Shown: one piece after another, positions 1 to 64,000 of the stretch
Numbering within the stretch: the stretch's first letter is position 1
Layout: each line of letters opens with the position of its first letter
NCBI GenBank assembly: GCA_003216455.1
Contig: QCIV01000001.1
Coordinates: 151,862 to 215,861 of the forward strand
Source: Prochlorococcus sp. AG-402-N17
GTDB taxonomy: Bacteria; Cyanobacteriota; Cyanobacteriia; PCC-6307; Cyanobiaceae
Reading direction: 5' to 3'
DNA length: 64,000 bases
Position numbers and translations under genes: made by a program
The notes under the pieces: generated by a model
Database searches by the model: none
What the model saw: the letters and a program-made list of their open reading frames with translations, nothing else
Told to the model about the DNA's origin: nothing

Positions 1-420
1 TCCTCTGAAGCGGTCTTAATTTATGATGATCAAAGAGAACCTAGTCCCAGACCTCATTTTCTAAATGACTGGTTGAAAAATTCTCATGGTAATGTCAGTG
101 CAATTGTCGATAATAATGGTATGTGCCATGGATTTGGCAGGATAAGACCTTGTGTATTGGAAGATAATGAGCAAGGCTGGAGAATCGGACCTCTTTTAGC
201 GGATACTCCACCACTTGCTGAATTATTAATAAGAGAGTTGGCTGGTGATTTAGATGCTCAAATCTTATTGGATTGCTCTAATCTGAATCCATATGCAAAT
301 TATCTATTATCAAGTTTGGGATTTGAGGAAATTTCAAAAACTTACAGAATGTATAAAGGCATTCAACCTCCCTGCCCAATGAATCAAGTTTACGGACTTG
401 CTTGCTTGGAACTGGGTTAA
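1..420 (+). CDS. GNAT-like acetyltransferase C-terminal part (partial, begins before window)
   Basis: Frame is open from base 1 (SSEAVLIYDDQREPSPRPHFLNDWLKNSHG...); '...YLLSSLGFEEISKTYRMYKG' resembles the C-terminus of GNAT-fold proteins. Confidence 0.6.
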   Translation, partial: SSEAVLIYDDQREPSPRPHFLNDWLKNSHGNVSAIVDNNGMCHGFGRIRPCVLEDNEQGWRIGPLLADTPPLAELLIRELAGDLDAQILLDCSNLNPYANYLLSSLGFEEISKTYRMYKGIQPPCPMNQVYGLACLELG

Positions 421-492
421 TTCCCTTTGAAGCGAGCATTTTGCCTTTTATTTTTGTAATACTTAAGCAAGTTTGTTTGATTATCCATAAGC

Positions 493-741
493 TTAACTTT
501 CAGAAGGTTTCAAAATTTTTTCTACAATATCTGCGTTGATTATAGTGATCTCTCCATTATCAATATTGGCAACTTGAAACAAGGTCCATGAATTTGGATT
601 TCTAGCTCCTCCAATACAGTCGATAACTTGACCGACCCAATAATTTTTATTCTTTTCATTAGTATTTTCGCAATTTTCTTTTTTAATTGCGACATAATCA
701 CCAGTCCTAACGAAAAGAAACTCAGGAGTTGCTGAGCTCAC
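493..741 (-). CDS. small conserved protein, DUF3104-like
   Basis: 82-aa ORF; 'RTGDYVAIKK...WVGQVIDCIGGARNP...FQVANIDNGEITIINADIV' pattern typical of picocyanobacterial DUF3104 proteins. Confidence 0.6.
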   Translation of the reverse strand: MSSATPEFLFVRTGDYVAIKKENCENTNEKNKNYWVGQVIDCIGGARNPNSWTLFQVANIDNGEITIINADIVEKILKPSES

Positions 742-753
742 GATAAATAGATC

Positions 754-771
754 ATAGTATATACGTACTAT
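754..771. promoter_or_regulatory. inverted repeat upstream of the DUF3104-like gene
   Basis: ATAGTA-TATACG-TACTAT dyad 12 bp upstream of the start at 741. Confidence 0.35.
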
Positions 772-838
772 AGTAAGTTATTTGTTTTGTTGCCGAACTT
801 TGAGTTATTTAGCAAACTAGGGGTAATTCAAAAATAAA

Positions 839-931
839 ATGGAATCAACTGAAATCGCTATATTTTCAACATTGTTGGGGTTAATTTTAGCTTTAACTGA
901 CGCTTATATAGAAAGAAATATTCCTGGATAA
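839..931 (+). CDS. 30-aa putative single-TM microprotein
   Basis: ORF read from sequence: MESTEIAIFSTLLGLILALTDAYIERNIPG*; hydrophobic core. Confidence 0.4.
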   Translation: MESTEIAIFSTLLGLILALTDAYIERNIPG

Positions 932-1200
932 TACTTACAATTCATTTCTTAAATTAAATAAGATTTAAGCTGGTCTAATATGTCGGCACGATTGGAAACT
1001 AATTTTGTAAAAACTAAATAAATCAACCCTCCCATTGCTAGTCTTCCGTTGATTTTTTCTAACTGCTTTAGTTTTCTCAAAAATTAATCTTGTGATTAAA
1101 CAAAATTTAAAGGGTTTAGAAAATAAAAAGGTATTGATTACTTCAAAATTAAAAAATTTTTAAAAATTTATAGGAATATTATTTCAAACACGAATTAAAT

Positions 1201-1338
1201 TTAAAGCCAAGCTTCTTTCATCTCAAGATAAAGTCTCTCGCTCTCCGCAGAATTAATTTTGCTGTCTGAATAGGATTGCTGCTGTTGCTGTTGTTGCTGC
1301 TGAGTTGAGTTAGTATTAGGGTTTTGGACTTCGCTCAT
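1201..1338 (-). CDS. 45-aa polyglutamine-containing microprotein
   Basis: MSEVQNPNTNSTQQQQQQQQQSYSDSKINSAESERLYLEMKEAWL*; nine consecutive Q encoded by mixed CAG/CAA. Confidence 0.6.
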   Translation of the reverse strand: MSEVQNPNTNSTQQQQQQQQQSYSDSKINSAESERLYLEMKEAWL

Positions 1339-1454
1339 TTGTGGAGATCATTATTTGTGTTTATTCTCTCATATGTAGAGCTTTTTTTGTCAACTTAAAT
1401 TCTTAAATTTTATTTAAATTTTCTACGCTTTTAATTTTCCTGTTTTGAGTGAAG

Positions 1455-1556
1455 TTATTTCGCTACAGTGGTTTTGGCGTATAGGAATTTAACTTCCCAA
1501 TATACAATTCCTAGGAAGATAGCACTTGCAATAATAATTTCAGAAATGGCTAACAT
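1455..1556 (-). CDS. 33-aa putative single-TM microprotein
   Basis: MLAISEIIIASAIFLGIVYWEVKFLYAKTTVAK*. Confidence 0.45.
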   Translation of the reverse strand: MLAISEIIIASAIFLGIVYWEVKFLYAKTTVAK

Positions 1557-1704
1557 TTTATTTTTCAATACTAATTTAATTTTGGTATCAATTTACACAG
1601 AATGCAATAGGTACTAATTACATTTAAGATTTTAAAAAATCTTATTTAATAAAATAAGGCGTCGAAATAATATAAAATTTTAAGTTAGATACATATTTTT
1701 TTTC

Positions 1705-2139
1705 GTGGGAAATTTCATAAATTCAACAACTCTTATACCTTTAATACCTTTAGTAACCTCTTTATTTATTTTTATTTTGTTGGCAAGTTTTAACAGAACA
1801 CTTAACAGGTTAACAAAACCAGTTACTGCACTGGTTGTATTATCTTTATTAAGTTCTGCTTTTATAAGCGGATTTGACTATTTTAAGAAAATAGAAGAAG
1901 AATTAGTTTTATCTGAATTTCTCAAGTTTTTTGATGAAAAAAATTTAGTTATACATCTCAATTTAGTAAATGAAAAAATTATAATTTTTTTCTCGCTAAT
2001 AATGATATTTATTATTGGAATATCTTTTTATAAATTGCCTAGAAAAAAAGGTTATGTCTCATTAATGATTAGTCTAGGCTTAATATCTTCTTCGGTGATG
2101 CTCTCAATATTGCTAATAGATTTCCCAGCACTATTTTAA
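1705..2139 (+). CDS. membrane protein resembling the N-terminus of NdhF/NdhD-type subunits (GTG start)
   Basis: 144 aa with four hydrophobic segments; 'LIPLIPLVTSLFIFILL' start reminiscent of complex I chain 5/F N-termini. Confidence 0.4.
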   Translation: MGNFINSTTLIPLIPLVTSLFIFILLASFNRTLNRLTKPVTALVVLSLLSSAFISGFDYFKKIEEELVLSEFLKFFDEKNLVIHLNLVNEKIIIFFSLIMIFIIGISFYKLPRKKGYVSLMISLGLISSSVMLSILLIDFPALF

Positions 2140-2645
2140 ACTTCTGTAAGCATTGATAAGGCTTCGTTAAGTTCTTGGACATGATTTAATTCATCTTGAG
2201 CAATTTCTTTTATTTTTTGATCATTTGGATTATCTATTAAATATTTGGAATAAGTTTCAAATGCATGTTCTTCGATTTTTATGTTGACATCATAAGCATT
2301 AGCTGGAGAGAGGAAATAATAAAAAACCATGATCCAGTAATAGACAAGCACAAGGTGTCTCGCAAAAAATCTATCAATCCAGAACCTATCTCCTCCTCTT
2401 TTCTCCATTTCTTTAAGATGCTCAGTTTCGTTAATAGCTTGATAAAAATGTTCTTTCATTAAAATCATTGTTTTCTCATTTTTAATTCCTAGTGATTCTT
2501 TAAAATGAAGAACTGAAAGAAATGCAAAATAAGGTGATCTAGCTATAACTTCTAAAACCCAAAATCTTTGTAAAGATCTACCAGAGTATATGAAGTCCAA
2601 GAAGTTAACAGTACTATTCAAAATCAAAGAATTTAATTTCTTCAT
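2136..2645 (-). CDS. plastoquinol terminal oxidase (alternative oxidase family, PTOX-like)
   Basis: 169 aa with di-iron motifs: 'AINETEHLKEM', 'EEHAFETYSKYL', 'DELNHV'. Confidence 0.85.
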   Translation of the reverse strand: MKKLNSLILNSTVNFLDFIYSGRSLQRFWVLEVIARSPYFAFLSVLHFKESLGIKNEKTMILMKEHFYQAINETEHLKEMEKRGGDRFWIDRFFARHLVLVYYWIMVFYYFLSPANAYDVNIKIEEHAFETYSKYLIDNPNDQKIKEIAQDELNHVQELNEALSMLTEV

Positions 2646-2800
2646 AAATTTTATTTTTCTTTAAGTATAATTACTCAGCCGCTCGAAGGCTATAACGTAT
2701 TGAAGTAATTAACCAAAAATTAATATTTATGGTCAAAAAATTGTTTCTTCCATTGAAATATTTTTTTTTCATGCATTAATTGGATAGATAAAAATTTTAT

Positions 2801-2941
2801 ATGACAAATACTGAAAAAATTGCAAATGCCAAAAAGAGGATTGATGAATTAGAAAGACTTATAAAATGTTGGAATGATTCAGAACAGGATGAGTCAAAAA
2901 TAGTAAATTTTACAAGGAACATTGAAAATAAAGTTGCTTAG
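2801..2941 (+). CDS. 46-aa hypothetical protein
   Basis: MTNTEKIANAKKRIDELERLIKCWNDSEQDESKIVNFTRNIENKVA*. Confidence 0.5.
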   Translation: MTNTEKIANAKKRIDELERLIKCWNDSEQDESKIVNFTRNIENKVA

Positions 2942-3087
2942 ATTGTAATGATTAAGGCTGATTAACTTTATCTACTTAAAGTGATTCAATACCTTTGAGG
3001 TTTCGAATATTGTTTATTTTATAAATAGAGCAATTAAACCTATTCTCAAAAACGGTAAGTAAGAAATAATCTAAAAGAAAAATCTAT

Positions 3088-3201
3088 ATGAAAACCTTTT
3101 CAAAAAAATATTTAGTTCCGATTAAATTTATACCATGGGTTTTTTGGGTATTTATATCTTTTATGAGTATATATTTGTGTAAGATAGCCTGGGCAAATTA
3201 A
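3088..3201 (+). CDS. 37-aa putative single-TM microprotein
   Basis: MKTFSKKYLVPIKFIPWVFWVFISFMSIYLCKIAWAN*. Confidence 0.45.
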   Translation: MKTFSKKYLVPIKFIPWVFWVFISFMSIYLCKIAWAN

Positions 3202-3214
3202 ATAATTAATGAAT

Positions 3215-3523
3215 CTAGCTTCTCCTTAGCCAACCAGGAGCACCGCCAAACCAATCCGATATATCATCTTCATTTGGGTTGAAATGATTTTCTTTATCTA
3301 GCCCATCTATCCCAAATGATTGTAAGAGGTTATCAATCCCCCCATCATTTTTTGTACCATTCCTTCTAAAGCTGTTAGCTTTTTTCAGCCAAAGAGAAAT
3401 TGTCGAATTATGGTGTGCAAATTTCTCAACATATATCCTTTCTTCTAATGTAATTGATTTATCTTGGGCAATTTTTTTAATTATTCCTTGGATCTTTAGT
3501 CTTTTTGAGTTACTAAGAAGCAT
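3215..3523 (-). CDS. hypothetical protein, conserved-looking in picocyanobacteria
   Basis: 102-aa ORF with typical codon usage. Confidence 0.6.
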   Translation of the reverse strand: MLLSNSKRLKIQGIIKKIAQDKSITLEERIYVEKFAHHNSTISLWLKKANSFRRNGTKNDGGIDNLLQSFGIDGLDKENHFNPNEDDISDWFGGAPGWLRRS

Positions 3524-3787
3524 TTTCTATCAATTCATTATTCTTTTTATAGGAAGGATTACTAAATATATCTTGTCAATGTTAATTTCAACAAATTAAC
3601 AACTTTAAGAGGTTTTTAAGCAAGAAAAGTCTTAAGACACTAAAAAAAGGGATCAATAAGTTACTCATGATACTTTTATTCATTTATCAAACTTATAATT
3701 CCTACAAATTAGATAACAAAAATCAATCCATTCTCAAAGACACTTTATTATTAAGATCAGTCGATGCAGCTGTTGCAGAATAGTAAA

Positions 3788-3809
3788 TCTGTACTATTAT
3801 TAGTACAGA
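3788..3809. promoter_or_regulatory. 22-nt perfect dyad (operator-like)
   Basis: TCTGTACTA-TTAT-TAGTACAGA, 9-bp perfect arms, 15 nt upstream of the ATG at 3824; no T-tract. Confidence 0.5.
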
Positions 3810-3823
3810 CGTATTATTAAGAT

Positions 3824-4030
3824 ATGAAAGTGATTTCATCTTCTCCTTATGCCCCTTTTAATTCAAAAGAGTGGAATTCCCTAATAGGCAAAAATGCAAA
3901 GTTTGAAAATACTCCAATAAAGATTCAAAAAAAATTTTATAGAACTTTTACTCTAAAAAAGATTGAAAAGGATAAAATTTTGCAAGAGAAGAATGAATTG
4001 CATCAACAAATGCAACTTGTATTTGGATAG
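3824..4030 (+). CDS. hypothetical protein (68 aa)
   Basis: ORF track. Confidence 0.5.
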   Translation: MKVISSSPYAPFNSKEWNSLIGKNAKFENTPIKIQKKFYRTFTLKKIEKDKILQEKNELHQQMQLVFG

Positions 4031-4120
4031 AAAAATATTAACTAACAATCTTTTTATTGAATATTATTTTACGAGATCCAATTTTTTGTTAGATTAGTAG
4101 AAATACAAGAAGGATTTAAT

Positions 4121-4411
4121 TTGGCTGTAGATCGAGAACTTTTAAAAGAAGTTACCCAAGAACTTTGGAATACCGTAAAAAAACTAAGACCTGAAATAGA
4201 TCGGCAGACTCGACTTCAATTAGTTTTAAAGGCCTTATTAACTATTGGAGATTTGCCAGATCAAATGCAAGCTGCCATGGTAGTGGGTGTTTGCGCAGAA
4301 ATGGATAAGAGTGATGTTGATAATGTTGAAACTGATTTACAAACTAATGATTCAAGCGGAGTTGATAATTCTACAGGCAGAAAAGTAGTTAGAAGAAGTT
4401 CAGCTAAATGA
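4121..4411 (+). CDS. conserved hypothetical protein (possibly TIGR03894-type)
   Basis: 96 aa; 'TRLQLVLKALLTIGDLPDQMQAAMVVGVCAEMD'; starts TTG. Confidence 0.55.
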   Translation: MAVDRELLKEVTQELWNTVKKLRPEIDRQTRLQLVLKALLTIGDLPDQMQAAMVVGVCAEMDKSDVDNVETDLQTNDSSGVDNSTGRKVVRRSSAK

Positions 4412-4422
4412 ACCTTAAACGA

Positions 4423-4626
4423 TCATCCTTTAATTTTCTTTGATTCGTTTTTATTAAGTCTATTGAATAGGTAATATGAAATTACAAGTAAGAGAGGAAC
4501 GAATATTGAATGTAAAGTCATCATTAATTCTGTTTGGCCCATCCCTATAAGATTTGACTCGCTTGGAAGTTGTTCTGACCAAGTGCCAACTAAATGCCAG
4601 GCTTGAGGAATTGATAAGAAAAACAT
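4423..4626 (-). CDS. small membrane protein, hypothetical
   Basis: 67 aa with C-terminal TM segment. Confidence 0.5.
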   Translation of the reverse strand: MFFLSIPQAWHLVGTWSEQLPSESNLIGMGQTELMMTLHSIFVPLLLVISYYLFNRLNKNESKKIKG

Positions 4627-4743
4627 ATAAGAGCTATAAGTTATGTTTATGTTCAGATAAAGATTATCATTATTGAACGTTTTTGCTTTCTTTATTCTTA
4701 TTTCTTAACTAAGTATTTGTAGCGTTATGAAAAAGAACTTGAT

Positions 4744-6273
4744 TCATAAATTTATTTTCTTAAGAAGAGTTTTAAATTCTTTTTTACCAATAATTTTTTC
4801 GGCTGCGTAAGCACCACTTGCTGAAACAGCAGGAATTCCAATACCTGGAAATGTACTTGCACCGCAAGTAAATAAATTTTTCACTGGAGTTTTGCAGCCT
4901 GGGAAAAGACCTTTTGCTGCAGATAATGCAGGGCCGTAACTACCGCAATAGGTATTGGTGAATTTTTTATGAGTGATTGGGGTTCCTAGCATCTTTAAAT
5001 CAATCCTTTCATCTATGTCAGGGATGAATTTTCGCACTGTATTAAGGAATATTGAACATCTTTCTTCTTTCAAATTTCTATAGGTTAATTCCTCTGGATT
5101 AAGGTTTTCCCAAATTTCCCAAGGTTCATTTGCGGGAGTATATCCATGAAGAACATGTTTCCCTTTAGGGGCCATATTTTTATCTAAAACAGATGGGATT
5201 GAAAATACAGCTATATTTCTTTCTGCGGTTATACCCTTTTCCCACTCATCAACATATATCGCATGTATTGGCAAATCTTCAAGACCATCAGCATCAAAAC
5301 CTAGATGTATATGTAGGAAAGAATCACATTTATTAGGGCTCAAAACTTTTGTATTCCATTTTTTTGAAATTTCATTTGGAATTAACTTTTTTAAATTCCA
5401 AACATCCGTATTCGTGACAACAGATTCACAACTATAACTAGAACCATTGTTAAGAGTTATACCTGTCGCTAAATCTTTGTTGAAGTTAATTGTCTTTACT
5501 CTCGAAGATAGAATTAATTCTCCTCCGTTTTTTTTAAATCCATTAATCAATGCTTTTACGATAGATTCACTACCTCCTTTGGGATATTCAAGGTATGAAT
5601 TTGGTTCAAACCATTCGTTAAATAAAGTAGCCATCGCAGCTGTATTTGTATCATGCATTGACATACCACTTATCAAAAAGCTCAATAAATCAACCCAATT
5701 TCTTAGAAAAGGATCCTCTAGATGATTATTTACTAAATTTCCAAAACCCTTATTAATTTTTGGTATTTGCTTGATATTAGGCAAAAATTTTGAGGTTAAA
5801 TTTATTAGATCTAAGAAATTTATTGATTCGGGAGAAAATGAGAGTAAAGGTATTTCATTTATTATTTTGCTAAGAGGTTTTATTCCGGAAATAAATGATT
5901 CCCATTCTTTAACAGATTTCTCACCTCTTAAAGTTTTAATTGTTTGTTTAAAAGGTTCTTCCCCCACATCAAGATTAAAATTGCCTTCTGGGACAATTAC
6001 TTTCCAACCTTTGTATTGAAATAGTTCAACTTCTTCATCAAGTAATTTAAGAATTTGCCCTAAGGGATTAGTTGTCGGCCATTTACCTATTCCACTCCAC
6101 AATGAAGGACCTGATTCGAAGGTGTAACCTTTTCTTTTGAAACTATGAGCAACACCTCCAGGTTGAGTATGTGCTTCACATATAAGAACTTTTTTGCCTG
6201 ATAAAGCAAGAATCGAACCGCAACATAATCCACCTATTCCACTACCAATTATTACTACATCGTATTTGTTCAT
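4744..6273 (-). CDS. carotenoid isomerase/desaturase-family FAD oxidoreductase (CrtISO/CrtH-like)
   Basis: N-terminal 'VVIIGSGIGGLCCGSILALSGKKVLICEAHTQPGGVAHSF', C-terminal 'NLFTCGASTFPGIGIPAVSASGAYAAEKI'. Confidence 0.85.
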   Translation of the reverse strand: MNKYDVVIIGSGIGGLCCGSILALSGKKVLICEAHTQPGGVAHSFKRKGYTFESGPSLWSGIGKWPTTNPLGQILKLLDEEVELFQYKGWKVIVPEGNFNLDVGEEPFKQTIKTLRGEKSVKEWESFISGIKPLSKIINEIPLLSFSPESINFLDLINLTSKFLPNIKQIPKINKGFGNLVNNHLEDPFLRNWVDLLSFLISGMSMHDTNTAAMATLFNEWFEPNSYLEYPKGGSESIVKALINGFKKNGGELILSSRVKTINFNKDLATGITLNNGSSYSCESVVTNTDVWNLKKLIPNEISKKWNTKVLSPNKCDSFLHIHLGFDADGLEDLPIHAIYVDEWEKGITAERNIAVFSIPSVLDKNMAPKGKHVLHGYTPANEPWEIWENLNPEELTYRNLKEERCSIFLNTVRKFIPDIDERIDLKMLGTPITHKKFTNTYCGSYGPALSAAKGLFPGCKTPVKNLFTCGASTFPGIGIPAVSASGAYAAEKIIGKKEFKTLLKKINL

Positions 6274-6312
6274 TAAATATTTACTTTAATCTTCTCTTGA
6301 AACTAATTCGTT

Positions 6313-6423
6313 TTAGACGAATATATTAGTTGAAGTTGTAATACTCAGAACAACAGCTAGGAAAAATATGTAAGGGACAGCTTTTAGAGGTATGTATCCT
6401 TGGCCTTTAGAAATAAAATCCAT
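6313..6423 (-). CDS. 36-aa putative single-TM microprotein
   Basis: MDFISKGQGYIPLKAVPYIFFLAVVLSITTSTNIFV*. Confidence 0.45.
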   Translation of the reverse strand: MDFISKGQGYIPLKAVPYIFFLAVVLSITTSTNIFV

Positions 6424-6573
6424 AAGATTAGTTACTTAATGTAAATATATTAACGAGATCTTGTTCCTTATGTGTGCCAAAAAAATTATTTTTTGGAAAT
6501 ATATTGAAACAAAGAAATCTTTTTGTAGAGATTTTTTGATTAAGAACATTTTTTTATGAAGTTATCTTAGTAT

Positions 6574-7083
6574 TTGAGTCTTAGATTAAAATCTATTATG
6601 AAACACTTTCCTGATATTAATGAGATAAAACTATTAGAAAAAAATTCTCAAAAAAATGGTAGCGGAATTGTATATGAGGAATTGTTAGGAATATGGAAGT
6701 TTAAGTGTGTATGGGGAAAGGAGTCAGATGAAATCAAAAATATACCTAGTTCGATTCTCCAAGTATTGTCGGCAAGACTCGAATTAAAAATTAAAAATAA
6801 AGAGGATCAAATAAATTATGAAATAAAAAATTCAATAAATTTCGGATTATTAAATATTACTTTTATAGGTAGCGCAGAATTAAAAGGGCTTAGACCTCTA
6901 TTGGCTTTTTATTTTGAAGAATTGAAAATTAGTATTAGTAGTATTCTAATATTTAATAAGGAATTAAAAAAACCAGAAGATAAAAAAATGCCTTTTTTCT
7001 CACTTGTAGGAATTAGCACTAAAGATGATTGGTTATGTGCTCGAGGCAGGGGCGGAGGGCTTGCAATATGGGTTAAGTCTTAA
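6574..7083 (+). CDS. hypothetical protein (PAP/fibrillin-like possible)
   Basis: TTG start, possible alternative ATG at 6598; 'LLGIWKFKCVWGKES...' is weakly fibrillin-like. Confidence 0.55.
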   Translation: MSLRLKSIMKHFPDINEIKLLEKNSQKNGSGIVYEELLGIWKFKCVWGKESDEIKNIPSSILQVLSARLELKIKNKEDQINYEIKNSINFGLLNITFIGSAELKGLRPLLAFYFEELKISISSILIFNKELKKPEDKKMPFFSLVGISTKDDWLCARGRGGGLAIWVKS

Positions 7084-7084
7084 T

Positions 7085-7300
7085 TTAGTGGTATTCTCCT
7101 GGATGGTCTACCTTTCTAACGGTAACTTTATCAACTTTTTGTCCATTAAATCTTAAGAGATCATCTCCTGAAAAGTCATAACCTAAGCTTTGACCTATTA
7201 GGGCTACATCATCCGCTGTGGAGGATGTAGTAACTTGCTCTTTTAAGTCTTCATCAGATTGCATCTTAATTAAAAATTTTCTTATTTCAGAAAAACTCAT
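7085..7300 (-). CDS. Nif11-domain protein
   Basis: 'MSFSEIRKFLIKMQSDEDLKEQVTTSSTADDVALIGQSLGYDFSGDDLLRF' matches the Nif11 pattern. Confidence 0.8.
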   Translation of the reverse strand: MSFSEIRKFLIKMQSDEDLKEQVTTSSTADDVALIGQSLGYDFSGDDLLRFNGQKVDKVTVRKVDHPGEYH

Positions 7301-7391
7301 TACTAGAATTTGATAGATTGATGTTAAAAAAATTTATAAAATCTTTTTCTTAGTAAGAACAAGATAAATAGATAATCATTATACTATTTTT

Positions 7392-7709
7392 ATGACTTAC
7401 TTATTCCTCTATATAGTTGGCATAGTTTTAATATGGTGGACATATCGTGTTGGTTGGCTTGAGGCTCTCAAAACAGTAGTTAAAGTTATAGTTCCCTCAG
7501 CGCTTATTATTTTATTTAACATTAAAGCCGGAAGATTACTTTTTAAAAGTCCTGTAGTCGGTTTGGTTAGCGCTTTGCCTACCTCTATTTTTATTTTTAG
7601 AGGTTCATTGCCTTTAGTTAGTTATATAAATAACTGGATTGAAAATAAAATAAATAAGTATGATGATTCGGAAGTTATAGATACTGATTCTGTGCCTTTA
7701 GATGATTAA
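7392..7709 (+). CDS. hypothetical membrane protein
   Basis: 105 aa with two or three hydrophobic segments. Confidence 0.55.
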   Translation: MTYLFLYIVGIVLIWWTYRVGWLEALKTVVKVIVPSALIILFNIKAGRLLFKSPVVGLVSALPTSIFIFRGSLPLVSYINNWIENKINKYDDSEVIDTDSVPLDD

Positions 7710-7715
7710 TTTAAT

Positions 7716-8108
7716 TTAATCAAAGCCAAGAAATAATTCTTTGTGTACAACAAGAACATCAAATAAAGTTGTTCCATGAATAGGACTTAATGGGATTTTG
7801 TCTATATTTAATGCTTCTGCGCAAATTAAATGAGCATCCCATTTTGTATCGTGATCACTTATTTCAATTGACCACTCAATTACTTTTTTAAAATGATCTG
7901 GCATCTCCGAACCAATTTTTCTGCAAATTTGACAGAGAATTGTCAAAAGAGGAGGCTTTGATGGCCTTTTTAAATCTTTAATAAGACTAGGCTGTGTAAA
8001 GACACTTGTATAGCGAATGTAATCTATCAATTCATATTCTTCTTTAGTAAGAGCTGCTTTATTTAATGCTCTTTCAAATTCGTCTATTGGAGTTATGGGC
8101 CTATCCAA
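7716..8108 (-). CDS. conserved hypothetical protein
   Basis: 130-aa ORF, convergent with 7709. Confidence 0.6.
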   Translation of the reverse strand: MDRPITPIDEFERALNKAALTKEEYELIDYIRYTSVFTQPSLIKDLKRPSKPPLLTILCQICRKIGSEMPDHFKKVIEWSIEISDHDTKWDAHLICAEALNIDKIPLSPIHGTTLFDVLVVHKELFLGFD

Positions 8109-8112
8109 GATA

Positions 8113-8403
8113 TTAGTTATTGCTGTTCTCTTTATTTGAAAAATTATTGTTTTCTGAATCTATTTTTTCTTGATTAATTTCATTGGCTTGATTGCTTTCT
8201 ATAGATTTAAGAGATTCATCTTTATCTTCTTCGTTCATAACTTGATCGATTTCATTTTGAAATTCATTCGACGCTTTTTTAAGACTTTTCAAAGTTTTGC
8301 CAAGCTGTTTTCCTAATTCTGGAAGCTTTTTTGGACCAAAAATTAAAAGAGCTAAGATAAGTATTACAGTAACTTCAGGCAAACCTACACCAAAAATATT
8401 CAT
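8113..8403 (-). CDS. tatA: Sec-independent protein translocase TatA/E
   Basis: 'MNIFGVGLPEVTVILILALLIFGPKKLPELGKQLGKTLKSLKKA'. Confidence 0.9.
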   Translation of the reverse strand: MNIFGVGLPEVTVILILALLIFGPKKLPELGKQLGKTLKSLKKASNEFQNEIDQVMNEEDKDESLKSIESNQANEINQEKIDSENNNFSNKENSNN

Positions 8404-8493
8404 AGCTGATAACTATTTAACTAATTAGGTAATCTATTATTAAATATAGTCAAATCATGCGGGAATTTCATTCTTGGAATAGCTTTATTAATA

Positions 8494-8631
8494 TTAAAAA
8501 ATTTTGAAAAATATTATTGTTATTAATACTCCTTTAAAGAAAACTAACCAAAGTAATTGATAATCGCTCAATTTGAATTTTTTTTGGTACCAATTTATAA
8601 GAGTTTTATGTTTATCAATTAATTTCCTCAT
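8494..8631 (-). CDS. 45-aa putative TM microprotein
   Basis: MRKLIDKHKTLINWYQKKFKLSDYQLLWLVFFKGVLITIIFFKIF*. Confidence 0.45.
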   Translation of the reverse strand: MRKLIDKHKTLINWYQKKFKLSDYQLLWLVFFKGVLITIIFFKIF

Positions 8632-8810
8632 TTTCACTGAGATTATTTATTACTATCACTTATTTTATCTTAATTTTTTTTATTATAATTTTTATAGAAA
8701 TACTAGATTCAATTCAAACTAAATTATTCTATTAAATTTTAATCTTTTTCTAAATTAATTTTTTTCTAAATTATTGAAACTATTCGCTAAATATCTATTA
8801 TCTTAAAAAA

Positions 8811-9050
8811 ATGAAGTACTTATTTGTTGTTTTTTACCTATTTTTTCTAATTTATCCCGCTGAAGCCGTTACTACAAAAATGTTTAAAGTATTGGATACG
8901 TGTGCAAGATATCGACTCGGTGAGATTAATGCTAACGAGGCTATAGAAAAACTAAAATTAAAATTAACTAATTCTTCCGCTAGTCAGCCAAAGGACCTAG
9001 TAAAAAAATATTGCTCAGTATTTACTCCAAATGAAAAAATTGAATTTTAA
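8811..9050 (+). CDS. small secreted protein with two cysteines
   Basis: Signal peptide MKYLFVVFYLFFLIYPAEA; two Cys in the mature part. Confidence 0.6.
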   Translation: MKYLFVVFYLFFLIYPAEAVTTKMFKVLDTCARYRLGEINANEAIEKLKLKLTNSSASQPKDLVKKYCSVFTPNEKIEF

Positions 9051-9066
9051 TCTTAGCATTACATAT

Positions 9067-9201
9067 TTAATTATTCTTTTTTGAATAATCTTTAGCTTTG
9101 TTTCGTATTTCTTTAACTTTTTTAAAATTAGTTATTTTTAAGTTAAAAATAACTCCCAAAAAAAGAATAAGAAATAAAAAAATATAAATTATTAATTCCA
9201 T
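9067..9201 (-). CDS. 44-aa putative single-TM microprotein
   Basis: MELIIYIFLFLILFLGVIFNLKITNFKKVKEIRNKAKDYSKKNN*. Confidence 0.45.
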   Translation of the reverse strand: MELIIYIFLFLILFLGVIFNLKITNFKKVKEIRNKAKDYSKKNN

Positions 9202-9365
9202 ATTATTGAATTAATAAATTCACTATAGTTAAATTCACCCTAGTTTATTTCAATAATTTTTTAGTATCTTTTAAAACAAAAAAACTGACTTTAATATCAG
9301 TTATTTACTTTAAGGCCACAATAAAAACATATTAACCTCTAATATGTAACTTTATAAGAATCATT

Positions 9366-9815
9366 GTGCAGATTGGAGATAAAATTCCAGAATTTTCTTT
9401 ACTGGATCAAAATGGAGTAAAAAGATCAAATAAGGGTTTAAAAAATCCCCTTGTTTTGTTTTTTTATCCAAAAGATGATACGCCCGGTTGCACTATAGAA
9501 GTTTGCGGATTTAGAGATAAATATGACTTATTTAAAGTATTAGGTGCACAAGTTTGGGGAGTAAGTAATGGGAGTACCTCAAGTCATTTGGCATTTGCTA
9601 ATAAAAATAAATTACAATATCCATTACTTTGTGATACGAATGACTCTCTTAGGAAAACTTTTAAAGTTCCAAAAGTATTAGGTTTTATGGATGGTAGGGT
9701 AACTTACGTTATTGATCGCAAAGGGACAGTTAGGCATATTTTTAGAGATTTATTGAATGGTCCTGAACACATCAAAGAGGCTATTAGAGTACTTAAGGAA
9801 ATTCAAAATCAATAA
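9366..9815 (+). CDS. thiol peroxidase / peroxiredoxin Q (Bcp family)
   Basis: 'LVLFFYPKDDTPGCTIEVCGFRDKYDLF' Bcp/PrxQ signature. Confidence 0.9.
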   Translation: MQIGDKIPEFSLLDQNGVKRSNKGLKNPLVLFFYPKDDTPGCTIEVCGFRDKYDLFKVLGAQVWGVSNGSTSSHLAFANKNKLQYPLLCDTNDSLRKTFKVPKVLGFMDGRVTYVIDRKGTVRHIFRDLLNGPEHIKEAIRVLKEIQNQ

Positions 9816-9882
9816 ATTATTATTCAAATAATTTTAGATTAATAAGTTTTGTTTTATTATAGTTTCAGCTTTTTTTTAGTAT

Positions 9883-10155
9883 ATGAAGAAAATGGGAATG
9901 CAGGCTGTTGATCTTGCTATTCAAAATGGAGTGGATCTTGACGGTACTCCAATCCCTCAAAAAATGCTAGATCTATACAACAGAATTATGGATGAGGAGA
10001 GTAAAAGAAAAAGGAGTGGTGTTAAAAAATCAATGAGAAATAGATGCGTCAAAACCGGTTCTAAGCATTTTGATAAAGAAACATTGAATCAATTATTAAT
10101 AGACTCGGGATGGGAAGGTCTCAAAGAAAAGGAAATTTTATTTTTTTATAATTAA
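9883..10155 (+). CDS. hypothetical protein
   Basis: 90-aa ORF with 'AVDLAIQNGVDLDGTPIPQKMLDLYNRIM'. Confidence 0.55.
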   Translation: MKKMGMQAVDLAIQNGVDLDGTPIPQKMLDLYNRIMDEESKRKRSGVKKSMRNRCVKTGSKHFDKETLNQLLIDSGWEGLKEKEILFFYN

Positions 10156-10255
10156 AAAAAATTTTTAATTATCTTAAAATTACATATCATAATTTTTACT
10201 TATATTAAAAAACTGAGAACTAATTAAATATTTTTTTAGATCTAATTTTTTTAAA

Positions 10256-10600
10256 TTATTTAAACCATCCTTTTTTGTTAGAGGACATTATTTCCTCTTT
10301 TTCAGCTTTTGTTTTATTACTTGCATTTTTGAAAGCCAAGTTGGCTTCTATAACTGTAATTATTGATATGAAAAAAAGACCAGAAATTCCAATTATTTGT
10401 TCATTTTGTGAAGGTTCTGAATCTCCTTGTAAAAAAATACCTAAAGCGAACCATGCAGTACTAGCAGTGATGGTAAAAAAATAGGGTTTCCATCTTCTTT
10501 GATATAAGTAACCCGATCCTAAACCAGGAAGTAAATTTAAAAAAGATGCGACCCACCCTTTTGAAGATGCAAGTATTTCATCTTTTGAGGGATAAGACAT
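10256..10600 (-). CDS. conserved membrane protein
   Basis: 'WVASFLNLLPGLGSGYLYQRRWKPYF' resembles TM2-like/cyanobacterial membrane proteins. Confidence 0.6.
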   Translation of the reverse strand: MSYPSKDEILASSKGWVASFLNLLPGLGSGYLYQRRWKPYFFTITASTAWFALGIFLQGDSEPSQNEQIIGISGLFFISIITVIEANLAFKNASNKTKAEKEEIMSSNKKGWFK

Positions 10601-10605
10601 TTACG

Positions 10606-10710
10606 TTAGGTATTTATTAAATGTGAATTTATGTAAGCAAAAGATATTGCTGCACAAATTACCCAACTAAAGGGTAAGAACATCCTTATTTTTTCTTTAT
10701 TATTGTTCAT
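10606..10710 (-). CDS. 34-aa putative single-TM microprotein
   Basis: MNNNKEKIRMFLPFSWVICAAISFAYINSHLINT*. Confidence 0.4.
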   Translation of the reverse strand: MNNNKEKIRMFLPFSWVICAAISFAYINSHLINT

Positions 10711-10779
10711 TTTTTCATTATGGAAAATATTTTTAAAATCTGTGGATTTAATAGATACTTTAAAAATAGAAGAATTAAA

Positions 10780-10802
10780 AAAGACGGTTTTTAACCGTCT
10801 TT
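10780..10802 (-). terminator. Rho-independent-type hairpin downstream of the 10830 gene
   Basis: AAAGACGGTT-TTT-AACCGTCTTT. Confidence 0.65.
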
Positions 10803-10829
10803 GAAAAAAGCAATTTCTCTAAAAATAAA

Positions 10830-11186
10830 TTATTTATCTTTTGAGGCTGAGAGTACTTTAAGTTCTTTTTTTACTTCTTTTTCTCTCTCTTCGAGATGTT
10901 TTAGTTGAGTTTTAAAAGCATCTTCAAGTCTTACTTTTTGTGTTGTAATTTCATCAAGTTCTTCTTGATGTTGGTTTTTCTTTAATTCCTTCATTTCACT
11001 ATCGGAAATAACATATACAGGGCGATATGAAGGTGTTTCAAAAAGAAGATCAAACATTGAATACATAAGTGACCTTTGAATTAGTACAAATTCAATATCT
11101 GATAATTCTTTGGAATATGAAAGGATAAATACCGAAGATATTGATACGGTAAATACACCGAATTTCGGTTTACCTAACATAACCAC
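10830..11186 (-). CDS. hypothetical protein with C-terminal coiled coil
   Basis: 118-aa ORF. Confidence 0.55.
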   Translation of the reverse strand: MVMLGKPKFGVFTVSISSVFILSYSKELSDIEFVLIQRSLMYSMFDLLFETPSYRPVYVISDSEMKELKKNQHQEELDEITTQKVRLEDAFKTQLKHLEEREKEVKKELKVLSASKDK

Positions 11187-11270
11187 CCAGTATTTACCGA
11201 TCTAATTTTAAGGTATGTTTTAAAGTATTAAGGAAATTACTCTAAAAATCTAAATCAAAAAGAACGCAAA

Positions 11271-11699
11271 ATGGATTTAAAAATTACTAAAACATTAGTA
11301 ATCCCATCAAACGAAATTAAGTGGCGATTTTCCAGATCCTCGGGTCCTGGAGGACAAAATGTAAATAAAATTGAAAGCAGAGTAGAAATTATTTTTGATT
11401 TAGAAGATTCCAAAGTATTAAATGATTATCAGAAAGAAATTCTTAAAAGAAACTTGAAAAATAAATTAGTAAATAATAGCTTACGTTTAGCGGTTCAAGA
11501 ACACAGAAATCAATTATTAAATAGGCAGCTAGCTTTAATGAAATTTAGTTCAATCATAAAAAATGCTTTAAATAAACCATTTAAATTAAGAAAATCTACA
11601 CAACCTACTAAAGCATCACAAAAGAAAAGAGTTGAGGTTAAGAAAAAACGTGGCGAATTGAAAAAAAGTAGACAAAAAGAAAAAATATATCAAATATGA
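11271..11699 (+). CDS. arfB: peptidyl-tRNA hydrolase ArfB/YaeJ-like (class I RF GGQ domain)
   Basis: 'RSSGPGGQNVNKIESRVEI' plus basic C-terminal tail. Confidence 0.85.
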   Translation: MDLKITKTLVIPSNEIKWRFSRSSGPGGQNVNKIESRVEIIFDLEDSKVLNDYQKEILKRNLKNKLVNNSLRLAVQEHRNQLLNRQLALMKFSSIIKNALNKPFKLRKSTQPTKASQKKRVEVKKKRGELKKSRQKEKIYQI

Positions 11700-11771
11700 A
11701 TAAACTAAATAAATATTTTCCTCGTAGATTGTAATCCAAGCATATGATAAATTTAATTTTATTTTGTTTTA

Positions 11772-12020
11772 TTGAATTCAACTAATGATTTCTGGTTAAT
11801 TGACTCCAATTTTGTAGGGGTGATGCGTTTCTACAAAGATAGAGATTATTCTGATAAATCTATTGAATATATGTTTATTGAAGAAGGAATTATTATGGGA
11901 ATTCATGGAGAAAATCCTCCATTAATGAAAACTAGAAAAAAAATTGTTATTGAAGAAGCAAGATTATTATGGCAAAAATTGTTAAATGCAGGTTGGCAAA
12001 AAACTAATAAAAAATGGTGA
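11772..12020 (+). CDS. DUF1651-like small protein (TTG start)
   Basis: 'EEARLLWQKLLNAGWQ' C-terminus. Confidence 0.6.
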   Translation: MNSTNDFWLIDSNFVGVMRFYKDRDYSDKSIEYMFIEEGIIMGIHGENPPLMKTRKKIVIEEARLLWQKLLNAGWQKTNKKW

Positions 12021-12048
12021 GGAAATTCTACAAAAACTTTTTTTAATT

Positions 12049-12255
12049 TCAGAAAATAAATGAACCTTTAGGGTATAGCCTGGAAATTTTTTGCTGTTGT
12101 AAATATTTCTTTTTTTTGATTTCGTTTTTATATCTTTTCAACATCATTAGATAGTTTGTAACTCCAAAAATTATTAAAAACACAATAAATCTTATTCCTG
12201 CCTCAAAGTTCATATGAGTATTAAGCTTTATTCTAATCTGACAATTACTAATCAA
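12049..12255 (-). CDS. small membrane protein; start uncertain
   Basis: Possible internal start MNFEAGIRFIVFLIIFG. Confidence 0.4.
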   Translation of the reverse strand: MISNCQIRIKLNTHMNFEAGIRFIVFLIIFGVTNYLMMLKRYKNEIKKKKYLQQQKISRLYPKGSFIF

Positions 12256-12275
12256 AAATCAATCGGTATTTATAT

Positions 12276-13136
12276 CTAATTAAAACGTTTAGTAAAAACT
12301 TTTTTTGATTTTACTGTATAAAAAATACATAACAAAAGTAATATCAAAATTGCACTAAAGCTTCCTATTGGGTTTGGAATATTTTGTGTAAAAGGCCCTG
12401 CTAAAAAAGAAGGTGTATTTTCTTTGAATTCTATTAATCCGTTATTTAACAAAAACCAAATACCCACAAGTCCTCCATGAATTCCTATGCAATTCCATAA
12501 AGAACCTTTATCTCTAATTTTTACTAATGATAGAAATATCCCAAGTAAAATTAATCCCAATCGTAATCCTACTATTTTCCAAAATATCTCATTTGATAAA
12601 TTATGAACGAAGCTAAAAATTATAGCTTGTAAAGCTATTGAAATTTTTATACCATATTCAAATTTTAATTCTTCTAGTAACCAGCCTCTAAAAATTATTT
12701 CCTCTGCGAATCCAACACCTAATCCCAGTACAATAGAATTTAAAAATATTATTGGCGAGAATTCACCTATCCAAGAAATATAATTTTTTTGTAATAGTGG
12801 TACCAGAATTAGAATTATTAAAACTAAAGCAAATAAAATACCTTGAGAAAAATTGACAAAGTTTTTTAAGAATTTGTCTTTTGTTATCCCAAGAATTATC
12901 CAAGCACTTGATTTATTTCGTTTGATATAAAACCAATATGGGAGTAAAAAGATAAAAAGTAAGAAAGTAATAATAGTACCAATTAAGGATAAATTTTCTT
13001 TTTCAAAATTAAATAATAAAAGTGGCTGAGATAAAGCCCAGCCAATGCCATAAAGAATAGGAATAAAAAATATAGTGGATAAAAATCTTGGTTTTAAAAG
13101 AAAAAAACTTCTAATTAGTATCATTACATTTTTCAT
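12276..13136 (-). CDS. CPBP-family (CAAX) intramembrane metalloprotease
   Basis: 'GFAEEIIFRGWLLEEL', 'AIIFSFVHNLSNEIFW' motifs in a polytopic protein. Confidence 0.8.
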   Translation of the reverse strand: MKNVMILIRSFFLLKPRFLSTIFFIPILYGIGWALSQPLLLFNFEKENLSLIGTIITFLLFIFLLPYWFYIKRNKSSAWIILGITKDKFLKNFVNFSQGILFALVLIILILVPLLQKNYISWIGEFSPIIFLNSIVLGLGVGFAEEIIFRGWLLEELKFEYGIKISIALQAIIFSFVHNLSNEIFWKIVGLRLGLILLGIFLSLVKIRDKGSLWNCIGIHGGLVGIWFLLNNGLIEFKENTPSFLAGPFTQNIPNPIGSFSAILILLLLCIFYTVKSKKVFTKRFN

Positions 13137-13153
13137 TTTAGTTTGAATATTAA

Positions 13154-13351
13154 TTAACCCCAGACTGTGCTTTTTATTATTCTAACTACTTGTTCAAAAA
13201 GTTTTAGCTTTTTCTTTTTACTATAATTTATGTTTTTTGAAAGATTAGATAAATCTTTATAAAATTGCCGAGTTATTTTATCTTCTTTATCACTAGGCCA
13301 TAGTAAGTCTGAGCCCTCTTCATATTCTTCTTTATATCTTTCTTTATTCAA
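13154..13351 (-). CDS. hypothetical protein (65 aa)
   Basis: ORF track. Confidence 0.45.
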   Translation of the reverse strand: MNKERYKEEYEEGSDLLWPSDKEDKITRQFYKDLSNLSKNINYSKKKKLKLFEQVVRIIKSTVWG

Positions 13352-13440
13352 TTTTTTTTTATATCGTAATAATTTAAATTTTACTTATTGCAAATGCTTA
13401 AAAGTGATGTTTATTAAATTTATGTATTTATTTAAAATTT

Positions 13441-13530
13441 ATGCTGATTAATCTTTCAACTTTAGTTTTTACATTATTATCCCCACTGCTTATTTTTGCA
13501 GTAATAATATCGGTTTACTTATTTAGTTAG
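13441..13530 (+). CDS. 29-aa putative single-TM microprotein
   Basis: MLINLSTLVFTLLSPLLIFAVIISVYLFS*. Confidence 0.35.
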   Translation: MLINLSTLVFTLLSPLLIFAVIISVYLFS

Positions 13531-13558
13531 GGAGTATTTACAAATAAACTTAATTAAT

Positions 13559-13654
13559 TTAAGGGTGTATTATGCCTACTTTTTCTAATGCAAATGATAA
13601 AACTGCAATTACAGCCATTAGTGTTAAGATCTTGTTCTTTTTGATGAAATCCAT
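13559..13654 (-). CDS. 31-aa putative single-TM microprotein
   Basis: MDFIKKNKILTLMAVIAVLSFALEKVGIIHP*. Confidence 0.4.
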   Translation of the reverse strand: MDFIKKNKILTLMAVIAVLSFALEKVGIIHP

Positions 13655-13869
13655 AATGCATATTAATAATCTATTTATTAATTTCTTATATAAAAGAATA
13701 AATGATTAAAATTATTATAGTAATTACAATGGAAACAATATATAGGAGATTTAATTCCCTCAATAGCTTCTTATAAAAAGATAATTGAAAAATATAATAA
13801 AGGTATAAAAGAAGGGGAATTTTATGAAGAACCTATTGGAGGAGATTTTAATTACCCTGATTGGTCAAT

Positions 13870-14034
13870 ATGCTTACTACAAAAATAACTTTTGCCTTAG
13901 CAGATTAGATTAGAGAGTGGCGTAAGTGCTGGGATAAGAATCCTTCTATTAATGAGTGTGTAAAATTTGTTCAGTGGAAATTAGAAGATTATAAACTTTC
14001 TGATAGTGATAAAAGATTAATTGAATCTATTTAG
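13870..14034 (+). pseudogene. small protein gene with one in-frame TAG
   Basis: MLTTKITFALAD-TAG-IREWRKCWDKNPSINECVKFVQWKLEDYKLSDSDKRLIESI*. Confidence 0.5.
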
Positions 14035-14099
14035 CTCTATAAATCTGAATAAATAAGGGATCATAGACTTTAATTTTTATATTTATATATAAAAAACAA

Positions 14100-14489
14100 A
14101 GGATCATTAAAATCCTCTTACAAATTTAGAAAAAAGTAAATCAGCATATTTACGGATTTACTGAAAATATAAAAAGGAGTAATTTATAAATGTTGAGTTC
14201 GGAGGCAATCTAAATGATTGATAGTCCGCCTGAAATTTAGCAAATTCCAAAATATAGGAAGCGTATTCCTGAGAATGGGATTATTCGAAAATTCAAGTTC
14301 AATCAATTAGTCTGATAAGACTTCGCTTTAAAATTACTAGCGACAATAGGGACTGAAATTATCGAGAGAAATCCCCGAATTCACGTATTCTAGGTTTATG
14401 AGTAAATAGACTTTAAAATATGTAATTTTATATCCTGTTAGAAGGAAATCAAATATCAAAAAGGACTGTACCAACAGTCCTTTTTTTTT
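14100..14489 (+). ncRNA. candidate structured RNA (unknown family), ends at a strong terminator
   Basis: Hairpins: GTAAAT/ATTTAC 14136-14153 versus alternative AGTAAATC/GATTTACT 14135-14162; AGGAA/TTCCT 14256-14270; AGTCT-GATA-AGACT 14309-14322; CGCT/AGCG 14324-14342; GGGA/TCCC 14349-14375; terminator at 14463. Confidence 0.45.
14463..14489 (+). terminator. Rho-independent terminator
   Basis: GGACTGT-ACCA-ACAGTCC followed by nine T. Confidence 0.85.
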
Positions 14490-14559
14490 ACAAACTACTT
14501 CTAAACTAGACCTCTTTTTGGATAATATGGATTTATTAAGTGTTTAAAAATATTTCACA

Positions 14560-15510
14560 ATGAAAGATCAAGCCTTGTTTCCTAAAATTGAAGTTCGTGA
14601 AAAGGGTTTTTTAGAAGTAAGTGATATTCATACGATTTATTGGGAAAGATCTGGCAATCCAAATGGTAAAAAAATACTAGTTATTCATGGAGGCCCAGGA
14701 GGAGGAAGTCAACCAAGATATAGAAGATACTTTGATCCAGATAAATTCGATATCATACAATTTGACCAAAGAGGTTGCGGTTCTTCAACTCCTTTCTCCG
14801 AATTAAAAGAAAATACGACTAATCATTTAGTTGATGATATTGAGAAATTAAGGATTCTATTAAAAATAGATAGTTGGCATTTATTTGGTGGATCTTGGGG
14901 CTCAACACTTTCACTTATATATGCAATTAAAAATCCCTCAAGAGTTACGAGCTTAACTTTGCGAGGAATATTTTTATGTAGAAAGTTTGAATTATTGTGG
15001 TTCTATCAATATGGAGCAAGTGAGATATTCCCTGATGTATTTGAAGAATATATTTCTGTCATACCAAAAGAAGAAAGAAATGATTTAATAAGTTCTTTTT
15101 ATAAATATCTAACATCTTCAGATGCGAATCTTAGATCAAAAGCAGCAGCAGCTTGGACAAAATGGGAACTCTCAACAAGTCATTTAATAAATAAAAAATT
15201 TGATTTTGATAAGTCTGAAGTTAATTCTTTTTCAGATGCTTTTGCAAGGATAGAATGTCATTATTTTATTAATAATATTTTCTTAGAAGATGATTTTATT
15301 TTGAAAAATATAAAAACAATAGAATTGATTCCAACAAAAATCATTCAAGGGAGGTATGACGTTGTATGTCCTGTTAGGAGTGCTTGGGATCTAAATAAGA
15401 AATTAAAGAATTCTGAATTAATTATTGTTAATGATGCTGGTCATTCAATGAGTGAAAAAGGTATTAGTATCGAATTAATAAAAGCTGTAAAAGGAATTCA
15501 AAATCTCTAA
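14560..15510 (+). CDS. pip: proline iminopeptidase (alpha/beta hydrolase)
   Basis: 'HGGPGGGSQPRYRRYFDPDKFDIIQFDQRGCGSSTP', 'LFGGSWGSTLSL'. Confidence 0.9.
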   Translation: MKDQALFPKIEVREKGFLEVSDIHTIYWERSGNPNGKKILVIHGGPGGGSQPRYRRYFDPDKFDIIQFDQRGCGSSTPFSELKENTTNHLVDDIEKLRILLKIDSWHLFGGSWGSTLSLIYAIKNPSRVTSLTLRGIFLCRKFELLWFYQYGASEIFPDVFEEYISVIPKEERNDLISSFYKYLTSSDANLRSKAAAAWTKWELSTSHLINKKFDFDKSEVNSFSDAFARIECHYFINNIFLEDDFILKNIKTIELIPTKIIQGRYDVVCPVRSAWDLNKKLKNSELIIVNDAGHSMSEKGISIELIKAVKGIQNL

Positions 15511-15533
15511 AAAAGAGAATATTCATTTAAAAA

Positions 15534-15707
15534 TTAAAGGCCATCATCTTCAATATTTTGTGCAATACTCCTAAGAAGTTCAACAATATCAGAATCTTCG
15601 CATTGAGTATCTTTTTTAAGTAAAATGCACTCGTCTCTAATACTTACATTAGTACTCCACCATATTCCTGAACTATTGGTATCATCCCATTCAAATCTTT
15701 CAGACAT
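15534..15707 (-). CDS. 57-aa hypothetical protein
   Basis: MSERFEWDDTNSSGIWWSTNVSIRDECILLKKDTQCEDSDIVELLRSIAQNIEDDGL*. Confidence 0.55.
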   Translation of the reverse strand: MSERFEWDDTNSSGIWWSTNVSIRDECILLKKDTQCEDSDIVELLRSIAQNIEDDGL

Positions 15708-15834
15708 AATTAATAAAATCTAATAAATACATTAAAGCTTGCATTACTTCATCGTGGATTTATATATTCAATTTCAAAATTTAAAAAGCTTTCCAATGCA
15801 TTAAAAGGAATCTGGAAATTTCTGACAATAAAAT

Positions 15835-17331
15835 TTAGACATCTAATTTCAGTTCGTATTGCTTTTCCTTTTCCTTAAAAACAATTTTTTTATTATTTAT
15901 ATTTTTTCTAAGCCTTTTTCTAGAGCCATGCTTTAAGTAAATTTCTTCTGAGATATCCCAATATCCATCCTTTTTAGTGATTTCCTGAATTTTCTTCTTT
16001 GCAGTTTTAGTGCTATTTGGGATGTCAATTATTGGTCTTATGTAATTAATTTGTTCATATTCTTCTTGATTAAATTTAGATAATAGCCATGGTTCATGAA
16101 TGAAATTAAGTGATATATCCTTTAATTCTGGTATCCATTTTTTTATAAATTTTCCTTGAGGATCATGATCTTTTCCCTGCTTAATAGGATTATAAATTCT
16201 ATTGGTATTTATAGACGTAGTTCCAGATTGCATTTGGCATTGATTCCAATGTATTCCAGGCTCATAATCTACAAATTTATTTGCTAATTCAGAACCTGAA
16301 TCTTGCCATGGTAGCCATAAATTATAGCTAGCAAAAGACATTAGCATCGCTCGCATCCTGAAGTTAATCCATCCATTGAAATTTAATGAACGCATACATG
16401 CATCTATAAAAGGAAAGCCGGTATTACCTGAACTCCATGAATAAAGTAATTCATTATTTTTTTCTCTAATATTTTTAAAAAAAGGGTGGCATTCCCTAAA
16501 CTCTAGTTCTGGTTCACTTTCAAGTTTCTGAATAAAATGACAATGCCAAGTTAATCTGCTTTTTAACATCCTGGAATTATTGTTTTTTGATATTTTTGCC
16601 TTATTAAAAATTTCTTTTAATGAAATGCATCCCCAACAAATATATGGGGATAGTCTTGTACAACTATCAAATGATTTTTCTGGGCTTGATATATCTTTTG
16701 AATAAGAATCTAATTTATTACTAAAGAAGTATCCCATTCTCTCTAAACCTTTCTTTCTTCCACCTTGCATTCTTCCTGGACAAGTTTCTTTTTTAAAGGT
16801 AAAAATTTCGTCTGAGGGTATTTCTCCAATATTAAAGTTAATAGAATTAATTCTTAATGGAGCTTTAAGTAAGTTTTTTTCGGAATTTTTTTGCCACTTT
16901 TTAGACCAATCATTCCTATCTAAATTTCCTCTAAAAACTGAAAATTGTAGAAATTCCTTCGAAATAATATTTTTGCTTAAAGCCCATTCTCTTACTTTTT
17001 GATCTCTTTTATAGGTAAGCCAATCTCCGGTTTCTTGATGGCTATATATACCTTTGATTTTAAATTTTGAACTAATTTCATCAAAAATATTAATAACATT
17101 TCCAGTTCTAATAATTAATGGTTGTCCGATCTCAGCAAGTGCATTCCTTAAATCTATTAAACTTTCTTTGCAAAATTGCCATTGTCTATATGAATGCGTA
17201 TTTTGGCTCCAAATATCTAACTCAATAATGTAAATAGGTAAAATATCACAATCTTTTATAGCCTCACAAATAGCTTCGTTATCATAAATTCTTAAATCTT
17301 TTTTAAACCATAAGATATTTATTTCTTTCAT
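15835..17331 (-). CDS. cryptochrome/photolyase family protein (FAD-binding)
   Basis: 'ILWFKKDLRIYDNEA', 'GNTGFPFIDACMRSLNFNGWINFRMRAMLMSFASY', 'HWNQCQMQSGTTSINTNRIYNPIKQGKDHDPQGKFIKKWIPEL'. Confidence 0.9.
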   Translation of the reverse strand: MKEINILWFKKDLRIYDNEAICEAIKDCDILPIYIIELDIWSQNTHSYRQWQFCKESLIDLRNALAEIGQPLIIRTGNVINIFDEISSKFKIKGIYSHQETGDWLTYKRDQKVREWALSKNIISKEFLQFSVFRGNLDRNDWSKKWQKNSEKNLLKAPLRINSINFNIGEIPSDEIFTFKKETCPGRMQGGRKKGLERMGYFFSNKLDSYSKDISSPEKSFDSCTRLSPYICWGCISLKEIFNKAKISKNNNSRMLKSRLTWHCHFIQKLESEPELEFRECHPFFKNIREKNNELLYSWSSGNTGFPFIDACMRSLNFNGWINFRMRAMLMSFASYNLWLPWQDSGSELANKFVDYEPGIHWNQCQMQSGTTSINTNRIYNPIKQGKDHDPQGKFIKKWIPELKDISLNFIHEPWLLSKFNQEEYEQINYIRPIIDIPNSTKTAKKKIQEITKKDGYWDISEEIYLKHGSRKRLRKNINNKKIVFKEKEKQYELKLDV

Positions 17332-17417
17332 AATTTTTTCTTTTAATCCTAGAAAAATAAGATTAAGTTTGTAGGTAAAAAATATAAAAAATTTTAGAAT
17401 AACTAAAAATCAAAAAA

Positions 17418-18041
17418 ATGAAAATAACAAAAAAACTTTGGGAGGATAATTATGAGATTGCTTTACTAAGTTTAAATACAAAATTTATACAAGGTTTAAA
17501 GAATGGAAGTCTCCCTAAAAATATATTTCAAGAATATTTAGCTCAAGATTATTTCTTTTTAGAGACTTTTGCTAAGGCATATGGTCTTGCAGTTTCTAAA
17601 TCAAAAGATAAATATTCAATAAGGAAGTTGAGTGAACTTTTAATGGGAGTTTCAGAGGAGTTAATACTTCATGAAACTTATGCAAAAGAATGGGATATTG
17701 ATTTATCTAATAACTATATAAAAAAAGCTACAAAAAATTATACAGATTTCCTTGATGATACATCCAAAAGACTTAGCTCTCTTGAAATAATGTTTGCAAT
17801 GTCGCCATGTATGCGACTTTATTCTTGGATAGGTAAAAGTTTGTATAAAGAGGATTTTGACATTAAATATAAAGAATGGATAATTACTTACTCTGATGAG
17901 AGCTTTGAAAAGCTAGCAGATTCACTTGAAAATCTTATTGAGACCAATAAAGAAACATATGATATTGATCAGGCCAAATATTTATACAGGAGAGCTATGG
18001 AATTGGAGTTAGATTTTTTTAATGCATATTCAGATTTCTGA
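17418..18041 (+). CDS. tenA: TenA-family thiaminase II / HMP-salvage protein
   Basis: 'LAQDYFFLETFAKAYGLAV', 'MSPCMRLYSWIG' with conserved Cys. Confidence 0.85.
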   Translation: MKITKKLWEDNYEIALLSLNTKFIQGLKNGSLPKNIFQEYLAQDYFFLETFAKAYGLAVSKSKDKYSIRKLSELLMGVSEELILHETYAKEWDIDLSNNYIKKATKNYTDFLDDTSKRLSSLEIMFAMSPCMRLYSWIGKSLYKEDFDIKYKEWIITYSDESFEKLADSLENLIETNKETYDIDQAKYLYRRAMELELDFFNAYSDF

Positions 18042-18089
18042 TTTAAATTAAAATTTATTTATAGTACTTTTAAAACGAGTTAATAAATT

Positions 18090-18869
18090 ATGTATTCTAA
18101 AATTGCACTTTCTATAGGCGGTAGTGACTCTGGTGGTGGAGCAGGCATACAGGCTGACTTGAGAACTTTCATGGCACTTAATGTACATGGATGTTCTGTT
18201 ATTACATGTATTACCGCACAAAATAGTATAGAGGTTACATGCGTTCAACCAGTAGAGAAGAATACTTTATTAAATCAGTTAGATACTTTATTTGCTGATT
18301 TTGGTATTGATGCCTTAAAAACCGGAATGTTATTAAATGAAAAGATAATAAATGATACTTCTTCAAAATTAAATACATATAAAATAACCAAAATTATTGA
18401 CCCAGTAATGGTTACAAGAACTGGTTCTAAATTACTGGAAGATTCTGCTATTAATGCTTATAAAAAACTCTTATTACCAATTGCTGATTTGGTAACTCCA
18501 AATATTTATGAAGCAAATCTACTTTCTGGTTTAGAAATAAGGAGTAAAGAAGATATCGAAAATTCAGCAAGAAAAATTATTGGTCTTGGAGCTAAAGCGG
18601 TACTTATAAAAGGTGGCGGTTTAAAAGATATGAAAGGGAAGGATTTTTTTCTTGACTTAAATGGTAGAAAAGAGTGGCTATTTAATAATTTTATAAATAC
18701 AAAAAATACCCATGGTAGCGGCTGTACTTTGAGTGCTGCTATTTGTGGTTACAAGGCTTTAGGTTTTGATCTATTTGATTCCATACAAAAAGCGAAATTA
18801 TTTGTTGAGAAATCTTTAGAAAATTCTTATAAAATAGGATCTGGCCCTGGTCCCTTAGGCCATCATTAA
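18090..18869 (+). CDS. thiD: hydroxymethylpyrimidine(-phosphate) kinase
   Basis: 'LSIGGSDSGGGAGIQADLRTFMALNVHGCSVITCITAQNS', 'NTHGSGCTLSAAI'. Confidence 0.93.
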   Translation: MYSKIALSIGGSDSGGGAGIQADLRTFMALNVHGCSVITCITAQNSIEVTCVQPVEKNTLLNQLDTLFADFGIDALKTGMLLNEKIINDTSSKLNTYKITKIIDPVMVTRTGSKLLEDSAINAYKKLLLPIADLVTPNIYEANLLSGLEIRSKEDIENSARKIIGLGAKAVLIKGGGLKDMKGKDFFLDLNGRKEWLFNNFINTKNTHGSGCTLSAAICGYKALGFDLFDSIQKAKLFVEKSLENSYKIGSGPGPLGHH

Positions 18870-18887
18870 TTATTTATAGAAGTGGAG

Positions 18888-19073
18888 TCAGAACCACCAT
18901 TTTCTGTAGGGCTTCTTCAAAAATAAGATTTCTTCAGTCTCCCATCCTCCCTCCAACCACTCAAGATGCTCAAGTAATAAAGACTCACTTTCCCTTTTGC
19001 TTAATTGTCCAATTCTATTAGCAATACCATCGAACCTTACTTTCATCAATTCCTCAATCTTGATGTTATTCAT
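18888..19073 (-). CDS. hypothetical protein (61 aa)
   Basis: ORF track. Confidence 0.5.
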   Translation of the reverse strand: MNNIKIEELMKVRFDGIANRIGQLSKRESESLLLEHLEWLEGGWETEEILFLKKPYRKWWF

Positions 19074-19256
19074 AGGTTAAATAATAAATTTTTTTCTACT
19101 CTTACTTGTATACATTTTCTTGTCAACGATTTAATTTTATTTGTTTACTAGCAGTTTATAAAAATGTATTAAATACAACTTTTTAAAATAGATAGTAATT
19201 AAGACTTATTCACATAGATTTAATTAAAGACTAATTTACATAAAAATACTTTAACT

Positions 19257-19400
19257 ATGAATAAAAAAGAAACAGCAAGGCAAAAAACTATTTTAAATGT
19301 AGGCTATTGTGAAACGACCTCTGAATGGCTCAATAGAATCATTACTGAACTGGCAGATGAAAATAAAAATTTCGTAGATTTGTCAGTTATTTGTTCTTAA
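19257..19400 (+). CDS. 47-aa hypothetical protein
   Basis: MNKKETARQKTILNVGYCETTSEWLNRIITELADENKNFVDLSVICS*. Confidence 0.45.
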   Translation: MNKKETARQKTILNVGYCETTSEWLNRIITELADENKNFVDLSVICS

Positions 19401-19477
19401 TTTTTTAGAAAATATATTTTGATTTATTTTGAGGTAGCTTTTAACTATAAGAGAAATTTAAAAGATATTTTTGTGAT

Positions 19478-19945
19478 GTGAATCCTAATAAAAAAAACAT
19501 AGAAATAATTAAACAATTCAATTTATCTCCTCATCCTGAGGGTGGATGGTTTAGAGAGATAGTAAGGAGTGAGAATTCTCTAATGAGGGCAGATGGCCAA
19601 AGTAGAAACTTTATTACTGGAATATATTATCTTTTGGAGAGAGATGCAAAAAGTGCTTGGCACAGAGTAAAAAATGCTGATGAAATTTGGATTTATCTAA
19701 GGGGTGATCCTCTGAATTTATGGTGCCTAGATAATGATAATAAGTTAATAAGAAATTTAATTTTAGATTCTAATAATCCAGTAGAAATGATCCCATCTGG
19801 GTATTGGCAAGCTGCAAAAAGTAAAGGCGAATTTACTTTAATGTGTTGTTGTGTTGGCCCTGGCTTTGATTTTAAGGATTTTGAATTACTCAGAAATACA
19901 AATCATGCTTCTAGATTAGATAAAGCAATTAATGATCTTATTTGA
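19478..19945 (+). CDS. DUF985/cupin_5 family protein (GTG start)
   Basis: 'NLSPHPEGGWFREIVRS', 'SAWHRVKNADEIWIYLRGDPLNLW'. Confidence 0.85.
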   Translation: MNPNKKNIEIIKQFNLSPHPEGGWFREIVRSENSLMRADGQSRNFITGIYYLLERDAKSAWHRVKNADEIWIYLRGDPLNLWCLDNDNKLIRNLILDSNNPVEMIPSGYWQAAKSKGEFTLMCCCVGPGFDFKDFELLRNTNHASRLDKAINDLI

Positions 19946-20015
19946 GACATTTTTTTGTTTATATTTTTGAAATTATCCTCTAGATTTATAAGGCTACTCA
20001 ATCAATCTATATTTA

Positions 20016-20393
20016 ATGAATCAAAATTCTGTCAAAACAATTGGTATTAATGATGAACCAAGAAAAGATTCATACTTAGTATATTTAAATCAGGCTGATG
20101 GATTAAAAGGCATCCTTAATAGGGATTTTGATGAATGGTCCAATTTTGATAGTTGGGAAAGTATTTCAGTACAGCAATGGATTTTTTCTAGAGCTTTGGA
20201 GGTTTTCAGAGGTAAGAAAATTGATATTAAATGCGATTGTTGTGAACATAATGATTTAATACCAAATGATTTTGAGAGTATTAAAAAAGAAAAATGCTTT
20301 GGTAAAAAAAGTGCTTACATGATTGAAAAAGTTGTAGATGAGATTGTATTAGCTAAGGCAAGAAGAGAAAGTGATGGAACATATTCTGCGTAA
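20016..20393 (+). CDS. hypothetical protein
   Basis: 125-aa ORF. Confidence 0.55.
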   Translation: MNQNSVKTIGINDEPRKDSYLVYLNQADGLKGILNRDFDEWSNFDSWESISVQQWIFSRALEVFRGKKIDIKCDCCEHNDLIPNDFESIKKEKCFGKKSAYMIEKVVDEIVLAKARRESDGTYSA

Positions 20394-20429
20394 GATTTAT
20401 AAATATTTATGGAGTGAAAAATCTTTTAC

Positions 20430-20618
20430 TTACCAGTGAAAATTATCAGAAGAACCAATCGTTAAATTTCTAGTGGACATCTTATGGAACTTAAAGTGTA
20501 CCGAATCACTGAACTCCTTTTCATCTGAGTAATTCACAAGATCAACTGGGTCGATATTTTCATCGAACCATGCATCATATTCAATATGGTTTGGTTCAGC
20601 AAAATAACTCATATCCAA
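20430..20618 (-). CDS. hypothetical protein (62 aa)
   Basis: ORF track. Confidence 0.45.
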   Translation of the reverse strand: MDMSYFAEPNHIEYDAWFDENIDPVDLVNYSDEKEFSDSVHFKFHKMSTRNLTIGSSDNFHW

Positions 20619-20634
20619 TTAATAGCTTCCTAAA

Positions 20635-20648
20635 ACCGTATAAACGGT
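20635..20648. promoter_or_regulatory. inverted repeat upstream of the 20618 start
   Basis: ACCGT-ATAA-ACGGT. Confidence 0.3.
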
Positions 20649-20752
20649 ACATGCGATACCAAATTAAAATTCTTAATTTTTAGATAGTCCATATTTTTAA
20701 CTTGTTCATCAAGATTAGTTAATAAAAAGATAGGAGAAATATCTATAAATTC

Positions 20753-21105
20753 ATGTCTCTCGATACAACTATGGTTTCTATCCATCCCCAATTTACAATC
20801 AAGGATGGGAAGATGGACAAGTGCATAGCTATTTTAGAAGAAATTTTGGTACTGACAAAAGCTAATGAACCTGACTGCCTTTTTTAAATATCACTTCATG
20901 CGGTTCAGATAAGGCTTATGTAAGAGAGGCATATAAATATGATGCTGCCGCTTTATTTCATCTCAAAAATATGGAAAATATGATTCCCAAGCTTTTTGAA
21001 GTGTCAGATATTACTGTGCTGGTCCAAGGCTCAGCAAAGGAGATTGAACCCTTGAAGGAAATACTGCCAGAAGCTGATTTCTATGAAGCAATGTCTGGAT
21101 TCTGA
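20753..21105 (+). pseudogene. ABM-like (antibiotic biosynthesis monooxygenase fold) protein, frameshifted
   Basis: MSLDTTMVSIHPQFTIKDGKMDKCIAILEEILVLTKANEPDCLF then stop; +1 frame continues LNITSCGSDKAYVREAYKYDAAALFHLKNMENMIPKLFEVSDITVLVQGSAKEIEPLKEILPEADFYEAMSGF*; shift lies in a 6-T run. Confidence 0.7.
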
Positions 21106-21235
21106 TTTAGATTGTAAATATTGACAGTCGATAGCTAGTAGCTTTTAGTCCCTTTTTTATTTAGGAATTCAAAATAAATTAATCTTCCCTTTGCTTATAT
21201 CAAGTAACTTTATTATCAGCTCAAATATTATTTTT

Positions 21236-21583
21236 ATGGCATCAACTTTTTATATCGTTCATCATGAATTTAAGGCAGGAAAAGCTGAAAAATGGTGGGA
21301 AACAGCTTATGCAGCAATGTCACCAGGTGGTGGATGGGATGATGCGGTAGCAGCTAATAAAGAAAAAGGATTTTTTAACCATTCTGCAAATGCAGTAACT
21401 AAAACTGGTCCCGTATATTGTTTTTGGGAAGTAAAAGAGGGTATTTCAGCTGAGGATTTTCAGGAGTTTATAGATGGTCCCTCTGGTCCAGGTTTCGGAC
21501 AAGATGCATTGATGAATATCTGTAAACCAATTGACACATCATTAATGAATGGACAAACACCTTACCCACCAGTTTTTTCTTAA
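21236..21583 (+). CDS. small ferredoxin-fold/ABM-like protein
   Basis: ORF track start 21191; preferred ATG 21236 (MASTFYIVHHEFKAGKAEKWWETAYAAMSPGGG...). Confidence 0.6.
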   Translation: MASTFYIVHHEFKAGKAEKWWETAYAAMSPGGGWDDAVAANKEKGFFNHSANAVTKTGPVYCFWEVKEGISAEDFQEFIDGPSGPGFGQDALMNICKPIDTSLMNGQTPYPPVFS

Positions 21584-21630
21584 TAATTGACAGTCGATCT
21601 ACAATAGGAATCATTTAGTTCCTTTTTAAT

Positions 21631-21909
21631 ATGTCCCTTGAAACTACGGTTTTCACATTCAAAATTAGCGTCCCATTTGAAGAATGGGCTGCGGTTTATG
21701 ACAGCGAAGAAAATATACAAATGAATAAAGAGCGTGGAATTATTTGCTTATACAAAGGTGTAAAGAAAGATGATCCAACAAGTGTAATTCTTATTGAGCA
21801 GGGTGAAGAAGGTAAATCAATAGCTATGTTTGAAGATCCAGCAGTGAAACCATTAATTGAGAGTGCAGGTCATATTTACGATTCAACGGTTATATCCAGT
21901 TATTTTTAA
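21631..21909 (+). CDS. DUF3764-like protein
   Basis: 'FTFKISVPFEEWAAVYDSEENIQMNKERGI...' dimeric alpha-beta-barrel-like pattern. Confidence 0.6.
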   Translation: MSLETTVFTFKISVPFEEWAAVYDSEENIQMNKERGIICLYKGVKKDDPTSVILIEQGEEGKSIAMFEDPAVKPLIESAGHIYDSTVISSYF

Positions 21910-22059
21910 GTGAAACGTTTACTACTGACTCCTATATTCAAACGTTTTAAAAAAAATGCTTTCTTCTCATCACTCAATCAAAATACTTGTCCTGTTTATG
22001 ATGCTGAAGAAATAAAAAAACAAGAACAACAAGAAGCTATTAAAAAGTTATACCCATAA
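21910..22059 (+). CDS. 49-aa hypothetical protein (GTG start)
   Basis: GTG start directly after the preceding stop; VKRLLLTPIFKRFKKNAFFSSLNQNTCPVYDAEEIKKQEQQEAIKKLYP*. Confidence 0.4.
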   Translation: MKRLLLTPIFKRFKKNAFFSSLNQNTCPVYDAEEIKKQEQQEAIKKLYP

Positions 22060-22248
22060 AAAAAGGGGCGTTTGCTTCGCCACAGCCAAAAAGCGGGATA
22101 ATCCCCATCACCCGGCTTTTATAAAATCCTAGCACTATATATGGTGTTTGTAAGTAATAAAAATTAACTATTGATGGAGTTGTTTGTTTCTAATAAATTT
22201 GTCATGATGGAAATCCCCATCACCCAGGCTCGTAAGAGTCTTTTTTTT

Positions 22249-22638
22249 ATGCCCATTTTTGGATCAGATACTCCATTTATGCTTCTTGCAAAACTAAAAG
22301 TTAAGGAAGATAAGGTTGCAGAATACTTAGAAATTGCAGATAAGACAGATAAAGCTGTTGAAGCTTATGAACCAGGAATGCTCCATCATACTTTTGATCA
22401 AGATCCTGATGACCCTCTTCGTTTCGTATGGTCAGAAGTTTATAAAAATGATGATGCTTTACTAGCTCATTTAGCTAATCCAGCATTAGGTGTTTATCTT
22501 GAGGCTCATGCTGATCTGGGAACTGATTTTTCTGTTGAATTTTACGGAACTGTGGGAGATAAAGTAATTGAAGCCATGAACGGAACAGGAGTTCCATATA
22601 AGATCTTTAAAACAAAATTAGGATATAGCAGAGTTTAA
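22249..22638 (+). CDS. putative quinol monooxygenase/ABM-domain protein
   Basis: 'MLLAKLKVKEDKVAEYLEIADKTDKAVEAYEPGMLHHTFDQDPDDPLRFVWSEVYKNDDALLAHLANP'; ORF track start 22171, ATG at 22249 more likely. Confidence 0.75.
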   Translation: MPIFGSDTPFMLLAKLKVKEDKVAEYLEIADKTDKAVEAYEPGMLHHTFDQDPDDPLRFVWSEVYKNDDALLAHLANPALGVYLEAHADLGTDFSVEFYGTVGDKVIEAMNGTGVPYKIFKTKLGYSRV

Positions 22639-22666
22639 GATTAAGAGTATTAAATAATTAGTCCGA

Positions 22667-22786
22667 CTAAATTATTAATAAGAATCTGAGTGCAAGTGGT
22701 AACCACAAACACAGAAGAAGCATTAGTAAAAGAGTGATAGCATGAACATTCGGAATGTATTGCTCTTTAAAAATTTGTGTCTTCAT
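22667..22786 (-). CDS. 39-aa putative single-TM microprotein
   Basis: MKTQIFKEQYIPNVHAITLLLMLLLCLWLPLALRFLLII*. Confidence 0.45.
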   Translation of the reverse strand: MKTQIFKEQYIPNVHAITLLLMLLLCLWLPLALRFLLII

Positions 22787-22789
22787 AAT

Positions 22790-22879
22790 CTATCTAGCTT
22801 TCTTAAGTTTGATTTCTCTTCTGATAAGCAAAGCTATAACTACAACACACATATTCATTAAAAATACGTCTAATGGCAT
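22790..22879 (-). CDS. 29-aa putative single-TM microprotein
   Basis: MPLDVFLMNMCVVVIALLIRREIKLKKAR*. Confidence 0.35.
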   Translation of the reverse strand: MPLDVFLMNMCVVVIALLIRREIKLKKAR

Positions 22880-23020
22880 TTAATAAAAAGTCTCTACTAA
22901 ATTAATAGCAAAATTATTGATCTGCGAATCAATAAATGATTGCTAGTGTTTGTAGGCTTAATAAAATGAATTCAAAAATTAAATTTATGCTTAAATATCT
23001 CAGTTCTTTTAACAATATAA

Positions 23021-23323
23021 ATGGCTTATTCAGAAACAAGGATAGTAATTGGTGGTCTAGCCCATGTACCTGTTCTTATTTTTATAGCCAATTTTATTAA
23101 AGGTAAATTTCGAATTAAAACTGGAGAGACAAAAGATACTGTAGTTAAAGAAGAGCAAGTTAAAATTATTGAGGTAAAAGATACCGCAGTTAAAAAAGTA
23201 AAAGCAGAAGCTAAAAAGGAACTTTCAAATAAGCTAGATAGTATTGAACAGAAGGCTGATGAGATTTATGAAAAGGTAAAGAAGAAAAAAAAACAAGAAG
23301 AAGAAGAAAAAAAGAATAACTAA
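23021..23323 (+). CDS. hypothetical protein with Lys/Glu-rich coiled-coil tail
   Basis: 100-aa ORF. Confidence 0.5.
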   Translation: MAYSETRIVIGGLAHVPVLIFIANFIKGKFRIKTGETKDTVVKEEQVKIIEVKDTAVKKVKAEAKKELSNKLDSIEQKADEIYEKVKKKKKQEEEEKKNN

Positions 23324-23517
23324 ATTGAGATCCTATCAAGCATTAATATATCTTGAGCTTGGACTGTATCTCTCTTATCTTCATCTTCGGGATCTTTGTA
23401 TGATTCAATTTCAGCTTGAATTTTTCTCTTATAAACTCCTTTGATATAGTCAATTTCTCTTCTCTCTTTATTCAAGATTGAGAATGGTGATCTTTTTAAA
23501 TACATAACTTTCTCCAA
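23320..23517 (-). CDS. hypothetical protein (65 aa)
   Basis: ORF track. Confidence 0.45.
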   Translation of the reverse strand: MEKVMYLKRSPFSILNKERREIDYIKGVYKRKIQAEIESYKDPEDEDKRDTVQAQDILMLDRISI

Positions 23518-23532
23518 ATAAATGAGTTTTGA

Positions 23533-23670
23533 TCAGCTCCAGTTTTTATCAGATTCAACAAAGCTATCCAATGTTTGCTGATTCCTGATTTTTTCCTCAA
23601 GAAGTTCTTCTTCTGATCTTTCTTCAATCTCAGATTTTTTATCTTCTTTTAGTGTGGATTTGGTAGACAT
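23533..23670 (-). CDS. 45-aa acidic hypothetical protein
   Basis: MSTKSTLKEDKKSEIEERSEEELLEEKIRNQQTLDSFVESDKNWS*. Confidence 0.45.
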   Translation of the reverse strand: MSTKSTLKEDKKSEIEERSEEELLEEKIRNQQTLDSFVESDKNWS

Positions 23671-23899
23671 TTGCTCATGACGACTACAATTATGTTCTAA
23701 CTAGTCAGGCAAGCTATCCGACTAATAAATATGTACGGTTTGAGGAACCCCCTTATACGGATAAAGGATCAACAATTGAATTTGAATATGGTTAAAATCA
23801 TTGTTTATTTTCGATTAGTTTTTTTTCCTTTAAAAATCATCAATAAGGGCAGACCAACAAGCATAAGACTCCCATCAATTAATAAAAAAGTATTTAGAT

Positions 23900-24375
23900 T
23901 CATTTATCTATTTCTTCGGGGTTATCTTGCAATTCCGCTCCTCTTTCATCTCTTGCCCAGTCCAGCAATACTCTCAATATCCTCAGTTCCCTCATAACTG
24001 TATTTGGCTTCACCTTCACTAATCTTTCATCTCGCCATACTGCAAAATGCTTAATCTGCAGATCACTTAGTGGAATATCTCCGAGCCAGCTTTCTGCAGT
24101 CACCCTGAGAGCATATTTTTCATTCTCCTCACTGCGGTGCAGAAGCAATAGACCTTTATATAGTCATTAATTGCCTCTCCAAGGGTTATCGGGACATCTC
24201 TGAAAACCTTTTTTGTTCTCTCTTCGACTGCATTAGCCCATGATTGGGCAAGATCCTTGGAAAGAAAAGTTCTTGACCTAGGGCCTATATAATTCTTCCT
24301 TCTGATAAGGACTTGCCAGCCGCTGCCGCTTCTTCTGATTGTTGCCATTTCGGTGTCATCGTATGTGTGATGCAC
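23900..24375 (-). pseudogene. tyrosine-type site-specific integrase remnant (N-terminal region only, frameshifted)
   Basis: Two overlapping ORFs: 'MATIRRSGSGWQVLIRRKNYIGPRSRTFLSKDLAQSWANAVEERTKKVFRDVPITLGEAINDYIK' and 'LLHRSEENEKYALRVTAESWLGDIPLSDLQIKHFAVWRDERLVKVKPNTVMRELRILRVLLDWARDE...DNPEEI'; catalytic domain absent. Confidence 0.8.
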
Positions 24376-24402
24376 CTCCAGATGTCTGCCTTAAAAACAG
24401 AA

Positions 24403-24430
24403 AAGTGGACCCGAAAACGGACGTCCACTT
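24403..24430. repeat. inverted repeat between integrase remnant and tRNA-Thr
   Basis: AAGTGGAC-CCGAAAACGGAC-GTCCACTT. Confidence 0.6.
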
Positions 24431-24488
24431 CTGAATAATTTCTTTGTGCGATAGTGGTAATCTCACTGATACCAAGCTATCCCGCGAG

Positions 24489-24560
<72 letters not shown>

Positions 24561-24570
24561 AATTTTAAAG

Positions 24571-24652
24571 TGGGCCGGGTTGGATTTGAACCAACGTAGG
24601 CAGAGCCAGCGGATTTACAGTCCGCCCCCTTTAACCACTCGGGCACCGACCC
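24571..24652 (-). tRNA. tRNA-Tyr(GTA)
   Basis: GGGTCGGTGCCCGAGTGG...GGACTGTAAATCC...GGTTCAAATCCAACCCGGCCCA; long variable arm; anticodon GTA. Confidence 0.95.
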
Positions 24653-24747
24653 CCACTATTTGAACTTATCAGTTAATGGTCACTTTGTGTGAAAATGTTT
24701 TGGTTTTTTTGTTTCTTTCTAGATAGCATTTAATAGAAAAGACTTTA

Positions 24748-25194
24748 TTGATGATGAATATCTTATTGATAAATGGACCGAATCTAAATCTTTTGGGAAC
24801 TAGAGAACCTGAAATATATGGTGATAAAACACTAAGTGATATAGAAAAAGATTTAACTAAAGTTGCTAAAGAAAAAAGTATTAATCTTGTATGTTTTCAA
24901 AGTAATCATGAAGGAGAAATAGTAGATAAAATTCAAGAGTCTGTAAAAAATATCCAAGGTATTCTTATAAATGCTGGCGCTTTTACTCATACCTCGATTT
25001 CTATTCGTGATGCATTAATTGGATCAAAAATTCCGTTTGTAGAGTTACATATTTCAAATATCTTCAGTAGAGAAGATTTTCGTAAAGAATCTTTTCTTAC
25101 AGATAAAGCTATAGGAATTATTAGTGGGTTCGGCATATCAAGTTATTCCTTAGCTCTTGAAGGAATTATTGGATATTTAAGTAGTAAAGATTAA
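24748..25194 (+). CDS. aroQ: 3-dehydroquinate dehydratase, type II
   Basis: '[20 protein letters not shown]', '[16 protein letters not shown]'. Confidence 0.95.
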
Positions 25195-25803
25195 ATGCTA
25201 GTCGATTTCAAAAGGCCAACTTCTCATATTAAATACCTATCGTCATTTACCTCAGATGAGTGGATCAAACTCGCATTATCTAATCCAATTGATATTCTTA
25301 TTGACCATGCTCATTGTGAAAGAAAAGCAGCTGGAGTAGCTATTCAATTAATGTTTAGATATCCATCAGAACCAAATCTGGCAGAAGTTCTAAGTCCAAT
25401 AGCGAGAGAGGAATTAGAGCATTTTGAAAAAATACTCTATTTTTTAAAGGATCTTGGACATTCTCTTGAGTCCTTAAAACCGCCTCCATATGGAGCTGAA
25501 TTGTCCAAGAACATAAGAAAGGAAGAGCCAAATAGAATGCTTGATAGTTTCTTAATAGCAGGACTTATTGAAGCAAGAAGTCATGAAAGATTAAGTTTGC
25601 TTGCGCTAAATGCTGAAGATAAATCGTTTAGATCCCTTTATGAGTCTCTGCTTGAGAGTGAGGCAAGACATTTTGGAGTTTACTGGAAACTAGCGCAAAC
25701 TAAATTCTCTAAAAATCAAACTTTCAAAAGGTTACAGGAATTGTCTGAAATTGAGTCATCAATACTAGCTGAAACTTTCTTATTGCCAAGGGTACATAGC
25801 TAA
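25195..25803 (+). CDS. miaE: tRNA-(ms2io6A)-hydroxylase
   Basis: Di-iron 'DHAHCERKAAGVAIQLMFRYP', 'AREELEHFE'. Confidence 0.9.
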   Translation: MLVDFKRPTSHIKYLSSFTSDEWIKLALSNPIDILIDHAHCERKAAGVAIQLMFRYPSEPNLAEVLSPIAREELEHFEKILYFLKDLGHSLESLKPPPYGAELSKNIRKEEPNRMLDSFLIAGLIEARSHERLSLLALNAEDKSFRSLYESLLESEARHFGVYWKLAQTKFSKNQTFKRLQELSEIESSILAETFLLPRVHS

Positions 25804-25818
25804 AGTTAATAAAATAAA

Positions 25819-26574
25819 ATGATAATAAACAAGTTTTTAAGTTTACTTAATCGATATAAAACTGATTTACCAACATTCACAATCGTTGGTGTAGGCCCTG
25901 GAGATCCATCGCTTTTAACACTTGCTGCTGTGGATGCAATAAAAAAAGCGAAAGTTATAGTTTTTCCAATATCAGATGATAATAAAAAGAGTTTCGCTGC
26001 GGAAATAGTCAAGAAATACACCAAATTTAAAAAAAATATACCTATCATCTTTCCAATGGCTAGGAAGGATTTTGATCCAGATGAAATATGGTCTAACGCA
26101 GTAGATAAAATTGTGAAATTTATAAAAAATGGAGAATCAGTTGTTTTACTTTGTCTTGGAGATACTTCACTATTTGCAAGTTCTTCTAATATTTTGAGGT
26201 TAATAAAAAACAATCATGCTGAAATTATTACCAAAACCATACCTGGTATTTCCTCTGTTTCGGCAGCAGCAGCTTTAAATGATTTTGATTTGGTAAAAAA
26301 AGGGGAGACCCTGATCATCAAAGAATGCCCTTCTTTAGAATCTGAATTAACAACCCTAATTAGGGAAAATAAGGAAAATAAAACGGTATTGGCCATTATG
26401 AAAGTTGGCAAAAGATGGAATTTAGTCAGGGAAATTTTAAAGAAAGAGAATATCATCAATACATCATTAATAGCTTTGAGTGTTGGTATGCCTGATCAAA
26501 TTATTCAATATGCATCTCAATATAAAAAGGAATTTATGCCTTATTTTTCTTTGATTTTGATAAGGTTCGATTAA
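25819..26574 (+). CDS. cobI: precorrin-2 C20-methyltransferase
   Basis: 'VGVGPGDPSLLTLAAVDAIKKAKVIVFP', 'LCLGDTSLFASSS'. Confidence 0.9.
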   Translation: MIINKFLSLLNRYKTDLPTFTIVGVGPGDPSLLTLAAVDAIKKAKVIVFPISDDNKKSFAAEIVKKYTKFKKNIPIIFPMARKDFDPDEIWSNAVDKIVKFIKNGESVVLLCLGDTSLFASSSNILRLIKNNHAEIITKTIPGISSVSAAAALNDFDLVKKGETLIIKECPSLESELTTLIRENKENKTVLAIMKVGKRWNLVREILKKENIINTSLIALSVGMPDQIIQYASQYKKEFMPYFSLILIRFD

Positions 26575-27059
26575 TGTATAAAAAAGAAAAATTAGTTGAA
26601 AATCAATTTACATGGCCAATATGTAAGGATCTATTATTTTTTGTTCTTGAAGATAAGGTTAGTGATGTATTTGTTTGTGAATTAGTTTGGGAAAGACTTT
26701 TTTATACTAGAGAAATATTTTTAAATAATTGGGTTTCTAGCTCATTAACTCCTCCTTATTGGGCAGAAAAATTTGAAAAAGCTCCTCAAATCATTTCAGA
26801 GCGACCAGCCTCAGTACATTTGACTCGATCAATTCCAAAAGACTATAAACAGGGATTGAAAAATTTTCTTAATTTTAAAGGTTATAAGATTAATGAAATC
26901 TATCCAAGAAGAACTAGAAGAGCGACGGCAGTAAATTGGTTAATTTATTGGGCGATTGAAAATGATTGTTTTTCAAAAGATAGTGGATTAATGCCAAGTC
27001 CTAGTTCGCCCCCAGTTAATCCAGTTAAAGGACATTTTGGCGATCCAGAAATTAAATAA
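26574..27059 (+). CDS. DUF1823-like conserved protein
   Basis: 'VCELVWERLFYTR', 'YKGYKINEIYPRRTRRATAVNWL'-type conserved cyanobacterial protein. Confidence 0.65.
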   Translation: MYKKEKLVENQFTWPICKDLLFFVLEDKVSDVFVCELVWERLFYTREIFLNNWVSSSLTPPYWAEKFEKAPQIISERPASVHLTRSIPKDYKQGLKNFLNFKGYKINEIYPRRTRRATAVNWLIYWAIENDCFSKDSGLMPSPSSPPVNPVKGHFGDPEIK

Positions 27060-27133
27060 GTTTTTTTGAAAAAGGTAAATGATTCTATTAAAGGTATAGT
27101 TGTAATGGATACTACTTTCTTTGGAGAGAAGAA

Positions 27134-28507
27134 TTGATTCTCCCTACAATAGCAATCATCGGAAGACCTAACGTTGGGAAATCAACCTTAGTAAATCGTC
27201 TTTGCCAAAGTAATGATGCAATAGTATTTGATAAGCCTGGTGTTACAAGAGATAGAACTTATCAAAATGCTTCATGGGGAGGTAAGGAATTCCAAATAGT
27301 TGATACTGGAGGTTTAGTTTTTGATGATGATAGTGAATTTCTCCCCGAGATAAGGACACAAGTTTTCTTGGCTCTAGAGGAGGCTTCACTAGCGTTACTG
27401 GTAGTAGATGGGAATCAAGGCGTTACTGATGGTGATTTATCAATAGCAAAATGGTTAAGAAACTCAAGCTGTAAAATAATTGTTGCTGTTAATAAATGCG
27501 AATCGACTACTCTTGGAATATCCCTAGCTTCAGAGTTCTGGAAATTAGGATTGGGCGAACCAAACCCTGTTTCGGCAATTCATGGTTCAGGTACTGGAGA
27601 TCTTTTAGATCTCGTTATTGGCGAGCTTCCTGAAAATAATATCAAGGATGATGAAGAAAAGATAATGATGTCTATTATTGGTAGGCCTAATGTTGGTAAA
27701 TCTAGTTTGTTAAATTCAATCTGTGGAGAAAAGAGAGCAATAGTTAGTGATATTAGTGGTACGACAACTGATTCAATAGATACGCTTATTAAAAAAGGTG
27801 ATAATCATTGGAAAATTATTGATACTGCAGGGATTAGAAGAAAGAAAAATGTTAAATATGGTACTGAATTCTTTGGTATTAACAGGGCTTTTAAATCAAT
27901 AGATAGAAGTGATGTTTGTGTTTTAGTTATAGATGCGGTTGACGGAGTAACTGATCAAGACCAGAAGCTGGCTGGACGCATTGAAGAACAAGGTAGAGCT
28001 TGCATAATTGTTGTTAACAAATGGGATCTTGTAGAAAAAAATAGTTCAACAATTTATCAAGTAGAAAAAGAACTTAGATCTAAACTTTATTTTTTACACT
28101 GGTCAAAAATGATTTTTATATCTGCCTTAACTGGTCAAAGAGTTGATAATATTTTTGAGCATGCTCTTAATGCTGTAAATCAACATAGAAGAAGAGTTGT
28201 AACATCAGTAGTTAATGAAGTACTTAAAGAATCAATCAGTTGGAAAAGTCCTCCAACGAAGAGAAGTGGCAAGCAAGGTAGGCTTTATTACGGTACTCAA
28301 GTAAAGAACAAACCTCCCACTTTTACTCTTTTTGTAAATGACCCTAAATTATTCGGAATTACTTATAGAAGATATATTGAAAAACAAATTAGAGTAAATT
28401 TAGGCTTTGAAGGTACACCCCTCATTTTACTTTGGAGAGGAAAACAGCAAAGAGCCTTAAATAAAGAAGTCGAAAGAGAAAATATTGAGTTAATTCAAAA
28501 AGATTAA
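27134..28507 (+). CDS. der: ribosome biogenesis GTPase Der (EngA); TTG start
   Basis: Tandem G domains '[16 protein letters not shown]' and '[16 protein letters not shown]'. Confidence 0.97.
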
Positions 28508-29421
28508 TGAATTTGCTAACCAAATTTCCTGTTGGTCAATACGTTCATGGTAATAGAAGTTGGCTAAGAATTATAGATAGTAGATTAAAGATAATTATCG
28601 TAATGATATTTTTAATCACTCCAATTTGGGCAGGTCCAATATGGAGATTGAGTTTAGTTGGTTTTTTACTATTAATTACTTTTTTAAGTTTATTGCCATC
28701 TAGAGTATGGTGGCGATCATTATTTTTTCTCTCGTGTTTATCACTATTAATTGGATGTATATCAATACTTGCCTCGTCTGATATTCAATCTCTTGATGGC
28801 TATTTAAGAAATCCCAATGAGTTACAAGTATTACTTGAAAGCCAAAAAGAATGGAATATTTTGCAAATTCCTTCGCAGAAGATATGGTTTATTAATTTTG
28901 GTCCCTACAACTTATCAAGGAAAGCCTTTGAACTAGGAATAAAAACCTCCACTTTGATATTTACCGTTATTCATAGTGTGAATTTGATGCTTTTAACCAC
29001 ATTGCAGGAAGACATTGTATGGGGTTTAAGTTGGTTTATGTATCCATTAAGAAAGATTGGATTGCCAACTAGTAAGTGGCTTTTTCAGTTGTTAATTGCA
29101 TTACGTTTTATTCCTCTAGTGCAGGAAGAACTTCAAAATATCATTAAATCAGTGTCAGTTAGATCAATAAATTTTCGAAATTTAGGATTAAAGAAATCCT
29201 TTAATGTTTTATTAATCTTAGTGGAAAGGTTATTTCAAAATATATTTCTGAGAATTGATAATGGAGCAGAATCATTACTATCAAAGAAAAAAATTATTAT
29301 AAAAACTAACAGATTTAGAACTCTTTATCCTGCAAAACCTCTCAATGTAATTGTTAATACATTATCGATTTGTTTTATTTGCATAGCAATTTTTCTTAGA
29401 AAACTGTATGGTGCATTATAA
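28507..29421 (+). CDS. CbiQ/EcfT-family transporter transmembrane protein
   Basis: 'GQYVHGNRSWLRIIDSRLKIIIVMIFLI' and CbiQ-like loop 'IIKSVSVRSINFRN'. Confidence 0.8.
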   Translation: MNLLTKFPVGQYVHGNRSWLRIIDSRLKIIIVMIFLITPIWAGPIWRLSLVGFLLLITFLSLLPSRVWWRSLFFLSCLSLLIGCISILASSDIQSLDGYLRNPNELQVLLESQKEWNILQIPSQKIWFINFGPYNLSRKAFELGIKTSTLIFTVIHSVNLMLLTTLQEDIVWGLSWFMYPLRKIGLPTSKWLFQLLIALRFIPLVQEELQNIIKSVSVRSINFRNLGLKKSFNVLLILVERLFQNIFLRIDNGAESLLSKKKIIIKTNRFRTLYPAKPLNVIVNTLSICFICIAIFLRKLYGAL

Positions 29422-29440
29422 ATAACACAATATTTTAGGT

Positions 29441-29707
29441 TTGAGTTCTGAGCGTTATTTAAACCATCCAACATTTGGCATGTTATACCAAGTTTCTCCT
29501 GGAAATGATGGGAGAGATATTTATGCGACTTTATACGCTCAAAAAATGTTTTTCTTGGTAGAAGTTCGACAGAGAGAGGTTTTTTTTGAAGTTATACCTT
29601 ATTTAGATGCCAGAAATCAGGCTGAATTAAACCTACAAAAAGCTAGAAGAAAAGGTTCTGAAGAACTGTCCAAATGGGAGAATTTATTTACGCAAACTTT
29701 CTTATAA
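29441..29707 (+). CDS. pipX: PII-interacting protein PipX
   Basis: 'RYLNHPTFGMLYQVSPGNDGRDIYATLYAQKMFFLVEVR'; sits upstream of pipY. Confidence 0.93.
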   Translation: MSSERYLNHPTFGMLYQVSPGNDGRDIYATLYAQKMFFLVEVRQREVFFEVIPYLDARNQAELNLQKARRKGSEELSKWENLFTQTFL

Positions 29708-29710
29708 AAG

Positions 29711-30346
29711 GTGAACCCTGCAAATTATTTAAAAATAAAAAATAAAATACCATCAAATGTAAATATTCTTGCGGTAAGTAAAGGATTTAAAAGTCAAGAA
29801 ATCAAGACTATTCAAAATATAGGTCAGAATGATTTTGGTGAAAGTAAGGTTCAAGAGGCGTTTGAAAAACAATTAACCTTAAAAGATCTTAAACAAATAA
29901 ATTGGCACTTTATTGGAAGAATACAAAGTAATAAAATAAGAAAAATAGTTCAAAATTTTAAGTACATTCATTCAGTAGATTCATTTGAAAAGTTGCAAAA
30001 GATTTCTAATATTTCAGGTGAAGAGATGAAAAATCCATTAATAATGTTGCAGGTTAAGTTGAGTGATGACCCTACTAAAGGAGGCTTTAATCCTGAGTTT
30101 TTAATATTGAAATGGAGAGAAATTCAAGAGTTGAAAAATATTTCATTAACCGGTTTGATGACTATCAATCCTAAAGGACTTAGCTCTAAAGAAAATTCAG
30201 GGTTGTTCAAAAAATGTCGTGCTCTCGCTGATTCACTGCAACTACCAGATTGTTCCATGGGGATGTCAGGTGATTGGGAGGAAGCTATTGACGCTGGATC
30301 AACTTGGTTAAGATTAGGATCATTGATTTTTGGAGGTAGGTCCTAA
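29711..30346 (+). CDS. pipY: YggS-family PLP-binding protein (PipY); GTG start
   Basis: 'ILAVSKGFKSQEI', 'WHFIGRIQSNKIRKI', 'CSMGMSGDWEEAIDAGSTWLRLGSLIFG'. Confidence 0.92.
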   Translation: MNPANYLKIKNKIPSNVNILAVSKGFKSQEIKTIQNIGQNDFGESKVQEAFEKQLTLKDLKQINWHFIGRIQSNKIRKIVQNFKYIHSVDSFEKLQKISNISGEEMKNPLIMLQVKLSDDPTKGGFNPEFLILKWREIQELKNISLTGLMTINPKGLSSKENSGLFKKCRALADSLQLPDCSMGMSGDWEEAIDAGSTWLRLGSLIFGGRS

Positions 30347-30445
30347 TTATTTATTTTTTTATAAAAATCTTATCTATAAACTTGCAGTAAAGTTCAACTA
30401 ACGTTATTTAAGTATAGGTAGTTTATTCATTTAAAAAATGAATCT

Positions 30446-30474
30446 ATTACTTAAGGTTCTTAAACCTTAGTAAT
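30446..30474 (+). promoter_or_regulatory. hairpin in sepF leader
   Basis: ATTAC(T)TAAGGTT-CTTA-AACCTTAGTAAT, 12 bp with one bulge; preceded by TTCATT/AATGAA hairpin at ~30426. Confidence 0.45.
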
Positions 30475-30496
30475 CAATTTCAAGAGGATTTAAAAG

Positions 30497-31072
30497 GTGT
30501 CACTTATTTCTAGATTAAAGGCAGTTGTTGCAGGGGATGAGTATCTCGATGATGATTTTGATGAGTTGGATTATGCTTCAGAGGATGAATTAAATGATGT
30601 TAATAATTTCAAACAAAATCCAAAGAATTCAAATACCCTTGCAAATTCAAATCCATTCGATTTTATGACTAACAATAGATCATCAAAAGTAGTTGGGATG
30701 CCTGGGATCTCAAATTCATCCTCAGAAGTAAGCTTAATGGAACCAAGAAGTTTTGATGAGATGCCTCAAGCTATTCAAGCATTAAGAGAGAGAAAAACCG
30801 TAATTCTCAATTTAACTATGATGGACCCTGATCAAGCTCAAAGAGCGGTTGATTTTATTGCTGGGGGCACATATGCAATTGATGGACATCAAGAAAGAGT
30901 CGGTGAAAGTATTTTTCTTTTTGCTCCAAGTTGTGTAAATGTAACTAGTTCTTCACAAGAAGAAGCTTCTCCTTCTTCCGTAGCTACAGAAAACTCACCA
31001 CAATATAGTTTGGGCAAAAATACTACTCCTGAACCAGCATGGGGTAATTCTAAATTAAGTGCTTATTCATGA
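30497..31072 (+). CDS. sepF: cell division protein SepF; GTG start
   Basis: '[60 protein letters not shown]'. Confidence 0.95.
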
Positions 31073-31079
31073 TTAATCT

Positions 31080-31892
31080 GTGATTGATAAAATTGCGATT
31101 ATTGGTTTTGGAAATATTGCAAGTGCTATAGTAACTCCTCTATTAGATAACAAATTAATTCAGCCAGAGAATGTTTTTTGTGTTGTAAATTCAGAAAAAA
31201 GTTTAGAAAATATAAAAAAAAATTACAAACATAATATAAACGTTTATAGTTCAGGTTCTAAAGATTCAAAAATAATTTGGGATTGTCAATATAAGCTTCT
31301 TTCGATAAAACCCCAACAATTTAATAATATAAGTGAGGCTCATCATATAAAAAACAAGGACAATTTAATAGTTTCAATTCTTGCGGGGGTTTCATTAAAT
31401 AGACTTACTCAGAAGTTCCCTAATCATAAATGTGTGAGGGTGGTTACAAATATTCCAATAATTATTAGTAAAGGTTTAACAGGGATTTCTTGGGGAGAAG
31501 AAATTACGGAAGATCAGAAACAATTTACAAAAAAATTATTTGAAAATACTAGTAAAATTTATGAATTTACTGAAGACTACCTTGATATATTTTTAGCTTT
31601 AACTTCATCAGGTCCTGCAATTATTGCTTTAATTATAGAAGCATTAAGTGATGGAGGATTAAGCGGGGGATTACCAAAAATAATTTCAGAGGAACTTGTT
31701 ATGGAAATGATACTAGGGACTATTTGTCTAATAAAAGAAAATAAACTTACTACTTCTGAGCTTAAAAATTTAGTAACCTCTCCGGGAGGAACAACTATTT
31801 CTGCTTTAAGAGTTTTAGAAAAAAAGAGTGTAAGGTCAGCATTAATTGAATCAATAGTTTCAGCTAGTAATCGAAGTAAAGAGTTTCGTTAG
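31080..31892 (+). CDS. proC: pyrroline-5-carboxylate reductase; GTG start
   Basis: 'IAIIGFGNIASAIV', 'VRVVTNIPIIISKG', 'SSGPAIIALIIEALSDGG'. Confidence 0.92.
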   Translation: MIDKIAIIGFGNIASAIVTPLLDNKLIQPENVFCVVNSEKSLENIKKNYKHNINVYSSGSKDSKIIWDCQYKLLSIKPQQFNNISEAHHIKNKDNLIVSILAGVSLNRLTQKFPNHKCVRVVTNIPIIISKGLTGISWGEEITEDQKQFTKKLFENTSKIYEFTEDYLDIFLALTSSGPAIIALIIEALSDGGLSGGLPKIISEELVMEMILGTICLIKENKLTTSELKNLVTSPGGTTISALRVLEKKSVRSALIESIVSASNRSKEFR

Positions 31893-33055
31893 TTTTTTAA
31901 ATTATCTTTTAGGTTCATATAAACTTTTTCAAGTGAATTTATATTTTTAGTAATTGTGTATCTCTCAAGTATACGTTCTCTAGCTTTTTCTCCAAGATCT
32001 TTTGTAAATGAGGGGTGTTCTACAAGAATTGGGATTATAGTTTTTAATTGTGCAGCCACATTGTCAGTTGAAATTACTATTCCTGCTCCGTTATCTAAAA
32101 CTTCACCATCAGCTCCGGCATCTGTAGCTACACAAGCAGTACCAGCAGACATTGCCTCTAAAAGTGATAATGATAAACCTTCTACTAAGCTTGGCAAGAA
32201 AAATACCTCTGCTATTTGCATTATTGCTACCCTAGTTTCTAAATCTAATTCGGCACCCCACCAAATTAATTTCTCATTACCAAGGTTAGAAAAACTATTT
32301 TCAAGTGTTGGCTTCATTGGTCCATCCCCAACAATAACTAATTTGCAATTTTGAGTTTTTGTTTGGCGCCAAGAACGTAAAAGTGCCTCGATATTTTTCT
32401 CATTTGCAATCCTTCCCATATATAAAAAGATTCTTTCATTTCCAAGTTTGTTTTTTACCTGATCATATTTTTTACTTTTTTCGCAAAAAGGTTTCCAAAT
32501 ATTTTCATCAACGCCGTTTGGAATAACTATTTGTTTTTTTGTAGGTACTCCTAATTTATCAAGAACATTTTTTTGAGGTTCAGAAAAAATAATTATTTTA
32601 TCGAACTTTGCTAAAGATGGAGCATAAAGTTGATAGGTTAATTGTTGAGTGCTCGCAGTTAGATTTCTATTTTTTGCATCAAATGGTGGATGAAATGTTC
32701 CTATAAGAGGAACATTAATTTCATTACACAGCTCTGGAAGTCTAAAGTCTAATGGAGATAAAGTTAGGCTTGCATGTACTATGTCAGGTTTTAATCTTTC
32801 CAATGATAGTCTTAGCTCTTTTTCTGCCCTTGGTGAAGGTATTGTATAAACTTGAGATTTAATTAAATATGGGAGACTTACATCAGGATCATTTGCAAGA
32901 AATAATGGTTCTGATGAATTTGAACTAGAGGGATTGTCGAAATGAATAAAACTAATTTTATGCCCTCTGGCCTTCAATTCCTTAGTAGTTGAATTGCCAT
33001 AAGTTACATTTCCGCAAAAAGGGGATTTTTTACCCAGCCAGGCAATATGAACCAC
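31889..33055 (-). CDS. glycosyltransferase family 4 protein
   Basis: 'IPNGVDENIWKP', 'FLYMGRIANEKNIEALLRS', 'FFLPSLVEGLSLSLLEAMSAGTACVATDAG'. Confidence 0.9.
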   Translation of the reverse strand: MVHIAWLGKKSPFCGNVTYGNSTTKELKARGHKISFIHFDNPSSSNSSEPLFLANDPDVSLPYLIKSQVYTIPSPRAEKELRLSLERLKPDIVHASLTLSPLDFRLPELCNEINVPLIGTFHPPFDAKNRNLTASTQQLTYQLYAPSLAKFDKIIIFSEPQKNVLDKLGVPTKKQIVIPNGVDENIWKPFCEKSKKYDQVKNKLGNERIFLYMGRIANEKNIEALLRSWRQTKTQNCKLVIVGDGPMKPTLENSFSNLGNEKLIWWGAELDLETRVAIMQIAEVFFLPSLVEGLSLSLLEAMSAGTACVATDAGADGEVLDNGAGIVISTDNVAAQLKTIIPILVEHPSFTKDLGEKARERILERYTITKNINSLEKVYMNLKDNLKN

Positions 33056-33140
33056 ATTAATTGATTTAGCTATTTATAAAGTTAACAGTAAGAGCCGCTA
33101 TGATCATAATTTTTAAATTTTTTTATGATTTATGAAAATC

Positions 33141-33926
33141 TTAACTATATATTTCTCTCAACATTTTTAGTGAAGATAATTCTTTCTCTAGTTGAGAAGA
33201 GATCCAAGTCTCAATAATAAATAATATTTTAAGCCAGACTTTTTTAGGTCCTAATAACTCTCCATTAGATTTTATTGGTAATTCGGGAAAAAGAAGTCTT
33301 TGTAATAGAGCAACTTCAGATGAATTTATTTTTAGATTACTTTGAGGATCTTCAATTGACGAAAACCCTTCACTTGGCAAATAATAACAACGCCAGTCCC
33401 AATTTCCTAAAGGCGGAATAATAGGTTCTCCAGTTTTACAGCAATGATGAATTGGTAAATTTATACCTCCAATGGCTAATAGATGGATTAAAGATTGAAT
33501 ACTCATTGAGAGCATTTTAATATCTTCTTCTTTAGATTCTTCATACAAATAAATCCTATCTAGATGTGCAAGAACACAAGATAAATAGTTTTGTTGCTTA
33601 TCATTATTACCTACTAATAAAAAAGTTAATTCAGTTATTGCTTGCGCGGCTGCAAGACATTCAATATTTTTCCCTAGACCAGAATAGCTTTTTAATATTT
33701 TAATTTGACGTACAGATTTAAGATTTCTTTTCCCAAAAATTTGCAGACTTAAATATGTTAATGGAGTAGCTGCGGCAAGACTACTTTTAGGACGTCTAGC
33801 ACCAGGTACCGCTAATCGAACAATCCCCTGCTCATCAGTAAGAATAGTTATTAATCTATCATTCTCGCCTAATGGAGAAGCTTTAATACAGAGTCCCTCT
33901 AGTCTGCACTCACCAGAACCAGACAT
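33141..33926 (-). CDS. recO: DNA repair protein RecO
   Basis: 'EGLCIKASPLGENDRLITILTDEQGIVRLAVPGARRPKSSLAAATPLTYLSLQIF'. Confidence 0.9.
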   Translation of the reverse strand: MSGSGECRLEGLCIKASPLGENDRLITILTDEQGIVRLAVPGARRPKSSLAAATPLTYLSLQIFGKRNLKSVRQIKILKSYSGLGKNIECLAAAQAITELTFLLVGNNDKQQNYLSCVLAHLDRIYLYEESKEEDIKMLSMSIQSLIHLLAIGGINLPIHHCCKTGEPIIPPLGNWDWRCYYLPSEGFSSIEDPQSNLKINSSEVALLQRLLFPELPIKSNGELLGPKKVWLKILFIIETWISSQLEKELSSLKMLREIYS

Positions 33927-34583
33927 TTAAAAATTTACTTCTTGGAAAATCTCACAAAAATTAGAAGTTCCAACGCAACTAATTCCATTATCAAACAAAT
34001 CAATAACTTGTGTCAGTTTTTTTATACCACCTACAACTTTTATTTGATTTTGAGAGCCTGTTATTTTTAGTATTTCGGGGACATCATTAGATGTAAGAGG
34101 AGATCCAAACCCGTCCCCAAATTGAAAATTTTTTATTCCTAATTCCAAACATATTTCTATCGCATTAATAAAAACTTCTTCTTGTAGTTTTGATTTATTT
34201 ATGATTATTGAAACTGGTAATCCAGATAATTTAACTTGCTCAATTTCAGCAGCGAAAGTTTCTAAATTTCTTTTGGATAAATTGATAAAGTTTGGGATAT
34301 ATTCAATTCCTTTTGCACCCTTATCTTTTGCAAAACAAACTAATTCTTCAATAAATGAAACTGGTAAATCTGCTAAAGGGTAAGAAATAAGTGCGTTTAT
34401 ATCCGCACTGTAATTACCCAAACAGTTTTTAAGATCAGTTAAATAATTTAGTGAAGTAGAAATATTTTTGATATTGTATTTTCTTATTAAATCGCAATTC
34501 ACACAGAAATCTTCCCATGATAAATAAGGGTTAATAATAATCGCATGAATTTTCTCGTTTAATTCATATTCAATATTGGGCAT
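33927..34583 (-). CDS. deoC: deoxyribose-phosphate aldolase-like protein
   Basis: Beta/alpha-barrel pattern '...IKVVGGIKKLTQVIDLFDNGISCVGTSN'. Confidence 0.8.
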   Translation of the reverse strand: MPNIEYELNEKIHAIIINPYLSWEDFCVNCDLIRKYNIKNISTSLNYLTDLKNCLGNYSADINALISYPLADLPVSFIEELVCFAKDKGAKGIEYIPNFINLSKRNLETFAAEIEQVKLSGLPVSIIINKSKLQEEVFINAIEICLELGIKNFQFGDGFGSPLTSNDVPEILKITGSQNQIKVVGGIKKLTQVIDLFDNGISCVGTSNFCEIFQEVNF

Positions 34584-34590
34584 TTAAAAC

Positions 34591-35175
34591 TTATTTAGAT
34601 TGAATCAATCCATAACCTCCATGATTCCTTTTATATATAACTTGAAGTTCATTATTTTTCTTGTTTCGAAAAACATAAAAATCATGATCAATTAGATCTA
34701 ATTGTTTTCTTGCTTCGTCTGATGAAATTGGAGTCATTTCAAAGTATTTATTTTTTATAGATGGCTCAGGCAGACTTGCTTCAGTTCCTTCTTTAAAAAA
34801 AGCTTTATCTAACAAATTTGATTCCATACTTTCAATTGGTAAAGAATCTTTATTTTTAAATTGTTTATTATGAATTGTTTTATTGTTTCTTTCTTTGTAT
34901 TTGCGTAATTTTCTACAAAGTTTATTTGAAACTAAATCAATGCTTGAGTATAGATTTTCAGTTTTTTCTTCAGCTCTAATTACGGTACCATTTGCAAAAA
35001 TAGTAACTTCTGCAGTTTGGAACGAGACTCTTGGATTCTTTTCAATTGAAAGGTGTATGTCAGCTTCTTTAACGATATCCTTATAGTGATGTGTTGCTTT
35101 TTCTATCTTTGCCTCAGTATATTCTTTTAATGCTCCAGTGAGCTCAAGATTCTTTCCATGGATTAAAATTTTCAT
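34591..35175 (-). CDS. hpf: ribosome hibernation promoting factor, long form (light-repressed LrtA)
   Basis: 'MKILIHGKNLELTGALKEYTEAKIEKATHHYKDI', C-terminal 'FYVFRNKKNNELQVIYKRNHGGYGLIQ'. Confidence 0.92.
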   Translation of the reverse strand: MKILIHGKNLELTGALKEYTEAKIEKATHHYKDIVKEADIHLSIEKNPRVSFQTAEVTIFANGTVIRAEEKTENLYSSIDLVSNKLCRKLRKYKERNNKTIHNKQFKNKDSLPIESMESNLLDKAFFKEGTEASLPEPSIKNKYFEMTPISSDEARKQLDLIDHDFYVFRNKKNNELQVIYKRNHGGYGLIQSK

Positions 35176-35219
35176 AACAAATCTAAAAATATTTACTTAC
35201 TTTCTAAATCTACTTAAAT

Positions 35220-35870
35220 ATGGATAATAGAACAGCAATAATTAAACAACCTGATAATATTTCTTCTTTTAATGATGTTTATAAATTACAAAAAGAATAT
35301 CAGGAGGCATTGATTTTAGATAATTCTAACCCTGATTTTATTTGGATAGGGGAGCATCAACTCTGTTATACATTGGGGAGAGGATCTAATTACGATAATT
35401 TACTATTTTCTCTAAATGATACTAAATATGATGTTTTTAAGATTGATAGAGGTGGTGAGGTAACTTGTCATATGCCAGGACAATTAGTAACGTATTTGGT
35501 TTTAGATTTGAAAAATTTTAATAAAGATTTAAATTGGTACTTAAGAAAAATTGAAGAAATTATTATAAAAATCCTTGGAGCTTTTAATATAGATTGTCAC
35601 TCTAGAAAAGGGTTTACTGGTGTTTGGATAGGAAATAAGAAAATCGCATCAATTGGAATTGGGTGTAAAAGATGGATTACGATAAATGGATTTTCAATCA
35701 ATATTGACTGCGAATTAGAAAACTTTAATAAGATTGTTCCTTGCGGAATAGAAAATTGTCTTATGGCAAATATGATTGATTACAACAAAAATTTAAATAT
35801 TCAAGAAGTCAAGAGAATTGTTAAAAAAACCATCGAGGAAGAATTTAATTTTGATTTTATATCAAAATAG
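35220..35870 (+). CDS. lipB: lipoyl(octanoyl) transferase
   Basis: '[23 protein letters not shown]', '[29 protein letters not shown]'. Confidence 0.95.
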
Positions 35871-35897
35871 AAATTAAAATTTCAAAATCAATTTAAT

Positions 35898-37841
35898 ATG
35901 GGTGATTTAGCCTATTGGCCTGCAGCCAAACCTCTTTCTAAAAAAAATACATTTGCCAAAAATAGAGATTTTATTAAGAACCTTGATCATATAGATCAAA
36001 TTTGGGAAAAATTAAAATTTAAATGTGGTGATACTTTAGCTGTTTGCGATTTAAGAGGGAAATACAAAGAAAAATTTTCTTATTCTGAACTAGCTGATTT
36101 AATAACAAAAATCTCTTTTTCTTTCGAAAATTATGGTTTAAAAAAGGGGGATGTAGTTACTGTAATATCTGAAAATTCTCCAAGATGGCTAGCAGTAGAT
36201 CAAGGCTTAATGCGTTTAGGAGCGATAAATGCAGTGAGAGGTATAAATTCTCCTTCAGTAGAATTAGACTATATTATTGAGCACTCTAATTCAGTAGGAC
36301 TAATAGTTCAATCTAAGGAACTTTGGCTAAAGTTAAAGAACAAAGAAGAATTAAAAAAAAGACTAAAATTTATAATCAATTTAGAAGATGAACAATTTGA
36401 AAGTTTAATAAGTTGGAGTACATTCATAAGTGCAGTAGAAAAAGAAAATTCACAAAATAATAACCTTGAAAAATTTAATCCAGAAATTGATGACGTCGCT
36501 ACTATTCTTTACACTTCTGGGACGACCGGAAAACCTAAAGGTGTGCCTTTGACTCATGCAAATTTTTTACATCAAATAATCAATTTAGCCTATATCGCTG
36601 ATCCAGAACCAGGTACCTCTGTTTTAAGCGTTTTGCCTATCTGGCATTCTTATGAGAGAAGTGCTGAATACTTCTTTTTTTCATGCGGCTGTTCTCAATA
36701 CTATACAATTCCAAAATTTCTTAAAGATGATATTACACAAATAAAACCTGTTGTCATGGCTACCGTACCGAGACTATGGGAAGCAATACATGATGGTTTT
36801 TTTCAGGCTTTAAAAAAAATGCCTTCCAAAAAGCAAAAACTTATTAAGTTTTTGATTAGTAATAGTTCGGTTTTCAAAAGAAGCCTTAGAAAGATAAGAA
36901 ATATAGATATAAATCAAATAACTTTTAAATCAAAAATCCTCTTACTGGGTTCTGTTATTAGCCGATATCCTTTACATAAATTGTCTACTATTTTTTTATG
37001 GCCGAATATTCTTAGACAACTATGCGGAGAAAGACTGAAATTTCCCATTAATGGTGGAGGTGCATTGCCAGAACATGTAGATCTTTTTTTTGAATCTTTA
37101 GGTGTAGATGTTTTGGTGGGATATGGACTCACAGAAACAAGTCCAGTATTGACTTGTAGGAGAAGAGAATTAAATGTTAGAGGATCATCTGGGCAGCCTC
37201 TTTCATCTACTGAAATCAAAATAGTGAATGATGATAAAAAAAAGATTCTGAAGTTCAGAGAAGTCGGGAAAATTCTTGTTAGGGGGCCGCAAGTAATGAA
37301 AGGTTATCTTAATAATGAAATAGCTACAAATGATGTTTTATCCAAGGATGGTTGGTTTGATACTGGTGATTTAGGTTTTCTAATACCAAATGGTTCTCTC
37401 TTTATAACAGGAAGAGCCAAGGATACAATAGTGCTATCAAGTGGTGAAAATATAGAACCGAATCCGCTAGAGACTGAAATTCTTAGTTCTGAATTTATTA
37501 ATCAGATTCAATTAGTAGGACAAGATAAGAAATGTTTAACAGCCCTTGTAGTCCCTAATGTCGAATTGGTTAAAAGCAAATTTTTGGAAGAAGACCTTTC
37601 AAAATTAAACCTGAATAAGAAAATTGGTGCATTTTTCAAATCACAAATTAATAATTTGCTTAAAAATCGATTAGGAGCAAGATCAGAAGAACAAATATTA
37701 GATTGTTATTTTGTTGATGCCTTTACTCTAGAAAACGGGTTATTAACACAAACTCTTAAACAAAAAAGAAAAGAAATAGAAAAAAAGTATTCATTACAAA
37801 TAGAAAATATGTATGAAAACAAATTTAGTAAGAAAATTTGA
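35898..37841 (+). CDS. long-chain acyl-CoA/acyl-ACP synthetase
   Basis: AMP-binding 'ATILYTSGTTGKPKGVPLTHANFLHQ', 'VLVGYGLTETSPVLTCRR', 'DGWFDTGDLGFL'. Confidence 0.93.
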   Translation: MGDLAYWPAAKPLSKKNTFAKNRDFIKNLDHIDQIWEKLKFKCGDTLAVCDLRGKYKEKFSYSELADLITKISFSFENYGLKKGDVVTVISENSPRWLAVDQGLMRLGAINAVRGINSPSVELDYIIEHSNSVGLIVQSKELWLKLKNKEELKKRLKFIINLEDEQFESLISWSTFISAVEKENSQNNNLEKFNPEIDDVATILYTSGTTGKPKGVPLTHANFLHQIINLAYIADPEPGTSVLSVLPIWHSYERSAEYFFFSCGCSQYYTIPKFLKDDITQIKPVVMATVPRLWEAIHDGFFQALKKMPSKKQKLIKFLISNSSVFKRSLRKIRNIDINQITFKSKILLLGSVISRYPLHKLSTIFLWPNILRQLCGERLKFPINGGGALPEHVDLFFESLGVDVLVGYGLTETSPVLTCRRRELNVRGSSGQPLSSTEIKIVNDDKKKILKFREVGKILVRGPQVMKGYLNNEIATNDVLSKDGWFDTGDLGFLIPNGSLFITGRAKDTIVLSSGENIEPNPLETEILSSEFINQIQLVGQDKKCLTALVVPNVELVKSKFLEEDLSKLNLNKKIGAFFKSQINNLLKNRLGARSEEQILDCYFVDAFTLENGLLTQTLKQKRKEIEKKYSLQIENMYENKFSKKI

Positions 37842-37879
37842 TTTGTTCTATCTATATTGAAAAGGTAATTTAATTTTTT

Positions 37880-38323
37880 ATGGAAACAAAAAACTCAATA
37901 TCTATAAAGCGCTCAATAGCTATTAAAGCTGTAGTTACACCAACTTGGAAGGAAGATGCTGAAAAAGAATTAAGTAAAGCAATTTCAAACATTGACCAGC
38001 AATTATCTCAACTTGAGCAGGAGGGGCAGCAAATAGTAAATAATATTAGATCCCAGTCAGTTAATCCTCTAGATCCAAGAGTTCAAGAACAGGTTAGTCA
38101 GGTACAACAACAAGTCGCAGCAAAACGAAATGAAATTGAAGAACAAAAAAGAAATCTACTTCAACAGCAGAGTCAAGTTCGCGAATTGAAAATGGATGAA
38201 ATTGTTGATCAAGGACAAGTGGATAGTTTCTGTGATGTCACTGTTGGCGACAATCTTATTGAAAAAATGCAAGTCTCGATAACTGTTAAAGATGGAGTTA
38301 TTCAATCTATAGATAATAATTAA
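37880..38323 (+). CDS. YlqD-family protein
   Basis: Coiled-coil with C-terminal 'VTVGDNLIEKMQVSITVKDGVIQSI'. Confidence 0.7.
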   Translation: METKNSISIKRSIAIKAVVTPTWKEDAEKELSKAISNIDQQLSQLEQEGQQIVNNIRSQSVNPLDPRVQEQVSQVQQQVAAKRNEIEEQKRNLLQQQSQVRELKMDEIVDQGQVDSFCDVTVGDNLIEKMQVSITVKDGVIQSIDNN

Positions 38324-38541
38324 AGAGAAGATTTAGTATTTTTGATAAAAGTAAGTAAATATTAACGTCGAAAAGTTTTAAATTCTAATCCATCTAAATT
38401 ATTACTTTCTTAAGTTTTAAGAGTTCCCACTGTGAACTTGATTTCGTATAATTAAAACAAGAGTTTAAAGGGTTCTTAATCATAAAAACTTTAGGAAGTT
38501 TGGAAGAAATCCCTTGAAACTTATGCAATAACAATTTTCTT

Positions 38542-39909
38542 ATGTCTCACGAAATATTCATGCCTGCCTTGAGTTCTACTATGACGGAGGGCAAGATTGT
38601 GGAATGGTTGAAAAATCCAGGAGATAAAGTTGAAAGAGGAGAATCTGTCTTGGTCGTTGAATCTGATAAAGCAGATATGGACGTTGAATCTTTTCAAGAT
38701 GGATATCTTGCAGCAGTTTTAATGCCTGCCGGCAGCACTGCACCTGTTGGAGAAACTATCGGTCTCATTGTTGAAAATGAGGATGAGATAGCGTCTGTCC
38801 AAGAACAAAATAAAGGAAATCAAACCGAAGTCTCAACTTCAGACCAACTTGAATTGGTAAGCAATAAAACTGAAGAAAAACCAGTAGTCCAGACTGAAAA
38901 TATCAAGAAAGAAGCCGAAGAAGTCATCTTAAAGAGTGAAAAGCCTGTCCCATCTTTTAATGTCGATCAAATTAATGCCGCAACAAGTAATGTTTCTTCG
39001 AGGATAATTGCATCTCCAAGAGCTAAAAAACTAGCCTCTCAAATGGGTGTTGATTTAGCAAAGGTTCATGGATCTGGCCCTCACGGAAGGATTCAAGCCG
39101 ATGATATTTTAAAAGCTAATGGCCAACCTGTTTCTATACCATGGATAGGAGAAGGTGGTTCTCCTGCAAGTATTCCTGGTGCACATTTGGGAGTTGAAAG
39201 TAAACCAGAATCTTCAGGAAATAGTTTTGGTAATCCTGGAGAAACAGTTCAATTTAATACTCTTCAAAAAGCGGTAAATAAAAATATGGAATCTAGTTTA
39301 GATGTTCCATGTTTTAGGGTAGGTTACTCTATCAATACAGATAAATTAGATAATTTCTACAAAAAGGTAAAACAGAACGGAGTTACAATGACTGCTTTAC
39401 TTGTAAAGGCAGTTGCAAAGACACTAAAGAAACATCCTCAAGTTAACTCAAGCTTTTCAGAAAATGGAATTTCTTATCCAGAAAATGTAAATATTGCTGT
39501 TGCTGTTGCAATGGAAGATGGGGGATTAATAACTCCAGTTTTAAAAGAACCATGCAATACTGATTTATTTGAATTATCTAGGGAATGGAAAGATCTCGTA
39601 AAAAGATCGAGATCAAAACAATTAGAACCAGATGAATACTCAACGGGAACATTTACTTTATCTAACCTTGGTATGTTTGGTGTTGATAGATTTGACGCAA
39701 TACTACCCCCAGGGACCGGTGCGATCTTAGCGATAGCATCATCGAAACCAACTGTTGTAGCTAATAGTGATGGTTCAATATCTGTTAAAAAAATAATGCA
39801 AGTAAATCTTACAGCTGATCACAGAGTGATCTATGGAGCTGATGGTGCTTCATTCCTGAAAGACTTGGCTAACCTGATTGAAAATGAGCCAGAAACACTT
39901 GTATCTTAA
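38542..39909 (+). CDS. pdhC: dihydrolipoamide acetyltransferase (PDH E2)
   Basis: Lipoyl 'VLVVESDKADMDVESF', E3-binding 'ASPRAKKLASQMGVDLAKVHGSGPHGRI', catalytic 'LTADHRVIYGADGA'. Confidence 0.95.
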   Translation: MSHEIFMPALSSTMTEGKIVEWLKNPGDKVERGESVLVVESDKADMDVESFQDGYLAAVLMPAGSTAPVGETIGLIVENEDEIASVQEQNKGNQTEVSTSDQLELVSNKTEEKPVVQTENIKKEAEEVILKSEKPVPSFNVDQINAATSNVSSRIIASPRAKKLASQMGVDLAKVHGSGPHGRIQADDILKANGQPVSIPWIGEGGSPASIPGAHLGVESKPESSGNSFGNPGETVQFNTLQKAVNKNMESSLDVPCFRVGYSINTDKLDNFYKKVKQNGVTMTALLVKAVAKTLKKHPQVNSSFSENGISYPENVNIAVAVAMEDGGLITPVLKEPCNTDLFELSREWKDLVKRSRSKQLEPDEYSTGTFTLSNLGMFGVDRFDAILPPGTGAILAIASSKPTVVANSDGSISVKKIMQVNLTADHRVIYGADGASFLKDLANLIENEPETLVS

Positions 39910-39915
39910 ATTTAA

Positions 39916-41040
39916 TTGATTTCTCAAATTAATAAAGAAGAAAGAGATTATAGGCTTGAATCTTATGATTATTTACTTGATCCTTCATTAATTGCTAGTA
40001 AACCTTCTGCAATTAGGCATGAATCAAGATTGATGATAGTTAGAAATAGTGTTTTAGAAGAAGACTGCTTAACTAATAAATTTACCAAGAATCTTTTAGA
40101 TGAATTTAGGGAAGGCGATCTTGTAGTTGTTAACAATACTAAGGTAATGAAAGCTAGGTTAAAGGTTGAATTAGAAAATGGGACGCTAGTCGAATTATTA
40201 GTCTTAGAAAGATCCCATGAATGTGTTTGGTTATGTTTGGCAAAGCCAGCGAAAAAGTTAAAAATAAATAGAAAAATAATATTAAAATCTCCTTCTGCAC
40301 AAGATATTAATTTGATGGTTGATGGGGCTGATGAAGAAACTGGAGGGAGATTTATTAAATTTCCTGAAAATATAACTGATCTCAATTCAATGAATGACCT
40401 TCTTGATAAATACGGGGAAATCCCTCTCCCGCCTTATATAAAAAATACCGAAGAAGAATCTTTTCATGAGAATAGTTATCAAACTGAGTATGCAACTAAT
40501 CCAGGGGCCGTCGCTGCTCCAACTGCTGGTTTACACTTAAGCAAAAGTCTTATTTTCAATCTAAAAAAAAAAGGAGTAATAATTTTACCGATAACTTTGC
40601 ACGTGGGCTATGGAACATTCAAACCAATTGATCAAGAAGATCTAAGTAACTTAAAACTTCATAAAGAATGGGTAAGTGTTAATAAGGAAGTAGTCGAGGA
40701 AATAAAAAAAATAAAGAAAACAGATAGAAAAATAATTGCTATTGGGACAACTAGCGTGAGAGCTCTTGAAAGTTGTTATTCTCACGAAATTAATGACTAT
40801 ATTCCCATAGCGAAGTACGTGGATTTAGTAATTAAGCCAGGTTATAAATTTAAGGTAGTTGATGGATTATTAACTAATTTTCATCTCCCTAAAAGTTCAT
40901 TATTACTTTTAGTAAGTGCAATGATTGGTAGAGAAAGATTATTAGATTTGTATAAAAAAGCCATAAGAGAAAAATTTAGATTTTTCTCTTATGGCGATGC
41001 GATGTATATTTCACCAGATTCATTAATGGAGAAAAAATAG
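39916..41040 (+). CDS. queA: S-adenosylmethionine:tRNA ribosyltransferase-isomerase; TTG start
   Basis: 'TNPGAVAAPTAGLHLSKSLIFNLKKKGV', 'TTSVRALES', 'TNFHLPKSSLLLLVSAMIG', 'RFFSYGDAM'. Confidence 0.96.
   Translation: MISQINKEERDYRLESYDYLLDPSLIASKPSAIRHESRLMIVRNSVLEEDCLTNKFTKNLLDEFREGDLVVVNNTKVMKARLKVELENGTLVELLVLERSHECVWLCLAKPAKKLKINRKIILKSPSAQDINLMVDGADEETGGRFIKFPENITDLNSMNDLLDKYGEIPLPPYIKNTEEESFHENSYQTEYATNPGAVAAPTAGLHLSKSLIFNLKKKGVIILPITLHVGYGTFKPIDQEDLSNLKLHKEWVSVNKEVVEEIKKIKKTDRKIIAIGTTSVRALESCYSHEINDYIPIAKYVDLVIKPGYKFKVVDGLLTNFHLPKSSLLLLVSAMIGRERLLDLYKKAIREKFRFFSYGDAMYISPDSLMEKK
40960..40995. repeat. 16-bp perfect inverted repeat inside queA
   Basis: GCCATAAGAGAAAAAT-TTAG-ATTTTTCTCTTATGGC. 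Confidence 0.9.
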
Positions 41041-41042
41041 AT

Positions 41043-42029
41043 TTAGGCTTTGACTGGTTCTTGAATGATTCCGCTTGGAACTTCAGTAAACATAATTGAT
41101 GATAAATACCTCTCTGCTAAATCAGGTAGAACAACTACAATTGTCTTCCCAGCATATTCATCTTGTTCAGCTAATCTAACAGCAGCAGCAGCGGCAGCCC
41201 CACAAGATATTCCTACTAATAGACCTTCCTCTTTAGCTAACCTAAGAGCCATCTCAATTGATTCGTCATTTGTTACTTGTTCGACCTTATCAACAATTGA
41301 TAAGTCAAGGTTCTTAGGAATAAATCCTGCTCCAATTCCTTGGATTTTATGTGGTCCGGATTTAACCTCTTCTCCATTCATTGTCTGTGTAATAACAGGA
41401 CTGTGTGATGGTTCTACAGCTACAGAAGTAATATTCTTGCCCTTCTCTTGCTTAATGTATCTTGAAACTCCTGTAATTGTACCGCCAGTTCCAACCCCTG
41501 CAACTAGGACATCAATTTCACCATCGCAATCATCCCAGATTTCTGGTCCAGTAGTTTTGTAATGAATTTCAGGGTTTGCTGGATTATCAAATTGACCAGG
41601 CATGAAATATTGAGAAGGATTACTTTCTGCAATTTCTTTAGCCTTAGCTATTGCTCCAGGCATACCTTTAGATGCCTCTGTTAAAACAATTTCAGCACCC
41701 AACACTGCCATAACCCTTCTTCTTTCAATTGACATGGATTCTGGCATTGTAAGGATCAGTTTATAACCTCTTGCTGAAGCAGTAAAAGCTAGAGCAATGC
41801 CTGTATTTCCAGAAGTTGGCTCAACAATAGTTTTGTCTTTTGTAAGTTTCCCACTTTTCTCGGCATCCCAGATCATGTTTGCGCCGATCCTACATTTGAC
41901 ACTATAAGCAGGGTTTCTACCTTCAATTTTTGCAAGTACTGTAGCTTTTGCGTTTTTAGTAACTGATTTTAATTTTACTAATGGAGTGTTTCCAATAGCA
42001 AAACTGTTGTCCTCATAAATTTTTGCCAT
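41043..42029 (-). CDS. cysK: cysteine synthase A
   Basis: '[33 protein letters not shown]', '[16 protein letters not shown]'. Confidence 0.96.
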
Positions 42030-42111
42030 TTATATTAAGAAAATATATATTAATACTAACTATTATTCAGAAAAAGAGTATATAAGTTTCTATACGGTAA
42101 ATACTAGGAAT

Positions 42112-43581
42112 TTAGAAATTATTTAGTGCTTCAGAAAAGGTTTTCCATAATTGATCTTGGTCTTCTAATCCAACTGATACTCTAATAAGGTGCGAGGGTA
42201 TACCAAAACTTTCAGCCCAATCCAACTCGTCATAATGAGCTAGTAAAACATAAGGACAAACTAGAGTAAATTTTGTACCTAAACTAGGTCCTTTAGATAC
42301 TTTAAGAGAATCATAAAATTTTTTAGCTTTGTTCAATCCTCCATTTAATTCAAACGATAATAAGCAGCCGTATCCCCCATTGGAAGTAAGTAAAGAATTA
42401 AAATTTGGACAATTTTCAGGATGGAAAATATTTTTAATCTCGCTATGAGTCTCTAATCTTTTTTTTAATTCTAAACATGCTTTATTTTGTTCAAAAACTC
42501 TTTGATTTACATCTCTACTAACTTTCTCTAGATAAACTATATCTCCATCGGAAAGTATTGGAATATTAATCTCATTTAATGCATTTCTAAACTGATCAAT
42601 CCATTTGCTTTTTGGATTTAGTATTAATGATCCGGCAAGAATATCACCACTACCTGAAAAAATTTTTGTAAGTGAAGTAAAAACTATATCTGCATGTTCT
42701 ATGGAATTTATATTTAAATTCGAACCAATTGTATCGTCAACAATTAACGGAATATTTAGCTTTTTTGCAATTTTTGAAATTTTTTTAATGTTTACACATT
42801 TGAGCATTGGATTACTTGGAAGTTCAATAATTAATGCTGATGGATTTATTCTTTTGATTTCTAATTCAATATCAGCGCAACTTTCTTCTGTAATTAACTT
42901 TGCTCCGTGAAAGATTTTCATTGGTAATTTAAGTACATCTACATATGGAAAACCAACTTGGAGTGTTGGTTTAGCTGGAAATAATTTATATATGATTTCT
43001 AGTGATGTATGCAATGCAGACATTCCAGATGAAGTTAAGTGAATATCATTAGAGTCAATTTTTGTAGATTTAGAAATTCTATTTTTTATTCTTTGAGAAC
43101 ATTCATTTACGTAAGATTTTGGAGGGCAATCTTCAAGACCTAGTTCTATAGCGGCAGCTCTTGAAGATAGACCAAGACCAGTATGTTGCCAAAAATATTT
43201 TGCATAAATACTTCCTTCTTTTTCAGTTATTAAGAAAGCTAAATTATTTCTTTTTTCTATTAACGAGAATTGTCCAGAAGTATTTCTATCAATGTATTTT
43301 TTAGCTTTAAAAGCTATGCTTTCATTCGGATATGGCCAGATACTTTTATTGTTGTAGTAATTTTGCTCTTTTACTTTTTCGCATAATCTTTTAACTATGG
43401 GGTTTAGCCCGAATCGTGGGTAAATGGACTTCAATAAATTTATGCATTCTTGATCTTTTTCCTCGTAATTTATTACATCATTCCAAGTTGGTAATGCTAC
43501 AGAAACGGCATGAATACTATCAGGAATTGCATATCCCAACTCTAAATTTTTCCATATAGGTTTTTTAAGTAAATCTCTCAA
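42112..43581 (-). CDS. transsulfuration PLP enzyme with N-terminal extension (fungal-CGS-like)
   Basis: N-term 'ELGYAIPDSIHAVSVALPTWNDVINYEE'; PLP region 'PLIVDDTIGSNLNINSIEHADIVFTSLTKIFSGSGDILAGS'. Confidence 0.8.
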   Translation of the reverse strand: MRDLLKKPIWKNLELGYAIPDSIHAVSVALPTWNDVINYEEKDQECINLLKSIYPRFGLNPIVKRLCEKVKEQNYYNNKSIWPYPNESIAFKAKKYIDRNTSGQFSLIEKRNNLAFLITEKEGSIYAKYFWQHTGLGLSSRAAAIELGLEDCPPKSYVNECSQRIKNRISKSTKIDSNDIHLTSSGMSALHTSLEIIYKLFPAKPTLQVGFPYVDVLKLPMKIFHGAKLITEESCADIELEIKRINPSALIIELPSNPMLKCVNIKKISKIAKKLNIPLIVDDTIGSNLNINSIEHADIVFTSLTKIFSGSGDILAGSLILNPKSKWIDQFRNALNEINIPILSDGDIVYLEKVSRDVNQRVFEQNKACLELKKRLETHSEIKNIFHPENCPNFNSLLTSNGGYGCLLSFELNGGLNKAKKFYDSLKVSKGPSLGTKFTLVCPYVLLAHYDELDWAESFGIPSHLIRVSVGLEDQDQLWKTFSEALNNF

Positions 43582-43584
43582 TTT

Positions 43585-44748
43585 TCAGAATTTATTTAAA
43601 GCAAATAAAATGTCCGAGATTAAATCGTTTGTATCTTCACATCCAATTGATAATCTGACAAGAGCATCATCTATCCCTAGTAGATTTTTTGTTTTGTCAT
43701 CAACAGAAGCATGAGTCATCGTTGCAGGGTGACAAATTAAACTTTCAACTCCTCCAAGGCTTTCTGCTAGAGAGAAATATTTGAGAGATTTGCAAAATTT
43801 AAAAGTATCCTCTTTATTTAAATTTAATTTTAGGGTGATCATTGAACCTCCAGATTTCATTTGCGATTTTGCTAAGTTAAATTGTGGATGTTCTTGATTA
43901 AAAGGGTAAATAACTTTACTAATAATTTTATGATTACCTAATTCTTCAGAAATAAATTCTGCACTTTTAGTTTGCTGTTCGATTCTTAAAGGAAGAGTTT
44001 TTACTCCTCTCGTAATGAGCCAACTATCAAAAGGAGATGGTTGAAGCCCGAGAGCTTTTTGAGAGAAAAGCATCTTACTATTCCATACCTCATTATTTGT
44101 CAGTACTGCTCCGCCAAGTGCGTCACTATGTCCATTAATGAATTTTGTGGTGCTTACAACCGATAGTGTTGCACCAAGGTCCAATGGTTTTTGAATAAGC
44201 GCTGTAGAAAATGTGTTGTCTACAACTACTGGTATTTCGAGTTTATTCGCTTCATCACAAATCGCCTTAATATCAAGTACCTTCAAAAGTGGATTAGTTG
44301 GACTTTCTAGCCATATCAAGGTTGGCTCGAAGTTTGAAATCTTTTTGATATTATTTTCGTTTGTAAAATCTGTGTATAAAACTTCTAGTCCAAATTTCTT
44401 GAAAACTTTTTCGAACATCCTCACTGTACAACCATAGAGATTTGACTCGCAGAGTATCTTGTCACCTGATTTTAGTGTTGATGAAATTGCAGTTACCGCG
44501 CTAATTCCAGATCCAAAAACTGTACAGTATTTAGAATCTTCTATTGATTTAAGGATGTTTTCTAGAATTCTAAAGTTTGGATTGCCTGATCTGGTGTAGT
44601 CGAAATTATCTTTATTTCCATGCTTGAAAGTAGATGTAGAAAATATAGGAGGCATAACGCATCCAGTGTCTTCTGCAAATGTTTCCCCATGGTGAATAGA
44701 TAGGGTCTTAAAACCTGGCTTTTTGATATTATTTTCCTTATTTCCCAT
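43585..44748 (-). CDS. cystathionine gamma-synthase/lyase family PLP enzyme
   Basis: 'DYTRSGNPNFRILE', 'VVVDNTFSTALIQKPLDLGATLSVVSTTKFINGHSDALGGAV'. Confidence 0.9.
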   Translation of the reverse strand: MGNKENNIKKPGFKTLSIHHGETFAEDTGCVMPPIFSTSTFKHGNKDNFDYTRSGNPNFRILENILKSIEDSKYCTVFGSGISAVTAISSTLKSGDKILCESNLYGCTVRMFEKVFKKFGLEVLYTDFTNENNIKKISNFEPTLIWLESPTNPLLKVLDIKAICDEANKLEIPVVVDNTFSTALIQKPLDLGATLSVVSTTKFINGHSDALGGAVLTNNEVWNSKMLFSQKALGLQPSPFDSWLITRGVKTLPLRIEQQTKSAEFISEELGNHKIISKVIYPFNQEHPQFNLAKSQMKSGGSMITLKLNLNKEDTFKFCKSLKYFSLAESLGGVESLICHPATMTHASVDDKTKNLLGIDDALVRLSIGCEDTNDLISDILFALNKF

Positions 44749-44773
44749 TATTTTTAAAAATAAGAATTAAATT

Positions 44774-44801
44774 AAATCTCTCTTTTTTAAAAGAGAGATT
44801 T
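44774..44801 (-). terminator. terminator hairpin downstream of rpsD
   Basis: AAATCTCTCTTTT/AAAAGAGAGATTT. Confidence 0.7.
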
Positions 44802-44823
44802 CATAATCCAAAGAAAAGTAGTA

Positions 44824-45432
44824 TTAAACTTTTCTTGAATAATATTCAACAACTAGTAGTTCGTTTATTTCAAGAGCCACCCACTCTCTATCGCATTTTC
44901 CATTTATTTTTCCCGTTAATTTAGGTTTGTCTAAATCAAGATGAGGTGGGACATTTGCTAAACCAGGGAATTCTATATTACCTTCTACAAGTTTTTTGCT
45001 TGCTTTGTTTTCTTTAATTCCGATTACATCGCCTGACTTGCATTGATAACCAGCAATATCAAGAACCTTTCCATTAACGGTTACATGGCCATGATTTACT
45101 AATTGTCTTGAGCCTGGGATTGTACCTCCAAAACCTAATCTAAAACAAACATTATCAAGTCTGTTTTCTAAAAGTCTTAGTAGGTTAGTTCCTGTAGATC
45201 CTTCTTGAGCTCTAGCTTTTTTTACATAACGTACTAGTTGTTTTTCAGAAACTCCATAATTAAATCTAAGTTTCTGCTTTTCTTCTAGACGAATTGCATA
45301 TTCTGATCGCTTGCGACGGGCTTGGCCGTGCTGACCTGGAGGATTAGACTTCTTTGAAGCTTTCCTGGTGAGACCTGGTAGTTCTCCCAAGCGACGCGTA
45401 ACCCTTAATCTGGGGCCGCGGTATCTTGACAT
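44824..45432 (-). CDS. rpsD: 30S ribosomal protein S4
   Basis: '[24 protein letters not shown]', S4 domain '[32 protein letters not shown]'. Confidence 0.98.
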
Positions 45433-45527
45433 AATTTTAAATTAAATAGAAATTTGCAATAAATTGGATAATTGATTAAATTCAATTAAACTAATTACTA
45501 CTCGAAATAATATTTTACATCATCAAA

Positions 45528-45764
45528 GTGTTCAAAACTATTAATAAATCAATTACTTCTATACTTCTTTTTATGATTTCTTTTTATCAAAAGTGGTTTT
45601 CACCTTTTTTCGGACCAAGATGCAGATTTATTCCAAGTTGCAGCTCTTATGGATATGAGGCAATTACTAGACATGGTCCTTGGAAGGGAGGGTGGTTAAC
45701 TTTAAGGAGATTAAGCAGATGTCATCCTTTAACTCCCTGTGGATGTGACCCTGTGCCTGACTAA
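45528..45764 (+). CDS. yidD: membrane protein insertion efficiency factor YidD; GTG start
   Basis: 'FYQKWFSPFFGPRCRFIPSCSSYGYEAITRHG'. Confidence 0.95.
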   Translation: MFKTINKSITSILLFMISFYQKWFSPFFGPRCRFIPSCSSYGYEAITRHGPWKGGWLTLRRLSRCHPLTPCGCDPVPD

Positions 45765-45768
45765 ATGA

Positions 45769-46071
45769 ATGAAAATATTTATTTTTGTAAGGCAGGGATG
45801 TTGCCTTTGTGATTCATTAAAAAACAAACTGGCAAAAATAAATCTTAATGAATTATTCCCTAATCTAGAGGAGCTTAAAGAAATTGATATAGATAGGGTC
45901 GATTTATATAAAGATAAATATAAAAAATATGATTATGAAGTACCGGTTATTGCTGTTGAAAGAATTAGGTCCGAGGAGATCATAGAATTGCCTCGCATTT
46001 CTCCAAGATTAAAAGATGATCAATTAAAGAATTGGTTTCAAAAAAATATTATTACCATTCTGGAGAAATAA
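45769..46071 (+). CDS. glutaredoxin-like (DUF836) protein
   Basis: 'RQGCCLCDSLKNKLAKI...DIDRVDLYKDKYKKYDYEVPVIAV'. Confidence 0.8.
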   Translation: MKIFIFVRQGCCLCDSLKNKLAKINLNELFPNLEELKEIDIDRVDLYKDKYKKYDYEVPVIAVERIRSEEIIELPRISPRLKDDQLKNWFQKNIITILEK

Positions 46072-46080
46072 TTTTTTTAT

Positions 46081-47625
46081 ATGAGATCTATAAAATTATT
46101 TAAACTTTTAGATTTGGTAGGAATTATTCCTTCATCAAATCTTATCGATCAAGAAATCAATAATATTTCTTTTAACTCTAAAGAAGTACAAAAAGGAACT
46201 TTATTTTTAGGAATGCCTGGTTTAAATGTTGATGGAGGAAAATTTTGTATTGAGGCAATTGAAAATGGCGCAGAGGCCGCCATTATTGGCCCTGCTGCAA
46301 AACAGAAAATTGGATCTATTGATCGAGAAAGGATTTTGGTTATAGATGATAATTTAGATTATATTTTTGGTCAAATAGTCGCTGAGTTTTGGAATAGGCC
46401 TTCAAGAAAACTTAAACTTATTGGTGTTACGGGTACAAATGGAAAAACGACGATTACTTTTTTATTGGAATATCTTTTAAAAAAATTAGGAAAAAAAACT
46501 GCATTATTTGGGACCTTATTCAATAGATGGCCTGGCTACTCTGAAGTTGCTTCTCATACAACTGATTTCGCTGATAAACTTCAAAAGAAATTAAATGCTG
46601 CTGTTGAGGCAGAATCTGAATTCGCGATATTGGAGGTAAGCTCACATTCTATTGCTCAAAACAGGATATCAGGCTGCGAATTTGAGGCGGCTATTTTTAC
46701 TAATTTAACTCAAGATCATCTTGATTATCACTCAGATATGGAATCTTATTTTCAAACAAAGAGAAAATTATTTTTCCCACCTTACTTAATAGAAAAGGAT
46801 GGTATTTCTATATTAAATCACGATGACCCTTGGATATCTAAATTATCGTCTGATCTTGAAAAAGGATCTTCATTAGTCTCGACAAAGGTTACTGACAGTG
46901 AGTTTGAAAATGATGATTTTTTTTTCGTAACAGAAAAAAAATTTACTGAAAATGGCTCAACCTGCATTTTTCATACACCCAAGGAAAAAATTAAACTTTT
47001 TGTTCCACTTGTTGGTGAATTTAATTTAATGAATGCGATTCAAGCAATAACAATTTTGTATAAACTTAATTTCTCTTTAAAAGATTTATCAAAGTTAATA
47101 AAATCTTTTCCTGGCGCTCCTGGGCGAATGGAGAAAATAGAAATTGATAATGATGACGTTTCAAGATCACTCCCAACAGTAATTGTTGATTATGCCCACA
47201 CGCCTGATGGGTTAAAAAAAGTTTTGCAATCAATTAAAAAACTTTGTACGGGGAAACTCATAACTGTTTTTGGCTGTGGCGGAGATCGAGATTGTAGTAA
47301 AAGGCCTTTAATGGGATCAATAGCTGAAGAGTTTTCTGATCAACTTTTTATAACATCAGATAATCCAAGATCAGAAGAACCTCAAAAGATAGTAAATGAT
47401 ATTTTGATGGGTATTAAAAAAAGAGAAAAAATAATAATTGAGATTGATAGATTTAAAGCAATAAATGAATCTATTAAATTTGCCAATAAAGCAGATATTG
47501 TTTTAATTGCAGGAAAAGGACATGAAGACTACCAAATTCTCAATGATAAAATTATTAATTTTGATGATAGAAAAATAGCTTATAAATTATTAAAAGAAAA
47601 AAGTAATCTCAATAAAATTTTCTAA
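46081..47625 (+). CDS. murE: UDP-N-acetylmuramyl tripeptide synthase
   Basis: 'GVTGTNGKTTITFLLEYLL', 'DYAHTPDGLKKVL', 'FGCGGDRDCSKRPLMG'. Confidence 0.96.
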   Translation: MRSIKLFKLLDLVGIIPSSNLIDQEINNISFNSKEVQKGTLFLGMPGLNVDGGKFCIEAIENGAEAAIIGPAAKQKIGSIDRERILVIDDNLDYIFGQIVAEFWNRPSRKLKLIGVTGTNGKTTITFLLEYLLKKLGKKTALFGTLFNRWPGYSEVASHTTDFADKLQKKLNAAVEAESEFAILEVSSHSIAQNRISGCEFEAAIFTNLTQDHLDYHSDMESYFQTKRKLFFPPYLIEKDGISILNHDDPWISKLSSDLEKGSSLVSTKVTDSEFENDDFFFVTEKKFTENGSTCIFHTPKEKIKLFVPLVGEFNLMNAIQAITILYKLNFSLKDLSKLIKSFPGAPGRMEKIEIDNDDVSRSLPTVIVDYAHTPDGLKKVLQSIKKLCTGKLITVFGCGGDRDCSKRPLMGSIAEEFSDQLFITSDNPRSEEPQKIVNDILMGIKKREKIIIEIDRFKAINESIKFANKADIVLIAGKGHEDYQILNDKIINFDDRKIAYKLLKEKSNLNKIF

Positions 47626-47696
47626 TCAAATAAGAAAGATCTTTACGCAAATCACAAGAAAAGTTTCTTAGAATCAATGGAGTTATTTTTGATAAA

Positions 47697-48401
47697 ATGA
47701 AAGGCTTAGCCTTAGTTGTAGGCGCAGGTGGAATTGGAACGCAAATAGCTAAAGATCTGAGTGAAAGTGAAAAAGATTTAGATGTTGTTTTGTGTGGAAG
47801 AAAAAGTGAATTTAATTCTTTTTGGGAATTAGATATAGAGGATTCGCAATCCCTTTTGCAGTTTAAAAATAAAATATCAAATCATTCTTCAAAATTAAGA
47901 TTAGTCATTAACGCTACAGGGAGACTTCATAGTGATTCTCTTCAACCAGAAAAAAGATTACAACATCTTGATAAAAAAAATATGATTGAAAGTTTTTCAA
48001 TAAATGCCTTTTCTCCTATTTTATTAGCTAAAACTATTGAAGAATTCATACCAAAAGATCTTGATTTTAATTTTGCAAGTATAAGTGCAAGAGTGGGAAG
48101 CATTGGAGATAATCAAACTGGAGGTTGGTATTCATATAGAGCTGCAAAATCTGCCCAAAATCAGTTTTTTAAATCTTTAAGTATTGAGTGGGGTAGACGT
48201 TTCCCAAAGGCTACTATCACATTGCTTCATCCAGGAACAGTAGATACTGATTTATCTAGACCTTTTCATAAATTTATTCCAGAACATAAATTATTTAGTA
48301 AAGAAAAATCCTCCCAATTCTTGATCAATATTATTAAAAATCAAACTCCAGAATCTACAGGAAAATTTATTGCATGGGACAACTCGGAGATACCTTGGTA
48401 A
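47697..48401 (+). CDS. short-chain dehydrogenase/reductase
   Basis: 'LVVGAGGIGTQIAKDLS', 'YSYRAAKSAQNQF'. Confidence 0.85.
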   Translation: MKGLALVVGAGGIGTQIAKDLSESEKDLDVVLCGRKSEFNSFWELDIEDSQSLLQFKNKISNHSSKLRLVINATGRLHSDSLQPEKRLQHLDKKNMIESFSINAFSPILLAKTIEEFIPKDLDFNFASISARVGSIGDNQTGGWYSYRAAKSAQNQFFKSLSIEWGRRFPKATITLLHPGTVDTDLSRPFHKFIPEHKLFSKEKSSQFLINIIKNQTPESTGKFIAWDNSEIPW

Positions 48402-48429
48402 ACTAAATTTTTTTTATATCAATAGATCT

Positions 48430-49605
48430 TTAAGTCAATATTTTTTTTATTTCTCTAGCTAGTAAATCAATCTCAGCCTCTGTAGTCATTTGATGTACGC
48501 ATGCTCTAAACCATTTTGGATCTTCTAAAACTCTAATCCAAATTTTCTTTTCTCCCAGTTTATTTACAAATTTATCCTTATCTTTAATATTTTCGATATT
48601 AAAACTAACAATCCCATTTAAATATTTTTTTTCTAAAACTAATTCAACACCCTTTGATTGATTTAATTCATCCCAAAGTTTTCCACTTAATTTTTTGATA
48701 TTTTTGTTTTTTTCTTTTTCATGGCAGTCTTTATCCAAAAGATCTAAAGAATTGCGCAGCCCAGCAAGTAAAGGAATACAAGAGGTAGCTATTTCAAATT
48801 TCCTTGCATCATCATGAAAAAGATTATCTGAGGGCTCATAAATGCCTTGTTCTTTTTTTAATGATTTCCAACCAATTATTGTTGGATCTGTTTCATGAAT
48901 AAATTTATCTGAGACATAAATGGCTCCAAGTCCTTCTGGTCCACATGCCCATTTATGAGAAGTAATTGAATATAAATCAGAATAAAAAACTTCTTTTTCA
49001 ATATTTATGTGCCCAAAGGTTTGTGCACCATCAACAAGTAAATAAGAATCTTCTCGATTATTTTTTAATTCGATAGAAATTTGTTTTAAAGGAATTTTAT
49101 ATCCAAAGTTCCATAAGATATGAGAAATAATTAGGATCTTAGTCTTACTATTTAGATTTTTCAAAATCTCTAAAATTATATTTTCGTCGTTTAGATTTTT
49201 AATTTTTTGGATTGGCAAAATTTTGAATATTAATTTATTTCTTCTGCAAAACTCTCGACTTGCAGCCACTACTCCAGGATGTTCACAGTCACTTATTAAC
49301 AACTCTTCTCCCTCTTCTACTTTTATTCCCCAAAAGGGCAAAATCATACCGGAAGAGATATTTTCGGTACAAGCTACATTCTTTGAATTGACACCTAATT
49401 TTTGCGCGATAATTCTTTTTGTGGTCAATATTTCTTTGTAAATAAAAGGCCACATATCATTGGTAAATGGCCCTAAATCTTGGATAATTTCCCAAGTTTT
49501 AACTATTGCTTCTAAAGAAGATTTTGGTAATGGTCCTTGACCGCCATAGTTGAAATAATACTTATTTTTTAATGCGGGTATTTGATCTCTTAGATTGTTT
49601 CTCAT
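48430..49605 (-). CDS. class V aminotransferase (cysteine desulfurase-like)
   Basis: 'NYGGQGPLP', 'LLVDGAQTFGHINIE', 'SITSHKWACGPEGLGAIYV'. Confidence 0.88.
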   Translation of the reverse strand: MRNNLRDQIPALKNKYYFNYGGQGPLPKSSLEAIVKTWEIIQDLGPFTNDMWPFIYKEILTTKRIIAQKLGVNSKNVACTENISSGMILPFWGIKVEEGEELLISDCEHPGVVAASREFCRRNKLIFKILPIQKIKNLNDENIILEILKNLNSKTKILIISHILWNFGYKIPLKQISIELKNNREDSYLLVDGAQTFGHINIEKEVFYSDLYSITSHKWACGPEGLGAIYVSDKFIHETDPTIIGWKSLKKEQGIYEPSDNLFHDDARKFEIATSCIPLLAGLRNSLDLLDKDCHEKEKNKNIKKLSGKLWDELNQSKGVELVLEKKYLNGIVSFNIENIKDKDKFVNKLGEKKIWIRVLEDPKWFRACVHQMTTEAEIDLLAREIKKILT

Positions 49606-49641
49606 GGAAGTTTATATTATATTTTCAACTCTTGAATTTTT

Positions 49642-50436
49642 TTAAATATTGCCCACTAAAGTTACTGTTCTAAATTCAATATCCTCAATTACTTTCCAAG
49701 GTTCAGGACTCCTTTCTGCAAATTTTAAATTTTTAAATCCTAGTTCTTTAAAATCACTTATAAACTCTGGTTCATACCATGCTCCACTAATACATCCTGT
49801 CCATAAATCATGATCATTTTGCAATCTTAAAGGAACTTTTTTGTTAGAGACGATGTCGCTGATTGCAATTCTTCCATTATCGTTTAAAACTCTTTTTATG
49901 TTATTTAGAAGGTTATTTCTAGATTCTGGACTTACCAAGTTTAAAACGCAATTACTTAATATAATATCAACTGATTTATCTGCGATTAATGGATTTAAAT
50001 TTTTATCTAATTCATCAAGTTTTTCAATTAAACCTTCTAGAAATTCTGTATTGTTGAAACCTATATTTTTTGTAACTTCTTTAGAGGCTGATCTTGATAA
50101 AGAAAGCATATCAGGATTCTGATCAACTCCAATAACTTTCCCTTCTTTCCCAACAATTTGGGCACAAATGAAAGCATTTTTGCCGCTCCCACTTCCAAGG
50201 TCTAAGACTATATCATTTTTTTGAACATATTTTGTTGGATCACCACAGCCATAGTCTCTTTCTATAACCTCTTGAGGAATTGCTTCAAGTAAAACGGGAT
50301 TAAACCCAACTGGTGTACAAAGACAACTTTCTTTTTCTTGTGCTGCTGAGCCATATCTTTCTTGAATCGCATCTTTATGATCGAATTGATTAGGTGCTTT
50401 ATTCGATGTGTTTGTATTACAGCAACTTTCAGACAT
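49642..50436 (-). CDS. ArsM-like SAM methyltransferase
   Basis: 'MSESCCNTNT', 'YGCGDPTKYVQKNDIVLDLGSGSGKNAFICAQIVG', 'SNCVLNLVSPESRN'; ORF track start 50532 is probably too long. Confidence 0.8.
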   Translation of the reverse strand: MSESCCNTNTSNKAPNQFDHKDAIQERYGSAAQEKESCLCTPVGFNPVLLEAIPQEVIERDYGCGDPTKYVQKNDIVLDLGSGSGKNAFICAQIVGKEGKVIGVDQNPDMLSLSRSASKEVTKNIGFNNTEFLEGLIEKLDELDKNLNPLIADKSVDIILSNCVLNLVSPESRNNLLNNIKRVLNDNGRIAISDIVSNKKVPLRLQNDHDLWTGCISGAWYEPEFISDFKELGFKNLKFAERSPEPWKVIEDIEFRTVTLVGNI

Positions 50437-50471
50437 ATTTTTTAAAGGATTCTTGATAAATATAGCCAAAA

Positions 50472-50496
50472 AAAAGCCCCTGAAAAAGGGGCTTTT
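50472..50496. terminator. hairpin terminator between the ArsM-like and DUF4278-like genes
   Basis: AAAAGCCCC-tgaaaaa-GGGGCTTTT. Confidence 0.8.
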
Positions 50497-50512
50497 AATT
50501 TGTTTAATTAAA

Positions 50513-50686
50513 TTATTTAGTGTAATTAACACCTCTGTAATTTAATTCTGCTTTTTCATTACTTGAAGAAGCGTCATCCATTCTGTTGGTGTATACGTTT
50601 CTTCTGTAGGTAAGTTCAACAAGTTGCTTTTTAGCAGCTTCTTTGTTTTGAACGTAGTTTTTACCTCTGTAAGTTAAAGTAGTCAT
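50513..50686 (-). CDS. DUF4278-like small protein with three LxYR(G/R) repeats
   Basis: MTTLTYRGKNYVQNKEAAKKQLVELTYRRNVYTNRMDDASSSNEKAELNYRGVNYTK; alternative start at 50710 (MAVLSHRN...). Confidence 0.75.
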   Translation of the reverse strand: MTTLTYRGKNYVQNKEAAKKQLVELTYRRNVYTNRMDDASSSNEKAELNYRGVNYTK

Positions 50687-50714
50687 GTTTCGATGTGACA
50701 ACACGGCCATCCCC

Positions 50715-50760
50715 CGTTCCATGGTATGACTCGAACTGCGCCCTCAATTGAGGGTGAACG
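50715..50760 (-). promoter_or_regulatory. candidate glutamine riboswitch / Downstream-peptide-type aptamer
   Basis: Minus strand: CGTTCACCCTCAATTGAGGGCGCAGTTCGAGTCATACCATGGAACG; P1 CGTTC/GAACG, P2 CCCTC/GAGGG. Confidence 0.55.
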
Positions 50761-50941
50761 AAAAAGTAGCGAATGCTACCAAATCATTATAAGCGTATTT
50801 TTAACTACATGTCTAGTTTTTACAAATAGAAACGAAGATTTAATGTTTTTTTAATTATTATCTTAGGTAAATTTTTTTATAAATAGTCTCTAAAAAGGTT
50901 TATGTTTATATTTGGTTTAATCTTCATTTAACTATTTATTT

Positions 50942-51199
50942 ATGACAGGTTTTTTATATTTCTTGGGAAATACTTTAAGGTGGCCAGTGTTAAAGCCAAA
51001 AGAATTTTTTTCACTACATGCTTATTTTTCAATTATTTATTTGATAACTTTTACTTTGAGTAAATATGATGTAAGCCAATCAAATTTAGTTTTTACTTTA
51101 GGAATTCTTGCACCTCTTTTAATCGCTATTGGTCAAGGACTTCCAATTGATTGCCTTGATATGGAATCATCTTTGTTGAAGGAATTAAAAACTAAATAA
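50942..51199 (+). CDS. hypothetical membrane protein
   Basis: 85 aa, hydrophobic. Confidence 0.5.
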   Translation: MTGFLYFLGNTLRWPVLKPKEFFSLHAYFSIIYLITFTLSKYDVSQSNLVFTLGILAPLLIAIGQGLPIDCLDMESSLLKELKTK

Positions 51200-51221
51200 T
51201 ATGTATTTCAGTTAAAAATTT

Positions 51222-51467
51222 TTATAAAACCTGGACGACTTCACTTATTTCAGGAATCATTTCTTTTAACTTTCTTTCAATACCCATTTTGAGAGTCATA
51301 GTGCTACTTGGGCAACTACCACATGCTCCTTGAAGTCTGACTTTGACAATTGGACCATCTATTTCTGCAATCTCTACATTACCTCCATCAGAAATTAAAA
51401 AAGGTCTTAGCTCGTCAAGGACTTTTTCTACATTTTCGTTTGTCAGCGAGAGTGTTTCAGTACTCAT
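51222..51467 (-). CDS. NifU-like Fe-S scaffold (Nfu)
   Basis: '[45 protein letters not shown]'. Confidence 0.95.
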
Positions 51468-51537
51468 AATTTTGAATTAACTTTATAATAAGCCTAGAAA
51501 GAAATCTGATTAATTGCAAAAAAGATAATTTTCTGTT

Positions 51538-53034
51538 GTGACTTCATCTAAAAATCCCACTAATGACAATAGCTACTTTGATGCAGTCTTAGTAGGGGCA
51601 GGGGTAATGAGTAGTACTTTAGCCCTCCTAATTTCAGAAGTTTTACCAGATATAAAATTTCTTATTATAGAAAAATTAAATTCTCCAGGAAGTGAAAGTA
51701 CTGGCGCTTTTAATAATGCAGGTACAGGACATGCGGCTAATTGCGAATTAAACTATACCCCTTTAGATGAAAAAGGAAATCTAAAAATAGATAAAGCGCT
51801 CTCAATAAATCGTTCTTTTGAAACATCCATGTCTTTATGGGCTTCATTGTATGAAGCAGGAAAAATTGATATTAAGAAGTTTCTAAAATTTATTCCTCAT
51901 ATTAGCTTTGTGTCTGGTCAGGATAATATTTCTTTTTTAAAAAAAAGATTTCAGAAAATGACTGAAAATCCTGAATTTATCGATATGGAATTTTCTACAT
52001 CTTTTGATGAAATTTCATCATGGGCTCCTCTAATAACAAAAGATAGAAATCCATCTACTCAAATTGCTGCTACCAGAATAGGTAGAGGAACTGATATTAA
52101 TTTTGAGGCTTTAACTAAAGAGTATTTGTCATTAGTTTCCTTAAACAAAAATGTTGAAATTAGATACAAAACAGAATTAGTAGATTTAAAGAAAATAGAT
52201 AAAAAACAATGGGAACTAGAAATCAGTTCTGAAGGTAGAAAAACTTCAATTAGAACTGGCTACGTTTTTCTTGGTGCTGGTGGAAAAACAATTAATTATT
52301 TACAAAAATCAAAAATTCCAGAAGCAAAAAGTTATGGTGGATTTCCTGTTAGTGGGAAATGGCTTATTTGCGAGAAAAAAGATCTAACAGAAAAACATAA
52401 CTCAAAAGTTTATGGTAAAGCTGATATTGGATCGCCACCAATGTCTGTACCTCATTTAGACACCAGATGGATTGATAATAAAAAACTTCTTTTATATGGA
52501 CCTTTTGCTGGATTTACAACGAAATTTCTAAAACAAAGTTCATACTTTGACTTATTTAGTTCAATTAAAAAGAATAATATTTTTTCTATGTTAGAAGTTG
52601 GTTTCAAGAACAACGATTTAATTAATTACCTAATATCACAATCATTAAAGAACCATAACTCAAGAGTTGAGAATTTAAAGAATATGATGCCATCAGCTAA
52701 TCCTTCTGATTGGTATTTAAAGAATGCTGGTCAAAGAGTTCAAATAATTAAAAAAACTGAAGGTGGTGGTTCTTTGAAATTTGGAACTGAGATTGTAAAT
52801 TCATCTGATGGATCATTATCTGCTTTGTTGGGAGCCTCTCCGGGAGCAAGTACTGCGGTTTTAATTATGGTTGAGGTTTTAGAAAAATCTGTTTTATTTT
52901 TAAACGATAAGCATAATCTTCAGAAAAAAATAAATGACTTAATTTATCCAGAACTATCAGTCTCTGAAAATGACAGTACCTTCATAAAAGAAATTAAAAA
53001 AAGAAATAATTCCATTTTTGGTTTCCATCCATAA
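51538..53034 (+). CDS. mqo: malate:quinone oxidoreductase; GTG start
   Basis: '[24 protein letters not shown]', '[18 protein letters not shown]', '[12 protein letters not shown]'. Confidence 0.95.
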
Positions 53035-53089
53035 TTCTTATTAGCTAATATTAATCAAGATGTAATAAGAGGAGAATTTTTATTTCTAT

Positions 53090-54898
53090 ATGACTGATAT
53101 ATCGGTTTCAAAAATTAGAAATTTCTGCATAATCGCTCATATTGACCATGGTAAATCTACCCTTGCAGATAGGTTGCTTCAAGATACTGGTACTGTGCAG
53201 CAAAGGGATATGCAAGAACAATTTTTGGACAGTATGGATCTTGAAAGAGAGAGAGGAATTACTATCAAGTTACAGGCCGCTAGGATGAAATATAAAGCTG
53301 ACGATTCCCAAGAATATGTTTTGAACTTAATAGATACTCCAGGACATGTTGATTTCTCTTATGAGGTTAGTAGATCTCTTCAAGCTTGTGAAGGCGCCTT
53401 ACTTGTTGTTGATGCAAGTCAAGGAGTAGAAGCTCAAACCTTAGCTAATGTTTATCTTGCCTTAGAAAATAATCTTGAAATAATTCCTGTTTTAAATAAA
53501 GTTGATTTACCAGGGGCTGATGCTGAAAAAATAAAACAAGAAATAGAGGAAATTATTGGACTTGATACATCTAATGCAATAAATTGTTCAGCAAAAACTG
53601 GAGTTGGTATTAAAGATATTTTGGAAGCAATCGTAACAAGAGTACCTCCTCCTCAAGATGAAATTAAACTCCCTACAAAGGCACTGATTTTTGATTCTTA
53701 CTATGATCCGTACAGGGGAGTTATTGTTTATTTCAGGGTGATATCTGGGTCTCTAAATAAGAGAGAAAAAATATTATTAATGGCAAGTAAGAAAAATTAT
53801 GAACTAGATGAGATAGGAATAATGGCGCCTGATCAGCAGCAAGTTGATGAATTACATGCAGGAGAAGTTGGTTATTTAGCTGCTTCTATAAAATCAGTTG
53901 CTGATGCGAGAGTGGGAGATACGATTACTCTTTTAAATTCACCTGCCAATGATCCTTTGCCTGGATATAAGACAGCAAATCCTATGGTTTTTTGTGGCTT
54001 ATTCCCGACTGATGCTGATCAATTCCCAGATTTAAGAGTATCACTAGAAAAATTACAATTATCTGATGCAGCTTTAAAATATGAGCCCGAAACAAGTAGC
54101 GCAATGGGCTTCGGATTTAGGTGCGGATTCCTAGGACTTCTGCATATGGAGATTGTTCAAGAAAGATTAGAAAGAGAATATGACTTGGATCTAATCGTAA
54201 CGGCACCATCAGTTATCTATAAAGTTAATTTAAATCAGCAGGAACATATCTTTATTGATAATCCTTCTACAATTCCTGATCCACAACTTAGAGAATCAAT
54301 AGAAGAGCCTTATGTGAAAATGGAAATTTATGCTCCCAATGAATTTAATGGAACATTAATGGGTTTATGTCAGGAAAGAAGGGGAGTATTTATAGATATG
54401 AAATACATAACAACAGATCGAGTTACCTTGATTTATGAAATTCCATTAGCAGAAGTTGTTACTGATTTCTTTGATCAAATGAAAAGTAGAACCCAAGGTT
54501 ATGCATCAATGGAATATCATTTGATTGGCTATAGAAAAAATGACCTTGTTAGATTAGATGTTCTAATAAATTCAGAAAGAGCAGACCCATTAACTTCTAT
54601 TGTTCATAAAGATAAGGCTTATGGAATTGGCAGAAGTTTAGTTGAGAAATTAAAAGAACTTATTCCTAAACAACAATTTAAAATACCTATTCAAGCATCA
54701 ATCGGTAGCAGGATTATTGCAAGTGAAAGCATAAGTGCTTTGCGAAAAGATGTTTTATCTAAATGCTATGGAGGGGATATTTCTAGGAAAAAGAAACTTT
54801 TAAAGAAACAAGCCAAAGGTAAAAAGAGGATGAAGGCAATGGGTAAAGTTGAAGTCCCTCAAGAAGCTTTTATGGCAGTCTTGAAATTAAACCAGTAA
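53090..54898 (+). CDS. lepA: elongation factor 4 (LepA)
   Basis: '[16 protein letters not shown]', '[23 protein letters not shown]'. Confidence 0.98.
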
Positions 54899-54979
54899 TT
54901 TCTTTTAAATTAAAATTTTATAGCTATTTATTTTTAAAAGAATTGGGTATATTTCATTTATATCTTTAAAAAAAAGATT

Positions 54980-55825
54980 TTGGATATTAACTCATTTAAT
55001 CGTGTCGCCGCAAATATCAGAAAAGCTGGATTTTTAATTGTACTTTTTTATCTTCTTGTTGTTTTAATAATGAAATTTTTAGAGGCCAATAATTTTTTTG
55101 GCTATTCATTTTCAATGTTAAGCAATGATATCTTTGCCCCTCCTTCTCTTAATCATTTTTGTGGCACAGATAGATTAGGAAGAGATGTTTGCTTAAGAAC
55201 TTTGCAAGGATCATCATTAGCGATAGAAGTTGTATTCTTAGCTATTCTTTTTTCATTAAGTTTGGGTTTGCCATTGGGATTATTAAGTGGATATTTTGGT
55301 GGTTTTTTTGATAAATGCTTATCACTAATAATGGATACTATTTTTTCAATACCTGTAATTTTGCTTTCAGTTGTTGTGGCTTTTGTATTGGGTAAGGGTA
55401 TCCTTAACGCGGCTTTGGCATTGTGTATTGTTTACTCTCCTCAATATTTTAGATTAATCAGAAATCAGACAATATTGGTTAAATCCGAAACTTATGTGGA
55501 GGCAGCTCAAGTTGCAGGAGCTGATGTTAAAAAAATTATTTTTAAATATATTCTCCCAAATGTAATAACACCATTGCCTATTCTGCTTACCCTAAATGCT
55601 GCAGATGCTGTTTTGGTATTAGGAAGTTTAGGATTTTTAGGCCTTGGCGTTCCTGCAGATGTCCCAGAGTGGGGAAGTGATTTAAATCTTGCTCTTGCTG
55701 CTTTACCTACAGGTATCTGGTGGACGGCTTTGTTCCCAGGTTTGGCAATGTTTTTTTTAGTTTTAGGTCTTTCTTTTATAGGAGAGGATCTTGAAGAAAT
55801 TTTTGATAGTCAAAATTCTGAATAA
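54980..55825 (+). CDS. ABC transporter permease (DppC/OppC-like); TTG start
   Basis: 'FGTDRLGRDVCLR'-type motif 'HFCGTDRLGRDVCLRTLQG', 'EAAQVAGADVKKIIFKYILPNVITPL'. Confidence 0.9.
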   Translation: MDINSFNRVAANIRKAGFLIVLFYLLVVLIMKFLEANNFFGYSFSMLSNDIFAPPSLNHFCGTDRLGRDVCLRTLQGSSLAIEVVFLAILFSLSLGLPLGLLSGYFGGFFDKCLSLIMDTIFSIPVILLSVVVAFVLGKGILNAALALCIVYSPQYFRLIRNQTILVKSETYVEAAQVAGADVKKIIFKYILPNVITPLPILLTLNAADAVLVLGSLGFLGLGVPADVPEWGSDLNLALAALPTGIWWTALFPGLAMFFLVLGLSFIGEDLEEIFDSQNSE

Positions 55826-55827
55826 AT

Positions 55828-56499
55828 TTAGTTATCTGTAATAGGATCAAGTTCTCCTTGATTATTCAACTTTGGATATTCTTTAGCTGATTTTTTATAC
55901 ACCGCAGCTAATTCTGGGTAACACCATTCAAAAAGTGTTTTTTGATATTCATCCATATTTAACCCTTCTCCATTAGAGGGTAATATACCTTTATTTTTTC
56001 TTTGGCGAACAGCTTCAAATAATAATATAGAAGCAGCAACTGAAACATTCAGAGATTGAACCATACCTCTCATAGGTATAAAAATTGATTGATCAACCAT
56101 TGATATAAGTTCATTACTTAGTCCCCATTTTTCTGCTCCTAAAACAAAACATGTATTTTGAGAATAATCAAAATTTCTATAATCTACTGATTCACTATTA
56201 AGAGTAGTTCCATATAATTTAAAACCCTTATTCTTTAAATCAGATATTGCCGTGATAGTGTTTTCATGATTATTCAGTTTAACCCATTTTTGACTTCCTT
56301 GAGCAGTACTATTAAAAGTCTTAACGGCATTCGTTTTGCTAATAAAATTTGCTTCGAAAACTCCTGCCGCATCACATGTCCTTAATATCGCAGATAAATT
56401 ATGTGGTTTATTGACATCCTCAACTAAAACAGTCAAGTTTTTCATTCTGCAATCTAAAACTCTTTTGATTCGTTCAAATCTTCTTGGCAAAATTGACAT
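55828..56499 (-). CDS. trmH: SpoU-family tRNA (guanosine-2'-O-)-methyltransferase TrmH
   Basis: 'NPKNLSAILRTCDAAGV'-type 'DVNKPHNLSAILRTCDAAGVFEA', 'LGAEKWGLSNELI', 'IPMRGMVQSLNVSVAASILLFEA'. Confidence 0.93.
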   Translation of the reverse strand: MSILPRRFERIKRVLDCRMKNLTVLVEDVNKPHNLSAILRTCDAAGVFEANFISKTNAVKTFNSTAQGSQKWVKLNNHENTITAISDLKNKGFKLYGTTLNSESVDYRNFDYSQNTCFVLGAEKWGLSNELISMVDQSIFIPMRGMVQSLNVSVAASILLFEAVRQRKNKGILPSNGEGLNMDEYQKTLFEWCYPELAAVYKKSAKEYPKLNNQGELDPITDN

Positions 56500-56595
56500 T
56501 TATAATTTTTTCACACTTTTAAATTATATTCAAAAAACATTGATTACCTATTAAATCCCTTGGTTTATAATATTTTGGTAGTTTAAATTAACTCA

Positions 56596-56799
56596 ATGGC
56601 ATACATAGAATGGGACTATACAGTAATAACAAGTATGGTAGAAAAACAAGGGTGGGATTTACCTGATCGTGAATCGGAAGAATGGAATAAATTTAACGAT
56701 GAATTAGGAGAAAAAATGAGAGGCGTTGGACTTATTTTTGAAAAATATTGTAAGTTTACTCCTGACGTAGGAGAAGGAGTTCATCTTCTAGATGACTGA
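56596..56799 (+). CDS. hypothetical protein (67 aa)
   Basis: ORF track. Confidence 0.5.
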   Translation: MAYIEWDYTVITSMVEKQGWDLPDRESEEWNKFNDELGEKMRGVGLIFEKYCKFTPDVGEGVHLLDD

Positions 56800-56964
56800 T
56801 CATAAATAGTTTTAAACCATTGATGTATCCCTTAATCAATGGCTTATTAATTAATAAGATAATATAATTTCGCTAAATTAGAACTGGCAATTATTAAGGC
56901 TTTATAAAGCTTGTACTCTAAAAAAAAATTTTTATTCCACAAAAAAGTTATTTAATTTCTATAT

Positions 56965-57369
56965 TTGAATAAAAATATGAAAAATAAATTAACCTTTTTA
57001 TTTGATGGTGGTTGTCCACTTTGTTTAAGAGAGACAAATTTTCTTAAAAAAAGAGATACCTTAAATCAAATTGCATTTATAGATATTAATAGTAAGGATT
57101 ATGATCAAAGTCTTTTTATTGACATCTCATATTCAGAAGCTATGTCAAACCTGCATGGGATTATTGAAAATGGTGAAATTATTAGGGGACTAGATGTACT
57201 TGCATATTCTTATGAATTAGTTGGTTTAGGTTGGGTTTATTATCCCTTGAAGATTAAGCTCTTATCTCCATTATTGAGATTGGTTTACAGATATTGGGCA
57301 AAATATAGACTTCAAATTACAGGTAGATCCGATATTGAAAAACTTTGTACCTCACAATGTGAACAATAA
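56965..57369 (+). CDS. DCC-family thiol-disulfide oxidoreductase (DUF393)
   Basis: 'TFLFDGGCPLCLRETNFLKKRD'; TTG start in track, ATG at 56977 also possible. Confidence 0.85.
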   Translation: MNKNMKNKLTFLFDGGCPLCLRETNFLKKRDTLNQIAFIDINSKDYDQSLFIDISYSEAMSNLHGIIENGEIIRGLDVLAYSYELVGLGWVYYPLKIKLLSPLLRLVYRYWAKYRLQITGRSDIEKLCTSQCEQ

Positions 57370-57371
57370 AT

Positions 57372-57608
57372 ATGGAAAGTATCGACATAGACAGAATAAT
57401 AGAAATGTGTTGGGAAGATAGAACACCCTTCGAAGCTATCGAGTATCAATTTGGTTTAAAAGAGGAAGAGGCGATAAAAATTATGCGTCAACATCTTAAA
57501 CCCAAATCTTTCAAAGTCTGGAGAAAGAGAGTTTCGGGAAGAAATACAAAACATATGGCCCTTAAAGATTCAACTAGATTTAAATCTACTCATAAAAGAA
57601 AATTATAA
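57372..57608 (+). CDS. TIGR03643/DUF2805 family protein
   Basis: 'IIEMCWEDRTPFEAIEYQFGLKEEEAIKIMRQHLKPKSFKVWRKRVSGRNTKH'. Confidence 0.85.
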   Translation: MESIDIDRIIEMCWEDRTPFEAIEYQFGLKEEEAIKIMRQHLKPKSFKVWRKRVSGRNTKHMALKDSTRFKSTHKRKL

Positions 57609-57611
57609 ATT

Positions 57612-57743
57612 TTGAAAAATCTTTCTACTAAAACTTGTCCTGTTTGCAATAGGCCGTTTGAGTGGCGTAAAAAATGGAAAAACTGTTGGGATGATGTTAT
57701 CTACTGTTCAAAAAGATGCAGTAACAGGAAGTCGCAAAGATGA
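57612..57743 (+). CDS. DUF2256 small zinc-finger-like protein (TTG start)
   Basis: [43 protein letters not shown]; overlaps the downstream ATG (ATGA). Confidence 0.85.
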
Positions 57744-59230
57744 AACAAGTATCAATTATTTTCCCGAATCAACTTTTTAGAGATAGCTCAATTTTAAAAA
57801 TAAATTGTGATATTTTAATTTTGGAAGACTCATTATTTTTTGGAAATGATAAATTTCATAAATTAATTAACCATAAAAATAAGTTAGTTTTTCATAGAGC
57901 ATCTATGCTCGCTTATAAAAATTACTTAGAAATATCTGGCTTTAAAGTTTTATATATCGAAAACAAGAATAATGTTTCTACAGTTGAGTACTTATCGGAA
58001 TTTATTAAAAATAAATATCAGAAAATAAATCTCATTGACCCTCATGATTTTTTAATAATGAAGAGGATTAATAATTTTGTTAAAAGTAATAATTTAGCTT
58101 TAAATATTTTGCCTTCTCCTATGTTTATGAGCAGTGAAGATTTAAAAGATTTATTTGCATCAAATGCAAAAAAACCTCTTATGGGGAGATTTTATGAGAA
58201 TCAAAGAAAGAGCCAAAAGATATTAGTTAATCCTGATGATACACCTGAAGGTGGTAAATGGAGTTTCGATGAAATGAACAGAAAAAAATTACCAAAAAAA
58301 ATAAATATACCCGATACACCTAAATTACAAAAAAATAAATTTGTAGTTAATGCAGAAAGGTCATTAGCCAATTGTGATATTGAGTCTATTGGAGAAAGTA
58401 ATAACTTTTTATATCCAACTAATTTTGAAGAGGCAGATGAATGGTTAAATGATTTTTTTAAACATAGATTTTTCTTATTTGGAGATTATGAGGATGCTAT
58501 TTCTAAAGAAAATTCTTTTTTATGGCACAGTTTACTTTCTCCTCTTTTAAATAGCGGCTTATTAACCCCAGATTTAGTAGTAAATAAAGCATTACTTTTT
58601 GCAAAAAATAATAATGTTCCTATTAACTCTTTAGAGGGTTTTATTCGTCAAATTATTGGATGGAGAGAATTTATTTGCCTCGTCTATAAAAAGTACGGAA
58701 CAAAGATGCGAAATAGTAATTTTTGGAATTTTGAAGATAAGCCAATTCCAAAATCTTTTTATCAAGGAAATACAGGAATTGAACCAGTAGACAATGTTAT
58801 AAAAAATATTATTAAATTTGGTTATTGTCATCATATTGAGCGGCTAATGATTGTTGGCAACTTTATGCTTCTATGTAGAATTCACCCAAACCAAGTTTAT
58901 AAATGGTTTATGGAAATGTTTATTGATTCCTATGATTGGGTTATGGTCCCAAATGTTTACGGAATGAGTCAGTTTAGTGATGGTGGTATCTTTTCAACAA
59001 AGCCATATATATCAAGCTCTAATTATGTAAAAAAAATGTCTAATTTTAAAAGTGGCCCATGGTGTGAAATATGGGATGGCTTATTTTGGAAATTTATTAA
59101 AGATAATGAAAGCTTTTTTCGAAAGCAATATCGTCTGGCAATGTTAACGAGAAATCTCGATAAAATGTCAGAGGAAAAATTAAATAATCACTTAAAAACG
59201 GCCGATAAATTTTTAAGAGATATTCAATAA
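57740..59230 (+). CDS. cryptochrome/photolyase-related protein (PhrB/FeS-BCP clade-like)
   Basis: 'FPNQLFRD', '[20 protein letters not shown]', '[64 protein letters not shown]'. Confidence 0.9.
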
Positions 59231-59335
59231 ATTAAGATTAATAATCTACAGTTGTCTTTGGAAAATTAAAAGAATATTATGTTATGAAGAAATATTAAGT
59301 ACGGATGTTAATTTAGAAAAAATTAGATTTATCTA

Positions 59336-59515
59336 ATGGAAATTGGAACACTTTTTTTAAAAAGTAATTCGACGGGAATTATCACTTTTTCTGAATTAGA
59401 TTGGATAACTACCCATCAATCTAATTTCACTAGGTTGGAGGAATCAATAGCAATTAAATTAGGCAGAATGCTTGATGCAGGATCTATCAATATTGGTTGC
59501 CGTTTGAAATCCTGA
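59336..59515 (+). CDS. 59-aa hypothetical protein
   Basis: MEIGTLFLKSNSTGIITFSELDWITTHQSNFTRLEESIAIKLGRMLDAGSINIGCRLKS*. Confidence 0.5.
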   Translation: MEIGTLFLKSNSTGIITFSELDWITTHQSNFTRLEESIAIKLGRMLDAGSINIGCRLKS

Positions 59516-59729
59516 ATAAGTTTTTATTTTAATAATTAAGTATCAAAAAAAGAAAAAAATATTTTTTTCGGAAAAGAATCCATTCTTTAAATATCTTTCT
59601 TTTTTAGGATTTAATCATTCACTTATTTCTATCTTAGGTTTTATTTGGTTTAATTCTGCAATTGAAAAAGTAGTTTAAATTTTTGAATTTTTTGTATATT
59701 AAAGTTATCTTTAAAAAATTTATTATATT

Positions 59730-61046
59730 TTGAGCACAGGATATTTACAAAGAAAGGCAGCTTGGGAAATTTTATTAAAAGTTAGTTCTGGTGATTTTTC
59801 TGATCATGCTCTTGAAAAGGTTTTAAAAAATTATCAATTTAATCCTCTTGATATAGCTTTTATTACGGAATTATCTTTTGGATGCATAAGGTATAGAAAA
59901 TTTCTTGATCTTTGGACGGATCATACATCAAAAATTACTCATAAAAAGCAGCCTCCAAAGTTAAGATGGCTTCTACATATAGGTTTGTATCAACTATTGA
60001 AAATGGATAAAATCCCATTTCCTGCTGCTATTTCTACTACTGTAGAAGTAGCTAAAAAAACAGATTTAAATGGTTTAGCGGGAACTGTAAATGCGATATT
60101 GAGAAATGCATCAAGAAAATTAGAACAAAAAATCTTTCCGGAATTATCTTCTGATAGAAAAGAAAGAATTTCATATCTTGAATCATTTCCCTTATGGCTT
60201 GTGAAGGATCTTTATAAATGGGTCGGCATTAGCGAGGGTGAAAATATCATTAAGGCATTTAATAAAAAACCATCAATTGATTTGAGAATTAACCAATTAA
60301 AAACTAATTTAGATAACTTTTTGAAAGTACTTCATGAAAATAATATTTGTGCTGAAATTATTAATGATTTACATAATGGAATTACTTTAAAATCTAATCC
60401 AAGATCTATAAAAAATTTACCAGGATATAATGATGGACTTTGGACAATTCAAGATAGATCTTCTCAGTGGATAGCACCTCTCTTAAATCCAAAAGAAGGT
60501 GAAAAGATTTTAGATGCTTGTGCAGCTCCAGGAAGTAAGTCCACCCACCTTGCAGAATTAACAAATGATAGTGCTGAAATCATTGCCGTAGATAGATCAG
60601 CAAAAAGATTAAAAATACTGCAATCAAATTTAGAAAGGTTAAATTTGAAATCTGTTAATACCCTTAAGGCTGATGCTACGAGTTTGATTGAATTAAATCC
60701 TAAGTTTATATCTTATTTTGATAAGATTTTATTAGATGCTCCATGTTCAGGCATTGGAACTCTTTCCAGGAATCCAGATTCTAGATGGTCTTTAAGTAAA
60801 GAAAAAATAAAATCTTTAACTTTATTACAGGAAAAACTTTTGGAGAGTATTTTCCCTCTTTTGAAAAAAGATGGCACTTTAGTTTATTCAACTTGTACTA
60901 TTTGTCCCGATGAAAATAATCTATTAATTGAACGATTTATTGAAAAAAACAAAACTTTAAAATTGGTTAGCCAAAAGCAAATTTTACCTAGCTTGGATTA
61001 TCCTGGTGATGGATTTTATTCTGCAATAATTTCTTATAAATCTTAA
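59730..61046 (+). CDS. rsmB: 16S rRNA (cytosine967-C5)-methyltransferase (Sun); TTG start
   Basis: 'DACAAPGSKSTHLAELT', 'LLDAPCSGIGTLSRNPDSRW', 'LVYSTCTICPDEN'. Confidence 0.95.
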   Translation: MSTGYLQRKAAWEILLKVSSGDFSDHALEKVLKNYQFNPLDIAFITELSFGCIRYRKFLDLWTDHTSKITHKKQPPKLRWLLHIGLYQLLKMDKIPFPAAISTTVEVAKKTDLNGLAGTVNAILRNASRKLEQKIFPELSSDRKERISYLESFPLWLVKDLYKWVGISEGENIIKAFNKKPSIDLRINQLKTNLDNFLKVLHENNICAEIINDLHNGITLKSNPRSIKNLPGYNDGLWTIQDRSSQWIAPLLNPKEGEKILDACAAPGSKSTHLAELTNDSAEIIAVDRSAKRLKILQSNLERLNLKSVNTLKADATSLIELNPKFISYFDKILLDAPCSGIGTLSRNPDSRWSLSKEKIKSLTLLQEKLLESIFPLLKKDGTLVYSTCTICPDENNLLIERFIEKNKTLKLVSQKQILPSLDYPGDGFYSAIISYKS

Positions 61047-61055
61047 AAATATAAT

Positions 61056-62834
61056 TTAATTGTTAACTGGAATTTTATAAATTTCAGATATGAACTTCTT
61101 CCATAAATAAGCTGCATTCCCACTAGATAATTCAGATTCCTTGTTATCGTCGTAACCTATCCAGATCCCTGTTGTAAGGTTATCAATGGAACCAATAAAC
61201 CAAAGATCTTTATTTCCATCAGATGTTCCTGTTTTCCCAAAAATTTTCTTTCCTTTTATAGAGGCTGCTTTTGAAGTGCCTTCTTTTACTGATTTTTCAA
61301 GTAGTTTATTCATTTGTTTGTTTACGTTTAAATTTAATATTTTCTTGGAAATAGATTTGTTTTCCCAAATAGTTTTTTTATTAAATGATTCTATTTTTTC
61401 TATGATTTCAGGGCTTTGAATCTTCCCATTATTGTTTATTGCAGAATATGCATTTGTGATGTTTAATAGATTATCTCCGTAGGAGCCAATAGCTAATGAT
61501 GGGAATTCCTCAAACTCTTGCTTGTAACCTAGTCCAAATGAATTCGCTAAATTAATAATATTTTTTAAGCCGATTTTTTTCGTTATTGATATCGGAACGA
61601 TATTTGATGAACTTTTAAATGATTCAATCAAAGATATTGAACCTCTATAGTCTTCTGAAAAATTTTTTGGGCAATAACTTTCCCAGCATATTGGTAAGTC
61701 TTCAAATTTATCGCTTAATTTTATTCCTTCTATTAATGCAGCAGCATAAGGGATTATTTTAAAAGTAGAACCTAAAGGTCTTACAGATGAAATCACTCTA
61801 TTGTATTCATTAATTGATGGATTTTTGCTGGTTATCATTGTCCTGATTAGTCCTGTGTTTGATTCGATAGATAAGAGACTAAATTCAAGTTCTTTAGGCC
61901 CTGCATATCTTGATATTTTTTGACCTTTTTCTTGCCAATCTTTCTTGATAGAAGATTGAATTCTTAAAAATTTATAATCATTTTTAGTTCCAATTCTTTT
62001 ATCTGTTTCCTGAAGAATAAAGTTTATTAGTAATTTATCATCTAAAAAATTATCAGCTGTTTGATAATTTAATTTTATTTTTTCTTTAATAGCCTTATTC
62101 TTGTTTGCAAGAGAAATATATCCATCAACATGCATTGATTCAAGAACTTTATTTCTATTTTTAATAGCTAGTTCTAAATTTTGATAAGGTGAATAAATTG
62201 ATGGAGCGGGAGCTAATCCTGCAATTAATGCGATCTCTGATAATGTCAATTCTTCTATAAATTTTCCAAAATAAACTTGGGCAGCCTCGTCTACCCCGTA
62301 TGCTCCTGATCCTAGATAAATATTATTTAAATATAATTTTAAAATTTGATTTTTGTCATATCTAAATTCAAGTATGAGTGATATAAATATTTCTTTGATT
62401 TTTCTTTGAAAACTTAGATCATTATTTAGAAAAAGTAATCTAGCAACTTGTTGTGTAATCGTACTGCCTCCCTCTTTAACATAACCACTTCTAATATTTT
62501 GAATAAGGGCACGTGAAATACTTTTTAAATCTGTTCCATTATGTTTATAAAATCTTTTATCCTCAGAAGATATAAAAGAATGTTTAAGAAAAAATGGAAT
62601 TTTATGATAACTATTATCTATTTCAAATTTGCGGCTTAATTTGCTCAGTATCTTATTATCAGAAGATAATATTACATAAGAATATTTGGTTTCCCGAAAC
62701 TTTTTATTTTTAGATAAGTCAAATCTTAACGTACTAAATATTAGACTAAAAAAATAAAAAGATATTCCAGAAAAAATTAATATTGGAATTATTAAAACAA
62801 AAGATTTGAATTTAATCTTTTGCACCTTAAGCAA
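61056..62834 (-). CDS. PBP1-type transglycosylase/transpeptidase
   Basis: 'EDKRFYKHNGTDLKSISRALIQN', 'EGGSTITQQVAR', 'RPLGSTFKIIPYAAAL', 'GKTGTSDGNKD'. Confidence 0.93.
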   Translation of the reverse strand: MLKVQKIKFKSFVLIIPILIFSGISFYFFSLIFSTLRFDLSKNKKFRETKYSYVILSSDNKILSKLSRKFEIDNSYHKIPFFLKHSFISSEDKRFYKHNGTDLKSISRALIQNIRSGYVKEGGSTITQQVARLLFLNNDLSFQRKIKEIFISLILEFRYDKNQILKLYLNNIYLGSGAYGVDEAAQVYFGKFIEELTLSEIALIAGLAPAPSIYSPYQNLELAIKNRNKVLESMHVDGYISLANKNKAIKEKIKLNYQTADNFLDDKLLINFILQETDKRIGTKNDYKFLRIQSSIKKDWQEKGQKISRYAGPKELEFSLLSIESNTGLIRTMITSKNPSINEYNRVISSVRPLGSTFKIIPYAAALIEGIKLSDKFEDLPICWESYCPKNFSEDYRGSISLIESFKSSSNIVPISITKKIGLKNIINLANSFGLGYKQEFEEFPSLAIGSYGDNLLNITNAYSAINNNGKIQSPEIIEKIESFNKKTIWENKSISKKILNLNVNKQMNKLLEKSVKEGTSKAASIKGKKIFGKTGTSDGNKDLWFIGSIDNLTTGIWIGYDDNKESELSSGNAAYLWKKFISEIYKIPVNN

Positions 62835-63774
62835 CTAAAAAACTATGTCCTATCGCTAAAGCTGTAACTAACATTCCAGTTATAAGGAACGGTTGGGCAC
62901 TTGCTTGATATTTGACATCAAACTTTAGAGGATCTCTTAGTAACCACATATCTTGAAATGTAATTTGTGGAATTACCAATAAAACCAAAATTACTGAAGC
63001 TAAATGTTGACCAATAACGACTAATACTACAACCATTGCTAATTGAAAAATGTCAATCAGTCCTGCACTTATTCTACTTGCATTTTTAATTCCAAATACT
63101 ACTGGTAGAGAATTTAAGCCTAGCTTTGAGTCTCCTTCAACACTTTTGAAATCATTAATAACAGCAATTCCAAGTCCTGAGAGGCTATAAGCAAGTGTTA
63201 GTATCGCCGTCACGATAGTTAATTTCCCAAACAAGGCTTGTCCTGCCCACCAAGGTAAAGCTATATAAGATGCTCCTAATGCATAATTTCCAAGCCAACC
63301 ATTCTGTTTTAATTTGAGTGGTGGAGCAGAATATATATAACTAACAAAGGAACCTCCTAATGCCAAAAGTAAGACAGAGGGGAAGCTGTGCTTAGCATAT
63401 AAATCTAATAGAAAAGCAACTATTAAACCCCCTATAAGTAATATCCAGATTTGTATTTTTACATCTTTAATTGAAATTTTGCCAGAAGGAATTGGTCTAT
63501 TTGGTTCATTAATCGCATCAATTTCCTTATCAAAAAAATCATTTATGGTTTGGGTATAACCAGCCAGAAGTGGCCCACTCATTAACATACATGCTAATGA
63601 AGCTAAAACATTACTAAATGTCCATTCAAAATTCCCACTTGCGGCTGCTCCACAAATAACTCCCCATATCAAAGGGATCCAGGTAATTGGCTTCATTAGC
63701 TGTATACGAAGTTTCCATATACTTGAAGTTTCAGATGCACCCTTAATTCCTAATAGTTGTTTTGGATCATTCAC
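62827..63774 (-). CDS. chlG: chlorophyll synthase
   Basis: 'LMKPITWIPLIWGVICGAAASGNFEW', 'INDFFDKEIDAINEPNRPIPSGKIS'. Confidence 0.96.
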   Translation of the reverse strand: MNDPKQLLGIKGASETSSIWKLRIQLMKPITWIPLIWGVICGAAASGNFEWTFSNVLASLACMLMSGPLLAGYTQTINDFFDKEIDAINEPNRPIPSGKISIKDVKIQIWILLIGGLIVAFLLDLYAKHSFPSVLLLALGGSFVSYIYSAPPLKLKQNGWLGNYALGASYIALPWWAGQALFGKLTIVTAILTLAYSLSGLGIAVINDFKSVEGDSKLGLNSLPVVFGIKNASRISAGLIDIFQLAMVVVLVVIGQHLASVILVLLVIPQITFQDMWLLRDPLKFDVKYQASAQPFLITGMLVTALAIGHSFLVA

Positions 63775-63782
63775 TTTAATCT

Positions 63783-64000
63783 TTAACCTTTCTCAATTTC
63801 TTCTGGGAAAAACCAGTTTTGTTCACCATTCTGAAATTTTGCAGTGATTCCAATACTCCTGCCATCTGTCATCTTATAGCCTGTTATTACGGCTTTAGGA
63901 TTAGAGGATATTTGATCAATTAATTTCGCTGGTAGTCTATCTTTTACTTTGTTAATGTTAATTTTGATTTTACTACCGATTTTGGGTAATAATTTTGTTT
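63783..64000 (-). CDS. DUF2862-like protein (partial, runs off window)
   Basis: ...TKLLPKIGSKIKININKVKDRLPAKLIDQISSNPKAVITGYKMTDGRSIGITAKFQNGEQNWFFPEEIEKG*. Confidence 0.7.
   Translation of the reverse strand, partial: TKLLPKIGSKIKININKVKDRLPAKLIDQISSNPKAVITGYKMTDGRSIGITAKFQNGEQNWFFPEEIEKG

Follow-up and report, generated by a model that had tools for sequence, protein, structure and literature searches.

A hairpin-rich interval of about 390 nt (positions 14100-14489) in the window, the stretch of 64,000 nt of Prochlorococcus sp. AG-402-N17 DNA analyzed here, raised the question of which RNA, if any, it encodes. A sequence-only reading had left it unassigned and had proposed either an independent sRNA with a strong terminator or a long structured leader. 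An Rfam scan, named there as a check, did find a known RNA family: RF02360 matched positions 14192-14417 on the minus strand with 259.9 bits, over model positions 1-226 of 226, for a gathering cut-off of 40 bits. This covariance score over the full model places the locus in the Yfr8/Yfr9 family, and the interval can no longer be called unassigned. The Cyano-1 and Cyano-2 RNA motifs, also considered, gave no Rfam match. Elsewhere in the window, a Glutamine-II riboswitch (RF01704, 66 bits) is located at 50706-50763, minus strand.

RF02360 is registered in Rfam as Yfr8, "Cyanobacterial functional RNA 8/9". In Prochlorococcus MED4, Yfr8 and Yfr9 were described as an overlapping RNA pair (Steglich et al. 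2008, PMC2518516), with Yfr8 at 339952..340241 and Yfr9 at complement(339887..340176); Northern blotting and 5' RACE were used for mapping, and bands of 180, 220 and 290 nt were obtained for each RNA. One genome of our collection (G033) gave an RF02360 match at exactly 339952-340177, in agreement with the MED4 annotation; this genome is therefore MED4, or identical to it at Yfr8/Yfr9. The locus in the window shares with the published pair the full-length covariance match, the overlap and the pip neighbor found in high-light strains.

By this homology, the RNA read on the plus strand from 14192 to the terminator is Yfr8, and it is the feature noticed earlier. The interval is the Yfr8 gene of a high-light Prochlorococcus, with a predicted Yfr9 antisense RNA opposite, a partner that the sequence-only reading had missed:

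14192-14489, plus strand: Yfr8 RNA, about 290-298 nt, placed by MED4 homology, fold and covariation, with ends transferred from MED4.
14128-14417, minus strand: Yfr9 antisense RNA, placed by homology to MED4 Yfr9 and by the minus-strand RF02360 match.

Yfr8 is an independently transcribed, structured RNA closed by a terminator, the transcript mapping being that of MED4, where the ortholog was detected by Northern blotting and 5' RACE; the proposal of an independent sRNA was correct. The transcript proper begins at about 14192 and not at 14100. Upstream of this start, the interval holds the 3' end of the antisense RNA as well as a palindrome that is conserved. The longest open reading frame of the interval has at most 45 aa, in line with the earlier statement that none exceeds 60 aa. 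The RNA itself (Yfr8/Yfr9) is already known; relative to the literature searched, two points are new, namely that it carries a conserved mini-ORF and that Yfr8, Yfr11, Yfr16 and Yfr103-like RNAs can be grouped as one family. The joint reading, that the locus is Yfr8 and carries a family-wide mini-ORF that would be translated, is in our view likely.

The plus strand between 14192 and 14489 has a folding energy of -80.7 kcal/mol, whereas its shuffles average -54.1 (z -5.4) and none of 200 was equally stable. No fold excess over shuffles was found for the opposite strand of the Rfam-matched part (z -1.0). Covariation, the second check that had been named for this interval, was found on the Yfr8 strand: its consensus, from a 17-sequence alignment, contains 51 pairs, 15 of them with two-sided compensatory changes (covariation term -4.49), as against 2 of 34 pairs (term -0.39) when the Yfr9 strand of the same genomes was aligned. 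In the Yfr8-strand alignment 97.5% of cells were paired, and double-changed cells numbered 63, compared with 22 in shuffles (0 of 500 reached 63) and 6-16 in slid controls. A larger sequence set gave 122 G-U versus 5 A-C cells for the Yfr8-strand structure, which was itself chosen on that strand. Covariation thus favours the Yfr8 strand over the Yfr9 strand.

The elements of the consensus are, all on the plus strand:

14193-14234: 5' hairpin (helices 1-2), holding the Shine-Dalgarno (SD) sequence and most of the mini-ORF; 99-100% of cells paired.
14277-14281: GGGAT, which forms the 5' side of long-range helix 3 with ATCCC at 14371-14375 as partner; 97.6% of cells paired, one compensatory pair.
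14309-14322: hairpin AGTCT-GATA-AGACT, invariant in 17 sequences.
14323-14343: hairpin TCGCT...AGCGA, with a compensatory CG to UA change in 4 sequences.
14383-14423: 3' hairpin (helices 6-7), six pairs with compensatory changes, including all four of helix 6.
14458-14489: intrinsic terminator of Yfr8, a 12-bp stem plus nine T; 7 of 12 pairs compensatory.

All hairpins listed in the sequence-only reading are present: AGGAA/TTCCT, AGTCT-GATA-AGACT, CGCT/AGCG (about 14324-14343) and GGGA/TCCC (14277-14280 with 14371-14374). So is its terminator, GGACTGT-ACCA-ACAGTCC at 14463-14480 followed by nine T at 14481-14489. The 5' hairpin gives little covariation information because it is almost invariant. 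A long-range pairing of the 5' end, which appears in the single-sequence fold and in the Rfam model, was not adopted, as it is absent from the family consensus.

Since the published Yfr8 lies on the strand opposite to the RF02360 match, the Rfam model, though named Yfr8, is drawn on the Yfr9 strand, and its consensus structure has far less covariation support than that of the Yfr8 strand. This antisense placement could mislead structure and target predictions.

At its 5' start Yfr8 reads GTTGAGTTCGGAGGCAATCTAA ATG ATT GAT AGT CCG CCT GAA ATT TAG, that is, an SD sequence, 8 nt, the peptide MIDSPPEI and a stop codon, a second feature overlooked earlier:

14201-14205, plus strand: GGAGG, the Shine-Dalgarno sequence that precedes the mini-ORF, unchanged among 17 Yfr8-type sequences; 16S 3' end of the genome GGATCACCTCCT.
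14214-14240, plus strand: putative mini-ORF MIDSPPEI with stop TAG, identified from the sequence and from family-wide conservation with third-position substitutions.

The 3' end of the 16S rRNA of this genome, ...GGCTGGATCACCTCCT, is complementary to GGAGG. The GGAGG-N-ATG arrangement was rejected as evidence in itself, 10 instances having been found in the window versus 5.4 expected; SD-ATG pairs being common by chance, the case for the mini-ORF rests on conservation. Among the 17 Yfr8-type sequences GGAGG, ATG, the codon frame and TCC(G/A)CCTGA are invariant, save that the first Pro codon varies at its third base. Within the 5' hairpin of the Yfr8 consensus, codons 4-5 of the mini-ORF are paired with the SD. 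A covariance model built for the Yfr8 strand, R1, found more distant copies, and a head of this kind was present in those inspected.

The degenerate pattern M-(I/V)-D-(S/T)-(P/L)-P-E occurred in 115 of 400 genomes, and the reversed-pattern control gave 0 among the genomes listed. MED4 has three matches, at 339974 (Yfr8), 358713 (inside Yfr11) and 657488 (inside Yfr16).

The search for phage origin was negative: no similar DNA was found among 50,697 phage records, and the hairpin pattern had no match in viral contigs. The mini-ORF pattern did occur in two viral contigs (L271 864-1112, L272 1755-2000), at the start of a seemingly unrelated phage protein of 81-82 aa that begins MIDSPPEF after GGAGG, apparently a chance pattern match.

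The coding signal was analyzed in 30 RNAs from 12 genomes, retrieved with a second model, R2, and selected without reference to the ORF, although the training sequences of R2 had been found partly via the ORF. All 30 RNAs keep the SD, the start codon (ATG; TTG in at least three) and the D-(T/S)-P-P frame; their length differences amount to whole codons, and nearly all frames end after 8-15 codons. Pairwise differences over the five codons D-T/S-P-P-E were 55, 113 and 412 for positions 1, 2 and 3. Of the 15 columns, the five with the highest variability are exactly the third positions, which is the most extreme outcome among 3003 possible column choices, and the synonymous variants include CCG/CCA/CCC, GAC/GAT and ACT/ACC/ACG/ACA. 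Because the head does not vary among most of the high-light copies, this codon signal comes from other clades. The conservation of the mini-ORF across related genomes suggests that ribosomes probably engage these RNAs, although the family has been taken to be non-coding.

In deep paralogs of Yfr8 the ORF has 24-26 aa, e.g. MVCNPPEYLRKRFLFKEKPRMGHSLN. No third-position bias was found over the whole of these frames, which gives no support for coding constraint beyond the head. At L077 4272-4451, L079 7721-7901, L072 7798-7979, L075 4565-4747 and L128 the mini-ORF extends to 23-26 aa with a similar end, ...EKPRMG. Each deep paralog has a Yfr10 RNA (RF02362) nearby, no more than a few hundred bases away:

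L072 8367-8452: Yfr10.
L075 5136-5220: Yfr10.
L077 4652-4735: Yfr10.
L079 7398-7480: Yfr10.
L128 1-81: Yfr10.

Sub-threshold Yfr17 (RF02365) matches were also seen nearby (L072 9342-9458, L075 6090-6225).

Among the distant copies is a class whose bodies carry the motifs CTGCTCCAA, GCATCG..AGGTGCCC and GGCCCCAG; R2 is a model of this class, trained without Yfr8. It matched in 347 of 400 genomes and in 55 of the 59 sampled genera of the family, with 7 to 8 matches per genome in some larger genomes, and it also detected the heads of MED4 Yfr8 (E 6.8e-5) and Yfr11 (8.5e-4). The Rfam Yfr11 model matched one mini-ORF locus above threshold (L117). For Yfr103, PMC5069720 describes responses to light and temperature and an imperfect palindrome that is conserved at -58 to -29. 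In Synechococcus CC9605 it has seven paralogs, 290-328 nt long, to which 55.2% of the mdRNA-Seq (primary-transcript) reads of CC9605 in an ocean sample belonged. Length, copy number, distribution and palindrome position of the R2 matches agree with this description, hence the label Yfr103-like; RNAs with these bodies are very probably Yfr103-like, the match being to the published description rather than to coordinates.

The genome of the window carries a separate Yfr103-like copy (L032, G000:C9:21002-21135; mini-ORF MIDSLPEISE); the 2016 paper gives Yfr103 homologs only for low-light Prochlorococcus and Synechococcus. Most genomes of genus g56 have a pair of Yfr103-like copies that point the same way and score identically, usually about 8-12 kb apart (for example G431:C1:416282-416464 and 427064-427246, L126 and L127), as if flanking, or copied with, a mobile segment.

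Yfr8 resembles Yfr103, as summarized in PMC5069720, in the SD-led mini-ORF head, in the palindrome at equal distance from the start and in length. The two differ in that the body motifs CTGCTCCAA, GCATCG..AGGTGCCC and GGCCCCAG of the Yfr103-like RNAs are absent from Yfr8, and the published text available to us reports no antisense partner of Yfr103. Yfr8, which has the SD and the M-x-x-D-(T/S)-P-P-E mini-ORF at its 5' end but not the body motifs, was therefore filed as a relative by its head and not as Yfr103; as the bodies could not be aligned, the case for common descent is built on the head together with the region upstream. Yfr11 (Rfam RF02363) and Yfr16 of MED4 have the same SD-mini-ORF head as Yfr8 (MIDSPPEN...), but with 149 nt and 138 nt they are half as long and consist essentially of head and terminator, so that kinship runs through the head only. 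Having head and palindrome in common with Yfr11, Yfr16 and Yfr103-like RNAs, Yfr8 belongs, as a derived member, to a superfamily of short and probably translated RNAs of picocyanobacteria.

The sites upstream of the two RNAs are:

14136-14163: palindrome AGTAAATCAGCATATTTACGGATTTACT, -56 to -29 from the Yfr8 start, aligned in Yfr8-type and most Yfr103-like loci.
14180-14185, plus strand: putative -10-like box TAATTT of Yfr8, read from sequence and alignment.
14425-14430, minus strand: putative -10-like box TAAAAT of Yfr9, read from the sequence as TTGATT-16-TAAAAT at 14452-14425; such sites are no commoner there than by chance.

The position of the palindrome in the window agrees with that published for Yfr103. 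It is a probable regulator site, and on the minus strand it doubles as the hairpin at the Yfr9 3' end. Terminators for both Yfr8 and Yfr9 are present in the window. The T-run 3' of the Yfr9 hairpin is absent from the L048-L051 group, which keeps Yfr8. Together with the covariation of the two strands, this absence suggests that Yfr8 is probably the older RNA and that Yfr9 may be restricted to some clades.

RF02360 matched in 210 of 266 genomes of the genus; the 58 further genera sampled from the family gave no match. A pip-like gene is located 71 nt downstream of Yfr8 on the same strand, in the window as in MED4, an arrangement that a 5' leader of pip would explain and that agrees with the long structured leader proposed earlier. 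Divergent genomes, however, carry one or two copies at other loci, beside other genes and away from pip; G024 has two divergent copies 12.5 kb apart, without pip. A cis leader would always lie upstream of pip and be co-transcribed with it, and Yfr8 also retains a terminator of its own with compensatory changes; that it is a pip leader is thus scarcely credible. A type I toxin-antitoxin system, suggested in 2008, in which one RNA would code for a toxin (the peptide of a 44-aa frame in Yfr9) and its partner act as RNA antitoxin, is in keeping with the published overlap, with the rise of Yfr9 1-3 h after phage infection of MED4 while Yfr8 is constitutive, and with the shorter life of Yfr9 (decay values of 6.9 min, and 19.7 min for Yfr8; PMC2897979). 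Yet neither RNA holds a conserved ORF for a small hydrophobic peptide: the longest frames on the Yfr9 strand span 21-51 aa, are broken in most genomes and start with TTG without an SD, and the peptide of Yfr8, with its 8 residues, is not a hydrophobic one. Some clades that retain Yfr8 also lack the Yfr9 T-run. We regard this explanation as very improbable. PMC2518516 treats the pair as non-coding, with an ORF proposed in Yfr9, whereas the conserved frame found here is in Yfr8.

It is harder to separate translation from a head that acts as RNA: resembling an SD, it would serve as decoy or binding site, capture 30S subunits or a protein, and yield no useful peptide. The SD is the most constant element, the end and length of the peptide vary, and in Yfr8 the head is an almost invariant hairpin in which the SD pairs with codons. 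Such a head would not account for substitutions that fall at third codon positions and length changes in whole codons; moreover, the codons ACC, ACG and ACA disrupt the SD-codon pairing and still preserve Thr. We consider the non-coding head rather unlikely, and prefer the reading in which the mini-ORF is translated. In this respect Yfr8 is like the dual-function sRNAs SgrS/SgrT and RNAIII (named in PMC2518516), which combine a structured RNA with a short ORF near the 5' part; we infer translation from evolutionary evidence. The Yfr8-type ORF differs from those of dual-function sRNAs in having 8-15 codons in most members, with only the first codons conserved, and no known target pairing.

We propose that the first 50 nt of Yfr8 would form a ribosome-engaging head, in which SD GGAGG and the mini-ORF MIDSPPEI lie within the 5' hairpin. 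Yfr11 and Yfr16 reportedly respond to light and DCMU, and Yfr103 to light and temperature; together with the shared palindrome, this suggests a common light- or redox-linked activator, a factor that would bind the palindrome and drive transcription. As the SD is paired with codons 4-5, initiation would have to open the 5' hairpin, and ribosomes would then translate Met-x-x-Asp-(Thr/Ser)-Pro-Pro-Glu. Slowing of ribosomes at Pro-Pro-Glu is known for EF-P-dependent motifs. Ribosomes slowed at the Pro-Pro codons may keep the hairpin open, and their occupancy of the head may determine how the RNA body folds, is processed or binds partners. Given that the peptide end and length vary while D-(T/S)-P-P-E and the start region do not, we think that ribosome engagement and the Pro-Pro step would matter more than the mature peptide. 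A pausing switch of this kind in Yfr8 is put forward tentatively. Yfr9 of the high-light clades would silence Yfr8 by pairing with about 226 nt of it.

Extended to the relatives, the proposal is a speculative one: Yfr8, Yfr11, Yfr16 and Yfr103 might form one ribosome-engaging superfamily, in which the Asp-Thr-Pro-Pro-Glu mini-ORF acts as a pause sensor controlling the body, and the antisense RNA of high-light clades might shut the sensor RNA off in phage attack. With a conserved SD and mini-ORF in common, four unexplained "non-coding" RNAs would become one family for which there is a definite and directly testable hypothesis. This would matter because Yfr103 is reported as the dominant transcript of some marine picocyanobacteria, with a function called "enigmatic" (PMC5069720).
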